DNA of 64,000 nt from Polytrichum commune (taxonomy: Eukaryota; Streptophyta; Polytrichopsida; Polytrichales; Polytrichaceae): the NCBI GenBank assembly GCA_950295325.1, contig OX485803.1, positions 38,145,554 through 38,209,553 of the forward strand, in the 5' to 3' direction. Positions 1 through 64,000 of the stretch are shown here, in pieces (the first letter of the stretch is position 1; the number at the start of each line of letters is the position of its first letter). The notes below the pieces were generated by a model. The model was given only the letters and a program-made list of their open reading frames with translations, was not told the origin of the DNA and did no database searches. Both the position numbers and the translations under genes were made by a program.

Positions 1-506
1 ATAAGTGCTAAAGCGAAAACACCACATGAGTGTTGCAAGTTTCCTTGCTCCAAAGTGTTAACAGATATCGAGGGCGAACTGTACTCATCCCTCAATAACG
101 GATAACTCTCTTGACAGTGAAAATTAAGGTTTACATTTCCTTCTGATGCTCATCAGTCTCAGTGCATGCAGAACTGATAATTTTGCAGGGAGATGTGCAA
201 ATAAGTAAATGGCTGTGATTGCAGGTGAGAGCTTACAACATCAATGCAATCCCTTGCCAGGTGCATCTGCAATTGAAAACTAGGTGAAGGGATTCAAGAA
301 TCATGGAAATTGACATGCATATGCACAATGCAGACTGCAGGAGCGGAAGGTTGCACCAAGTGTAAATGAGGGTAAACCATTAATGTCAGCTTTGTTGGAC
401 AGTAAGGACGAGCAGAGTACCTGGAAAACTAATTCAACAAGTGGCTGGATAATATGGAGCAGGAAAAGAGCAAAGACGATATCCTGCAGATGCAGTATCA
501 GTGATT
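1..506. other. No recognised gene
   Basis: I see no coding region or RNA gene here. The DNA is ordinary AT-rich intergenic sequence leading into the MITE that starts at 507. Confidence 0.5.
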
Positions 507-716
507 GGGGAGATTTTTGGGCATAATCGGTTGAGATCCTAGTGTTTGCTAGTCCAACCGGTTACATGTTGACATCCTTCGGTTTTCCTTTGTTAAATTG
601 GGGTATATTCCAAAGATTCCTTTAAAATGATGGGTAATTTTCCTGTAGTCTTCAACTTCAACCGGTTATTTCTCAAACTCAACTGGTTCATTTGTAACTA
701 ACTGCCAGTTCTCCCC
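507..716 (+). mobile_element. MITE-like repeat, uninterrupted copy
   Basis: About 210 bp bounded by GGGGAGA at the left and TTCTCCCC at the right, a short terminal inverted repeat. A second copy lies at 34211-34664, where it is split by a 233-bp insertion. Shared blocks include AACCGGTTACATGTTGACAT and TTTCTCAAACTCAAC. This copy is useful because it gives the empty-site sequence for the insertion in the other copy. The superfamily is not assignable, and no clean target duplication was found. Confidence 0.55.
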
Positions 717-841
717 GATCATTGTGCAGCATCCTTCAAAACTGTGGAAAAGATGATAAAAATTGATTTATAACTGAATATAAATGTGGAAAGGACTGGT
801 TATTATAAAAATCAAGAAATACCAAGAACATTCAGCAACAA

Positions 842-2219
842 TTGTCATTGTTGCTGTACTGAATTTGGTGCCAAAGTTCGTCACCATGGATTTTTAATTT
901 CCAGTGCAATGAATCACGAAAGTACCACTACGGATCCTGCCGAGTGAACGGCACATCGATGGCGTGCAAAGACGATATGCTCCAGATGCGGCACCCTTCA
1001 ACTCTCTGCAAAGTACCAAAGGAAGGAAAGGCCTGTGGTAATTGTAAAGATCAAGAAAGACAAAGAAGAACTTTCAGATGTCATGGTTGCTGCACTGAGT
1101 TTGGTGCCAAAGTTCATCCCATCGAACTTTAAATGTCCAGTACAATCACTGAAGAAAGCAACACTAGGGTTCCTGCCGAGTGAGCGGCATTTTGATGGTC
1201 AGCACAAATTCCCGAGATGTCGTCCATGGAAAGATCAAAGGAAGACAGGTCTGTTGGTGAACTGTAAAGATCAACAAAGACAAAGAGAAATATTCAGTTG
1301 TCATTGTTGCTGCACTGGATTTTGGTGCCGAAGTATACCACCATCGATTCTTAAATTTCAAGTGCAATGAATAAAGAAAGCAGTACTAGGGTTCCTGCCG
1401 AGTGAGCAGATTTTCAATGGCCAGCACAATGCCTGGGATGCTGTCGTCTCTTGCCCTTACAAGTGTGCTCCGCCAAAGCCATAGTGATGGTGGATCTCCC
1501 CATCCGAAGTGATGGAGAGAGACACATCCATCACCATGAGGGCAGTGTTGAAATACTCCCGCAGCACCACAAACAAATGGTTCCTCATGCCACACACATG
1601 CAGCCAGGAGCTGTTTACAAAGGTCACAGGTAGAAAGGTCTGGCAATTGTAAAGATCAAGAAAGACAAAGAAGAACATTCAATTGTTATTGTTGCAGCAC
1701 TGAGTTTGGTGCCAAAAATTCATAATTATCGATCGTCAATGTCCAGTGCAACGAATCCAGAAAGCAAGCACTAGGGTTCCTGCCGAGTGAGAGCCATTTC
1801 GATAGCCAGCGCAATGCCTGGGATGTCGTCGTCCATGGAAAGATGAAAGGAAGAAAGGTTTATGGTGGATTGTAAGGATCAATACAGACAAAGAAGAACA
1901 TTTAGTTCTCAATTGTTGCTGCACTGACTTGCTGCAAAAGTATATCACCATCGATCTTCAACGTCCAGCGCAATGAATCCAGTAAGCAGCACTAGGGTGC
2001 CTGCCGAGTGAGCGCCATTTCGATAGCCAGCACGATGCCCAAGATGTCGTCGTCCATGGAAAAGATGAAAGGAAGAAAGGTCTGTGGTGAATTGTAAGGA
2101 TCAACAAATTATGGCAAAGGAGAACATTCAGTTGTCATTTGTTGCAGCATTGAGTTTGGTGCCAAAGTTCATCACTATCGATGCTTAAATTTCCAGTGCA
2201 ATGAATCAAGGAAGCAGGA
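842..2219 (-). repeat. Tandem array of WUN1 gene 3' ends
   Basis: At least five copies of a roughly 220-230 bp unit lie directly downstream of the WUN1-like gene at 2220. Each unit contains the gene's last codons and stop (read on the minus strand as LTRQEP-stop, visible at about 931, 1164, 1386, 1771 and 1992) followed by the same 3' flank. The unit from 1386 to 1770 is longer (385 bp) because it keeps more of the coding part. Copies differ by many substitutions and small indels, so the array is not recent. Confidence 0.8.
1386..1630 (-). pseudogene. WUN1-like C-terminal half, frameshifted duplicate
   Basis: Within the tandem array, this unit retains about 80 codons matching the C-terminal half of the gene at 2220-2725. 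It includes the segment FVVLREYFNTALMV in one frame, then shifts frame and ends in the other frame with IVLAI followed by LLTRQEP and the stop. There is no N-terminal half, so it cannot encode the full domain. It is a partial tandem duplicate with a frameshift, not an independent gene. Confidence 0.75.
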
Positions 2220-2725
2220 CTAGGGTTCCTGCCGAGTGAGCGGATTATCGATGGCGAGCACAATGCATGGGATGTTGTCGTCTCTTTCCCTTGCAAGTGT
2301 GCTCTGCCAAAGCCAGTCTCCCACATCGTGATGCTGGATCTCCCCATCGGAGGACATGGAGGGGGACACATCCGTCACCATGAGGGCGGTATTGAAATAC
2401 TCTCGCAGCACCACAAACACATGGTTCCTCGCGCCCCACACATGCACCCAAGAGCTGTTCACCGCGACGCCCCGGCCTTCCACAAACACTCGGTTCCCAA
2501 TCACCCAGATCTCAATGGGGCTGAAGGGGTAGCTGCTACATTTGGTGAAGCCTGTGAGCAAGAACTTCATGTGCTGCTGGCCAGGGGGGCCATGATACCA
2601 CCAATCGAGCTCCGGTGACAAACAAGATTGCACAGTAGGGATGTCCTCTTCCGCAATGGCATCGTAGAGCTTGTGTACCAAGACGTTGTTTTCGATCTCT
2701 TCTTGTGAGCCTCTGGCTGTCACTC
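2220..2725 (-). CDS. Wound-induced protein WUN1-like (SnoaL/NTF2-like fold), 3' exon
   Basis: The frame of 167 codons matches the plant WUN1/SAG20 family, small SnoaL/NTF2-like proteins induced by wounding and senescence whose biochemical role is not established. Counting from the GTG at 2723, the family hallmarks are all present: LYDAIAEED at 19-27, LDWWYHGPP at 39-47 followed by QHMKFLLTG, WVHVW at 92-96, REYFNTALMV at 107-116, and the typical IVLAI near the end (154-158). The last nine residues, ending LTRQEP, extend beyond the usual LAI terminus. No ATG precedes the frame before an in-frame TGA. A good acceptor (TTGCAG) ends at 2726, so the start probably lies in an upstream exon that I could not place. 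The alternative is a 5'-truncated gene. Its 3' end has been tandemly duplicated downstream. Confidence 0.75.
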
Positions 2726-2747
2726 CTGCAACTAGTGACGCCAGCTC

Positions 2748-2975
2748 TTGTCAAATCTGTTGTTTCCTACCTTCTCTTCTTTATCAAAACACTTTGAATT
2801 AGGGTCGATAAATTTGTTAGTCTTCAACTCGACATCCTTGAATTGATGGACTCTGCAGTTGTCGATTCAGTCCAGTGTCAATAGTTCTTGTCAAATCTGT
2901 TGTTTCCTCCCTCTTCATTGAACCACTTTGAATTAGGGTTGATCGAATTCGTCCCTTCAACCCAACATCATTGAA
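2748..2975. repeat. Two-copy tandem duplication upstream of WUN1
   Basis: The block starting TCTTGTCAAATCTGTTGTTT at about 2748 recurs at about 2886. Both copies continue into a shared CACTTTGAATTAGGGT segment and a CAACYYGACATC-like segment, giving an offset near 137 bp. The duplication falls where the promoter or first exon of the WUN1-like gene should be. Confidence 0.65.
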
Positions 2976-4122
2976 TCATCAAAAATTATGTCTTTTCTGT
3001 CTAATCATACTCTATACAACACACATTCTTCAAATGTCACCAGAAAAAGGCTAACTCTTCAATGGGAAATTAGGAGCCTTTCATAACTTGTACGAGGCGC
3101 TTAAAGAGGATGTGATCCCGGTTGCACTGATCTCTATGCTCTAACTCCGAACAACAGTTCAGTTTTTATTGCAGGCTTTCAATGTCCTCTCTTTCTCAGA
3201 TTCACCACAACAACATCAAACCGCTGGAATGGCAACTTCCAGTCACGAACAGAGTATTAGAACTCTATTCAACCGACCCTCCCTTCCTCCCTCCTTGAAG
3301 CTCAACCGTCATGAGAAACAAGACCTTTTCACATTGTAGGTCAGTTAATCATTCCTGGTTAGAATCAGGCTAATAACAGGCAATGATCCTTCATGAAGGC
3401 GGATGGGCTTTATATGGTTACCTTTCAACTAGCCTGCTTCTCCTAAGAAATGAAACATGCTATTGGTAAAAGATGGTTAGCAGATCCATCCTCATAAATT
3501 TCAGAGTTCATGGGAATATCTTATTCTTTATCAAAGTGAAGATTCTCATGCTCATTATGTTGACTATTGAACTTAGATTGGGCATCATCATTTCAGCACG
3601 CAATCCAATCTCGTTAGGACACGTATCATTTTTATATCCGTTCTTGGGAGCCACACCAAACCACCTATCACTCAAATTGTAGATGACCTAGCAAGAAAAA
3701 TAACCAAATAAAAAGGTCTACCTTATGCCTAACCATCACAGGTGCCGCGCACATGAGTGTTTGTGCACCGCTCCGCCTGGCGGGGCGGATGAGATTCATC
3801 CGGCTGCAACAGAGCCCGTCCACCCTGTGCCAGCGAGGGCGGCGAAGCAGACCTCCGCCCCAGCCCCGGGGTTGCAAGCTTTGCCTCTCTCCGCCACTAG
3901 GTCCTAGCAAAAATCCTACCCCACCTGTGAGTAACTTATGAGCCCAGCAAGACAAGAAACTTTAGCACCTCTCTCCACCCCTCCCCAAAACACATTTAAG
4001 CACAAGTTTGAACACTAAACACTCACATTATTCACTTCCTCTTCACTCATACTCACACCCACTTCTCTTCTCTCATATTCACACCCACATTTGGGCTCTC
4101 TTTCTTCTACGTCACCCCCAAG
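2976..4122. other. Intergenic DNA with a GC-rich island
   Basis: No gene is recognised. A GC-rich stretch at about 3740-3910 stands out from AT-rich surroundings. It reads open in several frames, as GC-rich DNA does, but shows no domain. The C-rich block at 3960-4110, with ACTCAC- and TTCTCT-like runs, could be the promoter or leader of the Harbinger ORF at 4123. Confidence 0.4.
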
Positions 4123-4856
4123 TTGGGCCTCTTTTTTCTTTTTTTTAATCATGGAGGAAGGCATGGGTTATTTGGGGAAAATAGTACTTGCATCCCCTCC
4201 AATTTTGGGGACTCCATCTCTCCTTACCAAGTTACCAATGACGAAATTTCGGGTTTAGGTTCCTCATCTCTTCCGGCTAGGGAGTGGACCCATGGTGCCA
4301 CCAAATTTCTCATAGAATTGGTGAAGGAGAGGATTGAGAGCTTTTGCACAACTGTGTTTAAGCAACAAAATTGGGAGAGGATTAGGGATTAGATTTTGAA
4401 GGAGCATCCTAATGGGACAAGCTCAAGCGGCACTATTACAAGGAAAAGAAACTCCACAATGTCACAGGTGACAATGCAAGATCTCAGTGGATTTGGTTTA
4501 ACACCATCAATGAGGTACTCTCTGGTACCGCTAAGGCGGATGGTGTGCCCGGTGGGATGGACAATGGCGAACATGTGGGTGTAGAAGAACAAGTTCCATC
4601 TCAAGAAGAAGAGGCAACACAAAAGGGTCGAGAGGAGGAACCGGATTCTCCTCGAACTAGAGCTGCAAACTTGCCCGGAATCCGGGGACAACCTGTGAAG
4701 AGGAGAAGGTTGGCAAGTGATATGGCAGCTTCTCTGGATCGGTTTTGTGAGTCTACCCGTAGAATTGAAGAGTTGAAGTTAGAGTCGGCTGTTGAAATGC
4801 ACAAAGAGAATAGACAGTTGGAATTGGAGATGTTTAAACTGACTCAGGCATCATAG
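4123..4856 (+). pseudogene. PIF/Harbinger accessory protein, Myb/SANT-like DNA-binding (decayed)
   Basis: The product resembles the Myb/SANT-like protein that PIF/Harbinger elements encode beside their transposase to help it bind the element ends. The first segment holds a trihelix-like domain: AREWTHGATKFLIELVKER, then FKQQNWERIRD. It is interrupted by an in-frame TAG at about 4390 and continues with ILKEHPNGTSSSGTITRKRN. A frameshift then moves the reading to the 4545 frame, which carries INEVLSGTAKADGVPGGMDNG, an acidic stretch, a basic VKRRR cluster and a C-terminal charged helix (IEELKLESAVEMHKENRQLE). One stop and at least one frameshift make it a pseudogene. The partner transposase lies convergently at 7036-8199. 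Confidence 0.75.
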
Positions 4857-5405
4857 GAGAGGATGGCAGGTCTTTTTGCAAGTGTGCTGCAAAATCTACA
4901 GAAGTAGATATGGCAATATTGTAATTGGAAGTTTTCAATTTCATTGTACTTGCTATTTTGATGCAATATAACAATATATTTTTGCCATACATTTACATAT
5001 CATAGTTAATATATATTTCTTATTTTATTTTCTTGAGTTCATATAATATGTAGATGTTCAATAAAAATGTACATGCTTCTATTATACAATGAATGTTAAT
5101 GCACGACATACATCTACAATATACATAATCAAGTGTATTCGCTTTCTTAGCAAATTACACCCACATCATGAATATTATATGCTAATACAATGACATTATG
5201 TGTCACTAGAAAAACGTGTGTTTGTAATTACCTATACACTTGATTCAATGCTCCTACTACATAAAGGTTTTTTCTTACAATTGTATAATTCCATATAATT
5301 GTCTTCACAGTATCAATGTCACATTCTCAAGCATACGTTCAACAACATTTTATGAATTTGTTACAATATACACATTGTATAATTATTAAAAAGTGTTAAC
5401 TCCTA

Positions 5406-6868
5406 TACAGTCTAACCTCATTAGTACGACAGTCATTTCTACGACACCCTCAATATTACAACACATTTTTGCGGGACCGAACTTCTTGGTTCAAAACTCC
5501 CACTTTCATATGTCTGCGGCACTCAATAATACGACATTTAGAGCTTACATTTTGTCAAATTAAAAAGGGAACAAATGCTACAATTCCTTTCATCCATGGT
5601 ATGTACATCTATATTACATCCTTTTTCACTTGGGAACTACTTCAGAACTTCACTTGTCATTGGAAACTTCATGATAATTAGGGTAACTCATGTACAATAG
5701 ACATGGTAGGTTCATGGTCCGACTTTCATGGTCCGACTTCCTAAAAAAGAAAAATGAAAGCCTTGGGCCCCTCACTACGTGTAAACCAAATGTGGACCAA
5801 GAAGAATGACCATGCACCAAAAACCGAACGTATTGATTTTTTTAATACATGCCCAAAAGAGGGCCATTCTGAAATTAATTCAAGTTTGACCTATCTTTTG
5901 TCTTCTCTTGGGCTTCACTTGTCCTCACTTCTTGTTAATGTGTCGAAGATGTGCCTCGCCAATCTTTTCACAACAATTCTTACAAAAATTAAGAGCAATT
6001 TAATTTGTGCATGTTCAATGTAAGGTACATGTGACATTTACCTTGTGTTGGCACTATATTAAATAGGATATTTAATGTTTATTTACATTTCATGTTGCTA
6101 CCACCGTATCTTGCTTAACACTAATTCTCAATTCGTTAATAATTAGTGTTGGAATATTTGCTATAAGATATGTTGGGATTCTTCTTTTATCGTAGTTAGT
6201 ATTTTTCATGTCCCTAATAGAACTAAATTAAAACATGTAACTTCCACATATTACCATAGTTCATATTAGTGTTTGAATTTATATTTCATGTTACTTACTT
6301 TCACAGGGTTATTATTATTTAGTAAATGTGTTCGTATGAAGTGTATCAAATTATACTTAGTGTAGTAGAAAAGAATGCAAAAAATGACCACAAATCTGCT
6401 CCCCATTGTGGTTTTTTTTACCACCCTAATTTACAATCACTAGATAATTATAATTTTTTTTGCAAGGGCAATTTGCTTAGTAATGCTAAATGTCATGCAT
6501 CATTACTATCTAATTTCTTAGTAGACAATTCATTGCATTTTGGCGTTGATAAAATCATTGGTTATAAAAAGCTAGTAGCGAATTTGGATAAGATGACAAT
6601 TCGTAACTTAGGTGGACAACACCCAAAAAGTTTGAACTCTTATTTCAAGAGTTCTCGATAATATTTGTATTTGGTTGGAGGTGTAAATTATTATTTCATA
6701 TAATCTATATTGTTTAAACTTGTTGCATATGTTTTGAAGGTCATATTTCTTGTGTTTTTATGTTCCCTTGATAATACGAAAATTTTAGGTTATTTGTCAC
6801 GTTAAGGAGAAGACGACACCTCCATAATACGACATTTGTTGGGTTTCCCAGAGGTGTCTTACTAAAAA
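5406..6868 (+). mobile_element. Degenerate pogo/Tigger-like remnant between the Harbinger genes
   Basis: The left edge begins CAGTCTAACCTCATTAGTAC and is followed by repeated TACGACA motifs. Related motifs (AATACGACATTTGTTGG, GACGACACCTCC) occur near 6805-6840. At 6326-6661 an open frame of about 111 codons ends with DKMTIRNLGGQHPKSLNSYFK, which resembles the C-terminus of pogo/Tigger transposases (basic stretch, then a short S/F-rich end). No catalytic domain survives. The terminal inverted repeats are not clean, so the limits are approximate. It appears to have inserted between the two Harbinger ORFs. Confidence 0.45.
5755..5950 (+). repeat. Dispersed ~200-bp repeat, copy A
   Basis: This sequence recurs at 30170-30400 on the same strand and at 47240-47470 on the opposite strand. 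Shared blocks include CCCCTCACTA, GTAAACCARATGTGGACCA and GGAATGACCA-like segments, a GCCCAAAA tract and a CTTGTCTTC tract. I cannot tell whether it is a MITE or an LTR fragment. This copy lies inside the pogo-like remnant. Confidence 0.6.
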
Positions 6869-7035
6869 GGAACAACAATATCATTATAGTCATGATATTT
6901 TAAAAACATTAACATTTATATATTATATTTTCATCATTATTTGAAGAGAATTACTGAAGGCACATTTCATAATGTTTATACCAATCATTTATATAATATA
7001 AAATAGAATAGTACAACATAGATTAATCCTATACA

Positions 7036-8199
7036 TCATAAAGATGGATTTCTTACAACCCAAACTTCAAACAGGGCCACCGTCATCTGTTCCCCCGCTA
7101 CTTTACCAGCCCGACCATCCCCGTGCACTCTTAGAGGTCCCCTACATACTCCAACAAAATGATCGGCACGTTGATCGAAATTGTTTAACAATGGAATTCG
7201 CTCTGAAAATATATCGCAGTAATTATGCAGAATACAACATGAAAGAATGATTGTAGCAGCCCTGTCTACTCTCATATTCAAATTTTTCAAATTCTCCATC
7301 GATTCTTCAATGCTCTAAAAGCTTGTTCAATCACAACTCTGCCAGAATTCAAAGACTCATCAAACCTTCTTTTATCTTCAAACATGGGATCATTGATACT
7401 GGGCTTAAAACTCTTTAGCAGATAGGGACAGCTATGATAGGCGGCATCTCCAAGCAAATACGATCGAATTTCTAATCCACCAATCTCCAAAACTGGCTCT
7501 GGTAAAATCTCTCATGTCCTCAGTTACGTATAGATTTTTGACCAAGCAAATTGAGCGGCATTATGCACTTTACCGGGCTGCCCTGCACACACATTCCAAA
7601 AAAAATCCCTCTGCATCGCACACTGCTTATAATAATACACTATGAAAAAAATTTCTATTGAAAAAGTCACAAGGCATAGGGATTAAATCCCTTTGAGGCC
7701 TAGTGGACAAAGGAATGTGGGTGCCATCTATAGCACCTACCACATTGGGCAAGCCGGTAAGATCTCTAAATTTACAGATAGTATCCATTAGTCTATGCCG
7801 TCTAGATGCATGAATGTACGCACCAAATAATCCATTTCTAGAAGACAATACTCTACAAATAATTAGGGTATATTTTCTAATGGTAGATTCTCCACAACCA
7901 TACAACATATTCATGGCTTTGCAAGAAAAACCATAGTCTAATCGGTACAGAACTAAACACACTTACTTCCTAATGGGTATAAGAGGTCTGATAAACATTT
8001 GCGCAATAGGATGCAAAAATGGTGTAAGTTCGGCAACTAACTGCTCAAATGCTAGAAAATTCATCCTATAAGTCTGCCGGTATTTCCGATCTAACATATC
8101 CGGGGTAGTATGCCACACATCTCCCTCAACAACATCATAATGAATATTTTGTTTTGGTTCGATCCAGCACAATCTTTGTGGGAAACGTCGCATCCACAA
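7036..8199 (-). pseudogene. PIF/Harbinger DDE transposase (decayed)
   Basis: The conceptual product is a PIF/Harbinger nuclease (DDE_Tnp_4 type), which cuts and joins element ends. Reading from 8199 downwards: an N-terminal helical region (YRMNFLAFEQLVAEL), an in-frame TAA at 7963-7965 after PIRK, then CLVLYRLDYGFSCKAMNMLY and GCGESTIRKY. The first catalytic Asp is in VVGAIDGTHIPLS. After a stop near 7627 and a frameshift in a T-run come AAQFAW, the second Asp in LLGDAAY, and the Glu in VIEQAFRALKNRWRI. A further shift gives the CCILHNYCDIF segment and a C-terminus at 7036. All three acidic residues survive, but the several stops and shifts inactivate it. Confidence 0.85.
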
Positions 8200-9985
8200 A
8201 TAAACAACAACTATAGGAAAATACCTAGCCCCCTACACTTCCATCCAAAAAATCTAATGTTAGTCGCACACGCGCTCTACGAATTGGAAATGTCAAAAAT
8301 ACCACTATAATTGCAAAAAAAACTAAAATTAACTCCTCCTTTACTAGAGCCATTTTTTGTAGACACGGTACAAGGAAGCAAAAAAATATGTCTTAGATCT
8401 CACACCCTTATGTGCTAAAAATGCTTTAAATCTAGAAGCTAAAAAATCCTTACAATCTATAAGTTCAAAAAATTTCAAATCGAAAAGCTCAAAAATCTTA
8501 ACTACATGAAAATAATAATCACTGGGATCCAAAAATATAATCTCTCCCAAATCAATCTTTCAAAAACTCATATTTCAAAATCTAATGTGTTGGACTTCAA
8601 AGCCTGTGATGGAGCTCTATTCAACTTGTATACTTGACGTGGAACACTGTTGGGCTTATATGCCCCAGAGTTGTGATCTGCATTAAGAGGCGGTGGTAAC
8701 TCAAGGGAGTTACCGAAGAACCTTCTTGGAAAAAAAACTTTATGTGAAAATCGCAGCTAAAAAGTGGGTTTTTAATGAGGCGGAGGCGGGGGCCGCAAGG
8801 CAGGACCCATCCACCAGGCGGTCCGCTTGCGGGCTGCCATCCCCGCCTCTTTTTCTGGTCATTCTGATGGCGTCCCACCAGCCAACCGCGGGACGCCACG
8901 TGTACCTCAGCCTGGTGCATGGCCAAGCTGCCCCTGCACCATGTGCACTGTACCACAAGTTGTGAGTGTTGTTTTTCAGCTTCTTATGGACACCAAGCAT
9001 CAATCATGAACTTGGTAATTGATGCAAGGAGCCTTGTGATGGGTTGTAATAGATGCCCAGCCTATGAAGCCATGTTGAGTGATAATGAATGCCTAGTACA
9101 TCCAAAGATAGGGTGACACATGTCCATTACCAAACTTGGTGGTCATGGCATGGGATGGTCATCAAGTATGAATGATAATGTGCCTCCTCACTTCCAATAA
9201 GGATTAAACACATCGCATGTTCATTTTGGCCTAACCACTAACAATGACTCTATACATACTAAGGTAGACAGACCCATATCCGATAACCTAAACAATTTCG
9301 CATACATGTGGTTCATGTGTGATAATGAAGTGATTTTTAAAACCTAGAAAAGAATATCACAACGTTTAACAAAAAAAAATCACAATTTATTCTGAAGTAT
9401 TGAAATCACAATGCATTTCCAATGGCAAGATTTTCCCCCAACCCATAGCATAGGTCAACCTATTTATGGTAATTAGTAGACAAAAACTTGATTTCAGTCA
9501 GTGCCCTTTTCAAGGAATGCAAATGCCCTTTTAGATTCCTTTTCCCATCACGTTAAACTCTTCAATGGCTACAACTTCTCTCTCACATGGTCACTATCTA
9601 TTTCCAACATTCTAAATTAGAGAATGATGGGCTCTAAATAAGCATGTCAAAGAGCATAGATCTCTACTTTTCCTATAGGATATACTTGATTGAATGCAAT
9701 TTAAACTTTAAACTAAACTTAAGTTACAATAACATGCAAAATCACTATCAAAGGCAACAACATTGTCGATCATGCCAATAGTTAGAGTATGTTGTATCTG
9801 AGGACCTCTGTGTTGATGTTACTTCACATCCATTTGGTATCATCAATGTCCTTTAGTCTCCCTTTGGATCTTAGATTTGGCACCTGGTCCCTATATTTCC
9901 GTCTTGTATTCATCCAGATTTTCCTCCACATTGCCACAATCAACCCTAATATTAACCATTGAAATATCTCCACTTAATTGTTTCT
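8200..9985. other. No recognised gene; GC-rich palindromic patch
   Basis: This should contain one end of the Harbinger element, but I could not find matching terminal repeats. A GC-rich patch at about 8777-8850 is partly self-complementary (GAGGCGGAGGCGGGG near its left side, CCCCGCCTC near its right). The rest is AT-rich with no convincing coding sequence. Confidence 0.4.
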
Positions 9986-9987
9986 CT

Positions 9988-10455
9988 TGCTTCAATTCAA
10001 GTCTACACTTAAGAGGAGAGGGAGTCTAAGGTTTCAGGTTGTGCACTGGAAATGCAACCTGATAAAAATGGGGTACCACCGATCCTCTGATCTTTGAAAA
10101 ATCATTCAACTTATTCAATCGATGCAAGTTAAAAGACTCAGAAAGTTTTCCGGCTTTCATGACGATTCAAAAACGTTCCAAGGTCTTGTGAAGTCACGTT
10201 GTAACACTAATATCAAGCATTTACAACATCTCCAAAAGCAGGTTCTTCTTGCTTCCATTCCAGTCTACACTGGAGGGGAGATAAGGAGAAGGTTCCAAGT
10301 TGTGCGATGAAATCACAACCTGATAAGAATAAGGTACCATTGATACTTTGATCTTTGCAAACCATTCAACGCACAATGCAAGTTAAAGACTTGAACCTCC
10401 AGCTTTCATGAAGAATGAATGGTCCGAGGTCCTGTGAGGTCATATTGTACAAGTA
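9988..10455. repeat. Tandem duplication, about 261-bp offset
   Basis: The block at 9988 (CTTGCTTCAATTCAAGTCTACAC) recurs diverged at 10249. Both copies continue through a GTTGTGC segment, AACCTGATAA, GATCTTTG, CATTCAAC, ATGCAAGTTAAA, GCTTTCATGA and a GGTC(C/T)TGTGA(A/G)GTCA segment. No coding potential is apparent. Confidence 0.65.
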
Positions 10456-10898
10456 ATTTAAGTGTGGTGGGTACATCAATATTCTTTGGAGAAGTATAGG
10501 TGTAGATTACGCTATTGCATGATACGGAGGCCAATTTTATTGCTTTTTGTAATTCTTAACATTGAAGACAACACTGCAATTACTGAGCCTTCAAGAAATT
10601 CAGCAAGAAAATACGAGAATATAACCAATACCCGATGACTGTTGTTAATAAGGGCACCAACTAATCAAGATAATCCTACTGCTTTCATTTCAGGTAGAGT
10701 GCTTGGAAATAATTATTTGGGATTCCATCACAATGATGATGGCTGGCACATTCAACTCCCAAATGACTAGATATGAGTACATATTTAAAATCATTTATAT
10801 TGATTTTTTTTCCTCATTTCAAAAGACAGGTTACAAATTGTATAACACTTGCACGTGCACCGCCTTAACCTTAATGATGACATTCCATTATTAAAGCA
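10456..10898. other. No recognised feature
   Basis: AT-rich DNA between the tandem duplication and the left LTR-like repeat of the copia relic. Nothing is identified. Confidence 0.4.
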
Positions 10899-11154
10899 CG
10901 ATGGAACTAGAGATCACATTGCATAAGCAAATACATATTTTCAAAGCTATGTATACTAGGAGTGAAATGGTCACCCTTACCTCTTGCCTTGTCCTTTACT
11001 ATAATTCTCTTTCTTGGTTCATACAATGCAATTGGGATTTCTCAACTTCCACTCCCACAAACCATATGGCTTTATTCAAACCTTATTCCACTCTTAAACT
11101 TCTAACAAACACCATTCTATGACTACGAGCAACCTAATGCTTTACCTTCAACAC
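10899..11154 (-). repeat. LTR-like direct repeat, distal copy
   Basis: A direct repeat of 15871-16130. Shared blocks include AACTAGAGATCA, ATTGCA, TCTTTCTTGGTTCA, CCCACAAACCATATG, CTTAAAC, TCTAACAAACACCAT and TACCTTCAAC. It flanks the copia coding relic on its far side, as a 3' LTR would, but the TG and CA ends could not be fixed. Confidence 0.6.
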
Positions 11155-11479
11155 TTTTACTTTACGAGTAGTGAACAGAATGCGATTTCATTCGCCTTGA
11201 TCATGATTGTTTCCTATCATTCGCAATTACCATATTTTCAAATGACGTAGTTTTAGATATGTTTGAATAATCATTTAAACATGTCCAAGTTTCCTTTCTA
11301 TATCATGTTGGTGCAATATGTGGTTCTTCCATCATTTTCCAAACGCCCAACGTATCATTGTAAAGTATCCTCGTTCCCTTCTCCATCAAAACCTAGTCTT
11401 GGTTGCATTCTCGTTAGAATTGTTTTGGGACGGAGGTGTTGACGAACACCCTTTATTTGTTCGTCCTCCTCTTGGTGTT

Positions 11480-12461
11480 TGAATTGCAACTAAGTTGTCT
11501 CCCACTTGTTCCTCATGCTCCTCAATATCTTCACCAAGATCAAACAAAGGTTATTTGAAAGATTTGGCCATCCCAACTACCATGGGAGCCTTATTTCTCT
11601 TACTTGAATGCATTTCCAAATCACTTCCACTACTCGTACTATCGTCTATCAACAAAACATCTCGCATGCGGCCAAATACCTTCAAATGTGCTATAACCAA
11701 CGGCCTATTTGGTGGCTTTCCCCTATTGTTGGGAAACACCAGCTTAACTTGTTGCCCCGCAATGCATGTTTCATAAATTAATGAAGACATAGGACAACGA
11801 ATTTCGCTAAGGTACATGCCATTCATCATGCTTTGAAGTGCATCAATACATTTCACATTCAAATGCCCAAGCTAACGATGCCTAAGCTCAAGTGCACCAT
11901 CTTTCCTCCATGATGGTATTAAATTGGTCACATCCGCTCCATGCACCTTGGTAAGTTTATTTTGTACAAATTGTCAGTACATAGTCCTATAACAATCCCC
12001 TGTTCATCTAGACCTCTTAAAATACATTCTTCAAGGTTGAATTGCACTTTCGATTCATTCGACAAAAGTTTGCACACCGAAAGCAAATTTGTTGTAACTT
12101 GGACACATAGAAGGTATCCTTGATACAAATTCTCTTAATTTCGCTTTTAACCATCACCTCAACAACAATGGAATCCCCATTCCGAACGCATTTACAATGT
12201 TATTATCATTTATATAGACATTACATGTAGCAATTACCTCATATGTGTCAAATGTCTCCTATGGAAAGTCATATGATTTAATGTTCTCAAATTCATGATC
12301 CACTTTGATATCTCCTTCAAATGCATTCTATATTGCATTGCTAATGCGTAGTCAACATCCTCTTTGGTATGTGTTTGCAATGTCTTTGTTATTGTTTTTT
12401 TGTCTTCTAGCAAAACTCGCAATGTGGCCCAGTTTGCTACAATAGTAACATGTCTTAACAT
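11480..12461 (-). pseudogene. Copia pol fragment: zinc knuckle, protease, GAG-pre-integrase
   Basis: Minus-strand reading. Near 12450 there is a CCHC-type knuckle reading CYYCSKLGHIA, whose final Cys is lost. At about 12295-12240 there is a protease-like site, WIMNLRTLNHM, in which the catalytic Asp-Ser-Gly is replaced by Asn-Leu-Arg. Downstream, the 12128-11928 frame carries VTTNLLSVCKLLSNES and GIVIGLCTDNLYKINLP, typical of the stretch before the integrase. The 11862-11551 frame carries LGHLNVK, then CIAGQQVKLVF and IAHLKVFGRM. This shows that most of the integrase core is deleted between two normally distant motifs. It is non-functional. Confidence 0.75.
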
Positions 12462-12624
12462 CTTTTAGTCAAGATGGATTGGCCGCTATGCCTTGACGAA
12501 CACCATTACGGCATCATCACCTTGGGATTGTTTCTCCTTCTTTGATATCTCGTGCATCAAATATGTCGTCACAAACTTCATATTCAAATCCTTCATTGGC
12601 ATCATTTTCAAAGTGGTGAACAAA

Positions 12625-13960
12625 TGTCACAACCCTTGCTAGCCCCCTTAACAATCTTGCCAATTTTCATTTTTAGCAAAGGTTACGAGCGCTAATCCTT
12701 CACATTCCGCCATGCTAATGGTTAGCTCCCCTACCCCGGACCTTATAGTTCATAAGAGGGGAACCAACCCTCCTACTTTGGATAACATTACCCAACCCAA
12801 TACTCTTAACTCCGGCGCGGAGTTCGATGCGGCTCCAATGCGGCTCCGGGGAGGTTCGGATGCCAGCTCCGGTGGGTTCGGGTGGGTTGGGACAAAAATT
12901 GCCCCCTATTTTTTTGATTGGGTGGGGCCTTACTTGATCTCATAAAGGGCCTCCTAGACTAATTTGGGGCCATAGAACCCAAATTTAGCAAAAAAAAAAC
13001 CAAAAAAAGTCATCAAGGGGCCAAAACGGGGAGGGCCAAAAAAATGGACCCACCGGAGCTGGCATCCGAACCTCCCTGGAGCCGCATCGAACTCCGCACC
13101 GGAGTTAAGAGTATTGGGTTGGGTAATGTTAGGGTCCTACTTTGCTTTCGGGACTCAACCCTTAATTAATAACCAATTCTTAGATGTGAACCTCCATCCA
13201 TGGAAGTCCAATCTTATGTTGATTATCGCATTGCCAGAGCAACACTACAACAACCCGAACCATAATAGGCAACTATGCCCTCACATTGGGCCAATGCCCA
13301 TGAAGGCCGTGCCATTTGGCCTCGGGTGGATGAGGCCACATCACCTCCTCATATAAGCCTCTACAACTTTTGGCAAGGCCCCTACCCCACCATCAAGAAA
13401 ACCTTTTGTCTCTCTACCAAGAATTGGAGCCAAGTAGACATTTTCCCTTAGCTGCTGGACCTAGAAGCCCCTAGCAGCTTCAGACCATTATAACTTCCTT
13501 ATATAGTATCTGATGCTAACAAGCGAGCACTCCATGTTCATCTACGCTTCACGTAGATGTCGATGGACCCCTCACTTGCCCCATTTGGACAAGTATTGAG
13601 GAAGTTATGCCTGTTCAAACCTTGGCAGTCCCAGGAGCCACTCCCAGGCCACTGCTGTACCAGGGCGTTGTCCCAGGACAGCGCCCCACTCAAATTGCCA
13701 TATCTCCTAGCTCACACCTCCAATTAAGGTGTTTCTGAACATTCTAGAATCTACACGCCATGAGCTACGCATAGCTCATGGCCTTACCCTCGTGCCTCCT
13801 AATCTCTGGGTGTGGGAGGTATTCCCAACGCTTGGGGCCTTCACTCACACTAGGATCACTTGGGCCGCTCACCAACGGCGCCACAAGTTCCGGGTGTCAC
13901 TCTGGGGTCCTCCTTGTGCCCATGGTGTTTTGGGCACTCCTCATGGAGAGATACGCGACA
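12625..13960. mobile_element. Solo LTR nested in copia gag
   Basis: The segment begins TGTCACAACCC, a very common plant LTR start, and ends GCGACA. It is flanked by the 5-bp direct repeat ACAAA at 12620-12624 and 13961-13965. It has no internal coding region and no second LTR, so a solo LTR left by recombination is the simplest reading. The length is 1336 bp, or about 970 bp without the foldback element it carries. A terminal-repeat element with unrecognised internal LTRs is less likely. Confidence 0.8.
12781..13134. mobile_element. 354-bp foldback (long-TIR) element with 10-bp target duplication
   Basis: Two arms of roughly 95 bp are near-perfect inverted copies: 12783-12878 (TAACATTACCCAACCCAATA onward) and 13045-13131. 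The left arm has a small internal duplication of GCGGCTCC that the right arm lacks. The direct repeat TCCTACTTTG flanks it at 12771-12780 and 13135-13144. A 9-10 bp target duplication and long arms suggest a Mutator-like non-autonomous element. The arms are GC-rich while the loop contains A-runs. It sits inside the solo LTR. Confidence 0.85.
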
Positions 13961-14539
13961 ACAAATGTTCGTATAATGGTGGCAAACTCTTAGGCAAAGT
14001 CATTACAACATTTTCGTTTTGCACGGATACCTCCAAATGAGTAAGTTGATTCGCAAATACCTTGATCTTGTTGACATGATTCAACAAGTCATCATCTACT
14101 TACATCTTGCATGTCAAGAACTCACACCGAATGAAAAGAGTGTTTGATAAGCTCCTCGTCTTATGAATATTGTACAGAATTTTTACATGCCTCCAGTGGT
14201 TCTTTGCAACTTCTAATGTGTTCAAATTGGTTGTTCTCTAAGTTGAGCGCAATGATAGACATTACCTTCTTCACACGCCTTTGGTATTACTTCTTCATTT
14301 TAAGATCAGCGTTGGAAGGTGGAGTTCCCTCGAATTCATCCACAATACCCTAAAGGTCCACGGAAGCCAATCTTATTTCCAATTCAAACTTCCAAAGGTT
14401 GAAGTTTTCTCCATTGAACTTGTCAACGACTCTAGCACTATCACCCTCAACAGATGTCAATTTATGCTCAAAGATTAGGGCTCTATTCTCTAATCATTCA
14501 AATCAATGTTTTCTTAACAATTATATATACTTAATGACT

Positions 14540-15740
14540 TATAAACCTCAGCCAACCCTTCTTAAATTAAATAGACATTTTTTGGATACAAATGTGCCCT
14601 TGCACCTCAATCCAATCAAATCAAGCATTTTTGTTTTGAAATGTGTCTTTCTACCTCAATTCTACTAAAATCAATTATTTTTGCTCTCAAAAATGTGCCT
14701 TTAAATTCTAAACCCACTTAAATAAATATTTTTACTCTCAAATATTTTTTTGTATCAATGATCCATTCAAATATGTTATTTTTGTATTCAAATGAATATT
14801 TTAGAATTGAAATGTACATCTCAACCCTCAAACCACTCAAATGAAGCCCTCTTCAACTCAAATGCACCTTCATATTCACAAAACGTTCAAATTAGGCCCA
14901 CTTCAACTCCATGTACCATTACACTTCCAATACACTCAAATGAGGCTTTCGTCAACTTATATGTGACATTGCACCTCCATACCACACAAAACAAGCCCTC
15001 TTCAACTCAAATCAAATGCTCTGCAACTCAAATACGTTTTTGCATTCTCAATACACTCAAATCAAGCCCTCTACAACTCAAATGTGCCTTTGCACTCCCA
15101 ATATACACAAATGAGGTTTTCTTCAATTCATATGTATCATTGCACCCTCAAACCATTTAAATCAAGCGCTCTCAACTCAAATGCACCTTTGCGCTCCCGA
15201 TACACTCAAATCAAACCCTTCAACCCTCAAATGTGCCTTTGGCCTTCTAATACACTCACATTAGGCCCTTTTCAATTCAAATGTGCCTTTGCATCCTCAA
15301 TAGACCCAAATTAATAACCTTCAATAAATGTGCATGATTGCATTCAACCAACTCAAATTAGGCTCTCTTCAACTCAAATGGCCTATATACCCTCAAATGT
15401 GCATAGTTGCACTTAACACCCTCAAATCATGTCTTTTTCAACTCAAATGGCATGTATATCCTCAAATGTGCATAGTTCCACTTAACATCCTCTAATCATG
15501 TCTTTTTCAACTCAAATGACTTAATACCTTCAAATGTGCACAATTGCACTCCACAACCTCAAATCGGATCCTCTTCAATTCAAATGACCTTCCATACACT
15601 CAAAAATACTCAAATGCATTCAACCAATTTAAATCACCATTCAAATGCATCAAATATACATTCAAGCATTACAAAAACACTCAAATTAACACTTGAAACC
15701 TCCAATGTGCACTTCTACACCTCCATCGCTTCAATCTCCA
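14540..15740. repeat. Degenerate ~60-bp tandem array in the copia leader
   Basis: About twenty diverged units with the pattern CAACTCAAATGTGCCTTTGC, then a C/T-rich stretch, then ACTCAAATNAGGCCCTCTT. Units vary in length and sequence, and the array becomes sparser toward 15700. It lies between the presumed 5' LTR and gag of the minus-strand copia relic, so it was probably leader sequence of that element. Short reading frames within it are by-products of the repeat. Confidence 0.75.
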
Positions 15741-15870
15741 AATCTCAAGCCTCCAATCACAAACCGATGCCCCAAACATGCACCAATACACCTCCAATAC
15801 GAAGCACCCCAAAAGCTCCTCCTAACATTAAAATCTCCAACCCTAGAACTTGCATGAGTGGGCCCACAAC

Positions 15871-16130
15871 GCATTGAAACTAGAGATCAGATTGCACAAG
15901 CAAATATACATACCCAAAGGCATATGAATAATGTTAGGAGTAAGATAGTCACATCTACCCCTTGTCTTTCCCTTTATTGCATTTTTCTTTCTTGGTTCAA
16001 TAATGCATATGGGATATCGCAATTCCCATTTCCCACAAACCATATGAATTTAATCTAACCTTATTCATTCTTAAACCTCTAACAAACACCATCCTATAAT
16101 TACAAGCTTCAAATGCTCTACCTTCAACAT
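15871..16130 (-). repeat. LTR-like direct repeat, gag-proximal copy
   Basis: Matches 10899-11154 in the same orientation with roughly three quarters identity by eye. It lies just upstream of the leader array and gag on the minus strand, the position expected of the 5' LTR. Exact ends are unclear. Confidence 0.6.
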
Positions 16131-16699
16131 CTATCACATGTCATCTCTCATCTTGCGAGGAATTTTCATCAACAGTTATTCCACAAGATCAGATTCTTCT
16201 TGATCAGCAGTTTAACCAATGCATTGCGTATCAATCATTTCCATACATGTAGTATGACAAAAGGCATCCGTGTCGGGTGCCTGCAATATATTGTAGATCG
16301 CGAACTTGAAAGATCTCGACACACATCACAATTCATCAGGTAGTTTTCCCGATCCAGCCACAGGCATGGATAGCTAGCTAGTGTGCCAGAACGAATGGCC
16401 ATGGTAGAACACCTAGAAATTTACACTAGCAACTACATGGTTTACACTCACCTCACAAGCACAAATCACAATGCAACCCCAAGCACGTCAAGTTCTCGAA
16501 TTAGCGGTGTCTTGAAGCAGGTGATGAGGTTGCATTGCAGGAGATAAGTCCAAGATCGGGGATCAGTGGTTACACGATCTAAATCCCTTCTTCCTCCTCC
16601 GAGACATGACTACGCATCCACATTTGTGATGATGATGACTGAGCCTTGCGGAGGATTTAATATTACTTGCAGGGACTTCGATTCGATGCTATGAGGAAT
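16131..16699. other. 3' flank of the P450 gene
   Basis: No coding region is seen. This probably holds the 3' UTR of the minus-strand P450, whose stop is at 16700-16702, and the junction with the copia relic. No polyadenylation signal could be chosen with confidence. Confidence 0.45.
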
Positions 16700-18975
16700 T
16701 TAGTACAAATAAGCAACTGGGCGTGGATGTGCCACAGCTAGCAAGGGATTGCGTCTCCGTGCAGTGACACCGAAAACCTCTGACATGTCCAACTCTTCAG
16801 CTGAGCAACCCTCGGGTAAGCGCCAATCGAATCCGTGCACCAAGCGGGCGAGCATGGTAGGTACCGTCAAGTTGGCCAGGGGCATTCCAGGGCAAGTTCG
16901 CCGACCACATCCGAACGGGATGAGAGTGCAATCCAAGCTTCGTTGCTGCATGCTGCTGCTTCTTTGCAAGATGCTGCTACTCCGTTGCAGTAACTTAGGG
17001 CTACTGCCCCTGCTGTTTGGCTGGAGGAGAAATCGAGTTGGATCGAATTCTTCGGGGCGCTCGTAGATTTCTGGATCTCGGTGGATGGCATGCAGGTTCA
17101 TGATCATGCGTGTCTTCGGTGGGAGGTTGTATCCCCCTACTTGGGAATGGGTGCGGGATTCATGTTGCAACGACAACGGAGCTCCCGGCTGCAACCGTTG
17201 AATCTCCTTCACCACCGCCTCCAGGAATGGAAGATTCTCCAGGTCAGATTCCTCCACCACTCGGTGTGTTCCGACCACATTGTCCAGCTCCGTTTGCAGT
17301 CTTTGCAGCACCTCCGGTGCTCGAAGCAGGTACGCCATTGCCCACTCGAGTGTGGTCGATTGCGTCTCGGCTCCGGCAAACAACATGTTCTGCAGGAGAA
17401 AATGTCCATCCACAATATCCAATATGAGACTCAGACGTTACGAATGCCCGGGTAAGGGGTCACTTTTCCTTTTTCCATTAGAGCCAAAGTTGCACTCGAA
17501 CAAATCCACGCATCATTGCAAATGTTAGGTTTGCAAGCTTTGTAATTCAATTTCGACAGGGAAGGGATTTGTTACATCCTTTCATGTAGGTTTTCACAGA
17601 GGTGGAGAAATGGGTGCTATTGCTGCTGGCTAGCTTGCTTAAGAGGAATCTGTACAGATGTTATCCGGGTTGTGAAACTGGCAGCAGAAAGAAAAGAAAA
17701 GAAAAGAAAAGATAAACATGTGTCAATCGACAGGCGGAAGATTTACCAGGACAACGACTCGTATGGTAAAATCGTCGAGAGGGCCGGAGCCATCGTGCGA
17801 TGGGGTTGACATGAGTACATCGACGAAGTCACGGGGGCGGTGATCTGCTTCCTGCTCAGTCTGTTCCGCACGCGCTTTCCTGCGGGCATCCAGCTCAATC
17901 ATGTCGTCCAGGGTGTCGTATATGTTTTGTGCGAAGCCCATCATCTCCTTTGCGGTGCCTTGCCACTTGGTGATGAAGCTCAAGTAGGGAATGTAATCAC
18001 TCAGGACCACCCTGCCGAAAGCTGTGAAATGAGCGCCCACCATATCTTGGTACCGCTGCGCTTCGCCTAACTTGCCCTCCTTCTCTTCCTTGAAGAATCT
18101 GACATCCAACAACCGGAGGGACAGCCATCATCAGTCTTGGCTTAATTTCATCATGAACGCTCAAACTAACCTTACTCAGAGATTCACCTCGAGAATGTAT
18201 GCAACCATCCCAATGTGCAGTGGTGGGACATACTAAGAAAGAAAAGGAAAGTTGTGTACCGTTTGTTGAGGACCATCCGCGTGATTATGTTGGTGGCGGT
18301 GTTTAGAAGTTGGAACCGGAGATTGATCACTCGGTCATCCTCCGTGCTCTCGGTGGACTTTCGCAGAATGAATTTCATCAACGTAGCCATCTCCTCTGCT
18401 CTCCCAGCCTGGTAGGAAGCGAGGCGCTTTTTGGTGAACAGCTGAGTGGAGCAGATAGACCTCAAGTGGCGGTGCGGAGGGCCATAGGGCGACGATACAA
18501 GGTCCTTATCCTTGAGCAAGATGGAGTAGAAGAGCTTGTCAGGGCGGTGCGCAAACTCCAAGTCATGGTTTATGAGGAAATCTTTGGCCACCGCGGAGGA
18601 GGAGATGATAATGCAAGGGACGGATCCCAAGCGCAGGAACATTAGGTCTCCATACTTCTGGGCCAGCTTCCGCAGCGACAGATGAGGCAAGGGTCCCAAA
18701 CTTGTCAAGTTGCCAATGATCGGCCAACCCCGAGGCCCGGGAGGCACACTCTTCCCAAGCTTCCTCGACAGCAACGACTGTAGAATCATCGTCACTGCCA
18801 CCACAAATGACACCGACCATAACAACCGCTCCACAGGCACCTCATTCAAGGAGCTCGGGTATAAGGAGCTCGACTTGAAATTTACCATCTGCACTCCCAA
18901 CCCCCCAAATCCTAAGCCGATTAAGTCCTGCAAGTAATCACTGCTGCTGCTACAGTTGCTGGCCGGGGTCACCAT
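16700..18975 (-). CDS. Cytochrome P450, A-type (CYP71 clan), three exons
   Basis: A haem-thiolate monooxygenase anchored in the ER membrane; the substrate is unknown. Exons 18975-18260, 18098-17747 and 17389-16700 join in phase to 585 residues, each intron with GT/AG ends. The start is the ATG at 18975. Visible parts: a membrane helix at about 52-70, the PPGPRGWP hinge at 78-85, the I-helix AGAET at 361-365, ExxR (EIQR) at 418-421, FDPTRF at 471-476, and the haem loop FGCGRRTCPG at 515-524 with Cys522. Oddities: the N-terminus is about 50 residues longer than usual before the anchor, the conserved C-helix Trp (WxxxR) is His168, and a Gln/Ser-rich insert with repeated LQRSSS occupies about 483-507. 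The first intron is 161 bp and the second 357 bp. It is probably functional because no stops or shifts occur. The clan is clear; the family is not. Confidence 0.9.
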
Positions 18976-19492
18976 GACACGTCAACGGTCCGAAAACAAC
19001 GATCCCACTGATAAGAGGACTGATAGTATGAGTAACTAGCCCTGATGAATCTCGACAAATTTCCAGCTTCACTGGTCGGTACCAAAGAGCTTGCCGAAGA
19101 TCAAGATGATTCTTGACGTGTACTGCACCATTGAACACGTGCTTCAGAACCAGCTCGCGAGGGTGAGTTGTGGTCTGCGTGAAGATCGAGGTTCGTCATC
19201 GCCATTTGGTTGGACACTAAGAGGCACAGATGCAAAGTGGTGCGCGCCATGGCAGACAGGATTACACTTTCTGATTTAATCAATAATCGGCTCACAATGT
19301 GACTGGGGGCGGGAATAATTCGGCTACCGCTCGACTGAATCAGTTTTCAAAAGTCAGCGGGCTCACTGTTCAGTCCTTGAGAGAATCTTCAACGTGTTGT
19401 CTGTTTCCGGATGGCCTCCAGAAAGACTGACTCACTAATTCCTCATCGACCTAACCCAATTTTCATGACGAACTTCCCATGAGAGGAAGTAG

Positions 19493-19530
<38 letters not shown>

Positions 19531-20224
19531 ACCAACTGTCAACCCCAAGGTCCTGTTTACAGAGAAGAAGAAGATTGCAGTGATCGTCCCGTCAAGAACT
19601 TCTTCGCAGTCCGGTCAGACATGGGCAGGAGGTGAATTCCCACGACCTGATGATGATCTCACTCACGTCCGAGTGAAAAGAGCTGAAATTAACTTCTGCG
19701 GTGATGATGATGATGATGACGATGATGATCTACCAAGTGGCCCTCCAAGAAGGAAGGCTTACCACATTCATCCCGGCTTAAATGTGCATTGGACTAAATT
19801 GCACAAACCTACTACTACTACTCTGCGTGAATCGGTCACTTGGAGTCCTGCAGCCTGGCCGGAAAATTCCACAAGATGATAAGTGTTCTTCGTCGACCAA
19901 GCGAACGAGCTCCAACAAATAAAAGAAGGGGGTTATGACGCCACCAACCCGCCACACTGATCACTAAACCCCAAATTCACCCCTGCCAATTACTGCGCAG
20001 CCATTGAGTGCAACGCTGCAAGTTTTTGTCCCTGGTTCGGCGAGACACAGACAGACAGAGAGACAGAAAGACAGACAGCGGCAGAATTGGTTGATGAGTA
20101 CAACTGCAACATGTCTTGAACAGCTTTGAGGTGCAATTATGGAAGTATATTGTGCAGCCACTGCAACAGCAGGATGTATGTAAGTAAGTAGTACTAATGA
20201 AGGATGACGGTCTATGGGCGGGGG
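18976..20224. other. P450 5' flank and possible leader
   Basis: No coding exon is recognised. It contains a (CT)n microsatellite at 19494-19528, a short GAT repeat at about 19700-19730 and a CAGA-rich stretch at 20046-20080. If the TATA-like site at 20225 is used, this is a 1.2-kb 5' leader and probably holds an intron. Otherwise it is the promoter itself. Confidence 0.4.
19494..19528. repeat. (CT)n microsatellite
   Basis: About seventeen uninterrupted CT units, upstream of the minus-strand P450, where they read as (AG)n on the coding strand. Confidence 0.95.
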
Positions 20225-20231
20225 TTATATA
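20225..20231 (-). promoter_or_regulatory. TATA-like element, candidate P450 promoter
   Basis: On the minus strand the sequence reads TCTATATAACCCC, followed by pyrimidine-rich sequence of the type found in plant leaders. It lies 1.25 kb from the P450 ATG, so use for that gene requires a long or spliced leader. Confidence 0.35.
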
Positions 20232-20463
20232 GATCCCGACGATTCATGGAGTGTGTGGACACAGCAAAGCGGGCGAATCTCGCACATGGCACACGTTGAG
20301 GACATTCTTCTGGCTTCCATCCCTCCGCAGATCGGTGGAACAAATCTTCTTCGTTCCCTCGATCGATCCAGGCTCGCCTCGCCTTGCCTCGCCTTGCCCT
20401 GCCTGCCCTTTTTCCACGGCCGCATGAGCATTGAGGACGGGACAAAACCAAACCCAATTGCAG

Positions 20464-20525
20464 CACGTGCGCGTATTGTGCACGTCACCGAGACCCACGT
20501 GGCGATACGTCACAGGCCGCACGTG
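20464..20525. promoter_or_regulatory. G-box cluster
   Basis: Three CACGTG cores at 20464-20469, 20496-20501 and 20520-20525, with ACGTCA-type sites between them, all within 62 bp. CACGTG with flanking C is the G-box/ABRE core bound by plant bZIP and bHLH factors. The cluster is about 235-300 bp upstream of the minus-strand TATA-like site, a usual promoter distance. Confidence 0.55.
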
Positions 20526-23114
20526 CCTATGTTCACGGGAAATGACGAATGGGCCCCGCCTGAGATCCTCTTTCTCTCCTTCCTTCCATCTTGCTTCTAA
20601 TCTATCATCCAGTCCGGATAAGCCGGATGTACTAATAAGCACCCCCGTCCATCCTTCCATCCATTTTGTCCGTCCATTCGGCCAAGCCCCTTCAACTTAC
20701 CACGGCCCTATATCATAGACGGCACGCGCACTAATATTAGCACTCCCCATCATGCCGATAGCCTTCTTTTATTTTCCTCGAGCTTGGCGTACATGTGGTT
20801 CACATTTCTCAAATACGTAAAGTTACTTGCTACATGAGGGGATCATTCCGAGCGGCCTATGGTGGTCGTGGCGATAACTTATGCCTCACTTGTGTGTATT
20901 CACACCTGTGTAATTGTTCCTTTTCTGATACTTGTAGGGAGGGAGTCATGTGGGCTGGGAAGAAAATACATGTAAACGCATTGCATCTTGTCATAATCAT
21001 GCCACACTCCTTCCAATGACCTTGTGTCCACCAATAACAACACCGTCCACGCACATCCACTTCGTCATATTAACTTACATATAGCATGTGAGTGAGCATT
21101 ATTGTAACAAACACAACAAGATCCTTAGTGTATCACATCAGCAACATTCCCACCATCCTAGTAGTGTTAAGCAAAAGGAAACTTTTACACTAATTTAGTA
21201 AAGTTAAGTACTGTGATTGCAGAAGCTCCAAATTCAGTTGTGGTCATGAGTTTTCGTTGGTTGCCCCACCCCTAGATGAATCCATTTCTTATGGGATGTT
21301 AATCACGCAATTAATATAAGGTGATTAGTACATCCAAATCGAGGTTGTTCCCATATTCCACATTGTTTTTTTAGAGTTTGTATGGATAACTTATTTATTA
21401 TCGAAGCTATATATTCTCTTTATTCAATAATGATCATATAGGTTCCCTCCCAACCCCCACCCCCTCCGGTTCCCCACAACCAACACATGCACACATTATG
21501 TTGATTATATGAGTGTATTATACATATTGTACCGTGCTCGAAACATAACAACTATAACATGTTCATAAACACAAAACAACTATAACATGTTCATAGATGC
21601 ATGTACAAGTTCACAACACCTACCATTTGGGAGGGTGAGAATGTTGCTTCCTATGTAGAACCCAAGGTTTGTAAATTATAGCCAAATTGCACCTAAATTA
21701 GGTTCAAAGACCCCGAATCAGTTTACTTAGCTTAAATTCGTATGATTCAACAATAAGCTTATAGGGGCATGATTTTATTGCACCCCCGATAGTAGGTACT
21801 GGGAAAAAACAATCCATAAAAACCCTTCAACAATACATATGTAAAAGTCAACCCCCTTGTTGTATTAACAATTTTGGGTCAGAGAGGCAATTCATACCCC
21901 AACTACGGAATACATCAAAAAAATTCAAAATACCCAAATGCATCACCAAATCCCTCATGGAAAAACTTCACCAATTGCCTATTAAACACCTAACCTTCTT
22001 TCTCCTCAGCGAAAGAAAATGGAAAGAAAAGAAAAGAAAAGAAATCAACAACCCATTCAATCCCAACATAAACACACACAAAAACCGTCCCCTCTCAAGG
22101 CCCCGATGTATGGCTCCACCCACAAGTGAGAAAACCCTCTTACTTACAAAGTAGGCAATATACCATCACATAGCCATCCATAGGACACTTGGTACCTCAT
22201 GGTGACAAATGGATTTTGTTCATACAAGTGCCAATAAGCACATGTATTATTATTATTGGTATTATTATTACAACATGTCAAATTTGTGCCACATGGGATA
22301 CATCAAGACACAACCTAATTATCGGAAATTCATCACAACGTGCAACTTTAGGAAAAGAGGAAGAGGGAGAAAGAGACTTCACTCTTGATTATAGATTTGA
22401 ACTCGTTCATAAACCCAAAGCATATTAACATACTTAAGTTAAAGGACAAGTGTTATTGTCTCATGTTGAACGGCACAACATTACCTGAAGGTTTTATTCT
22501 CGAATCTAATGTTAGGCCCAAGAACACAACTCATCAGTTGAGTAATGTTATGGGAAACATATCAGACTATAAATCTTTAATGAAGGTATGAAATGAGAGA
22601 ACAAGCACAATGAAAAAGGCTCCCCACCAAAAAGCTTTGTTCCTCATGCTTTCTTATCAAGCTCTCTAGTGTGAAGCAAGTGTTTTTTAAAAGCATCAAG
22701 GCTAACCTACCAACTCATGTTACATTATCACTACATCAAACACCTCATTTAAAGTGGAGTTCAAATTGGTGTGTCTTGTTAATAAGAGTGGTCTTCGAAC
22801 TTGTCATGTAGCACCAAGTGTCATATCACATCATCTCTAGTTGCCACTTAATGATAGCAACATAATCAATGTGAACCCATGATGTGGGCCACACCAAACT
22901 ATATGTATAGTGTGGTAAGAAAAGGTTTTTGTTTTTAAGCATGACCCATTTGATAATGATGGGGCGGGTGATGTTTCATAGCACCTACTAAAAGGAGGGT
23001 AGAAATGTCAATTGTTATGTAGAACCCAATGAATTTTATTCTAAACCTAAATTGAGGTCAATTGAGTTTAAATTGATATGAAGTAGTAACAAAACTATAG
23101 GGAGGGGCGGAATT
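20526..23114. other. Intergenic, dispersed repeats, no gene
   Basis: No coding region is supported. Two diverged relatives of one repeat are visible at about 21640-21790 and 22990-23105 (shared TATGTAGAACCCAA). The remainder is AT-rich with A-runs and a short ATT repeat near 22247. Confidence 0.5.
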
Positions 23115-23318
23115 ATCGCACATGAGCATACCTCTCGTTCAATCAACATTCCCATTGACTCCCTATAAATTTGTGGTCAATTCATCTCATGTGACTTGGA
23201 CTAAATCAATCTAGATTCTCCAAATGAATTTCAATGTCAAATCAACTAACAACATTGAAGATACATGCTATTTCAAGGCTTTTATGTTGGATAAATGAGA
23301 GGTACACATGTATGTGAT
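23115..23318. mobile_element. MITE with ~35-bp inverted ends
   Basis: The left end ATCGCACATGAGCATACCTC is the inverted counterpart of the right end, which reversed reads ATCACATACATGTGTACCTC. The match continues through TC(G/A)TT-ATC-AACAT for about 35 bp. The element is 204 bp. A related single end occurs at about 62348-62385 (TATCACGTACAAGGGTACCT). The target duplication is unclear. Confidence 0.6.
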
Positions 23319-24515
23319 ATTTTCCTCTTTTTTTCTTGAATGGAGTAGGTTTTTACTGCACTCCTCCATGGTCCAGGTGTTAGGAAACAAAATCAACAAT
23401 GGGGCTACTATGTTGCCATATAAGAGCCAAATTACATGAGGAGTCGAAACCAATTTTTGGTGTCATAAGGTTAAAATCCATGTTTCTCATTGGTGCAATT
23501 CTTGAAATCGATCCCAACCATGTTACACCTCAAGTGCAGACAATTTTTCAAATGAGTTTTTTATTTGGAAAGGGAGTGCAACATTCTTGAAAGATCGATT
23601 CTTGGCCTCGGAGCCCTATTCATATTTTAATATAATTTGTTATGTTAGTAAAATATAATAGATTGAAGCATTGTAGGCCTTTTGATTGATTGGAAATTTG
23701 AATGACTCACTCTCTTCGTCTCCTCTCCTCTCTTCGAGGCTTCGTGCAACAACCTCCATTCTTTGGCCTCAAGGCCATTAGACTTGTGGAGGCTTCCAAG
23801 TTCAACTGGTCTAAACATTGGACAACTAACTAAATGGGTAGCTATTTAGCTAGCTAAAAACTCCAAGTAGCTAAAGTTGCGTAGGAATTTGGTGCCTCAA
23901 AAGAATAGCTAGCTAAAAGTAAGTGCCATCATCCAGGCAAGGAAAGTTAGCTAGTTGATTTTTGCTAATAGCTAGTTGAGATTTGAAATATACATTGATT
24001 TTTTTGAAGTGAGGAAGCCGACAATACGTGCGTTGATTTTAAGCCTTTCAATTTCCTTGTGCAACAACATGAAAATACAAAGCCAACCGAGAGCAATACA
24101 ACCAAATATATGTAGTTTGGTTTTGTTTGAATTAGACTTCTCTTTGAATTAGAATAAATATGCATGTCATACAACTTTTTAGCCAGTTTAAGCTAAGTGA
24201 AAATGAGAGCTCCGGAAAAGTTAGCTAGCCAAAGCTAAGTAAGAACCCTACATTCGGTGAACCTAGCTAGCTAAAGCTAAGTGACAAATAGCGACCCGGA
24301 AAATTTGGCTAGGTGATGCTAGTTGGCCAGTTGTCCAAGGTCTGAACTAGTTTGCAAATATATGAGAGGATCAACATGCACATACCATACATTTCAAGCA
24401 CTTAAGCAACATCCTAGGCCAATAAGTGTTGCACCAACCCTTTAAAACATCAACATGGACCCAAATTAAATTAGTTCAAACACGTATAGGAAGATGAACA
24501 TTAAAACCACATGCA
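23319..24515. other. Intergenic, short tandem-like GCTAGCTA-rich stretch
   Basis: No gene. From about 23830 to 24330 the motif TAGCTAGCTAAA and relatives recur irregularly, making a loose low-complexity domain that contains many short palindromes. Confidence 0.5.
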
Positions 24516-24649
24516 CACTAGAAGAAAACTGCATCCATTTGCAACTTGATTGTTGCAACAATTGAGATAATTTATTTACATATTTTCTTGCCACAAGTCG
24601 CCATGGTCAAGTTGCAAATAGTGGGTTATATTGGAAAAACATTCTAGTG
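24516..24649. mobile_element. Miniature CACTA-like element
   Basis: Begins CACTAGAAGAAAACTG and ends TTCTAGTG. The inverted match extends into TTTGCAACTTGA in both arms. Flanking trinucleotides are GCA and ACA, so a 3-bp target duplication is only partly kept. Related ends occur near 31210-31260 and 33385-33450 (AACTTGTCCATTG next to GAAGAAA). The CACTA assignment rests on the termini only. Confidence 0.5.
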
Positions 24650-26335
24650 ACAATAGAAGCACCTAATGTAGTTCTACATCCAAAAAAACTAAATCAACCC
24701 ACTTAAACAAGAGAATACACTCGATCTGAACATCGTTGCTTACATAAAGAGAAGTTCGCTCATACAATCACACGTACATGTACAAATAGAGGGGGAGGGA
24801 GGTTGGCCTTCACACTAACAAAATTGCATCAACATGTCCAATTGTGTTTTCAAAATATGATGTTGCTAATAGGTTTCAACTAATCAAACCCAACTCTTAA
24901 TTACATACTGGTGAAATTCCACTCCTCCCATCCATGGATCAAAAACCCCATCACAAGGGAAATCCATAAGGTTGAATTGCATTTGGAATACAAACCCACT
25001 ACAAACCCCATATGAGAATCTAATACATTTTTAAATTTGACTTTAAAAAACTCAAAGACAAGAAGCATCACTCGTTGGTGCTAATCACCACTACATTAGG
25101 AAGGAGGCAACAAGGTGCATGCAAAGAGAGCAGTAGGGTGGCAACCCGAGGGATGGAGAACATAGAATAATGTGGCGACACCACTCACCCCAAGTAACTC
25201 AACTCTAGGTGACGTGAGCCCTTGGATGAGATGATAGGATGCATCCACAACTCACAATGAAGCCCATTGGCAACCCCCAATTATGGAGATTAGTAGGGAG
25301 TTCATATTTTTAGGCAACTATACTCCATTCATGTGAAACTACCTTTTACTCACAAAGAATGGAAATGGCATAACATTACTTAGCTCCTTGGTTGTGTTCT
25401 GTGGACCATGTATTGCACAAGCATAATTCTCCTATAATTCCAAGTTTTCCCATTTAAAGGGAGCACTCATGTACTGTATTTGTAGAGTTTTCAACAAGCA
25501 ACTATAATCTATCAAAGTCTCTAAATCACAACCTCTTTCTTTGGGAAAAGGAATATCATCTAGCTACTTGATCATGTTATGGGCACCTTACAAGACAAAA
25601 ATGCACATTTTTTTAAACATGTGTTTGCAAATCAATTCACTTCACCATAGCAAAGACACTAAATATTGTATTCCGTGTCACCAATTCTATTTGTCTTGCT
25701 ATATTCTAATTGTAAATCGCCCACGTAGGGTCACTATCACCTATTCGTCATTCCTTGTAAAAAAAGACCCAAACATTACATATTTACAATGTTATAAATA
25801 TTGTCACTCACTAAAATATCACCCAAATTTCAATCATTCATGACAATATTTTCTTATGAAAATGTTATGAAGCTTAATATACCAAAAGTGGATGAACTGA
25901 AAGTAGGTTGGGACAATATTTGTAAACTTATTCATAAGAAGTGTCATTGAAAGAGTGACCACAGTGACATAAAATACCATATGACACGACACTACATACG
26001 ATATTTAGTATAGTAGCTTGGGGGGGGGGGGATTCATGGCACTCATGTATTCTCATTAGTGAGAGTTCATTCATCTTTGCAGATGAGATGAACCACTTTA
26101 GACACTTTCATATATCGTCGGCTCCTTGTCTCAAGGGTTTAAAAAATACCAAGTTTTAATAGTTTTAAAAATCCTAGTCTAATCTAATATTGAAGGCAAC
26201 AATACAAAGGGGTATAGACATAAAAATTATTAAAAAAAAATTATGCCTCACATAGAAGCAAGTGTTTGCATCATGTGTTGCCAACCTATCATTATTAATC
26301 CGGCTATTTTTAAGAAATTAATATGGGCGGATGTT
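24650..26335. other. Intergenic, no gene
   Basis: Contains a relative of a repeat also found at 63700-63860 (blocks around 25660-25930: CACTAAATAT, CCAATTCTA, AATTGTAAA, TGACAATATT, CTTATTCATAA). It also holds a 12-bp G run at 26020-26031. No coding sequence is supported. Confidence 0.5.
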
Positions 26336-26715
26336 AAATACCCCCTCACGAACTTTCAAAGGTATCAAATTTGGGTTGGGACAACCCTCTGGAGAAATTT
26401 TCTAAACTTGACCCAAAATTGTTGTTCGCCTTGCCCAACTTCGAAAAAAACATTGCCCTTGCATTCTTGAAGGTCGCTTGACTGCAAATCCCCTGTTGAG
26501 TGCACTTCACCTTCAAGGTCTAAATCCAATATATATGTGCACTTCTAATTAATAAATAAGCAATTGATTGGGATTTCATTCCGGAAGTGAAACCATCAAT
26601 GAAACACGTAATTAATTTGGAGGTCAAAAACATTACAAAATCCTCATTAACATTGAGGTTATAATTTTGTGACTAACCATTTAAAATTATATTTGTCATT
26701 CTAATGATAGATTAG
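26336..26715. repeat. Single arm of the 45-kb foldback family
   Basis: Starts GGCGGATGTTAAATA and is collinear with the left arm of the foldback element at 45073-46330: TTGCATTCTTGAAGGTC, GAGTGCACTTCA, TAAATAAGCAATTGATTG, AATCCTCATTA and GTTATAATTTT blocks in the same order. No inverted second arm follows. It is a truncated or half element. Confidence 0.75.
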
Positions 26716-26765
26716 TGCAAGTGTTCATAAGATGACCAATATAAAACAACGAAGATAGAATATAA

Positions 26766-26802
<37 letters not shown>

Positions 26803-27440
26803 CAATTCTACTTTTTAGGTAATATAATAAAAGGTATATGTAAATGGTATGTTATTTGGAATTAGACTTGTGGGACAACGTTATGGATGGGCTATACTAA
26901 GAAAATCATAAGTTTCTGACTATAGCCTATCTGAATTATTGTAATGTTTTATCATCTTCATATATTGTATTATATTTAAAATCACATAGTGTATATTAAT
27001 TATTTAAAATCAATGTAATAATAATATTATTGAATTGAATTGATTTTTTGAGTTCACCAATTTACCATAAGGTGGTATATATTATTTTGACATATTACAA
27101 TTGTTTGAACAATTACACCCGTGCAAAATAATTGAATTATGAACAAAAAAATGTCTATGACAACACGTCATAATTATATATTACACACGTTGATATCTTG
27201 CGATATTTATCAAAATAACCATGTGGAATTCAAAGCCACATCATGGCCTTGGAAACAACTCATGGGATGTTAGAAAATAGGCTTAGAGCATTCAAGGCCA
27301 CATTATTGCCCGTTGCCAACTAATTGATATTTACAAAATAACTAGTAGTTCACAACAACTATGAGGGAGAAAATAGGTCTTACATGTTAACTCGGAGGCG
27401 TTTCACTAAAGTAAGCTCCATCCGAGCTTCTTGATGGACT
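26716..27440. other. AT-rich DNA with (AT)n
   Basis: Holds an (AT)n run at about 26769-26797 in very AT-rich DNA. No gene is seen. Confidence 0.6.
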
Positions 27441-28641
27441 CATCCGATTTTTGTTACCAGATGACTTTATTCGAGTGCCACGAATTCCCGCCCAGGCGGT
27501 GCTGGGGGGGGGTTTGAGGACAAGGTCCTCATTGTCAAGTCCAATAGGTAGGTTGGTAGCATTAACTTCTCACTATGAAAAGCGTGTAAGTAAGTTGGGA
27601 AAGGCTATTCATGATGCTTGCTACTTGTTAGTCAAACCGTATGCTAGGGATGTGGAACCCTCCACGGCATTCTCAGGTTGGAGGTCACAAGTAGGGTGGA
27701 TAGACTTTCATGTGACAACGCTCAAATCGAATCCAACTTATTCTTTGGAAAATGAAATCAGCTTTTCTTTGGCCCAGCGAGGTGGTGGTGGCCTGAGATT
27801 ACTCCCATCTTGGAATATTCGGCCAAGTTTGGAAGGAAGTGGATCACTACTCAGGAGACTATATTAAAAGGCCAATCTTCAGCAAATGACGGAACAAAAT
27901 TCCTTCCTCCACCTCTCCGAATTGGAGGATCATTTGGCATAAGCACAAGGTAAAAAAGAAGGCAACTTTCCTTTAGTCAGTCATTCATAAGGCATTGACA
28001 ATGAATGAATGGCATGGACGAATCTCGACAAAGGTTGATAAGAGTTGCCCCCATTGTGGCTCGCCGATTGTGGAATTGGTGGAGCACAAATTCTTCAGTT
28101 TCCCTTTGGCTCAACAAGTGTGGCGTTATGCGGCTAACATCATTTGGCCATTCTTTGCTAAAAGAGGTAACATTGGTCCTCGTAAATCATTTTCAATGAT
28201 GTGATGCCTCTTTGGTCAACCTCTTAGCAAATTATTGAATCCTTTTAGTCGCATTTGGTACTTCTTGAGGAGTGGTCTTCAGTGAATTATTTGGCGTCAA
28301 CATAATGATATGGTTTTTCATGCTCCTCAATGGCCAGTGAAGAAAACACACGAAGTTGTGTGGGACTCCTTACTTGGCTATGATAGACTTGAGTGGCAAC
28401 GGACTCTCACGGAGTTGGAAAAAGCACCAGATGTTGAGTATGAGGATGTTCTTAAAGATTTTCATAATGATTGGTGTGTCAAAGGTTTTATTGTTACATG
28501 TAGCAATTTAGTGGTTACTTGGAAAGTTAGGCCTTGGATGGGAACTATTTCTCAAGTCCCCTCATTTTCTTTGTTTCGCTCGAGGTGGTTGTATTCTTTC
28601 TTTTGCAATTGAATTCGCTTTCAATTAGTGCTTCAAAAAAA
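27440..28641 (+). pseudogene. 5'-truncated LINE tail with zf-RVT domain and poly(A)
   Basis: The frame at 27995-28204 contains DKSCPHCGSPIVELVEHKFF followed by AQQVWRY, the zinc-binding motif found after the reverse transcriptase of plant LINEs. It ends at a stop, and the next frames continue with IIWRQHNDMVF and ALEK-like helices to WKVRPWMG at about 28540. The upstream frame at 27451-27867 may be the preceding linker but shows no clear domain. The unit ends with an A-run at 28634-28642, as expected for a LINE. Reverse transcriptase and endonuclease are absent. AAGTAAG occurs near both ends, but this is too short to prove a target duplication. Confidence 0.65.
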
Positions 28642-30169
28642 AAGTAAGTAACGAGGGGAAGAACACACCGAAAGCCCATGCTATGTAGCTACCCCATATA
28701 TAGTTTGCCATCTATATTTGTTAACAATGGGGAGTGGAGATTTTCTTACCACATATAAAATGTTAATAATTTTACATATACATAGTTTAACAAACGAGAA
28801 GATAACACCTATAAATGTTACGCAAGTAAAGTATTATTGAACGTTGGATGAAATTTCAAATTTCAATATCCATAGGATGGAAAAAGGCATCTATAGAGGT
28901 ATGCTGGAGTTAATTCACATGGAGGAAATCAATAGCTTTCTCATAATTTTCTAGTTTCTTAACCAAATGTATAACATCAATAGACCTTTGCTAAAGATAA
29001 TGACATAAAGTTTGAAGAGAAGACTACACATCCAACACACATGGGCTACGTGTACAGATGTAAGAGGTTTAGAGTCATCCTAGAGTTCAGTGTTCATTGT
29101 TCATGTCTAGTTGCACCCTCAAAATTCCAGAGACAAAACTCACAGTGGTTGCAAGAGACTTGGAAAGTAGATTTTGCACAAGCATCAATCACTCGTTAGA
29201 TGTAGGAATTGCCTTGTCAATAGCTTTTCAATGGTATGGGATTTGACCTACAAATCTGAAAGTTAGAAGCAACATACTGGTTTTTATGAAGTTGTACATG
29301 ATATGCTATAATGTATGGTATTGTATTATATAATAGCAAGTTAACATATATAGAGGCCAAATATACAAAATCGGGGAGTAGACATTCATGTAACACTTAA
29401 CGTCTTTGTAGTCTCCCCAAGAAGGGAGCCAAATTTTTTTTTACACATATGGAATTTTAGCATTTGTAGAGGTAATAAATATAGAGGGAAAATTAAATCA
29501 TAGTCTTAAATGACTCATATAATTATCACAAGGGTTGCTTGTTTGTTATGCATCATAAGGTAGGTGGGTGTTATATGCATGGTTACATTTTCTAGGTTGC
29601 TTCATATGGGATCCCAAGTCCTAAGTTCCGAGTCACTTAAGGCCCATCCGTGCAATCTTAGTTGTTGAGAGCATGAAAGTTGGGAATTACCACTTCACAC
29701 GCGTCCCAAGTCCTAAGTCCCAAGTATGACATGGAAGCCTACATGGCAACATTTTTTGGAGGTGAGGCTTAAAATTTGTGTTGGGATTTGGGTTGAGCAA
29801 AAATTTAGACCCAACTCTCAACACAAGTCCAACAAATATTTGTGCATAAAATAATTAAGATCCAACTTTAATGACAATTAACCATATTTTAATGGTTTTT
29901 TCAGGCTCAAAAGTTGGGACTACGCCTCCATGTTGGAATTTGCTAACATGAGTATAACATAAAGTGAATATGCATGAAGTTGATATTCCCATTCTGACAC
30001 CAATGCTTGCTATGAGTTGGAAAAAAACTAATTATTACTAAGTAGGTGCTCAAAAGCCACCATCAAGGAACCATATATTCTTCTTCACTGTAGACATTAT
30101 TTTGAATGAAACAAATTAGACATGGTGGACATCATTTGATACGTACTAAGGGCCACTTTACACCATGGA
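28642..30169. other. Intergenic, no gene
   Basis: No coding region or RNA gene is recognised. A CCCAAGTCCTAAG motif repeats at about 29612 and 29703 within an otherwise unassigned stretch. Confidence 0.5.
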
Positions 30170-30400
30170 AGATGGCCTTTTCCATAGTCCAAATTCTTAA
30201 AGAATCAATTTACAAAGCCTTTGGACCCCTCACTAGGTGTAAACCAGATGTGGACCAAAAGGAATGACCATGCACTAAAAGTGAATGTGCTGATTTTTTC
30301 AATGTATGCCCCAAAAAAAGGTAGTTTTCGAATTCAAGTTGGACCATTCTCTTGTCTTCACTTGTCTTCATCTTCTCTTCCCCAAAAAACATTTCATCAA
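30170..30400 (+). repeat. Dispersed ~200-bp repeat, copy B
   Basis: The longest of three copies (others at 5755-5950 and, inverted, 47240-47470). It shares with the 47-kb copy an upstream block GGAAGATGGCCTTTTCCAT that the 5.7-kb copy lacks. Confidence 0.65.
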
Positions 30401-30599
30401 TAAAAAAATTATCATCATTGCTCTGCCATGTGCCTTTGCTTCTTCTTTTTTCTACTAGAGCACCTCTTTTGCCTCTCCCACCGCAAAACCCGTTGATCAT
30501 GTCAAGATAGATAGAAACTCCGGTCCCTTTTTAGCAAGGGGCTGGCGTGAATAAAGTGTCCGTTCGTAATGCCAATGACCCGATGCCCACTGGACAAGG

Positions 30600-30868
30600 G
30601 GACATTGGGACAATACTACTCTCCCCTTTCGAGGATGGACACTATAGTGACACACTATACTAGTTCCTAGCTAGCCACTAGTGCCTTGAAGATACCGGAC
30701 ATGGTATCCCCCCAAAGGGCTTTGAGGTACCCATACAACAAGGTCCAAGGATCCCCCACCATAGTTGGGTGGACTAAGGTGGTGAGCACCACGGCGGCAT
30801 GGGGAATAGAACCCACAACCTCCTCATTGGGGGCCATGAGCCCTAACCACCAAGCCAAGGCCCGTGAT
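30600..30868 (-). mobile_element. tRNA-derived SINE
   Basis: On the minus strand the head reads GGGCCTTGGCTTGGTGGTTA, with a tRNA-like A box (TGGCTTGGTGG, 30857-30847). A B box (GGTTCTATTCC, 30813-30803) follows 33 bases later, the spacing of an RNA polymerase III promoter. The body continues through GGGGGATCCTTGGACC and CAAAGCCCTTTGGGG to a tail ending near GGCTAGCTAGGAACTAGTAT. The 3' limit is uncertain, and a GC-rich block down to about 30515 may belong to it. It is not a tRNA gene because the acceptor and anticodon arms do not pair. Confidence 0.65.
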
Positions 30869-30916
30869 GCCTTCGAAGTCGAGGACGTCACACCCGAAGA
30901 TATGTTCCTGGATTGA

Positions 30917-33617
30917 TGATCATGTCAATGGATAATGTAGGCCTTAAAATATGCCTTTTGGGGACCTCAAATTTCATGGTCACTTTGACATTTTTTTCCC
31001 TTGGTGTAAACCAAAGTCATCCTAAAACGAGTTCAACAACCAATCATAGATTTTATAGGGCCTTGGGACAACTTCATGGTTCATGGTATAAACAACCCGT
31101 AAAAAGGTGTATTCTGGCAATACAGTGGTCAACAATTCACAAGTAGAGAGTATTGTAGCACAAACTGTACATGCATAAATGATATTAGATATCATGTATA
31201 GGAAACTTCGTATAGAAGAAAACTTGTCCATTGTAACCATCCGTTGCAATCTTGCCATTGCGGCTCATGGCAAGAAAATGCATAAACATATATTTTGGTT
31301 GAAACACTAGCAAGTATGAGACTAGAGCTAGTGATGAAGAACGAGGCTAGGAATCACACCATAGCCGTTAATTATGGCAACATAAATAGGGGAAGAAGAG
31401 TGAGGGAGTTGCAAAAGGGATTTAATTGGACCCCACCATGAAGGCCATGGAATGCGGAAACATGCCAAAGGCTACGAGAACGGGAGCAAGGTTGTGGGCT
31501 ATGACAACAAGTGAACATGGTGAAGACCATGGGACCGCCTCAAAGGCCCTAAGGAGTTGAAGGACCCTTGCCCAAAAACCTTGCGAAGATTTTCCCCGAG
31601 ACTTTCCATTGTAGACTTCAAAAGTACTTGGGAGAAACTACTTAACCGCTAGATGTCGACGGAAAATAGATTTAGAAAAAAGTTAGATTCAAATTCTCAT
31701 ATAATAGATATGATGACACTAAAAATACATAGAATATACATAGAATGCTATCATTTTAGGAAATATGAGGATCAAAAATCAAATCAAATGTTTTTAAATT
31801 TCATATGCTATATAAAAGGGGAACTAGTAAGCCCTACTGCACTTCATTTAGCCTGAAAAAATTACATGAAGTGTCGCTAAGGTCTTAAGATAGGTGGGAA
31901 ACTACTTGGGACTTTAAGTTTAGTATTGGACACCTAGGAATGACATTTAGAACTTGGCACATGGATACTCAAGATATTACTTTAAAATCCAAAAGCTCGA
32001 GTTTGAGTCTTTATGTTAGAAAGTACTAAGGACTCGAAGGCTCGAAGGTTGAGCCTTCTCATGAAAAAAGTAAGAGATAACGAAAGAAATAAGAGACTTG
32101 TAAATTTCTTTAAGATGGATGGAAAATCAATTCCTTTGGGTACATAAGTTTGGTACTTAGAATTTCAAAGGGCTCAAAATACTTGAATTGGAAGATATTC
32201 AATAAAGGCGTGCAGATGCTTGGAACTTGAACAAATCAAATTACAAACGGAAGAAAAGTCAAACTACAAACGGAAGAACGGTCAAGCTTTGAAGTTCAAA
32301 AGTACTTTAAACAAATTCGGAATGGATTACTTGGGGCTCTAAATTTGAAGATTGAAATACAATTGCTTAATTGACAACTCAAATTCTTGGGTATGCAAAA
32401 TTCAAGAATCAAGACTTGGGAACCTACGGTACAAGGTTTACCTATATGAATAAGAAACATGGTTGCTCGTTATACGGAATTAGAATTTATATTTGATACA
32501 CGGATTACTAATGGCGTGAGCACTTTGAATGAATCAAGAGGAAGGTACCCAAGCAAGTAAAGATAAGCACCAACAATCGGATAAAGCCAAGGTGTGATGT
32601 GAACCGCTTAGGTCAAGTACCGAAGAAAAAAATTAGGTTTACGACCCCATCAAGCGTACACGATAAGAATCACAAAAGAGTCAAATCGGAGGAGATAGAG
32701 GCTATCATACGATAGGGAATGCTAAAGATCCACCATGTCGCACTTGAGTGAAACTCAAGACTTCACCTCAACAAAGGGAATGTCCCGTCAACTAGGTTTG
32801 GTGTAGATTTGACTAAAGAATATACTTACAATTATTTTCAACACTTATTAAAAAAAATCCTGAAGTTTTTGACCCAAAGAATGTGAAGACTAACAAGTGA
32901 AATTCTTGTCATGAGACTTTATGATATTGAGAAATAATATATATAAGTAAATAACTCACACTTATAGTAACATGCAACATTTTTACATGCCCTAAAGACA
33001 CTTAACCGTGACACTAGGATTTAGGGTAACATAATCTTATAAAACATGGGAATGTAATCCTTAAGGAACTCAAGGAAATACCTAAGGACAAGTCATGTAC
33101 CACATCAAAGTTTTATAAGTTAAGCTATAGGATATACATGTATGTGACCTTGGAATATGTGAAAAAAAAGATTCAAGGTATGCATAAGAGACACTATCAC
33201 CCAAACAAATATAAGAGAATTGAGGCATCAAAAAGCTAATCTAATCCTCTAAAGTTATATGACTTGTGTTTCACCGGTCATTAGTGGGTCACACCATCTA
33301 TGGCTAAGGAAACCTTAAGACCTAAAAATGCGACTTCAACAAAACCATGTGATTGCCAACCAAAATGATTTACTTATGCAATTTCTTGTCATAAGTTGCA
33401 ATGGTCGAGTCACAACAGATGGTTGCAATGGACAAGTTTTCTTCTGGTGTTACTCAAGATTTTGAAAGCTCAAGGTTTTTAAAGAAAATTACTTTGATAC
33501 ACTCCAAAATGGGAAGATTCTACAAATGGGAGAATTCTTCCTTTTCACCCCATCTTCATTGACTCCTCCTTGGAGATACCTAGTAATTAAGTCAATACTC
33601 ACCAAGGCTCATCAACT
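30917..33617. other. Intergenic, no gene
   Basis: AT-rich sequence with single ends of the CACTA-like family near 31210-31260 and 33385-33450. No coding region is supported. The frames present are short and without domains. Confidence 0.5.
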
Positions 33618-33797
33618 TCCACGACATTATTCATATACACAAGCTTATTTTGTGGGACTGACATTATTCCACGTAGTATTCCCGGATATCCCCCCACATT
33701 CAACTGGGCATGAGGAATATCCGGGAATATTATGTGGAATAATGTCAGTCCCACATAATAAGCATGTGTATCCGAATAACGTTATGTCGAATTGGAG
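33618..33797. mobile_element. Hairpin MITE, ~75-bp arms
   Basis: The inner arms are almost perfect: TGTGGGACTGACATTATTCC at 33651 pairs with GGAATAATGTCAGTCCCACA at 33736-33755, and CCCGGATATCC with GGATATTCC-type sequence near the loop. A weaker match extends the arms to about 33618 and 33797. A diverged copy lies at 50965-51110. Transcribed on either strand it would fold into a long stem. Confidence 0.8.
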
Positions 33798-34210
33798 ACT
33801 AAACAAATACAAAAACACACAAACCAAGCATGCTTAAGGGAGATTCTAGTATATGCACACCCTAGTCCCCGACGCTATGAGAACAAACCCAAGAAGGCTT
33901 AACAATGTTATGCATGTTATGCATCGGACAAACTTTGAGGCTTGAGAAAGCAAGGAGCCCAAGCTCGCATTATTTCCACGAGGAATTAATGAGCAAGTCA
34001 AGGACTCTCAAGAACACATAGGCGGATGTTGGGGCCATCATTGACTTTGGCATCATAGCCTCTCCATGCACGTGTGGTGTGGCATTTCTACAAAAGTGCT
34101 CATTGCATTTTGCATATGTATGGAAATTGTGCACGGCAACCAATGCATGGGGATCACGTTTAGAAATGAAGGCTTGGGTCGGTTGGGTGAGTTTCTTCCT
34201 TCCATGGAGT
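33798..34210. other. Intergenic, no feature
   Basis: Nothing recognised between the hairpin MITE and the GGGGAGA-type MITE. Confidence 0.45.
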
Positions 34211-34664
34211 GCCCGAGAAGTTTTTGGGCATAGTCGGTCAAGATCCTCGTCATTCTAAATCCAACCGGTTACATGTTGACATCTTCCGGTTTTGCTTTTA
34301 TTTAGTTTAGGTATGTTCTTCTATGGAATCTTCTTAACCCTTAAAGGACAATGCTGCCCCACGGGCTTGGTATTATTTTGGGAGAATCTTGTTCAAAACT
34401 TCTACTCCATTGCACCAAATGGGGTTTTTAGAATGCCAAATCAAGCACCTTAGCAAGATCTATACTTCTTTAGAATAGAGCCTATGTAAATTAATTGGTT
34501 AATCATGCTTAAAATGAATTTTAAAATATATTTTGGGTGTGGTATCGGGAAAGCATATGTCCTTTAAGGGTTAAATGATCGCTAATTCTCCTAAAGTCTC
34601 AAACTTCAACAAGTTATTTCTCAAACTCAACCGATTCATTTGTAACTAACTGACACTTCTCCCC
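34211..34664 (+). mobile_element. MITE-like repeat, copy interrupted by a TTAA element
   Basis: The second copy of the 507-716 repeat. Its left half runs 34211-34337 and its right half 34571-34664; the intervening 233 bp are a separate insertion. Joined, the halves match the uninterrupted copy in order. Confidence 0.65.
34338..34570. mobile_element. TTAA-flanked miniature element, piggyBac-like
   Basis: A 233-bp insertion bounded by TTAA at 34334-34337 and 34571-34574. Its ends are inverted repeats: CCCTTAAAGGACAATGCT at the left and, reversed, CCCTTAAAGGACATATGCT at the right. The paralogous copy at 507-716 shows a single TTAA at the corresponding point, giving the empty site. TTAA target duplication with CCC termini is the signature of piggyBac-type elements. 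A TA-duplicating mariner element with ACCC ends would give the same bases, so that alternative stays open. There is no coding region. Confidence 0.65.
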
Positions 34665-35883
34665 AGACAGTGCTTCCATCCCCAAAGTTGTATTAGAATA
34701 CCCAAACTAGCCTATGTGTTATGTAGACCTTAGCATTATTTGGTTTATAACTAGTGTATGTGTCTATGTAGGCCTTGAACTTTGAGTGCTAGAACGTAGA
34801 CGAATATGTCCCCACAAAAAGAATTCAATGTAATAAGAAAAGGTTGCCTTGCACTTCACATAATAAAAATTTGGCATGTTGACGTTACATGTTTGCATAA
34901 CATTATTTGGTTCATAACATGGGTACGCGTTCCATTAATAGACACTCCAACATGTGGCATGGAGTGTAGCGGCGTTCCTCACATCGATCTCCAAATTTAT
35001 ACTCCAAATCCAGAGCAAGGAAGTAGACCGATTATGCTCATTTTCGGAATAACCTTTGATCCCGCATTGTAAGAAGGGGATGATGTGTGAGTAATGCTGT
35101 GTGTGTTTGTGAGAACGCTTATGACGGTGGTGTGTATTGGTACTTGGATACGTGTTTTAAACTGGAAAAAGACCAACAAATGAATTTTGTAAGGCCACAA
35201 GTTTTGAAAGTATAGAAAAAGGAAGTGGATGTACAAAGTTGTGGGAGCACATGAAAAGGCGGTGAGCCAAACCGTTTGAAAGTGGAACATATTGCACTTT
35301 GCACAAAAGCTCACCACCGCTCATGAACCCCTCATGGAAGTACACCTAAAGCATGTGAGATTGTGAATGGATTGGTCCACCGCATAGGGCACTATTTGTA
35401 GGCGCACATTTTTTTTGCTTGCCAACCCGTAGGATTGAAGTTGACCTCAAGGTCTTTGAGTATACATGACAATGAAAACTTTTGTACATATTTTCCTTGC
35501 ATTAAAATCTAGGCCACACTTGATGTGGTGCTTCTATGAATTGTATAGTGTTTAGCTTAGCTTTGTAAACTCATCGAGGGTTTGAGTTATATATGTGTCT
35601 AATCTATGGTTCATGGTGAAGTGTCTCTCATTGAAATCATTTCTATCTTGTGTGGTGGATCAATCGGGTGCCATTGGGAGGGTGGATGGATTCATAGTTG
35701 GATGGCAAACTAAATAAGTCTAGCAAAATTTGTTGCCCTATTTGTGATAGCTCATGCATTACCACTTCATTTTTATTGGAAAACCCGATTCATTGCCCAT
35801 TTATATAGTGCATGCCATGTGGATGCTTGTCCTTTAATGCTATTGATCATCATCTATAAAATAGTTTGCCACCACAATTCAAA
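34665..35883. other. Intergenic, no gene
   Basis: No coding region is recognised. Sequence is mixed, with no clear repeat boundaries. Confidence 0.45.
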
Positions 35884-35885
35884 TA

Positions 35886-37599
35886 CACCCTAACCTTGAT
35901 AATGTCACACCCTCCGTTTCACCAAAAAGTGTGATATAAACAAGGTGTGACATACTTGATAATGTCACATTTTGTGCATAATGTGATATTATCAAAAAAT
36001 ATGTAGAAAATCAAAATATAATTACAATTTATTTTTTAAAAAATACGAGACTTCAATGTTTACCAATGTAAAATCTAATTCAAAATTGTGAATAACAACA
36101 AGAGCACATCATAATGTGTCATTGAGATCAGGTAAAGACCTCTCACTAGAGACAAAGAAGCTTCTAATGTCACATTGTTTTGTTGATGTTAAATGTGCAA
36201 CACCAATTCTAATGAGTTTGTCATGGATTTTTTCCATTTCTAACAACTCATGAGTGCTGAAAATCTGAGAACCTTGGCTAGCCATAAAATTCAAAACATC
36301 TTTAGCATATTTTTGTGCATCGCTTAGCTTCACTACTTTAGACTCATCATCTCTGCTATCAACAATCAATGGGTCCACTTCCATGGAATCAAGAACCTGT
36401 TCGCCATCTTGCACTAATTGCACAAGCTCCTCAGTAGAAAATTCCACCTCAAAATCATCTTCACCTTCCATGTTTATGTGCTCCAAAGGACAAAGCTTTT
36501 CTACAGGCTTGCCTTCAACATCCAAACCCAAATTTAATGCGGCGATGAGTCTACCCAATTCCAAAGTTGCTTCCTCCATTTTGGACTTCATACGTTCATC
36601 AAGATTGTTTATATTTGCAGGCAATATGGCGGACTTTCTCCAACAATTTCTAATGGTTTGATCATCTAATTCATGCCATGCCGCCACACACCATAGCATA
36701 GCTTGAAATACATCAACATTCAATTTCCCAAAATCTTCATTTGAGTTGTTATCAATTTGTTGCAAAGTCCAGGCAACAAGCTTGCGCTTATAGCACATTT
36801 TGAATGCTGCAATCACTCCTTGATCCAAAGGCTGAACAACTGAAGTCACATTTGGTGGAAGGAACAAGATAGTGATATGGGAGAGTACAAAAGCATGAAA
36901 CCCATCTATAACTTTCTTGACCTCACCATGAATATCATGGCTTCCTGCATTATCCATAATAATGCAAATCTTTCTGTCTTTCAATGCCATTCTTCGGTTC
37001 TCACTCTTCACCCAATGTGTAAAAACATCACCATTCATCCAGGCTGAATTGTTAGAATTATAGTGTACTATCCTATTTGGATCAAAATTCCGAGGAAAGC
37101 ATCTGGGACGCGCTGCTTTGTGAATGAAAACAAGCTTCAATTGCTCCTTCCCTGAGATATTAGTGCAAAGCCCCAATGTCACACGGTCCTTCTTTTTCTT
37201 ATTTCCTTTCGCCTTCCCAATATTCAAAGTCTTATAAGGAGAGGCTCTATAATACAAACATGTCTCATCATACGATGCAGGCGGAGCTGCGAGAAGTTGA
37301 TCTGCGAGAGAAACCGTTGCTTCTTCGGCACATGAGATTCAAGAACCCAAGATTCAAGCGGAAGTAGGTGAAGATGCCGACGTCATCCATAGAATTTGTT
37401 GTCCATCCGGCCTTTTTTCATCCATGTTACTTGTTATTATCACACTTACACTACAAATTTTGAAAAACAAATGTGACATTATCAAGGGTGATAGTGATAA
37501 TAACGAGGGAGTTTTACACTATGGAAATCGGTTTCAAACTTTTAGGTGACAATATCAAGGTGTTCTATTAACAAGTGTGATATTATCAAGGTTAGGGTG
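35886..37599 (-). mobile_element. Tigger/pogo-type DNA transposon, internally shortened
   Basis: Terminal inverted repeats begin CACCCTAACCTTGATAATGT at the left and, reversed, CACCCTAACCTTGATAATAT at the right, with sub-terminal copies of GTGACATTATCAAG. TA dinucleotides flank both ends (35884-35885 and 37600-37601), the mariner-superfamily target. The 1714-bp element carries one long transposase frame but has no room for the N-terminal helix-turn-helix half, so it is an internally deleted copy. The sub-terminal motif repeats could be transposase binding sites. Confidence 0.85.
36109..37338 (-). CDS. Tigger/CENP-B-like DDE transposase, N-terminally truncated
   Basis: An open frame of about 409 codons (no ATG at its start; it opens after a TGA near 37339) encodes a pogo/Tigger catalytic domain. 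In order: the first catalytic Asp in SYDETCLYY, a basic stretch GKAKGNKKKKDRVTLGL, the second Asp in CIIMDNAGSH, and the third Asp 43 residues later in VVQPLDQGVIAAFK. Next comes a C-terminal acidic region (EDDFEVEFSTEELVQLV), then DIRSFF near the end. All three Asp residues remain and there are no internal stops over 1.2 kb, while the CENP-B-type DNA-binding half is missing. A short ATG frame upstream (about 37410-37340, MDEKRPDGQQ) stops before joining it. It may be a young deletion derivative, or a fragment with a retained function. Confidence 0.8.
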   Translation of the reverse strand: MSCAEEATVSLADQLLAAPPASYDETCLYYRASPYKTLNIGKAKGNKKKKDRVTLGLCTNISGKEQLKLVFIHKAARPRCFPRNFDPNRIVHYNSNNSAWMNGDVFTHWVKSENRRMALKDRKICIIMDNAGSHDIHGEVKKVIDGFHAFVLSHITILFLPPNVTSVVQPLDQGVIAAFKMCYKRKLVAWTLQQIDNNSNEDFGKLNVDVFQAMLWCVAAWHELDDQTIRNCWRKSAILPANINNLDERMKSKMEEATLELGRLIAALNLGLDVEGKPVEKLCPLEHINMEGEDDFEVEFSTEELVQLVQDGEQVLDSMEVDPLIVDSRDDESKVVKLSDAQKYAKDVLNFMASQGSQIFSTHELLEMEKIHDKLIRIGVAHLTSTKQCDIRSFFVSSERSLPDLNDTL

Positions 37600-37601
37600 T
37601 A

Positions 37602-38029
37602 GATCTATACACTTTAAATATACTTGTTTTACTATGTGTTATGTGTATTACATAATTTTTTATTTTTTAATATACACTAATCAACCTCCTTAATGTCACT
37701 CCTTCTTTTATATCCCGAAACTCCGGGGAACAAATGTTCTCAGTTTGAATCTCACTCCTTGTTGTCAAGTTCCCCTCCTAATAATCATGGATCCTGAAGT
37801 TAAAATAAACCACCAAAGACTTCAAACCACATGCTCACACACATCATATTGTCATTGTTGTAATTATAAGAGACATAATGTGAGATGTTCTACCGTAAAG
37901 AGCTCTCTATTCTGACACAAAATAATTTTCTCCCTCGACTTTTGCCACATGTCATACTCACATTTGTCAAGAACCACTCATATCCCATGTGGAAACTACA
38001 TTCGGGCACATGTAAATATAAAATAGAGA
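37602..38029. other. Intergenic, no feature
   Basis: AT-rich flank of the Tigger element up to the first block shared with the 48-50 kb repeat. No gene is seen. Confidence 0.45.
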
Positions 38030-39287
38030 GCCCTCTTGTGAGGCCAAACCCACCACCCTTAAGCGTCCTAGTCCGGGTGATGGTTTTGAGAATCACATGC
38101 ACTCCATCGAAACTTGTGGTAGCGTGAAATATAACTTCCATATCCGGGGACACCCACATCATTTTAAGTCATGGTGTTTTATTAATGCTAGCCTCTTGAC
38201 TAGTTATAGAGTTGGCTTTCTCAAGAGTCCAACTTGCGGCCTTGGCTACACATGCCCTTAAGGATATTCCTCTTACTCCTTTAGTCTTGATTTTTCTTGT
38301 CTCGCCATCGCGAGAATCCTTTACACTTTCCATCAACTTACGCGCTTGGTTTATTTCATAGAGAGAATACAAGCGTTAAAAAACGCTATTCTATATAATC
38401 AATCCTAAGTGCGATCACTCGTGAAACCCACACATGCCACCACCTAACCTAATGTGGCCAACTACTTGTCTATAAACTAATATAGTAATATAAACTAATC
38501 AGTCTTAGCCGCAGCTAACCAGCTACCCAAAATACAGTCTCAGCTGTAGCTAAGAAGCTGCCCAAAATACAGTCCCGGCCACAACCATCCAGTTGCCTCT
38601 AATGCAGTTGCAGTTGCAGCTAACCAGCTGCCCAAAATACAATCCCGGCCACAACCATCCAGCTGCCTCTAATGCAGTCGCAGTTGCAGCTAACCAGCTG
38701 CCTCCTGATACAGTCTCCCCTAGCCGCTAATCGAGCATTTCCCTAAGTCTTTGTTTTCAATCCTTTAACTAATGAGTTAATCTAACCCACTAATTCCACT
38801 AAATAACTACCTAATCCCCACATGTTGTCTCAAGCTCTAAGAGCTCACTCCACTGGAGAGGAATTGAGAGAGAGAGGATGTGAGGGGAAGAACCTTAAGA
38901 AGAGGCAAAAAAAAAAAGGAACATAAGGAGGGGAGAGGATAAGGGAGGAAGGGGAGAGTTAGGGCACCCAATCACAACTCCTTTAACCTTCTCCTACTTA
39001 GTAGGACCTCATCCTATCCGCTAAGCCCTCACCCCCTAAACCAACAAGAACATGTTCTAATTCAAACATTTAAATCAAAGGCACTTCCCCTTGCCTCATC
39101 AAGCACTACTCCTCTAATCAAAACACTCCCTAATGTCACTAAGCTTCTAATTCATCACACAAAATGGCTTAAGGCCTAAACACAAATCCACACCAAACCT
39201 CACTCTTTTTATACTTTTGATTGTTTTAACAACACTCCAAATGCAATCCTAAATAAGTTCTAAACATAAAACAAATATGAACACTCA
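38030..39287 (-). repeat. LTR-like repeat, minus-strand copy with minisatellite
   Basis: The reverse complement of parts of 48140-50735. It starts (minus strand) at TGAGCCCAAAATGAGTGTTC near 39287 and shares TACTAAGTAGGAGAAGGTTA-like and AAGAGAGTTT-type blocks. It ends around ACCCGGACTAGGACGCTTAA at 38070-38050. The opposite copy has about 1.2 kb more in the middle. Coding sequence is absent, and the shared TG start favours an LTR, but the end is not fixed. Confidence 0.65.
38490..38720. repeat. Minisatellite (CAGCTGCC units)
   Basis: About four to five units near 52 bp (or two of 104 bp) built on GCAGCTAACCAGCTGCCCAA, AATACAGTC and CCGGCCACAACCATCCAG. It occupies the same place within the repeat as the different minisatellite at 49865-50320 in the other copy. 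Confidence 0.8.
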
Positions 39288-42200
39288 TTTTGGGCTCATA
39301 CCTCTACAATGTTTATTTTTTCTAGGTCCAAAATTGATTCCTAATGCATTAAGAAAATTGATCAATGTCTTCATTCCTTATAATGAAGTTTTAACATATC
39401 TAAACTTATCAAACACTATTTATTTAAGCGTTTCATTGTATGATGGTACATGTGGACCCTTGTATATGAAATTTGTAATTATTCTAAATTGCTTATAAAC
39501 TAGGTGCCTCATAATGGAGGGAAGCTAGTGATGAGTAGTAAGATGTGAGCAATGAACAATACCATGAGATATAAGTTCCCATTTTAAAGATGTATTCCAT
39601 AGCGATTTAGCTATAAATGGACCACAATGGGGCATTTGACTTTCGAGAAATGAATGCTATTACTGTGGAATTCATGCTCTACATCTTATCAAGGGGTCCA
39701 TTACCAAGTAATCACCCTAGCATTTGTATATCTAGAAATAAGCCATAATATTATATTGTAGCTTGAATATCAATAAGTGGACCTACAAAATAGCTACAAT
39801 AACCTACATACATTGAAAGTTCATAAAATCTAAATGTCAACAATGTATTGACATCATATCATGATTATATATTATTAACTATTAGTGCTCGAGAACAATC
39901 GCAACCCTATATGATGTAGGTATGATGCCCATGACCTTGTTGTGGTCTAAAACTTCAGCCACATAAATGAGGTTGTTCACCATCATGTAGTCAACCTTGC
40001 ATATATACATTAATATATGATACACATGTGTTTATATCGCCCATTGCCATTTCTTCCCCACCGTGGCATACATTGTAAGTGTTGTATTCTCCCATTTGTT
40101 CCTATGCTTTGGACATTGATATGTGTGAGCAAGTTCCACTTATACTTCCATGTATGCCTACAAATTAAAATTCTAAATTTTCTAGAATGCCTCCATCAAT
40201 TCACTTCTTAAATCTATGTGAATTCTAGGCATACAATCAAGTGCATGCTCACTACTGTACTTGGAATGTGTTTGCATTTGTTTTTAAAGAAACTGAACAT
40301 TGTATGTAATGACAATATTACAAATCATTTTAACACCACCATGCCAAGCTTGCAGTTGTTGATGTTTAAAATAAAGTAAGGCATTTGATTACATTTTGTG
40401 TGAACTCTCCAATCATAGTGTTATCAACGAAGATGTTGCCATTTATGACACAATACCACGGTTATAGGATACTAGTGGATGTATCTCCAAATATTTTGCC
40501 TCCCTCACCTCTCACAAGTTATTACTCGTTGCTCACATGATAGCACTCCCCATTCTAAAAGCGGTGGCCCAAAAAGGATGCAATGATTGGCGGGATAGGT
40601 CTTGTTTCCTACCACTTCAGATCACTTTTGGGTGTCATTGAGTTAATTGTTTTATGTGCATACATATGCATAGTCGGATATTTTGATGCTCAAAATAGGG
40701 AGACTCTATTGTACACGTGGGGGTTTGGCGTACTTGACTTTTTGGGAAAATATAAAGGATTAATTGCATGGAGTAAAGTTATGAAACAACTTGCATTCCT
40801 CGTCATTTTTCTACTCTGTCTTTGAAAAGTATTGCACAACTTTCAAGCTAGTCTTTCTAACCGAATCAACTTATATCATTGTTGTCTATTTTTGTACTTT
40901 ACTAGGCCTCCATACATCTAGTCTATATTGTTTCCAAATAAAGTAGGTTGATAGTAGGATAGGCATAAAATAATCTAAAGAAATTAAACCTAAATTTCTT
41001 GAAAAAATAATGAGCCATATTGCATAAATGGAAGGAAAAATAATCATAGAGATGTCTAAATATTGGGAAATTTTGGTGTGTTATGGAATGAGGCCAAAGT
41101 CAATAGTTTAAATGCACTAAAAACATTAACTATCACGTGCATTCACTCTAACATTCAAATAGAGTGAATTCTAAATGACATTGGACATCTCAAAATCAAG
41201 AATCTTAGAAGCTCGAGAGAAATGAAATCTGCTAGAGAAGTGTGGAGAAAGTCCAAATAAGATATGTCACGTGCCAAAATATGTATGTATTATATATGTA
41301 CACACTTGCCTAATTTTCATGAAAGTTTTCACGAGCCACCTAAGCCCTTTTTTCCAAAATAAATAAATTATTGGGCAATTTTTACCCATCTTCTATCAAT
41401 CTATGGTAGTACATACATGACACAAAATACCATGAACATTGTAATGGGCTCCAAGGAGCACATAACCGATGTGGTAAACTTACAACTCAAACACCACAAA
41501 AAGCAAAGATTTGGGAGGGCAAGATTTGGGATTACATCACGGTGTCGCCAACATGGAGACAACACCAAGATTTTGAATAGCTTTTTGTAAGGGAAGCACG
41601 GAACTTCGTCCAAAACCTAACTTGTCCCTTTAGCCATTTCTTGTTGTCCCCAAAACTACCTCCAAAATAGTACCAAAATACAAACTCTTAAGGCTTAAAG
41701 GTTAGGGCCAGGGCTAGACATCCATCTCTTTGACATGGGCCCCATCACCATAATCGATGTAGAGGGATGTAGTAAAAACTTGATCCCCATAGATTTGTGG
41801 TTAATGTTTCTCAAGTTTGTGCCTCTAAACTAACTTCAGGTCTTTGATGCTAATTCTTGCACTCTCATGAATGAGTTAAACCTTCGCTATGCGATAAACT
41901 TTCGTATGTTGAATCCTTATGGAGGGGGGGGGGGGGGGGGGAAACAAATTTATCTAAATACAAAAAGCATGTCATAATGTAATCTATTGTAATTTCACCT
42001 TGGGCGATAGTGGTGAGGGCCCAACTCAAAGAAAGTGGTGTCTAGCCATGACCAACAAAGGTCAAGGTTCAAGGATCCTCCAAAATAATAAGGTGGGTAC
42101 ATCTATTTGGGTTTATGACCTATTATGGATACCTACACTTAAGGGTGCGTTAATTACCAATGATTCTTAATTTGACAATCTTTCTCCAAAATGTGATTCT

Positions 42201-45063
42201 AAATTGAAGAATTTAATATCATATGGATTATTCATGGATTAATTCACCAATAAAGTTTCCAAACTCCATATAAAAGGAGCATAATTGTCAAAGTTGGGAT
42301 CATAATTTGTTTTATCATGTACATGTGGCTTCCTCACTCCAATAATTATAGCCAACACTTTCTCTTGAGAATTTGAAAAATGGATTTGTTGGTGGACACA
42401 AAGCATGTGTTACATAGAAAATAATAACCAAGTCAAAATATATCATGTACCATGTGCACACGTCAAGTCCACCGTGTAGTACATTAGGTGTGACATAAAG
42501 AAGTGAGTAAAGGCTTCAACATATATAGGTAGGTCCATAGATTTGCCAACACTTTAGTAAGGCGATATTAGCAAGTGTGGCATGTCTCTCGTGGTCCTAC
42601 ATTCTCACAATCATGAGGTTCAAGTCGAGGTCAAAGTTGGTTGTTCAAGAAGCAATTAATCCCATGCAAAAGGTGGGGAACGACCACGATGGGTTTGAAA
42701 TATTCCGAGTCAAAATTGATGTAAAAAGTTCAAATGATCCAAATGTGTTTGAATCAAATGGCTTCCATACTACTTAGAAAGGATAATCCAACAAGATAAA
42801 TCAAATGTAATTGGATCTTATCACCTATTTTGGGTTCCGGATGTGATCGAATTTATTTGGCTGGTTTAGTTGATTAGGAATCCACATGACTCAGTCTATT
42901 TGGATCACATGTCAATTTCTTGCAGGCAATTATAAGTCGAATTAATCCATAACCCAATTTGGTCATAATATAGGACTATTTGTTTGTGCTACCCATCGTA
43001 GGTCATGCCCCAACTTATGTGTGCACCCATCTTTTTTGTGTTAATTTAGCTCTTGTGCAAGAAAACTCGAACCGAGTCATAGGGCTACCTAAATTATAGA
43101 TTGCTCTCAAATACCAATGTGAGACATTGACTTACAATAGGGTATATGGGCCATATGTGGTCACTCTTCTTAATTGGATACCTATACTATTGAGTGGCAT
43201 ATGAAATTGTTCACACTCGTGAACAGACACCAAAAAGACACATGTTACAACGAGATTGTATCATGTGTTCGCCTTTCTAAGTTTAGTTGTAAACGCAATT
43301 GAGATAGCATGTGTGTGTGTTTTTTTTAAAACTTAAAACTCGATTTTCACCTTGACTTGTCATAACTTATGCATCTGTACTTTGGATCCAAAGTTCTAAA
43401 TGATAATCTTAATGATTTGCATGTGCAAAGCGGGCAAAACAATTCCCAAGCCAATCCAACGGCTAAAATTGCTCATGTATCTAGAACGACCACATAAATA
43501 AAAATAAATTTAAAAGTAACGCCCGTATCCAGGTACCGGCATGAATGTGAGCCCGTTAGCCGTATGTTGATCACAGTTAACCACGATGCAACATAGGGTG
43601 TTGTGCCTCCTTTAAGAGGTGGGCTCTGATAGCAGAGCAATCGTCCCAAGTTCATTTGGGGGGGGGGAGGGGAGAGCAGGTGTTTGTTTGTTGTCAAGTT
43701 TTCTTTTATTTAGGACCAAATATGTAAGATACATACAACAGATTAGGGTTTCCTCAAGATACATATTACTTTATGGGGTGATGTGGCCCGTGACTTGTGA
43801 ATCTATAAGGATTTGTTTTCCATATAGTGACCATGGTAGAGATGCCCAACAAGCTCGTGGGTATAAGATGTAAATATCTAAAGATATTCGTTTGTGTGGT
43901 GGGGAATGGGCGGTAGACATATGTAAGAGTTATGTGGTGATTTGTAAACCTAGAGCCTATTTATTTTCATGGGACCACTAAATGTACATCTCTCAAGAAG
44001 GACATGGATTGTTCTTAGGTACGGACCTTGGGAATTGACTCTTTCATGTGATGTTTGTACTTTGTAGTGGAATCCCCTCGTATATATGCCGCATTGTATG
44101 CCTATTTATAGACACTCCAATTACAACATGGTTTAGCCAAAGTATGCTACTACAACTGTGCACGTTATTGATAGTTTTCATGAGACCTTGGGCCCCCTTG
44201 GGGCACGCTTCCATGTGCTTGAGAAGGGGTGACAAAGTCGGGGGGAAAATCACTAGATGATAAAGCTAGACCGTTGCATATGAAAATGTGCATTTGACTT
44301 TTCCGGTCTACTAGAATCATTGGCTCCGAGGGGGTGACTTATTAGGAAGATGTAGTTGGAATGGTGCGATCAAAGATATGGTGTAGTTTATTACTTGTTG
44401 TGATCAATGGCCGACACAATGATAAGGGTAAGTTGAAATTTCAGGAGAGGGATGGGACTGTCTCGACGTTCAAGAACCCAAAAAATGATTTCATTTGAGT
44501 GGGAAACAAATTTATCTCCATTAGCTTGTTAGTGTGGACTCGAGATTATGATATGCTGCGCTGAATTTATTTGTGATGGCATCTTCTAATCAATCAAACC
44601 ATGCTCAAAGTTTTTAGATTGTAGGGATGGCATTTTGTCAGAATTCTCAAATCTCAAGATATGAAGTGCAGTAAAACTAGTCATACACCATTTAAATTGC
44701 GTAAATGCGATGATAACCACATTCCAACTTACATGTTTGACAACAAGACAAAACTACTCTATCGTGTTTTGGTCTTGAACCATGATCCATGCTCCACATG
44801 AAAGTGTTTGTGCATGAAGATGCTTGACAATACCGTCCAAGAAGTCACCGACATCACCAAAGTCTACCTTGCTTTGCTGGAATAAATAGCACATGAAAGT
44901 GTGCCCTTAGGTTCAAGTTCCATGGGCCCACTAAACTTCGCCAAAAGATATGCTTGGGTACGGGGGGGGCATTGGCAATTGGCTCTTTCATGGATGTACT
45001 ATAGATACTTTGGAGCGGAATTGCCTTTCTCTTTACAAAAATAGAATGAATGCCATTAACACT
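39288..45063. other. Long intergenic stretch, no gene recognised
   Basis: Nearly 5.8 kb without a convincing coding region. It holds an 18-bp G run at 41924-41941, a shorter G-rich run near 43658, and a TATCAGAGCC-like site on the minus strand at about 43623-43634 that resembles a retrotransposon primer-binding site. The site has no LTR I can define. Open frames here are short and lack domains. Confidence 0.5.
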
Positions 45064-45072
45064 ATATTCAAG

Positions 45073-46330
45073 GGCGGATGTTAAGTTCCCCCCACGAACT
45101 TTTCGGGGGAGGAATATTTGGGCAGGGGCAGCCGCTCGTCAGATTTTATGAACCCGACCAAAAATTGATGCCCGCCCGCCCGACTTTGAAAAAACTATTG
45201 TCCTTGCATTCTTGAAGGTCACTTATCCACAAATCTTATATTGAGTGCACTTCAATTTCAAGGTCCCAAATCCAATGTATATGTTCACTTCCATGGAGTA
45301 AATAAGCAATTGATTGGATTTCATTCACAAAGTGAAACCGCCAATAAAGCATGTGATTAACTTGGAAGTTAAAAATATTACGAAATCCTCATTAGCACTA
45401 AGGTTATAATTTTTGTGACTTACAATTGAAAGGGTCTTTGTCATTCTAAAATGAAACTAAAATTAATGATTTATTTTTATATTTTTTATATTAGATATTT
45501 TTTATAGTTAATACCTTCTATTATCACAACGTTTTCATACGCATTTAAACTAGTTAAGTGTAATTGAATGCAACTAAGTCTAATAAATCCTGATTAATCC
45601 TGGTTAATTCTAATTAAGCCCAATTAAATCAGAAAGAGTGCTAACCAAAATAATTAAGCCTAATTAATTATAAATTTTATTTACTGTAATTAATCACAAT
45701 TTAATAGAATTAACTCCACTTAATATAGTTTATAATTAATTAGGCTTAATTATTTTAGTAAGCATATTTTCTGATTTAATTCAGCTTCATTAGCATTAAT
45801 CAGAATTAATTAGACTTAGTTACATTCAATCACATTTGATTAATTTAAATGCATATGAATACTTTGTGAAAGTAGAAGTTATTAACTAGACTATAATTTT
45901 TAACATATAAAAAATAAACCATTAATTTTAGTTCCATTTTAGAATGACAAATACCCTTTTAATGGTAAGTCACAAAAATTATAACCTCAGTGCTAATGAG
46001 GATTTCGTAATACTTTTAACTTCCAAGTTAATTACATGCTTTAATGGCGGTTTCACTTTGTGAATGAAATCCAATCAATTGCTTATTTACTCAATGGAAG
46101 TGAACATATATATTGGATTTGGGACCTTGAAAATGAAGTGCATTAAATATGGGATTTGTGGATAAGTGACCTTCAAGAATGCAAGGACAATAGTTTTTTC
46201 AAAGTGGGGCGGGCAGGCAACAATTTTCGGTCGGGTCCAAAAAATATGACGGGCGGCTACCCCTGCCCGAATATTCCTCCCCCGAAAAGTTCATGGGGGG
46301 GGGGGGGGGGGGGGGAACTTAACGTCCGCC
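45073..46330. mobile_element. 1.26-kb foldback element with 9-bp target duplication
   Basis: The left arm (45073-about 45679) and right arm (about 45730-46330) are inverted copies over their whole length, joined by a loop of about 50 bp of very AT-rich DNA. Ends read GGCGGATGTTAAGTTC at the left and, reversed, GGCGGACGTTAAGTTC at the right. Flanks ATATTCAAG (45064-45072) and GTATTCAAG (46331-46339) match at eight of nine bases. Long arms with a 9-bp duplication fit a Mutator-like (TIR-MULE) non-autonomous element. The arms are collinear with the single arm at 26336-26715. A 21-bp G run interrupts the right arm at 46295-46315, where the left arm has six C. Confidence 0.9.
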
Positions 46331-46339
46331 GTATTCAAG

Positions 46340-47239
46340 CATGGTTTCATTGAAGCTATTTAAAAACACTTTGTTTCCAATTGTGCAGACAATTTTGCTC
46401 GGAATGAGGACGGGCAAGTGCCAAATCACCAAAGTGGCAAGTGACTTGGTGTAAGAATCACATGGCTTGTCAATATTTATACAAGGCACCCTTCGTATGG
46501 TAACCCTCTATTGCCATGGGGTGCATTCCAATGAACTTGGAACATTCATATTACCCTCGATGTTGAGAGCAATTCAATCCATTGTCATCAACATGTATAT
46601 GATCAATCCCTTTTGTGTGAAAAATCAACTACATTATGAAGATATGTGGAAGAAAATATTTGCGTGTCATCAAAAGTTTGAAAAGATTCAACGGTCACAA
46701 AGTTGCAACTATCAAGATGAAGCGTTTAGTACATTTTCTCTAAATATGAATGACGGGATGAATGTGTGAGTTCAATAAAAATAGAATCATATGTATGTAT
46801 ATAGGATACACATTTGTGAGAATTTGCATTTCTAAATTTGGAGTTCATATGTACATGTACACTAGAGATAGTCAGAGTTCAATGATAAGATGAGTAGTGT
46901 CTCTCATAACGAGTTTGAATGCCCTTTGAAACATGTTTGGTGCAGGGTGTTGCCCACATAACTATAGGTGGTTGGTCCTTGCAATGGGCAACACTTTGGG
47001 CATGGAAATTGACATCCTTTTTCAAGTCTTGGTGACCTTTTACAAGCTTCCAAAAAACTTTAGAGTGTCGTTCTCTCTCAAATTGAATCGAAATCGAACA
47101 AGACAAACCTATCTATTCTTGAAACATTAAATGTCTTGCCGCGGAGTGGCTTCCCTAGATGAAAGCACGAAGTGGCTCCATAATGGCTTCTTTATTTGAG
47201 AGAGATCTTATAATAAAATTTTCATGAAATTTGTCTAGG
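46340..47239. other. Intergenic, one unassigned 100-codon frame
   Basis: The frame at 46467-46769 has no recognisable domain and no supporting context, so it is not called as a gene. Nothing else is identified. Confidence 0.45.
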
Positions 47240-47470
47240 GGAAGAGAAGATGAATGCAAAAGAAGACAAGAGAATGGTCAAACTTTATCATTTTTTCTTT
47301 CAAAAGTGCCTTTTTTGGGCATACATTTAAAAAATCAATACTTTCATTTTTTGGTGCTTGGTCATTCCTCTTGGTCCACATTTGGTTTACATCTAGTGAG
47401 GGGCCCAAAGGCTTTCTAAATCAAATTTACAAGAATTCAAACCATGGAAAAGGCCATCTTCCAGTGGTGA
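47240..47470 (-). repeat. Dispersed ~200-bp repeat, copy C
   Basis: The inverted copy of the family at 5755-5950 and 30170-30400, closest to the 30-kb copy because it also carries GGAAGATGGCCTTTTCCAT (minus strand). Confidence 0.65.
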
Positions 47471-48139
47471 TGTGAAATGTAGATGTGTCTTATTTGGATG
47501 CTCTTTCCCTTTGCACCCATTGCTTCTAGGCTTGAAATACATAAGAAATGCCCATAGCCATTTCTCTTGTACATTTTAGAGCTTATACAAATATCTTGTG
47601 CATTATCAAATTTAAATACCCCCCTCCCCAATTATGTTGACCATTGAGCTTAGTATAGTTTGCATATTTTGAGCACGTAATCACACATAACCACACCTAA
47701 TCACATACCACTCAAATATGAGTATCCAAGTTATTGATGTGTTGGACATAACCCCCCTACCCAATCATTTGAAATGGAACTAATATGGCTATACCAAAAA
47801 TATAAATACCTCATTCCAAAGACTGACTCTCTCAAACTCACACGATACACACTCCTGCATACTATCACTTGGGCATATTATCGACTCCTTCCAAATAACC
47901 CATTCATACTTCTTGTCACCAATAACATCTTGCCCCCTGTTAAAACAACTTTATTCATCGTTCTCGAAAGATGTTGTATGTGGATCATTACAAACAACTT
48001 TCCATCATAAATGGCACAAACTTGGATATGCCCACCTGCAATATAAACCTTCAAATTGATGCCAAATGACTCCCATAACTACAAAACATACCATGAGCAA
48101 AATCAACAACCCCTACACCTATAGTCTCCAACTCCTCTA
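47471..48139. other. Intergenic, no feature
   Basis: No gene or repeat boundary is recognised before the LTR-like repeat begins. Confidence 0.45.
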
Positions 48140-48505
48140 TGAGCCCAAAATGAGTGTTCATATTTGTTTTATGATTAGAATTTATTTAGCATTGCATTTG
48201 GAGTGTTATTGAAACAATCAAAAGTATAAAAAGAGTGAGGCTTGGTGTGGTTTATGTTTTAGGCTTTAAGCCTATTTTGTGTGGTTAAGTAGGAGCTTAG
48301 TGATATTAGGGAGTGTTGTGATTAAGTGAGTAGTGGTTGATGAAGCAAGAGGAAGGTCCTTGGATTTAAATGTTTGAATTAGAACATGCTCTTGTTGGTT
48401 TAAAGGGTGAAGGTTTAGTGGATAGGATAAGGTCCTACTAAGTAGGAGAAGGTTAAGGGGCTTGTGGTCTTGGGTGCCCTCTCCTCCTCCTTCTCTTCTC
48501 TCTTC

Positions 48506-48559
<54 letters not shown>

Positions 48560-50735
48560 TTCTAGTTCTTGATTTAAACCAAGTGTTAGCTCTAGGACCA
48601 TGAACCCTCATTTTATACACCTTGCAAATACTTCATTTTTTGTTATAAATATAATAATAAAAAAGAAGGACGATGAGTCATGAAATATATCTTATATACA
48701 CATGGAAAGCAAATGTAATTACCATGTGAATTAAGTTTTCATGAGTATGGATGAATGGAACAAAGTAACCAGGGCTAAGGACGTGAAGCACGTTTTTAAA
48801 CCCATGGTGAACTTAGGGTTGGCAGAACTTACCACGGGTAAGATCTTCAATATAAACCCTCAAACCCTAAAGGAGGCTCTTTTTTACCATTCACACAAGA
48901 GCTTGGTGCGGTAACTTAGCACACACTTACTGGGATACTAGATACGTGTGTTAAGAAGAGGATACTAGAGCTATTCACCAAGCGGAGTATTCTACTTGTG
49001 GTGATACACTCATGGCTAAGGAACAGGTTTGAACACCCATTTGACATTGTGTAATGAGTGTTACCATTTGAAGTACTATTATGCATTTGATGTAAGTTTT
49101 ATGTGTGCGACATGGATAACAACTGGGTTCTGCTGCTATTTACCTCGTGTACGTAACTAATCCTCAATTATTTGTTGGTTGGTTGCATGGGCACAGGTGA
49201 GGCAGACCCTTCACACTCTCAATACAATGATGTATTGTGACTATGACATATTATGCATTTCTTTTGGCTAAGACTACTAGGCATATACCATGGTATGTAT
49301 TCCATATGTATAGTAGATAGGTTACTTATATGTTGGAGCAAGGCATGAGGATAGGTGATTAAATCTACCAAGGTATGGAATAGTCAGCCACAGTTTGTTA
49401 TCAATACTTATGAACAATATATGAATACTGAAACCCTAAGTATAATACAAATACTTATGAGGCACAGTATGACATGAAATAGCATGTTTATGTTGATTAC
49501 ATACAATTAGACATGGATACAAACACTATGCATTATGCATTGTTAGCATTAAGGTACTGTATAGGAAAGGTATGGTTTGAAAGACTGAGTGCTAAGAGGG
49601 TTCCCACCCACCCACCCTTGCAAAGCAGTGAGGAAGATGTTGAAGGATTAAGCCTCTCAAAAGAGGAAGTTCAAGCTTTGCATAAAGCATTGAAAAGTCA
49701 GCTCTCTCTCCTTTCTAGGACTTTGGGAGCTCTTAGAGCTCTTAGAGAATGTGGGAATTAGGTAAGGGTTAGTAGAATTAGTGGGCTTGTTTAGAAGTAA
49801 TTAGGTAGTGGGTTGGGTAGGATTAGGTAGATAGTTGAGGAGGTTTAGGCTGGGTTGTAGCCGGAGTGTACTAATTACAGCCGAGGCTCACATTTTCGGT
49901 CCAGGGCCTATCCGACTACAACCGAAGCTTAAACAAGTGCAGTCCAGGGGGCCTAACTGGTTACCTTCGAAGCTTATAACAGTTGCAGTCCAGGGGGCCT
50001 AACTGATGCAGCTGAAGCTTATACGGTTGCAATCAAGGGGGCCTAACAAGTGCAGTCCAGGGGGCCTAACTGATCACCTTTGAAGCTTATACGGTTGCAA
50101 TCCAGGTGCCTAGCTGGTCACCTTTGAAGCTTATACGGTTGCAGTCCAAGGGCCTAGCTGGTCACCTTCGAAGCTCATACAGGTGCAGTCCAGGGGCCTA
50201 ACTGGTTACCTTCGAAGCTTATACAGTTGCAGTCCAGGGGGCCTAACTGATACAGCCGAAACTCATACATTTGCAGTCCAGGGCCTATCTGATTACACCC
50301 GAGGCTTACAATTGTAGTTCCAAGGTCCTATAAGGTTGAGGTTGTATGGCGGCTTCGAGGCTCAGTGCAAATCCTTGAGGGAGTTAGGTAGAGGATTAAA
50401 GGGGGCCAAAGTGATATAAGTGGGGGGACCATGGTGCTACCTTAGGCTTGGGGATAGTGAATTAATTAGGTTATTACTTCATGTTAGTTTAGATAATTAG
50501 TTCATTAGCAAGCTAGGAGGACTTTATGATTGTGATGATAGAGAAGAGCGTTTATTAACGCTTGTAATATTATCGTGGAATGGATTGGTGTGCAATGATT
50601 GATGGGAATTGTAATGGAGTCTCACAAATTTGGTAAAATGGAGTATGGAAACATGAATGTGATACCCATTCCCTCACCCGGACTAGGACGCTTAAGGGTG
50701 GGCGGTTTGGCCTCACATCCTCACCACCACATTTG
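48140..50735 (+). repeat. LTR-like repeat, plus-strand copy with minisatellite
   Basis: The long copy of the repeat at 38030-39287, in the opposite orientation. It starts at TGAGCCCAAAATGAGTGTTC and includes a (CT)n run at 48513-48557. It then has about 1.2 kb missing from the other copy, the 49865-50320 minisatellite, AGCGTTTATTAACGCTTG, and the shared ACCCGGACTAGGACGCTTAA near 50680. The size fits a long plant LTR, but no PBS, polypurine tract or target duplication was found. Confidence 0.6.
49865..50320. repeat. Minisatellite, ~52-bp units
   Basis: About nine units of the form GCAGTCCAGGGGGCCTAACT, then GGTYACCTTCGAAGCTTATA, then CGGTT. Units differ by single bases and occasional deletions. 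It lies inside the plus-strand LTR-like repeat. Confidence 0.9.
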
Positions 50736-50964
50736 CAACGAACCATCAAGATTGAATACTCAAACTAGGAGGAGTATTCTATGAAGTGATGACAATCGAA
50801 AGCTGGTGGGATATATAGCGATGCCACATTGAACACCACTTCATTTTTCAAACCTTGGACTTGTACACCCACCCATAAGAATGACAACTTAAAGATAAAA
50901 CATTAAGGATAAAGGAAGGTGTTACTTTAAGCCATTGGTACCTTTGCTGAAAAGTTCCCATCAA

Positions 50965-51110
50965 CGGCAATTTTGGGACTTGCAATATTCCACAAAATAT
51001 TCCATATATTGAGTGCCACATGCAAACTGAATGTGGGAAATATTATGTGAAATACTGCTAGTCCCACAGAACACTGTCATGGATCTGAATAATGTTGCGA
51101 GAATCGACAC
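50965..51110. mobile_element. Hairpin MITE, diverged copy, upstream of the methyltransferase gene
   Basis: Homologous to 33618-33797: TGGGACTTGCAATATTCCAC at the left pairs with GTGAAATACTGCTAGTCCCA at the right. The outer segments (TCTGAATAATGTTGCGAGAAT) also match the first copy. The stem is less perfect than in the 33-kb copy. It lies about 200 bp before the GC-rich promoter block of the next gene. Confidence 0.65.
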
Positions 51111-51289
51111 AAAGAAAAAGTAAAGAGGATTACAGTGCATTATGCCGCCTGTAATGAGCATGGGCTTTTTATGGCACATAATGCCGCATCACCCACGAGT
51201 GGGGCATTCTGCTATATAAGGGACAGATGGTAAGGAAAAGGGGGATCAGTCCCCAGCTCTGTGCTTACATCTTTAAACACATCGTTGAT

Positions 51290-51660
51290 TTGAGGAGTCC
51301 CCTTCCGCCCGTGATTTAGGCGGGGGGTGGTGAGCCGGCCCGGCCCGTCCGGAGGGGGGGGGGGAGAGGACATTCGATCGTTTTGCTTTTCTGCGGTGGG
51401 GGCGCAGAGAGAAGAGTGTGCCCTGCCTGGGCTCCACACGAGATCGTTTTGCATCCATCTTTGCTGCCGTTTCGCTCAATTTTCTTCTACCATTCTTCTC
51501 GCTGTTCCCTCCCTCTTTTTTCCTGACCTTTTTGGCTGCAGTTTGCCCTAGGAATCGACCTTTTCGGTGCACAGCAGAGGTGGCCATGGCCATGGCCTAG
51601 TTTCAGAGCACCGAGTATCAGGGTTTATACAGATTTGGAAGCGACGAAACCCTAATGGAG
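51290..51660 (+). promoter_or_regulatory. GC-rich promoter and leader region
   Basis: After 51 kb of mostly AT-rich DNA, this block is GC-rich, with GGCCCGGCCCGTCC and a G run at 51354-51364. It then passes into pyrimidine-rich leader-like sequence and the plant leader motif AAACCCTAATGG at 51647. This is the likely promoter and 5' UTR start of the gene whose coding exons begin at 52828. A TATATAAGG-type sequence (CTATATAAGG, 51212-51221) lies upstream. Confidence 0.5.
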
Positions 51661-51855
51661 TTTTTTTAGTCAAATTTTGAGCTCCACGTGAAATCCGGGT
51701 GCTCCAAGCGTTCCTGCTTTCCTGGAGATTGTTTGCGACTTAGTCTGATGAATAAATTTTGTATGGTGTGTTCCTCCGAGGTAAATAGCGAAGTTAATCT
51801 CGGAAATAGTCTGTTTGGAAGGGATTCATGAAACTAATTTCCTCTTCGCCATGAC

Positions 51856-52032
51856 ATGAATCCGGTTGCAACATTGGAATTCCCTGGATCCAGGGTTAGC
51901 ACAAGGATTTTGGTGGAAGAAGCGGAAGTGGAGCTCAAGGAATTCTCCGAGAATGTCCACGATGCTCTAATTTCTTTAACGCTGTCGGATTCGGGTTTCG
52001 ATTCGACTAGAGCAGTACAAAGGAGTTTGTAG
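51856..52032 (+). CDS. 58-codon upstream ORF
   Basis: An ATG frame in the probable 5' leader that reads MNPVATLEFPGSRV, then an acidic helix-like stretch VEEAEVELKEFSENVHDALI and SLTLSDSGFDSTRAVQRSL before TAG. The composition looks protein-like, with alternating charged and aliphatic residues. I do not recognise a family. It could be an upstream ORF that controls translation, or a first coding exon whose splice donor I missed. A minus-strand open frame across the same bases looks like its shadow. Confidence 0.35.
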   Translation: MNPVATLEFPGSRVSTRILVEEAEVELKEFSENVHDALISLTLSDSGFDSTRAVQRSL

Positions 52033-52212
52033 TCCTCTCGTTCCTCAAGGCAGCCATTTGGTGATTCATAACCTTTGACTGAAAGAGAACTTGAGGTCAA
52101 AATTGCGTAGTCGTAAGATAAGACAAGGTGAAGGTCGAGGCAGCGCCGGGATTGCTTCTGACATTAAGGTAGTAATTATTATTTGCGTGGATTTTACAAG
52201 TAGGGAGCTGAA

Positions 52213-52303
52213 ATGCGAGTGATGCGCGAAGGCAAAACCATTGACAGAGCAGTTTGGCTGGCCAAACGTGGTGGACCCTGCAAAGAGCCAGATCGACTCA
52301 GAA
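52213..52303 (+). other. Candidate upstream exon
   Basis: Starts at an ATG (reading MRVMREGKTIDRAVWLAKRG, then GPCKEPDRLR) and ends at a strong donor, GAA|GTGAGTG. It can be joined in phase to an acceptor at 52812-52813 (GGTGCAG|AAGG), which would extend the methyltransferase frame by about 35 residues ahead of the ATG at 52828. Equally it could be a leader exon carrying an upstream ORF. Confidence 0.35.
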
Positions 52304-52827
52304 GTGAGTGTCTTTCGCTCAATTTTGTCTCCTTTTATCTAATCTATTTCTGTCCTAAGATCAGGGTTTTATAATCTCATTCACCCGAGCCCTTCTTTGA
52401 AGCAGAGTTGAGTCGGGCTATGCTTCTTCTGTGCTGTAAAGGTCATGAAACTACCTACTGCCCTCGTTTAATTTGATACTGTACGTGCAGTCGGGCAATT
52501 ATCGTTTGGAGTTTCAATTCCACTTGACAACATTGCATCTTTGGATGATGTGTTATGTTCATTCTTTGACGATTTATTTGAATGTGGATGTCTCTGATTT
52601 ACATGATACGGCGTACTAATTCGCAGATTTATAGCTCACCTTATTCCATTATCCCCTTCTCATAATTTATCTCCCTTCAGACAACAGAGATTCTTGACAA
52701 CTGAAGAGCTCATGGGTTGATCTACAGTGTGGTTGCAGGCCAAAGTCTATATAGAGGTTATGTTGATGAAGAAGTAGGAGTGTAATGAGCGTTGATTCTA
52801 CAGAGAGGTGCAGAAGGAGGCAGCACC

Positions 52828-55800
52828 ATGTGCGAGGCTCACTTCTCCGAAATGCGGTGGTACTCAGAGCTTTCTACCACTGCATTTTGCGAAGCTCTGG
52901 ACCTGGTACGCTCCTCCGTTGATGTGACCTTTGTGAAAGGCACCTTTGATTTGTGGCTCTCAACCTTGGCTCTATCCTGCGATTATTTCCAGTTCAATAA
53001 CTTAAATGATCCATATTACCTCTGTGCTAACCTCAAACCTAACGTTTCTAGGTTGGACAATTCATGTGCTGAGCCTTATGTAATACTCAAGTTAGTGACA
53101 TAGTCAGTTTCCTGATTGGGGGCATAGCTGAGTTATAGGCCTGTTTGACAGGCACCAGTTGGGAAGGTCTTTGTGTTTTAGCCTCGTGGCACGACACAAA
53201 GCGTTCTGTTAGTCAGCAGTGAGTATGTCTGCCACTCCATGTGAAAGGTCTATGTCTGCCCCTTAGGTATTCACCGGACTTTTTGAAAAGTGTAGGGTGC
53301 CTACAGCAAGGGCTACTCACATACGTTTGCCTTATTTGTCTTTCTCAAGCCCTGAGGCCATCCACGGCCTGTTGGAAAGTTTTTACTTAGGGCTGTCTTC
53401 CTCTGGTATTTCTGGCTTTTGATGTGGGTTTAACAGATGGCCGGCTGGGGATCACGTCAAAGACCTGACAAGTCTCCATTGGCTCTCGGTTGCAGCGTAG
53501 GATACTCCTACAGAAGCGGCAGTCTTATGGGAGGAGTAAACGAAGACCCCCACTACTGGAACCTGCCAGTGCAGAGTTTATTTCAGCCTTGGCAGCTGGG
53601 ATCAATTCAAGACATACCCTGCAGATTGGATGTGGGTTGTCGACACTTGCACTTGCTGCAGGTAACAGTCATTTCACATTCATATTTTTTGGTTTTGTGA
53701 GTCATCTGGACAGGAGTTTTGGTTCCGATATTTAGCCTCACTGTGTAACTTACCATTGTGCTGTGAATGTACTCTGCCATATATTGTACTTGTACTTGAT
53801 AGAATACTAGTGGATTCTGCTTTATTTACTCAAAATAAGCTACTCTACCTGCAGCTGCGCGAGCTACAAACAGTCGCCTGTGGTCTGTGCACCATGAGAA
53901 AGAGAAACAACGTGTTGTACAATATTTTTTGAAAGACATGGGGTTGATGGAGTATGTTGAATTCGTCACTGAGGATCCATCAACTTTCATTCCTCAAAGA
54001 GAAGGTATATTTTAGAATTGTGGAGAACGTCTTGCAATTTGAGAGAGCATCCTTTAGAGCAGTTAGAAGGAACTATCAGGTCTGGAAAAGTGTATTCAGG
54101 TTATGGAAGCTGCAAAATGAGCTCTTGAACTAGAAAAATGGACCTGAGGTGTTTGCAGCTTCACTTGTGATGGCCTTAGAAGAAACGAGTATTGAAATAT
54201 GGTTTTAGGGTTTATATCACAATGTGTGCATTTTACAAACCTGACAGTAAGAGGGTGGGGCACAGGAGTTGAATTTGTGCTGCTGTCGGGCCTGCCTGAA
54301 CGGTACATTGAGCTTTTTGACCTCTTAAACCTTAAGAAAGGAGCAATTGTGGTGGCGGACAATGCCCTAGATGACACTACAAATGCATACATTCGGCATG
54401 TGAGGCGACAACCTGGTGTTGATTCTTCAACCCTGCCACTCAGTCGAGGCATTGAAGTTACCAAGCTTGTCACTTGGGAGTCATTCAAGGCAGGGTGAGT
54501 AACAGTAATTCAATTCAAGAAGAAATCATTCTCAAGGGTAACAGTTTGAGCTTCTTTGGCGAAGCCATTTAGTCTTGAAAATCATGCAATGTGTTACTTA
54601 ATGTAATCCAATCATTACAGATTGAAGTTGCCAAGTATGCAGATGCATCTTAAGAACCTTAATATTTGCTAGATTACCATGGTATTAAATCTACACGATA
54701 ACTGTAGGAGGAAGAAGTATGGTGGCATTGGAGATCCAATCAATGATAAAGAGTACATTTCACGGCGGCCAGGTCTACAGGGAGTAGGAGCTTCAAACCT
54801 CCCTCTATCTTCCAGCAGCCTTCTCTTCTCTACAAATTCAGATGCCTTATCTGAAACCAGCTCAAGTTCTAGGCCAAAGACACTCCTGATACAATTAAAG
54901 CAGAGCAACTCTGGAGTGTTGGTCAGCTGTAGGGAAAGCCCTGCCAATGTCTCTGAGGCTGTTGTCCCTACTGAACCTGCTTCCAACGCACAGGAAGCTT
55001 CACATCAAGGTGAGTTATGTGGTAGATGATTTCAAGTTATGAGCAGTACCAAAGTTTATCCTTATCAGTTAGGTAAACAAGCTATACAGTGGCACCACAC
55101 ACATCATTCATAGGGTAAATGGCCAAACCCGATTAGTAAGTCCAATGTCATGTGGATGTTTGTGTTGTTAAGAGGTGCCCTAATTAGTGGGGTGCCTTAA
55201 ACTCAAGGCCTTCACCCGGATCCCATGGGAGCTCCAAGGTTAAGTTTCCTTAGGCCAGATAGTGCTCAGATGGGTGACCTTCCTAGCACTTGATTTCCTG
55301 TGCATCCTGCCATTTTGATCCACCCAATCATAGTGGGAGTATCTGGGTGAAGTGGATGTTCTCTACCAACCATGTGGGAATCTTGAGGCTTTGTCTTGGG
55401 GGAGATTAGGGGTGGGCTGGCTTGTTTGCACCCATTCAAGGTGTTCAATTTTGAAAAGAGGTAGTATTCTTCCAGGTCACTCTAATTCTCGTGATGTTCA
55501 TTTCAGAATTTACACATATAATTAGAATAACTACAAGATGAAGGAACACCACAAATCATGCCCTGGGCAACATTGGAGTCATCCTTTCTTTGTTTTTTTG
55601 CCCTTTTTAGTGGTCCCCGGAGTGCCACCTGACTCCAGTTGCAAGGTGTGTATGTGCAGATGCTATTGAGGAGCAGTTCAAGTCTATGCAAAGTCTTGCT
55701 GAACAGTGGCGGCTACAACTGGCTGCACAAGATGAAAGCTCTGGTGTGTCAGGAGCACCTGCAGAGACTTTAAAAGCAAAGCCTCTCGAGCATATAAGTG

Positions 55801-57647
55801 ATGAGGTGGCGTCACCATTGTGTAAACTCTCTGTAGTTTTGCCACAGGACCAAGCTCCAGGAGGTGTTCAAGAGAAAAGTCATCTGAAGGTGAGGCTTAG
55901 TCTGTGTGTTACGGATTTCTGCACTGAGAGCCTCGTAATGTACAGCACTGCAAAGCTTCTGCTGCACACACTTCTGCTTGTGTATGTCTGATGTGAGTGA
56001 GGGTTGGTTTCACTCGTATCCATGTAGTTTATTCTCAGATAGAAATCCACTATGAGGATTTGAGTGTAAATCGCAGACAGTTTTGAAAGTGACTATGGAT
56101 TTTTAGGTATCTGTCATTTCTTGTATATATGTTATCGTGATTTTTCTTTTCTTGGCACTGCTAATCTTAAATGAGTATTCATTAGACATTGGTGAGGTCC
56201 TTCTTTCTCCTTTTCTTTAGTTATATTTGTAATGCACTCCTTTCATGTTGATAATCTCTCCTTGTCTTTGTTATATGTAACCTAAGAAGACTGCAGAGTT
56301 CTAGTTCAAGTATTTTGTATTGATTATCAGAATGATGTCTTTTTTGATGATCTATTAAATAACAATTTAAAAAAAGTGAGAGTCCCAACTACTACTACTG
56401 AAATCTCTGCACTTCATTGATCAGTTTAGGGACCCCTTGTAAAACAGATGCAGAGGCATGTTCCAAAATATTTGGTTTAGTAAGGGGTCTCTAAGCATGT
56501 TCATCTATGCCATTTATCATGCCATCTACGTTAGGTTAGTTTTTACAAGTAGGTGCCTGTGCTCATATGCCTTATCCACAAGGCTCTTAGACCAGCACTT
56601 TTGACGTCTTTCTGCACGATCAGAGGGCTTAATAGAGGACTACCTGTGCCTTCATGACTATTACCTTTACTCTGGGTTGTATGTTACTGAAAATTTAAGC
56701 ACTATTGATCTATAAGTTTCTATAAGATTAGGTCGGTCTCCACATTCTCCCAGTTGTAGGGTACATCTGATTGGGTATGTGCTATATAAATATCCAGGTC
56801 AATCATGACGAGTATGTGACAAGACTCCATCGGCATTTGCCTGTAAGTCTTCTAGTATCCTATGTGTGAAAACCAGATCCAAATTTTTGTTATAGTACTT
56901 GAGATTGGTTTCTTCCAGCATTGAGTTTACGTGATTTCTCAAATGTGAAACAAATTTGCCTGGTCTGAACTTGCACATGCACTTGTTAATCGGGGACTAC
57001 AGTGGGTTCAAACTTTATTGATCTAAATGATTTTCTTGATATGATTTGAGCTTATGAATAAATTAATAGATTCACAGTTTATTGTTGCCCTTGCTTCCAA
57101 ACTTTTTCAGTTGATTCTCTGTGCTCTTTTGTTTAAATCATGGATTTGTTTTAAAAGACCCGGCCACTATTTGTTAGGTAGATGACTGAAATAGAGGGTT
57201 TTTAGTGCTGGTTTGTAGGAGAGGGTGAATGAGGAGGTTTAAGGAAGATTTCAAGAATTGGGTTGACCTTGATGAGATCGAAGAAAAATATTGAGAACTA
57301 TTTCAACCTTTTTTTGGAATGTTGGCATATGGTGCAGGAATAGTTATAGTACTCATGTGTGCTGTTTACATTTGTTTGTAGATGGATGTGGAAAAAAATC
57401 GTGCCTCCTTACCATCAAGTGATGGTTCGTTTGGAGAAAGAGTTGCACCTGAGCCTGCATTATCCACTGAAGCTCCAGTTCTCATTGAGGCTAGCACCAG
57501 TGGAAATGAAGAACCTGTTTTCCATGTGGATTTTCATATTGAGAATGGGCAAACAGAGGTCACAGTCGAGGGAGCTGACCAAGAAATGTTGCTTTTTGAC
57601 CTTACACTTGCATTTAATGAGACTGGAGTCAGGTTTGCGCCACACCT

Positions 57648-57697
<50 letters not shown>

Positions 57698-58770
57698 TAG
57701 AATTCTCCTCCAAGAACCGACATTAGTGGAAAGTTCATATAAGTGTGAGCCCATCCAGGAATCAACTTCAAAGAGTGTTTCTGGTGCCACATCTGGAATC
57801 ATCTTAGCTTGATAACTTGTGTATTATTTAATAGCACATTGAAGTGTGTGAAAGTTACAAAACAAGGAATTAAAAGACAATTCACTCACAGAATTGGTAG
57901 TTTCTAGATTATGAATTCTGTTCATAGTTAGCAATTTATACAAAGTGTATTGGGTTGAAATCCAGCTGAAAATTGAATACAAAGGTTGAGCTCCATTCTC
58001 ACATGTACAAGTTCTTAGAGAGACCGACAGTTCATAGGTTGACAGTTGAAAAGGCGTAAAACAACACAAAGTCATATGGATTGCCAGATCTTATATTTTT
58101 CCTAAAGTCTCTGGTCTTGGAATTGTTTCAGAAGACCTGGATGCCTGAAAATCCAAGCATGGTTATATATTAGCAGAAGTTGTCTCATTTTACTAGAGGT
58201 AGTCTTCTGATTAAACTCCAGATGAGTTGGCTAAAAGGTGAGTTTGAGAGCTTATCCATAACGTCACCCAAGTTTTCTTAAGGCTGAAATGAACATCCTA
58301 GGATTAGTGGGCCAAGCTGGCCTTGCATAGGCTGAGCTGGGATTGAAGGGTGCCTGGTCCTATACATCAACCCTTATTTTAGATCTTAGAGGTCTCAAAT
58401 TTTTTTGAATTGAAAGAGGAGGTCCAAGAGTTTCATCAAACTTTCAAGATTAGGCTCTGTCACAATAGAAGAGTCTCTCAAAGAGGGACTGAGCTCCTAT
58501 TCAAGGATAACTCTATTATCTTCATTATTATCAATGCTATCCATGGATTTGATGTATAATGGCTGCTCCTCTTACAAAGTTTTTTTGTGGTGGCTTGGTT
58601 GCAGTGTCAAAAGGGCAAAGATATCCACACAAGATTCTTATGTGGTTGATGTCTTCTATGTGGTGGATGGCGGAACCAAGGGACCGCTTTTGGAGACTCG
58701 TTGGGAGGCTGTTAGGAAACGCATTCTAGACCGGCTTGCAGAGCGTCGCCAACTCCTAGCAGGAGACTAG
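52828..58770 (+). CDS. SAM-dependent methyltransferase with C-terminal ACT domain (eight exons)
   Basis: Predicted exons: 52828-52905, 53496-53661, 53855-54004, 54266-54494, 54708-55009, 55660-55889, 57382-57632 and 58605-58770. All have GT/AG introns and matching phases, giving 523 residues. Residues 47-208 form a class I O-methyltransferase-like fold: EPASAEFISALAAGINSR, motif I LQIGCGLSTLALA at 68-80, EFVLLSGL at 134-141, and GAIVVADNAL at 157-166. The usual metal-binding or catalytic Asp after the fourth strand is Ser139, so activity may be altered or lost. Residues 209-435 are Ser/Glu/Pro-rich linker. Residues about 436-515 look like an ACT domain: FHIENGQTEVTVEGADQEML, LFDLTLAFNETGVSVKRAKI and YVVDVFYVVDG, then a basic helix. 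ACT domains bind amino acids or mediate pairing. No transit peptide is evident. Two genes divided in intron 6 remain possible because exon 7 opens with ATG. Confidence 0.7.
55189..55312 (+). mobile_element. 5S-rRNA-like element (Cassandra LTR or 5S-derived SINE) in intron 5
   Basis: About 124 bp follow plant 5S rRNA along its length. They open GGGGTGCC, then have CACCCGGATCCCATGGGAGC, then the internal promoter parts AAGGTTAAG (A box), CCTTAGGCC (intermediate) and AGATGGGTGACCTTCC (C box). They close with TTTCCTGTGCATCC. Several substitutions exclude a working 5S gene, and no tandem array is present. Plant Cassandra retroelements carry exactly such a 5S domain in their LTRs. A 5S-derived SINE would look similar. 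Limits of the host element are not fixed; the following roughly 130 bp, to about 55440, may be its body. Confidence 0.65.
57649..57694. repeat. (CT)n microsatellite just after a splice donor
   Basis: About 23 CT units begin 16 bases into intron 7, right after the exon at 57382-57632. They form a long pyrimidine tract far from the acceptor at 58604. Confidence 0.95.
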
Positions 58771-61700
58771 TGTTGTTGGTGGCCTGTCTGACTAGATCCC
58801 ATCCCCAAAGAAAGACAAAGACAATGTTGAGGAGTTCTTCCCAACACTTGACACTGGTTATGGTGTGCTATGTTCTGTACATTTTGGAAAGGTTGAACGG
58901 TGACGGCATATGGGTGGTGAGGCTGTTGCCGTTCCAAAGTTCCAAAACATTCAGCCATCAACAATTGGCATGTTGATTGAACAGTGCAAGAATGGGCCGG
59001 GACATTACTTCACATGCCCTAGCACAACAGGCTGGGATGGCACGGGCCCAAACTAGTTAAACACATGATGGAAAGGTATCCGCATACAAACCACCATTCT
59101 TTTTGGATGCCTTAGTTGGGTTCAGTATTTCACATGTTTGTGAGCCTGGGACTCTTTTTTTATCATGAGAAACGGCTGAAGTGTTGGAGATTATCAGTAC
59201 TGAATCTGGCAGCTTTTGTTTGGTTATGGTGTGTTGTCGAAGCCTCCCCTGTACATGTATGTTTGGTAACTTATTCCATCACAATTTCCTTGTTTGTATA
59301 ATGGACCTGTGTCCTTCCCTTGTTCTGAAGTTTCATTGCAGATCCTTCCACATACTCCATAGACGAGGCAAAATCGTGGTAAGTGCTTCAAACCTGTTCA
59401 TATCATGTCATATGGTACACTATTGACCTTATTTCGACACTAAATACATTGGGGGTAATATTGTGGCTGCGCACCAATTCACCAACTCACAATATATTAC
59501 ATCAGAGGTCCACGTTGTAGGCTGCAATATTTGTATTTGGATTGAAAGTAGTGTCCACTTGAACCTCCAACCTTGGGGAGGGATAAGAATGTGGATTTAT
59601 CATGGCGGCTTGATAAGTGTAACTAGGGCTGCACACCATTTTTATTTACTATGGGCCACACTATATACTGCATACTATAAATATCCTTCATACCAAATTG
59701 TTGGGAACTTTATGTACTTTACTAGGTATACTATGTAGTTTGGCAAAGTTTTGAGATCTGAAGGCACCATCGTGAATGATTTATCACAATACTGGTACTA
59801 TGGTAATATATGGTATCACAATATGGCTAACCACTGTGGAGACACACTACTGTACTGACTGGTGAATTCTCGTTTTGAGTGAGTTCTTTGCAATATGGTA
59901 AATTCATTTTTGTGGACACTAAATGCATGTAACTTCACTTGAAAACTTGATGTGTTGTTGGTTTTAAAGCCAACTGACGCCCTAATTTTCTTAGAGACCC
60001 CAATTCAGTCACCTAAGTTTTTCCCCCAAGTGGGCAAATACTTTTTTCAACATGAACAATAGTTATCACTGTAGGATTAAAAATGGAGCTCACTGGCTGA
60101 AAGAGACAAAATGTCTTTATTAACGTTCTTCACTTTGGGGAGTCCTATGTGACTAACACTACTGTAGTCAAACGAGGTTATTGCCTTTGAACATGCCCAT
60201 AGAAATTAGATATGTTTGATTCATGGAAACTCAATGTAAATAAGGCATTTGATAATTTATCTAGGTCAGGTAAGGAATTGTGGTGCCCAAAGTGACTGCG
60301 ATAGGCACTTCCATCTTACTTTCTGTTGGAGATATATAGAGTTACTGCCGTAGTGGCCTCAAAACATCACTTATTGATTGCTTTATTCCAATTAGATCAA
60401 TACATGTATCTCACGGAATAATAATGAGATTTGAGCTCATATATATATATATATATATGTATATATGTTGCGTACATACACTTGGTCACCATTGTTGTTT
60501 AAAATTCTATTTTCACTTCTTGTGTAATAAGTTGTATTACATATAGTTTCAATCTCATAAACCAATGAATTTGAACCAATCTAGCTTATGGCCTCCCATC
60601 TAAATGGTGGGGATACTTGTTTTTTTATGAAGCGTTTTATGATGTTCTATATTGATAGTTCTAGAATCATCTTTATCAATCAAGTATAGATTATGACACA
60701 GCCTTTCATCAATGAGTAAAATTATAGAAGTTGTCCAATTTTTCACATAAATTGCCTAGGTACTACTTTGTTAGCAAAGTAATAGAAATAGGGTGAGATC
60801 TGATATAGGGTACTTTTTATTTTTGCAAGCACACATATTGAAAAAATATTGAAAATATACCATTATTTCTATTGACATATTTCATTATAAATAATGTACA
60901 ATTTCCAATACTGTCATGTACTAGTTTTTTTTTTAATAATTACATATAGGATATTGTGTTTGAGATGACATAACCCTTCTCAAGGTTCTTTCCTAAGATG
61001 TACACAATGCGGATGAAGATTTGTATAGGGCTACTCATGTTATCTAGTTCAAACTCTCTTGTACAATCCATGCTAGTTGTAGATGGTTTGGGTAATTTAA
61101 AACAACAAAGAAGAGGCAATTTTTGAATTAAGGTAAGGTTTGGGAATTTTTTTAAGTTCAAACAATCAAATGGTGCAAGATATGTGGCAATGTAGAAGTA
61201 GGAAAAAAAAGATAAAAAAAGATAAATACACCCCCCAAATGTAAAAAAAACTAAATTAAATATTTTTAACACATGCATTTGAGTAATATATGGCTAGGTG
61301 TGGTTCTAAGATAGACACCACAAAGACATGTGTATAAAAGAGATTAGAGTTCGAGCTCACCATTCTAGGCTCAATGGTCAACATGATTTGGGGGTGGGGG
61401 GGCTTATAAGACCACTTCCATGAGCACAAGAATCTTCACTTTGGTAATGAAGAAATTCATACAAGCTCGAAACATTACGAGGCAATGGCTATGGCAAGGA
61501 ATCCGTGGTGTCTCCATAAACTCATTCATCATCAAGGTGAACATGCCATGAACTATTTATAGTTTGAAAATATTTTTTGATCATTTGACTCTAGAAATGG
61601 AGTAAAGACCCTAAATTAGTCTAGTGGACTCCAATTAAAATGAATCATCCCTCAATCTTGCAAGGGACTTGTTTTACTAGGAAGCCCTTCTTCCACAATG

Positions 61701-62849
61701 TACGAGTTTACATGATGCCACAAACCCTTGGCCAATGGGCACAAATTTGGGCACAAATTAGATTTGTTTTGTGGTTCACACTAATTGCGTGTTTCATATC
61801 TTGCAAGAAGTGGCCATAGGGATAAAATGTGTATGATTAACACCAGTCTACTTTAGATTATCAAGGATAACATGTGACTGCAATGAGTTGAGTTCGGATA
61901 ATTAGTAAAATCCTAGGTTTAAGATGTGGACCAGTGTTGTGCGGATATTGATCTTGTTAATAGCTTCTAGTTATGATTTTTGAAGACAAATTAGAAGCAA
62001 AGAACCTTTGGTATAGGGGTTTGAGAGTTTGGAACCTCCAATCCCAGTTACTTAAAAAAAAAATTCAAAGATCCAAAGGTTTTCATGAAAGAATTGGCAA
62101 AGAATTGGTAGTGTTTTAGGAGGTTCATTGACTTGACTAGGTTTTGATTTTGTTGAAAACCATGGTTATGAATCAAATTTTGTTATTTGGAAATTTCAGA
62201 ACCATAATTATAAATTTAAAGAACTATTGTGAGAACTGCCAAGGGTTTGGTGCCAATTTCAATACCCGCCCAACAATGGTGCGAAGCTTGTTGCACTTGA
62301 TTAGTAAATTGGCAATGCAGTTGGAGAGAGAGAGAGAGAGAGAGAGAATTATCACGTACAAGGGTACCTCTCATTCATCCAACACAAAAACCACCCTAAC
62401 ATAGTATGCATCTTGGAGCTTCCATTTTCTTAGTTGGTTGGACATTGGAATTTCACAACATTACTGTGTTGACGGGTTACGTTCACGGGCCCAACAGTGG
62501 ATTCGAGAAACACAGACTCCGGATGCCGGAATCCCATTGCTTCAGACTACATCATAAATCAGGGCAGCTGAACACAACTCATCATCAACAGACTAATGTT
62601 GTTATGCACATTTTGAAGATGACAAATAGTCTACTTCAAATCATTTAAGATGCATCGGCAACAAACCCATCGTAGCTAGGGGTCAAAACCCATCTTTAAC
62701 GTTACATGGGTGAGAGGTACGCTCTCATACAAATCATTCCCTCTCGCCTGCAAGTGCCCTTACACACACTAGACCTGACATGGTGTAAGCTTAGCACTGA
62801 CACACATTGACAAAACCACCAGACCTAGCTGACCAATAATGTGGCATAA
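58771..62849. other. 3' flank and intergenic DNA
   Basis: The first few hundred bases are presumably the 3' UTR of the methyltransferase-ACT gene. The rest contains an (AT)n run at about 60440-60460 and no recognised gene. A single end of the 23115-23318 MITE family lies at about 62348-62385. Confidence 0.5.
62324..62347. repeat. (GA)n microsatellite
   Basis: Twelve GA units immediately before the MITE-end-like sequence at 62348. Confidence 0.95.
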
Positions 62850-63082
62850 ATAAATATTGCCACGTGTCGTCCTCACACGCTCCCTTCTCTGCTTTGACTG
62901 GAGCCACCCATTTGATGAGGGGACATTGGCACTTTGGCACCTCATTCCCATCTCTATTAATAACTCAGTGGACGAGAATGAGGTGCCAAAGTGCCAATGC
63001 CCCCTCTCCTGACATGGGTGGCTCCATCCAATCCGAGAATGACACGTGTGAGGAGAGGATGACGTGGCAAGGCTGCATTTAC
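62850..63082. mobile_element. Hairpin MITE, ~105-bp arms
   Basis: The core arms are almost perfect: CATTGGCACTTTGGCACCTC (62929-62942 onward) pairs with GAGGTGCCAAAGTGCCAATG (62980-62999). Outside this, GGAGCCACCCAT pairs with ATGGGTGGCTCC, and TTGCCACGTGTC-type sequence pairs with GACGTGGCAA. The loop is about 25 bp. No convincing target duplication was found. Both arms carry ACGTG cores. Confidence 0.8.
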
Positions 63083-64000
63083 CTTGTAAAATCCACATTC
63101 GTAATAAGAAGATGCATGTGCTTTTCCATATCAGATTTCATGGACGATCTATCTGACTATGCACCAAGCACATGATTTATTAGTGTGGCCCACATTGGAA
63201 ACGGATATTTGTATTTGAGTGAGTGGTGTGGTTAGGTGTGAACCTATGAACGGATATATTCAAAAACAACTTGTGTTTCAAAGTGATTGGACGACGTGGC
63301 TTAAATTCAAATACTCTCCTCACCATTTTCCGCATAAGTTTGGAGTTCCTATGAACATAAAAACGTGTTACCAAAGTGGAGATTCTTTCTCGCATTAAAT
63401 GATTGTATGAACCCTCCCGATTTGAGTCGTTGTTGAACCACAAGCACATCGTCTACTCTCTTGTATACACGTGGCTATTTGATGTCCGTTCTTAGATCCA
63501 CACCTAATCCTACAACACTCAAATATAAGTGTACGTTTAAAATGAGTAACCGAATTAGGTCCGCTTACCTTAGGGTATCATAGCTCACGGTGGCCACACA
63601 ATTGTGGTACCTTGGTAGTTGGAACTTGAAAGGAACGACAATCTATGGGATAGCCCATGGTGATGAAGAGCGTGATAGCATTCGACTTGTTCACCTCTCT
63701 AGTACACTAAATATGATATTTAGTGTCGCCAATTCTAATTGTCTTGCACAATACTAATTGTAAACCGCGGAGCAGTGTCACCAACACTAAATAACACCCA
63801 ATGGGTGAACTCATCCATCATTCCATGACAATATTTGTTCACTTATTCATAACAAGTGTCATCCGAAAAATTTGAGGGGAAAATAATTATTTTGAGTCGG
63901 AGTAGAGAGCCCTTTACGGTCCCATGGGCACTCTCGTTTTGTGGGCACCACACCAATGGGCTCTCAAGCATTCATTGGCTTGTAAATGAATTATTGGGTT
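63083..64000. other. Intergenic, no gene
   Basis: Contains a diverged relative (63700-63860) of the repeat at 25660-25930. No coding sequence is supported. Confidence 0.45.

What the first reader, a model, noticed from the sequence alone, without database searches (positions are those of the whole stretch)
52828..58770. A methyltransferase fused to an ACT domain
Eight exons with consensus splice sites join in one frame without a stop (1572 nt, an exact multiple of three). They put a class I SAM methyltransferase fold and a C-terminal ACT domain on one polypeptide, separated by about 230 low-complexity residues. ACT domains usually sense amino acids or related small molecules, so the pair suggests a ligand-gated or metabolically tuned methyltransferase. 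I do not know this architecture as an established family. That the whole chain stays in phase through exon 6 to 7 is the main evidence for one gene.
Basis: partly seen in the sequence, partly recalled or inferred. Interest (0 to 1): 0.75.

Follow-up and report, generated by a model that had tools for sequence, protein, structure and literature searches.

The report
Plant methyltransferase-like protein with ACT tail
A plant gene, present in two old copies, joins a methyltransferase-like domain to an amino-acid-sensor-like domain on one protein, but residues that such domains usually need are replaced in both copies, so it may be a modified sensor rather than an ordinary switchable enzyme.

Summary
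The fusion is real; the gene model and interpretation need correction. An old paralogue on the same chromosome (G000:C1:76.26 Mb) has the same domain order and exon phases. Comparison shows nine exons, not eight: a 45-nt exon (56798-56842) was missed, and two acceptors move (53514 to 53496; 54248 to 54266). The corrected product is 538 aa. Both ends are under purifying selection (dN/dS 0.19 and 0.11); the linker is looser (0.49) but holds conserved islands.

The N-terminal domain is DUF1442 (PF07279, above cut-off), related to cation-dependent O-methyltransferases. Its closest relatives found outside this genome are free-standing planctomycete proteins (best 46% identical). The C-terminal domain is ACT-like, nearest to the GlnD/ACR type, but below every Pfam cut-off. 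In both copies the Glu that binds SAM ribose in COMT is His, a metal-binding Asp is Ser, and the conserved ACT-loop Gly is Met.

A ligand-gated methyltransferase is therefore possible but not supported. I favour an ACT-dimerised, SAM/SAH-responsive or non-canonical methyltransferase-like regulator. The listings I saw in the held open library described no such architecture; plant proteomes could not be searched. New variant of a known kind.

The parts
52828..52905 (+). exon 1 (78 nt), start codon; N-terminal region
   Evidence: paralogue exon also 78 nt, phase 0
53496..53661 (+). exon 2 (166 nt), acceptor corrected from 53514; methyltransferase motif I (LQIGCG)
53855..54004 (+). exon 3 (150 nt), methyltransferase, includes SVHH
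54266..54494 (+). exon 4 (229 nt), acceptor corrected from 54248; methyltransferase, includes VLLSG and VADN
54708..55009 (+). exon 5 (302 nt), end of methyltransferase domain and start of linker
55660..55889 (+). exon 6 (230 nt), linker with conserved EEQFKSMQSLAEQWRLQLAA
57382..57632 (+). exon 8 (251 nt), linker end and first half of the ACT-like domain; starts with ATG in both copies
58605..58770 (+). exon 9 (166 nt), second half of the ACT-like domain and stop codon
52213..52300 (+). conserved 5' leader segment with an upstream reading frame (MRVMREGKTIDRAVWLAK...), ending at a possible donor; not shown to be part of the protein

Best explanation
One nine-exon nuclear gene encodes a 538-residue protein: a DUF1442-type class I (Rossmann) methyltransferase-like domain (about residues 1-230), a linker of about 212 residues carrying two short conserved segments, and a single GlnD/ACR-type ACT-like domain (about 443-538). 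Shown here: one conserved gene, both domains under purifying selection, and replacement in both copies of the COMT-type ribose-binding Glu, a metal-binding Asp and the ACT-loop Gly. Inferred: the ACT-like domain mainly holds the protein as a dimer or tethers it to a partner, the conserved linker segments dock onto one of the folds, and the methyltransferase fold binds SAM or SAH in a non-canonical way. It would then act either as a metal-independent methyltransferase of unknown substrate or, as I think slightly more likely, as a SAM/SAH-responsive regulator without COMT-type catalysis.
For: Same architecture and phases at two loci; dN/dS 0.19 (bootstrap 0.13-0.29) for the methyltransferase part, 0.11 (0.05-0.21) for ACT, 0.49 (0.30-0.71) for the linker; identities 171 of 229, 74 of 96 and 88 of 201. 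Linker core EEQFKSMQSLAEQWRLQLAA has dN/dS 0.08 and the 45-nt exon 0.19, on only 20 and 14 codons. DUF1442 above cut-off in both copies. The PDB relatives listed are mostly O-methyltransferases of the cation-dependent kind. Three acidic positions are invariant in 6 of 6 bacterial sequences aligned and are Gln, His and Ser in both fused copies; two further bacterial frames, read by eye, also keep them (L015, L019). Roles in COMT: Glu90 binds the ribose hydroxyls (PMC3164188, passages); Asp141, Asp169 and Asn170 surround the metal (PMC3466255, passages). The ACT loop reads D-Q-(E/D)-M where 10 of 10 other ACT places of this genome that I read with the loop have D-x-x-G (I read 10 of the 17 places); the loop Gly is called conserved in PMC3173338 (figure legend).
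Against: The Asp-Asn pair of the COMT metal site (VADN) and the motif I glycines are kept, so SAM binding and catalysis may survive. The free-standing DUF1442 gene of the same genome also lacks the ribose Glu, so that change alone does not mark loss of function. Dimerisation, SAM binding and docking by the linker were not tested. There is no RNA evidence. Residue matches rest on sequence alignments with distant relatives (32-46% identity to the bacterial rows). The structure of the fused protein was not predicted.
Confidence: 0.45

Rival explanations
1. An active O-methyltransferase whose activity is switched by an amino acid or similar ligand bound by the ACT domain; it would work like the amino-acid-regulated ACT-GNAT acetyltransferases of actinobacteria.
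For: Both folds are conserved; glycines of motif I and the VADN pair are kept; an ACT-GNAT precedent exists for a regulatory ACT on a transferase (PMC5861322, a commentary; abstract and passages).
Against: Ribose Glu replaced by His, a metal Asp by Ser, ACT-loop Gly by Met, in both copies.
Confidence: 0.3
2. Two transcription units: a methyltransferase gene ending in the large gap before exon 8 and an ACT gene starting at the ATG of exon 8; or an extra ACT-only isoform from that ATG.
For: Exon 8 begins with ATG in both copies, and the gap from exon 6 to exon 8 is long in both (1492 and 1046 nt).
Against: Coding sequence on both sides of the gap, and a 45/48-nt in-phase exon inside it, are conserved between copies that have diverged to dS of about 0.8-1.2; two adjacent genes need not keep coding phase across the gap.
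Confidence: 0.08
3. A catalytically dead pair of duplicated relics, on the way to pseudogenes.
For: Hallmark residues are replaced; the linker evolves quickly.
Against: Both reading frames are intact with GT-AG at every junction, and dN/dS is well below 1 in both domains.
Confidence: 0.04
4. A non-canonical, metal-independent methyltransferase with a constitutive ACT dimerisation domain and no small-molecule switch.
For: The replacing residues (Gln, His, Ser) are the same in both copies, as if they had a new role.
Against: No substrate and no structural evidence for an alternative catalytic residue.
Confidence: 0.13

Closest known systems
DUF1442 (PF07279), methyltransferase-like family of unknown function
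   Same: Domain above the curated cut-off in both copies.
   Different: The family member of the same genome on C2 shows no ACT domain in its 211-aa frame and keeps the metal-site Asp.
Cation-dependent O-methyltransferases (COMT, CCoAOMT, bacterial family 3; PF01596)
   Same: Best solved relatives, 8c9v at E 1.2e-14 and COMT at best 8.9e-7; VADN kept.
   Different: Glu90-like and Asp141-like residues replaced; PF01596 below cut-off (17.7 and 20.1 against 22).
Free-standing planctomycete DUF1442-like proteins (L013, L019, L021, L022)
   Same: 40-46% identical over about 153 residues; L013 scores DUF1442 above cut-off.
   Different: The frames end 2 to 9 residues after the methyltransferase match, so no C-terminal ACT; the acidic residues are kept.
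Plant ACR proteins and the GlnD C-terminal ACT domains
   Same: Best matches of the ACT-like domain.
   Different: Arabidopsis ACR proteins hold two to four ACT domains (PMC3173338, passages) and no recognisable catalytic domain (PMC6081435, start of abstract in a listing); here a single ACT sits behind a methyltransferase-like domain and lacks the loop Gly.
ACT-GNAT acetyltransferases of actinobacteria (AAPatA)
   Same: An ACT domain fused to a group-transfer enzyme (PMC5861322, passages).
   Different: Different enzyme fold and kingdom; ligand response there is reported, here unknown.

Membership tests
DUF1442 (PF07279) | Score above the curated Pfam cut-off | tested here: met
   34.6 and 37.6 bits against 27
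Cation-dependent O-methyltransferase (COMT type, PF01596) | Score above the curated Pfam cut-off | tested here: not met
   17.7 and 20.1 bits against 22
Cation-dependent O-methyltransferase (COMT type, PF01596) | Three metal ligands (Asp, Asp, Asn) | tested here: not met
   First Asp is Ser in both copies; Asp-Asn kept
Class I SAM-dependent methyltransferase | Glycine-rich motif I and acidic residue for the SAM ribose | tested here: inconclusive
   IGCG kept, ribose Glu is His in both copies
Class I SAM-dependent methyltransferase | SAM binding and methyl transfer | not testable with these tools
   needs purified protein
ACT domain (Pfam ACT models) | Score above a curated Pfam cut-off | tested here: not met
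   Best 22.8 bits (ACR10_N) against 27 on the isolated domain; a PF01842 search of the genome did not list this place among its 17
ACT domain (GlnD/ACR type) | Significant similarity to known GlnD or ACR ACT domains | tested here: met
   PRK05092 C-terminus E 9.4e-11, a partial match far below that model's whole-protein cut-off; ACR-like domains of the same genome, best E 6.2e-6
ACT domain (GlnD/ACR type) | Gly in the beta1-alpha1 loop | tested here: not met
   DQEM and DQDM against D-x-x-G
ACR family | Two or more ACT domains and no other domain | tested here: not met
   One ACT-like domain behind a DUF1442 domain

The most novel reading that the evidence does not exclude
An ACT-tethered pseudo-methyltransferase: a methyltransferase fold that has given up metal-dependent catalysis and reads SAM/SAH or a related metabolite, coupled through conserved linker segments to a GlnD/ACR-type dimerisation domain, so that methyl-group supply and amino-acid nitrogen status could be read by one plant protein.
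Probability: 0.25. Interest if true: 0.7.

Novelty: new variant of a known kind. Interest (0 to 1): 0.5.

Why it matters
Pfam still lists DUF1442 as a protein of unknown function, and the held library has only eight papers that mention the name. A natural fusion to a GlnD/ACR-type domain gives a hint at its context, amino-acid or methyl-group sensing. The replaced residues make a sharp prediction that simple binding and activity tests can decide.

Tried and rejected
Two-gene reading: rejected as the main model because of the shared in-phase exon and linker conservation in the paralogue.

Viral relatives: two scans of viral contigs found no relative.

A bacterial MT-ACT fusion as ancestor: 5 of 199 planctomycete genomes had a relative at E 1e-8 or better (one of the five is L013's own genome), and the scan of genome contigs gave four loci. 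In all eight distinct loci (L013-L016, L019, L021-L023) the frame ends 1 to 9 residues after the methyltransferase match, leaving no room for a C-terminal ACT. The 517-aa frame of L021 looks like a methyltransferase read together with upstream DNA, judged by its alignment to the others.

ACT by sequence against PDB: the profile of the two ACT-like domains matched 0 sequences at E up to 10; the single sequence gave one hit at E 0.82 to an anchoring-domain protein.

Structure prediction: only bacterial relatives (L013, with L014 and L016 as alignment) were folded, mean pLDDT 66.5, pTM 0.67. Foldseek puts O-methyltransferases on top (best E 2.8e-8, TM about 0.5, rmsd 3.6-10.1 A in the 50 rows shown). 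It adds little to the sequence match.

Intron comparison: with blastn-short at E 0.01 nothing was listed for any of the seven gaps, including the one that holds the 45-nt exon. The case for that exon rests on the ordinary blastn hit, the shuffle control, splice sites and phase.

My first corrected model (and notebook entry 1) still used acceptor 53514 and had an off-by-one in the paralogue; replace it.

Tree: the planctomycete/plant group of six rows is supported, but the place of the C2 gene relative to the fused copies is open and flagged for long branches, so I claim no order of descent. Local synteny of the two copies: the neighbouring P450 gave no match beside the paralogue.

Literature: searches for the architecture gave listings without a description of it. 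They are capped lists: 8 of 8 papers, 15 of 2,798, 15 of 26, 20 of 58, 12 of 2,900, 20 of 22; one search returned none. I judged by titles and the starts of abstracts.
Full report
Observation. The genome (G000, 408 Mb in 64 contigs, window at C1:38145554-38209553) looks photosynthetic: a search with the chlorophyll a/b-binding family gave 58 matches, while of 14 prokaryote controls only the cyanobacterium rang. The species was not given.

A second copy. A query spanning exon 4 and the start of exon 5 matched, besides itself, a paralogue at C1:76262851-76263078 (86% identical), a gene on C2 (43%) and its own next exon. The ACT half matched the same paralogue (70% and 76% for its two exons) and then four ACR-like places at 41-43%. 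Exon 1 matched at the protein level only (59%).

Corrected model. The 42-nt block marks a 45-nt exon, 56798-56842, bounded by CAG and GTAAGT; the paralogue has a 48-nt counterpart bounded by CAG and GTAAGC. Both are phase 0 and open. The best match between the two gaps (41.0 bits) beat all of 200 shuffles (maximum 32.8), though a stricter blastn-short run at E 0.01 did not list it. The exon 2 acceptor at 53496 and the exon 4 acceptor at 54266 are supported by the paralogue. Final: 1617 nt, 538 aa; paralogue 1626 nt, 541 aa; GT-AG and equal phases at all eight junctions.

Selection. By a Nei-Gojobori count between the two copies, dN/dS is 0.19 for residues 1-230 (171 of 229 aligned codons give the same residue), 0.49 for 231-442 (88 of 201) and 0.11 for 443-538 (74 of 96), with dS 0.79-1.17. 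Inside the linker, the 20-codon stretch EEQFKSMQSLAEQWRLQLAA has 0.08 and 14 codons of the 45-nt exon have 0.19; these are small samples. A search of the genome with a 29-residue piece holding that stretch listed only the two loci, at E up to 10. Conservation on both sides of the large gap, in phase, is the main evidence for one gene. This compares two copies in one genome; it is not a survey of species.

N-terminal domain. Pfam gives DUF1442 above cut-off in both copies (34.6 and 37.6 bits against 27), with Methyltransf_24 and Methyltransf_3 below theirs. A profile of the two copies and the C2 gene matched 57 PDB sequences at E up to 0.01, led by bacterial O-methyltransferases (8c9v, 1.2e-14), with COMT from 8.9e-7. 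The one scan of genome contigs found four loci, the best a planctomycete protein at 46% identity (L013); 5 of 199 genomes of that phylum hold a relative at E 1e-8 or better, at 28-46% identity. In an alignment of nine sequences (six bacterial), three acidic positions are invariant in 6 of 6 bacterial rows; two more bacterial frames read later also keep them (L015, L019). In both fused copies they read Gln (motif I), His (after strand 2) and Ser (after strand 4); in the C2 gene the first and third are acidic and the second is not. In COMT the second corresponds to Glu90, which binds the ribose hydroxyls (PMC3164188, passages read), and the third to Asp141, a metal ligand with Asp169 and Asn170 (PMC3466255, passages read). 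The correspondence is my reading of the HMMER and MAFFT alignments; which strand each follows is recalled for this fold. The Asp-Asn pair is kept (VADN).

C-terminal domain. Within the whole protein, Pfam lists ACR10_N (18.4 bits) and ACT_4 (13), both below their cut-off of 27; for the isolated domain ACR10_N reaches 22.8. The PF01842 search of the genome listed 17 places, none of them this domain. NCBIfam finds the C-terminal ACT region of GlnD at 9.4e-11 (window) and 6.8e-8 (paralogue); these are partial matches far below whole-protein cut-offs. BLASTP gives 45% identity over 60 residues to an ACR-like domain of the same genome. I read eleven ACT places: 10 of the 17 and one (L034), which holds only the second half. 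The 10 with the loop all read D-x-x-G; both fused copies read D-Q-(E/D)-M. The ACR11 paper marks a conserved Gly in the beta1-alpha1 loop (PMC3173338, figure legend among passages). The profile of the two domains matched no PDB sequence, so the ACT label is by distant similarity only.

A single-ACT relative. L034 (C1:62998144) belongs to a gene whose upstream exon ends in MDQDNLLMDVTTSFFEMGI and whose intron falls at the same phase-2 position inside the ACT fold as in the window gene (read). It too lacks the loop Gly (Asn in that place). The methyltransferase query, which covered only part of the domain, listed no match near it. It suggests where the ACT exons came from, or a shared ancestor; direction is not shown.

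Mechanism. Shown: two conserved copies, intact frames, purifying selection at both ends, replacement of hallmark residues. Inferred: dimerisation by ACT (a common role of the fold, recalled), docking by linker segments, altered SAM site. An ACT-regulated group-transfer enzyme exists elsewhere: actinobacterial ACT-GNAT acetyltransferases respond to Asn, Cys or Arg (PMC5861322, a commentary, abstract and passages).

Novelty. Searches of the held open library for DUF1442 (8 papers), for ACT with methyltransferase in several wordings and for ACT, ACR, GlnD and Physcomitrella listed no description of this architecture. The lists are capped (numbers in Tried and rejected) and I judged by titles and starts of abstracts. 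Subscription papers and plant proteomes are out of reach, so the architecture may already sit unremarked in plant annotations. I call it a new variant of a known kind: two known domain families in a combination I did not find described.

Noticed in passing
window 52204-52300; L011 reverse strand 74-150: A leader segment conserved between the two copies (81% over 77 nt) holds an upstream frame starting MRVM-EG-TIDRAV; among its first 18 codons five changes are synonymous and four are not. The only other genome match is the paralogue, weakly (E 0.5). It could be a conserved upstream ORF or a coding 5' exon; by hand, not by a call, joining it in frame works in the window copy but not in the paralogue at the sites I tried.
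   Followed up: partly
L035 7079-7863 (G000:C1:62997578-62998362): Single ACT-like gene with the same intron position and phase as the window gene's ACT domain, also lacking the loop Gly; GlnD-like by NCBIfam at 1.1e-10. Its 5' end was not determined.
   Followed up: partly
window 57650-57695: A long CT dinucleotide run begins about 17 nt after the exon 8 donor (read).
   Followed up: no
window 36109-37338, minus strand: 409-aa open frame that looks like a DDE-type (pogo/Tigger-like) transposase, by motifs recalled and not searched.
   Followed up: no
window 16700-18981, minus strand: Pieces of a cytochrome P450 gene (by recalled motifs). For the exon searched, the best other match is 43% identical and none lies beside the MT-ACT paralogue; the nearest there is about 0.3 Mb away at 41%.
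   Followed up: partly
G000:C5:1.75-1.85 Mb: 14 chlorophyll a/b-binding matches with the same score to the family model lie within about 95 kb, a recent-looking tandem array.
   Followed up: no
window 57382 and L011 reverse strand 5277: Exon 8 starts with an in-frame ATG in both copies, a possible start for an ACT-only isoform.
   Followed up: no
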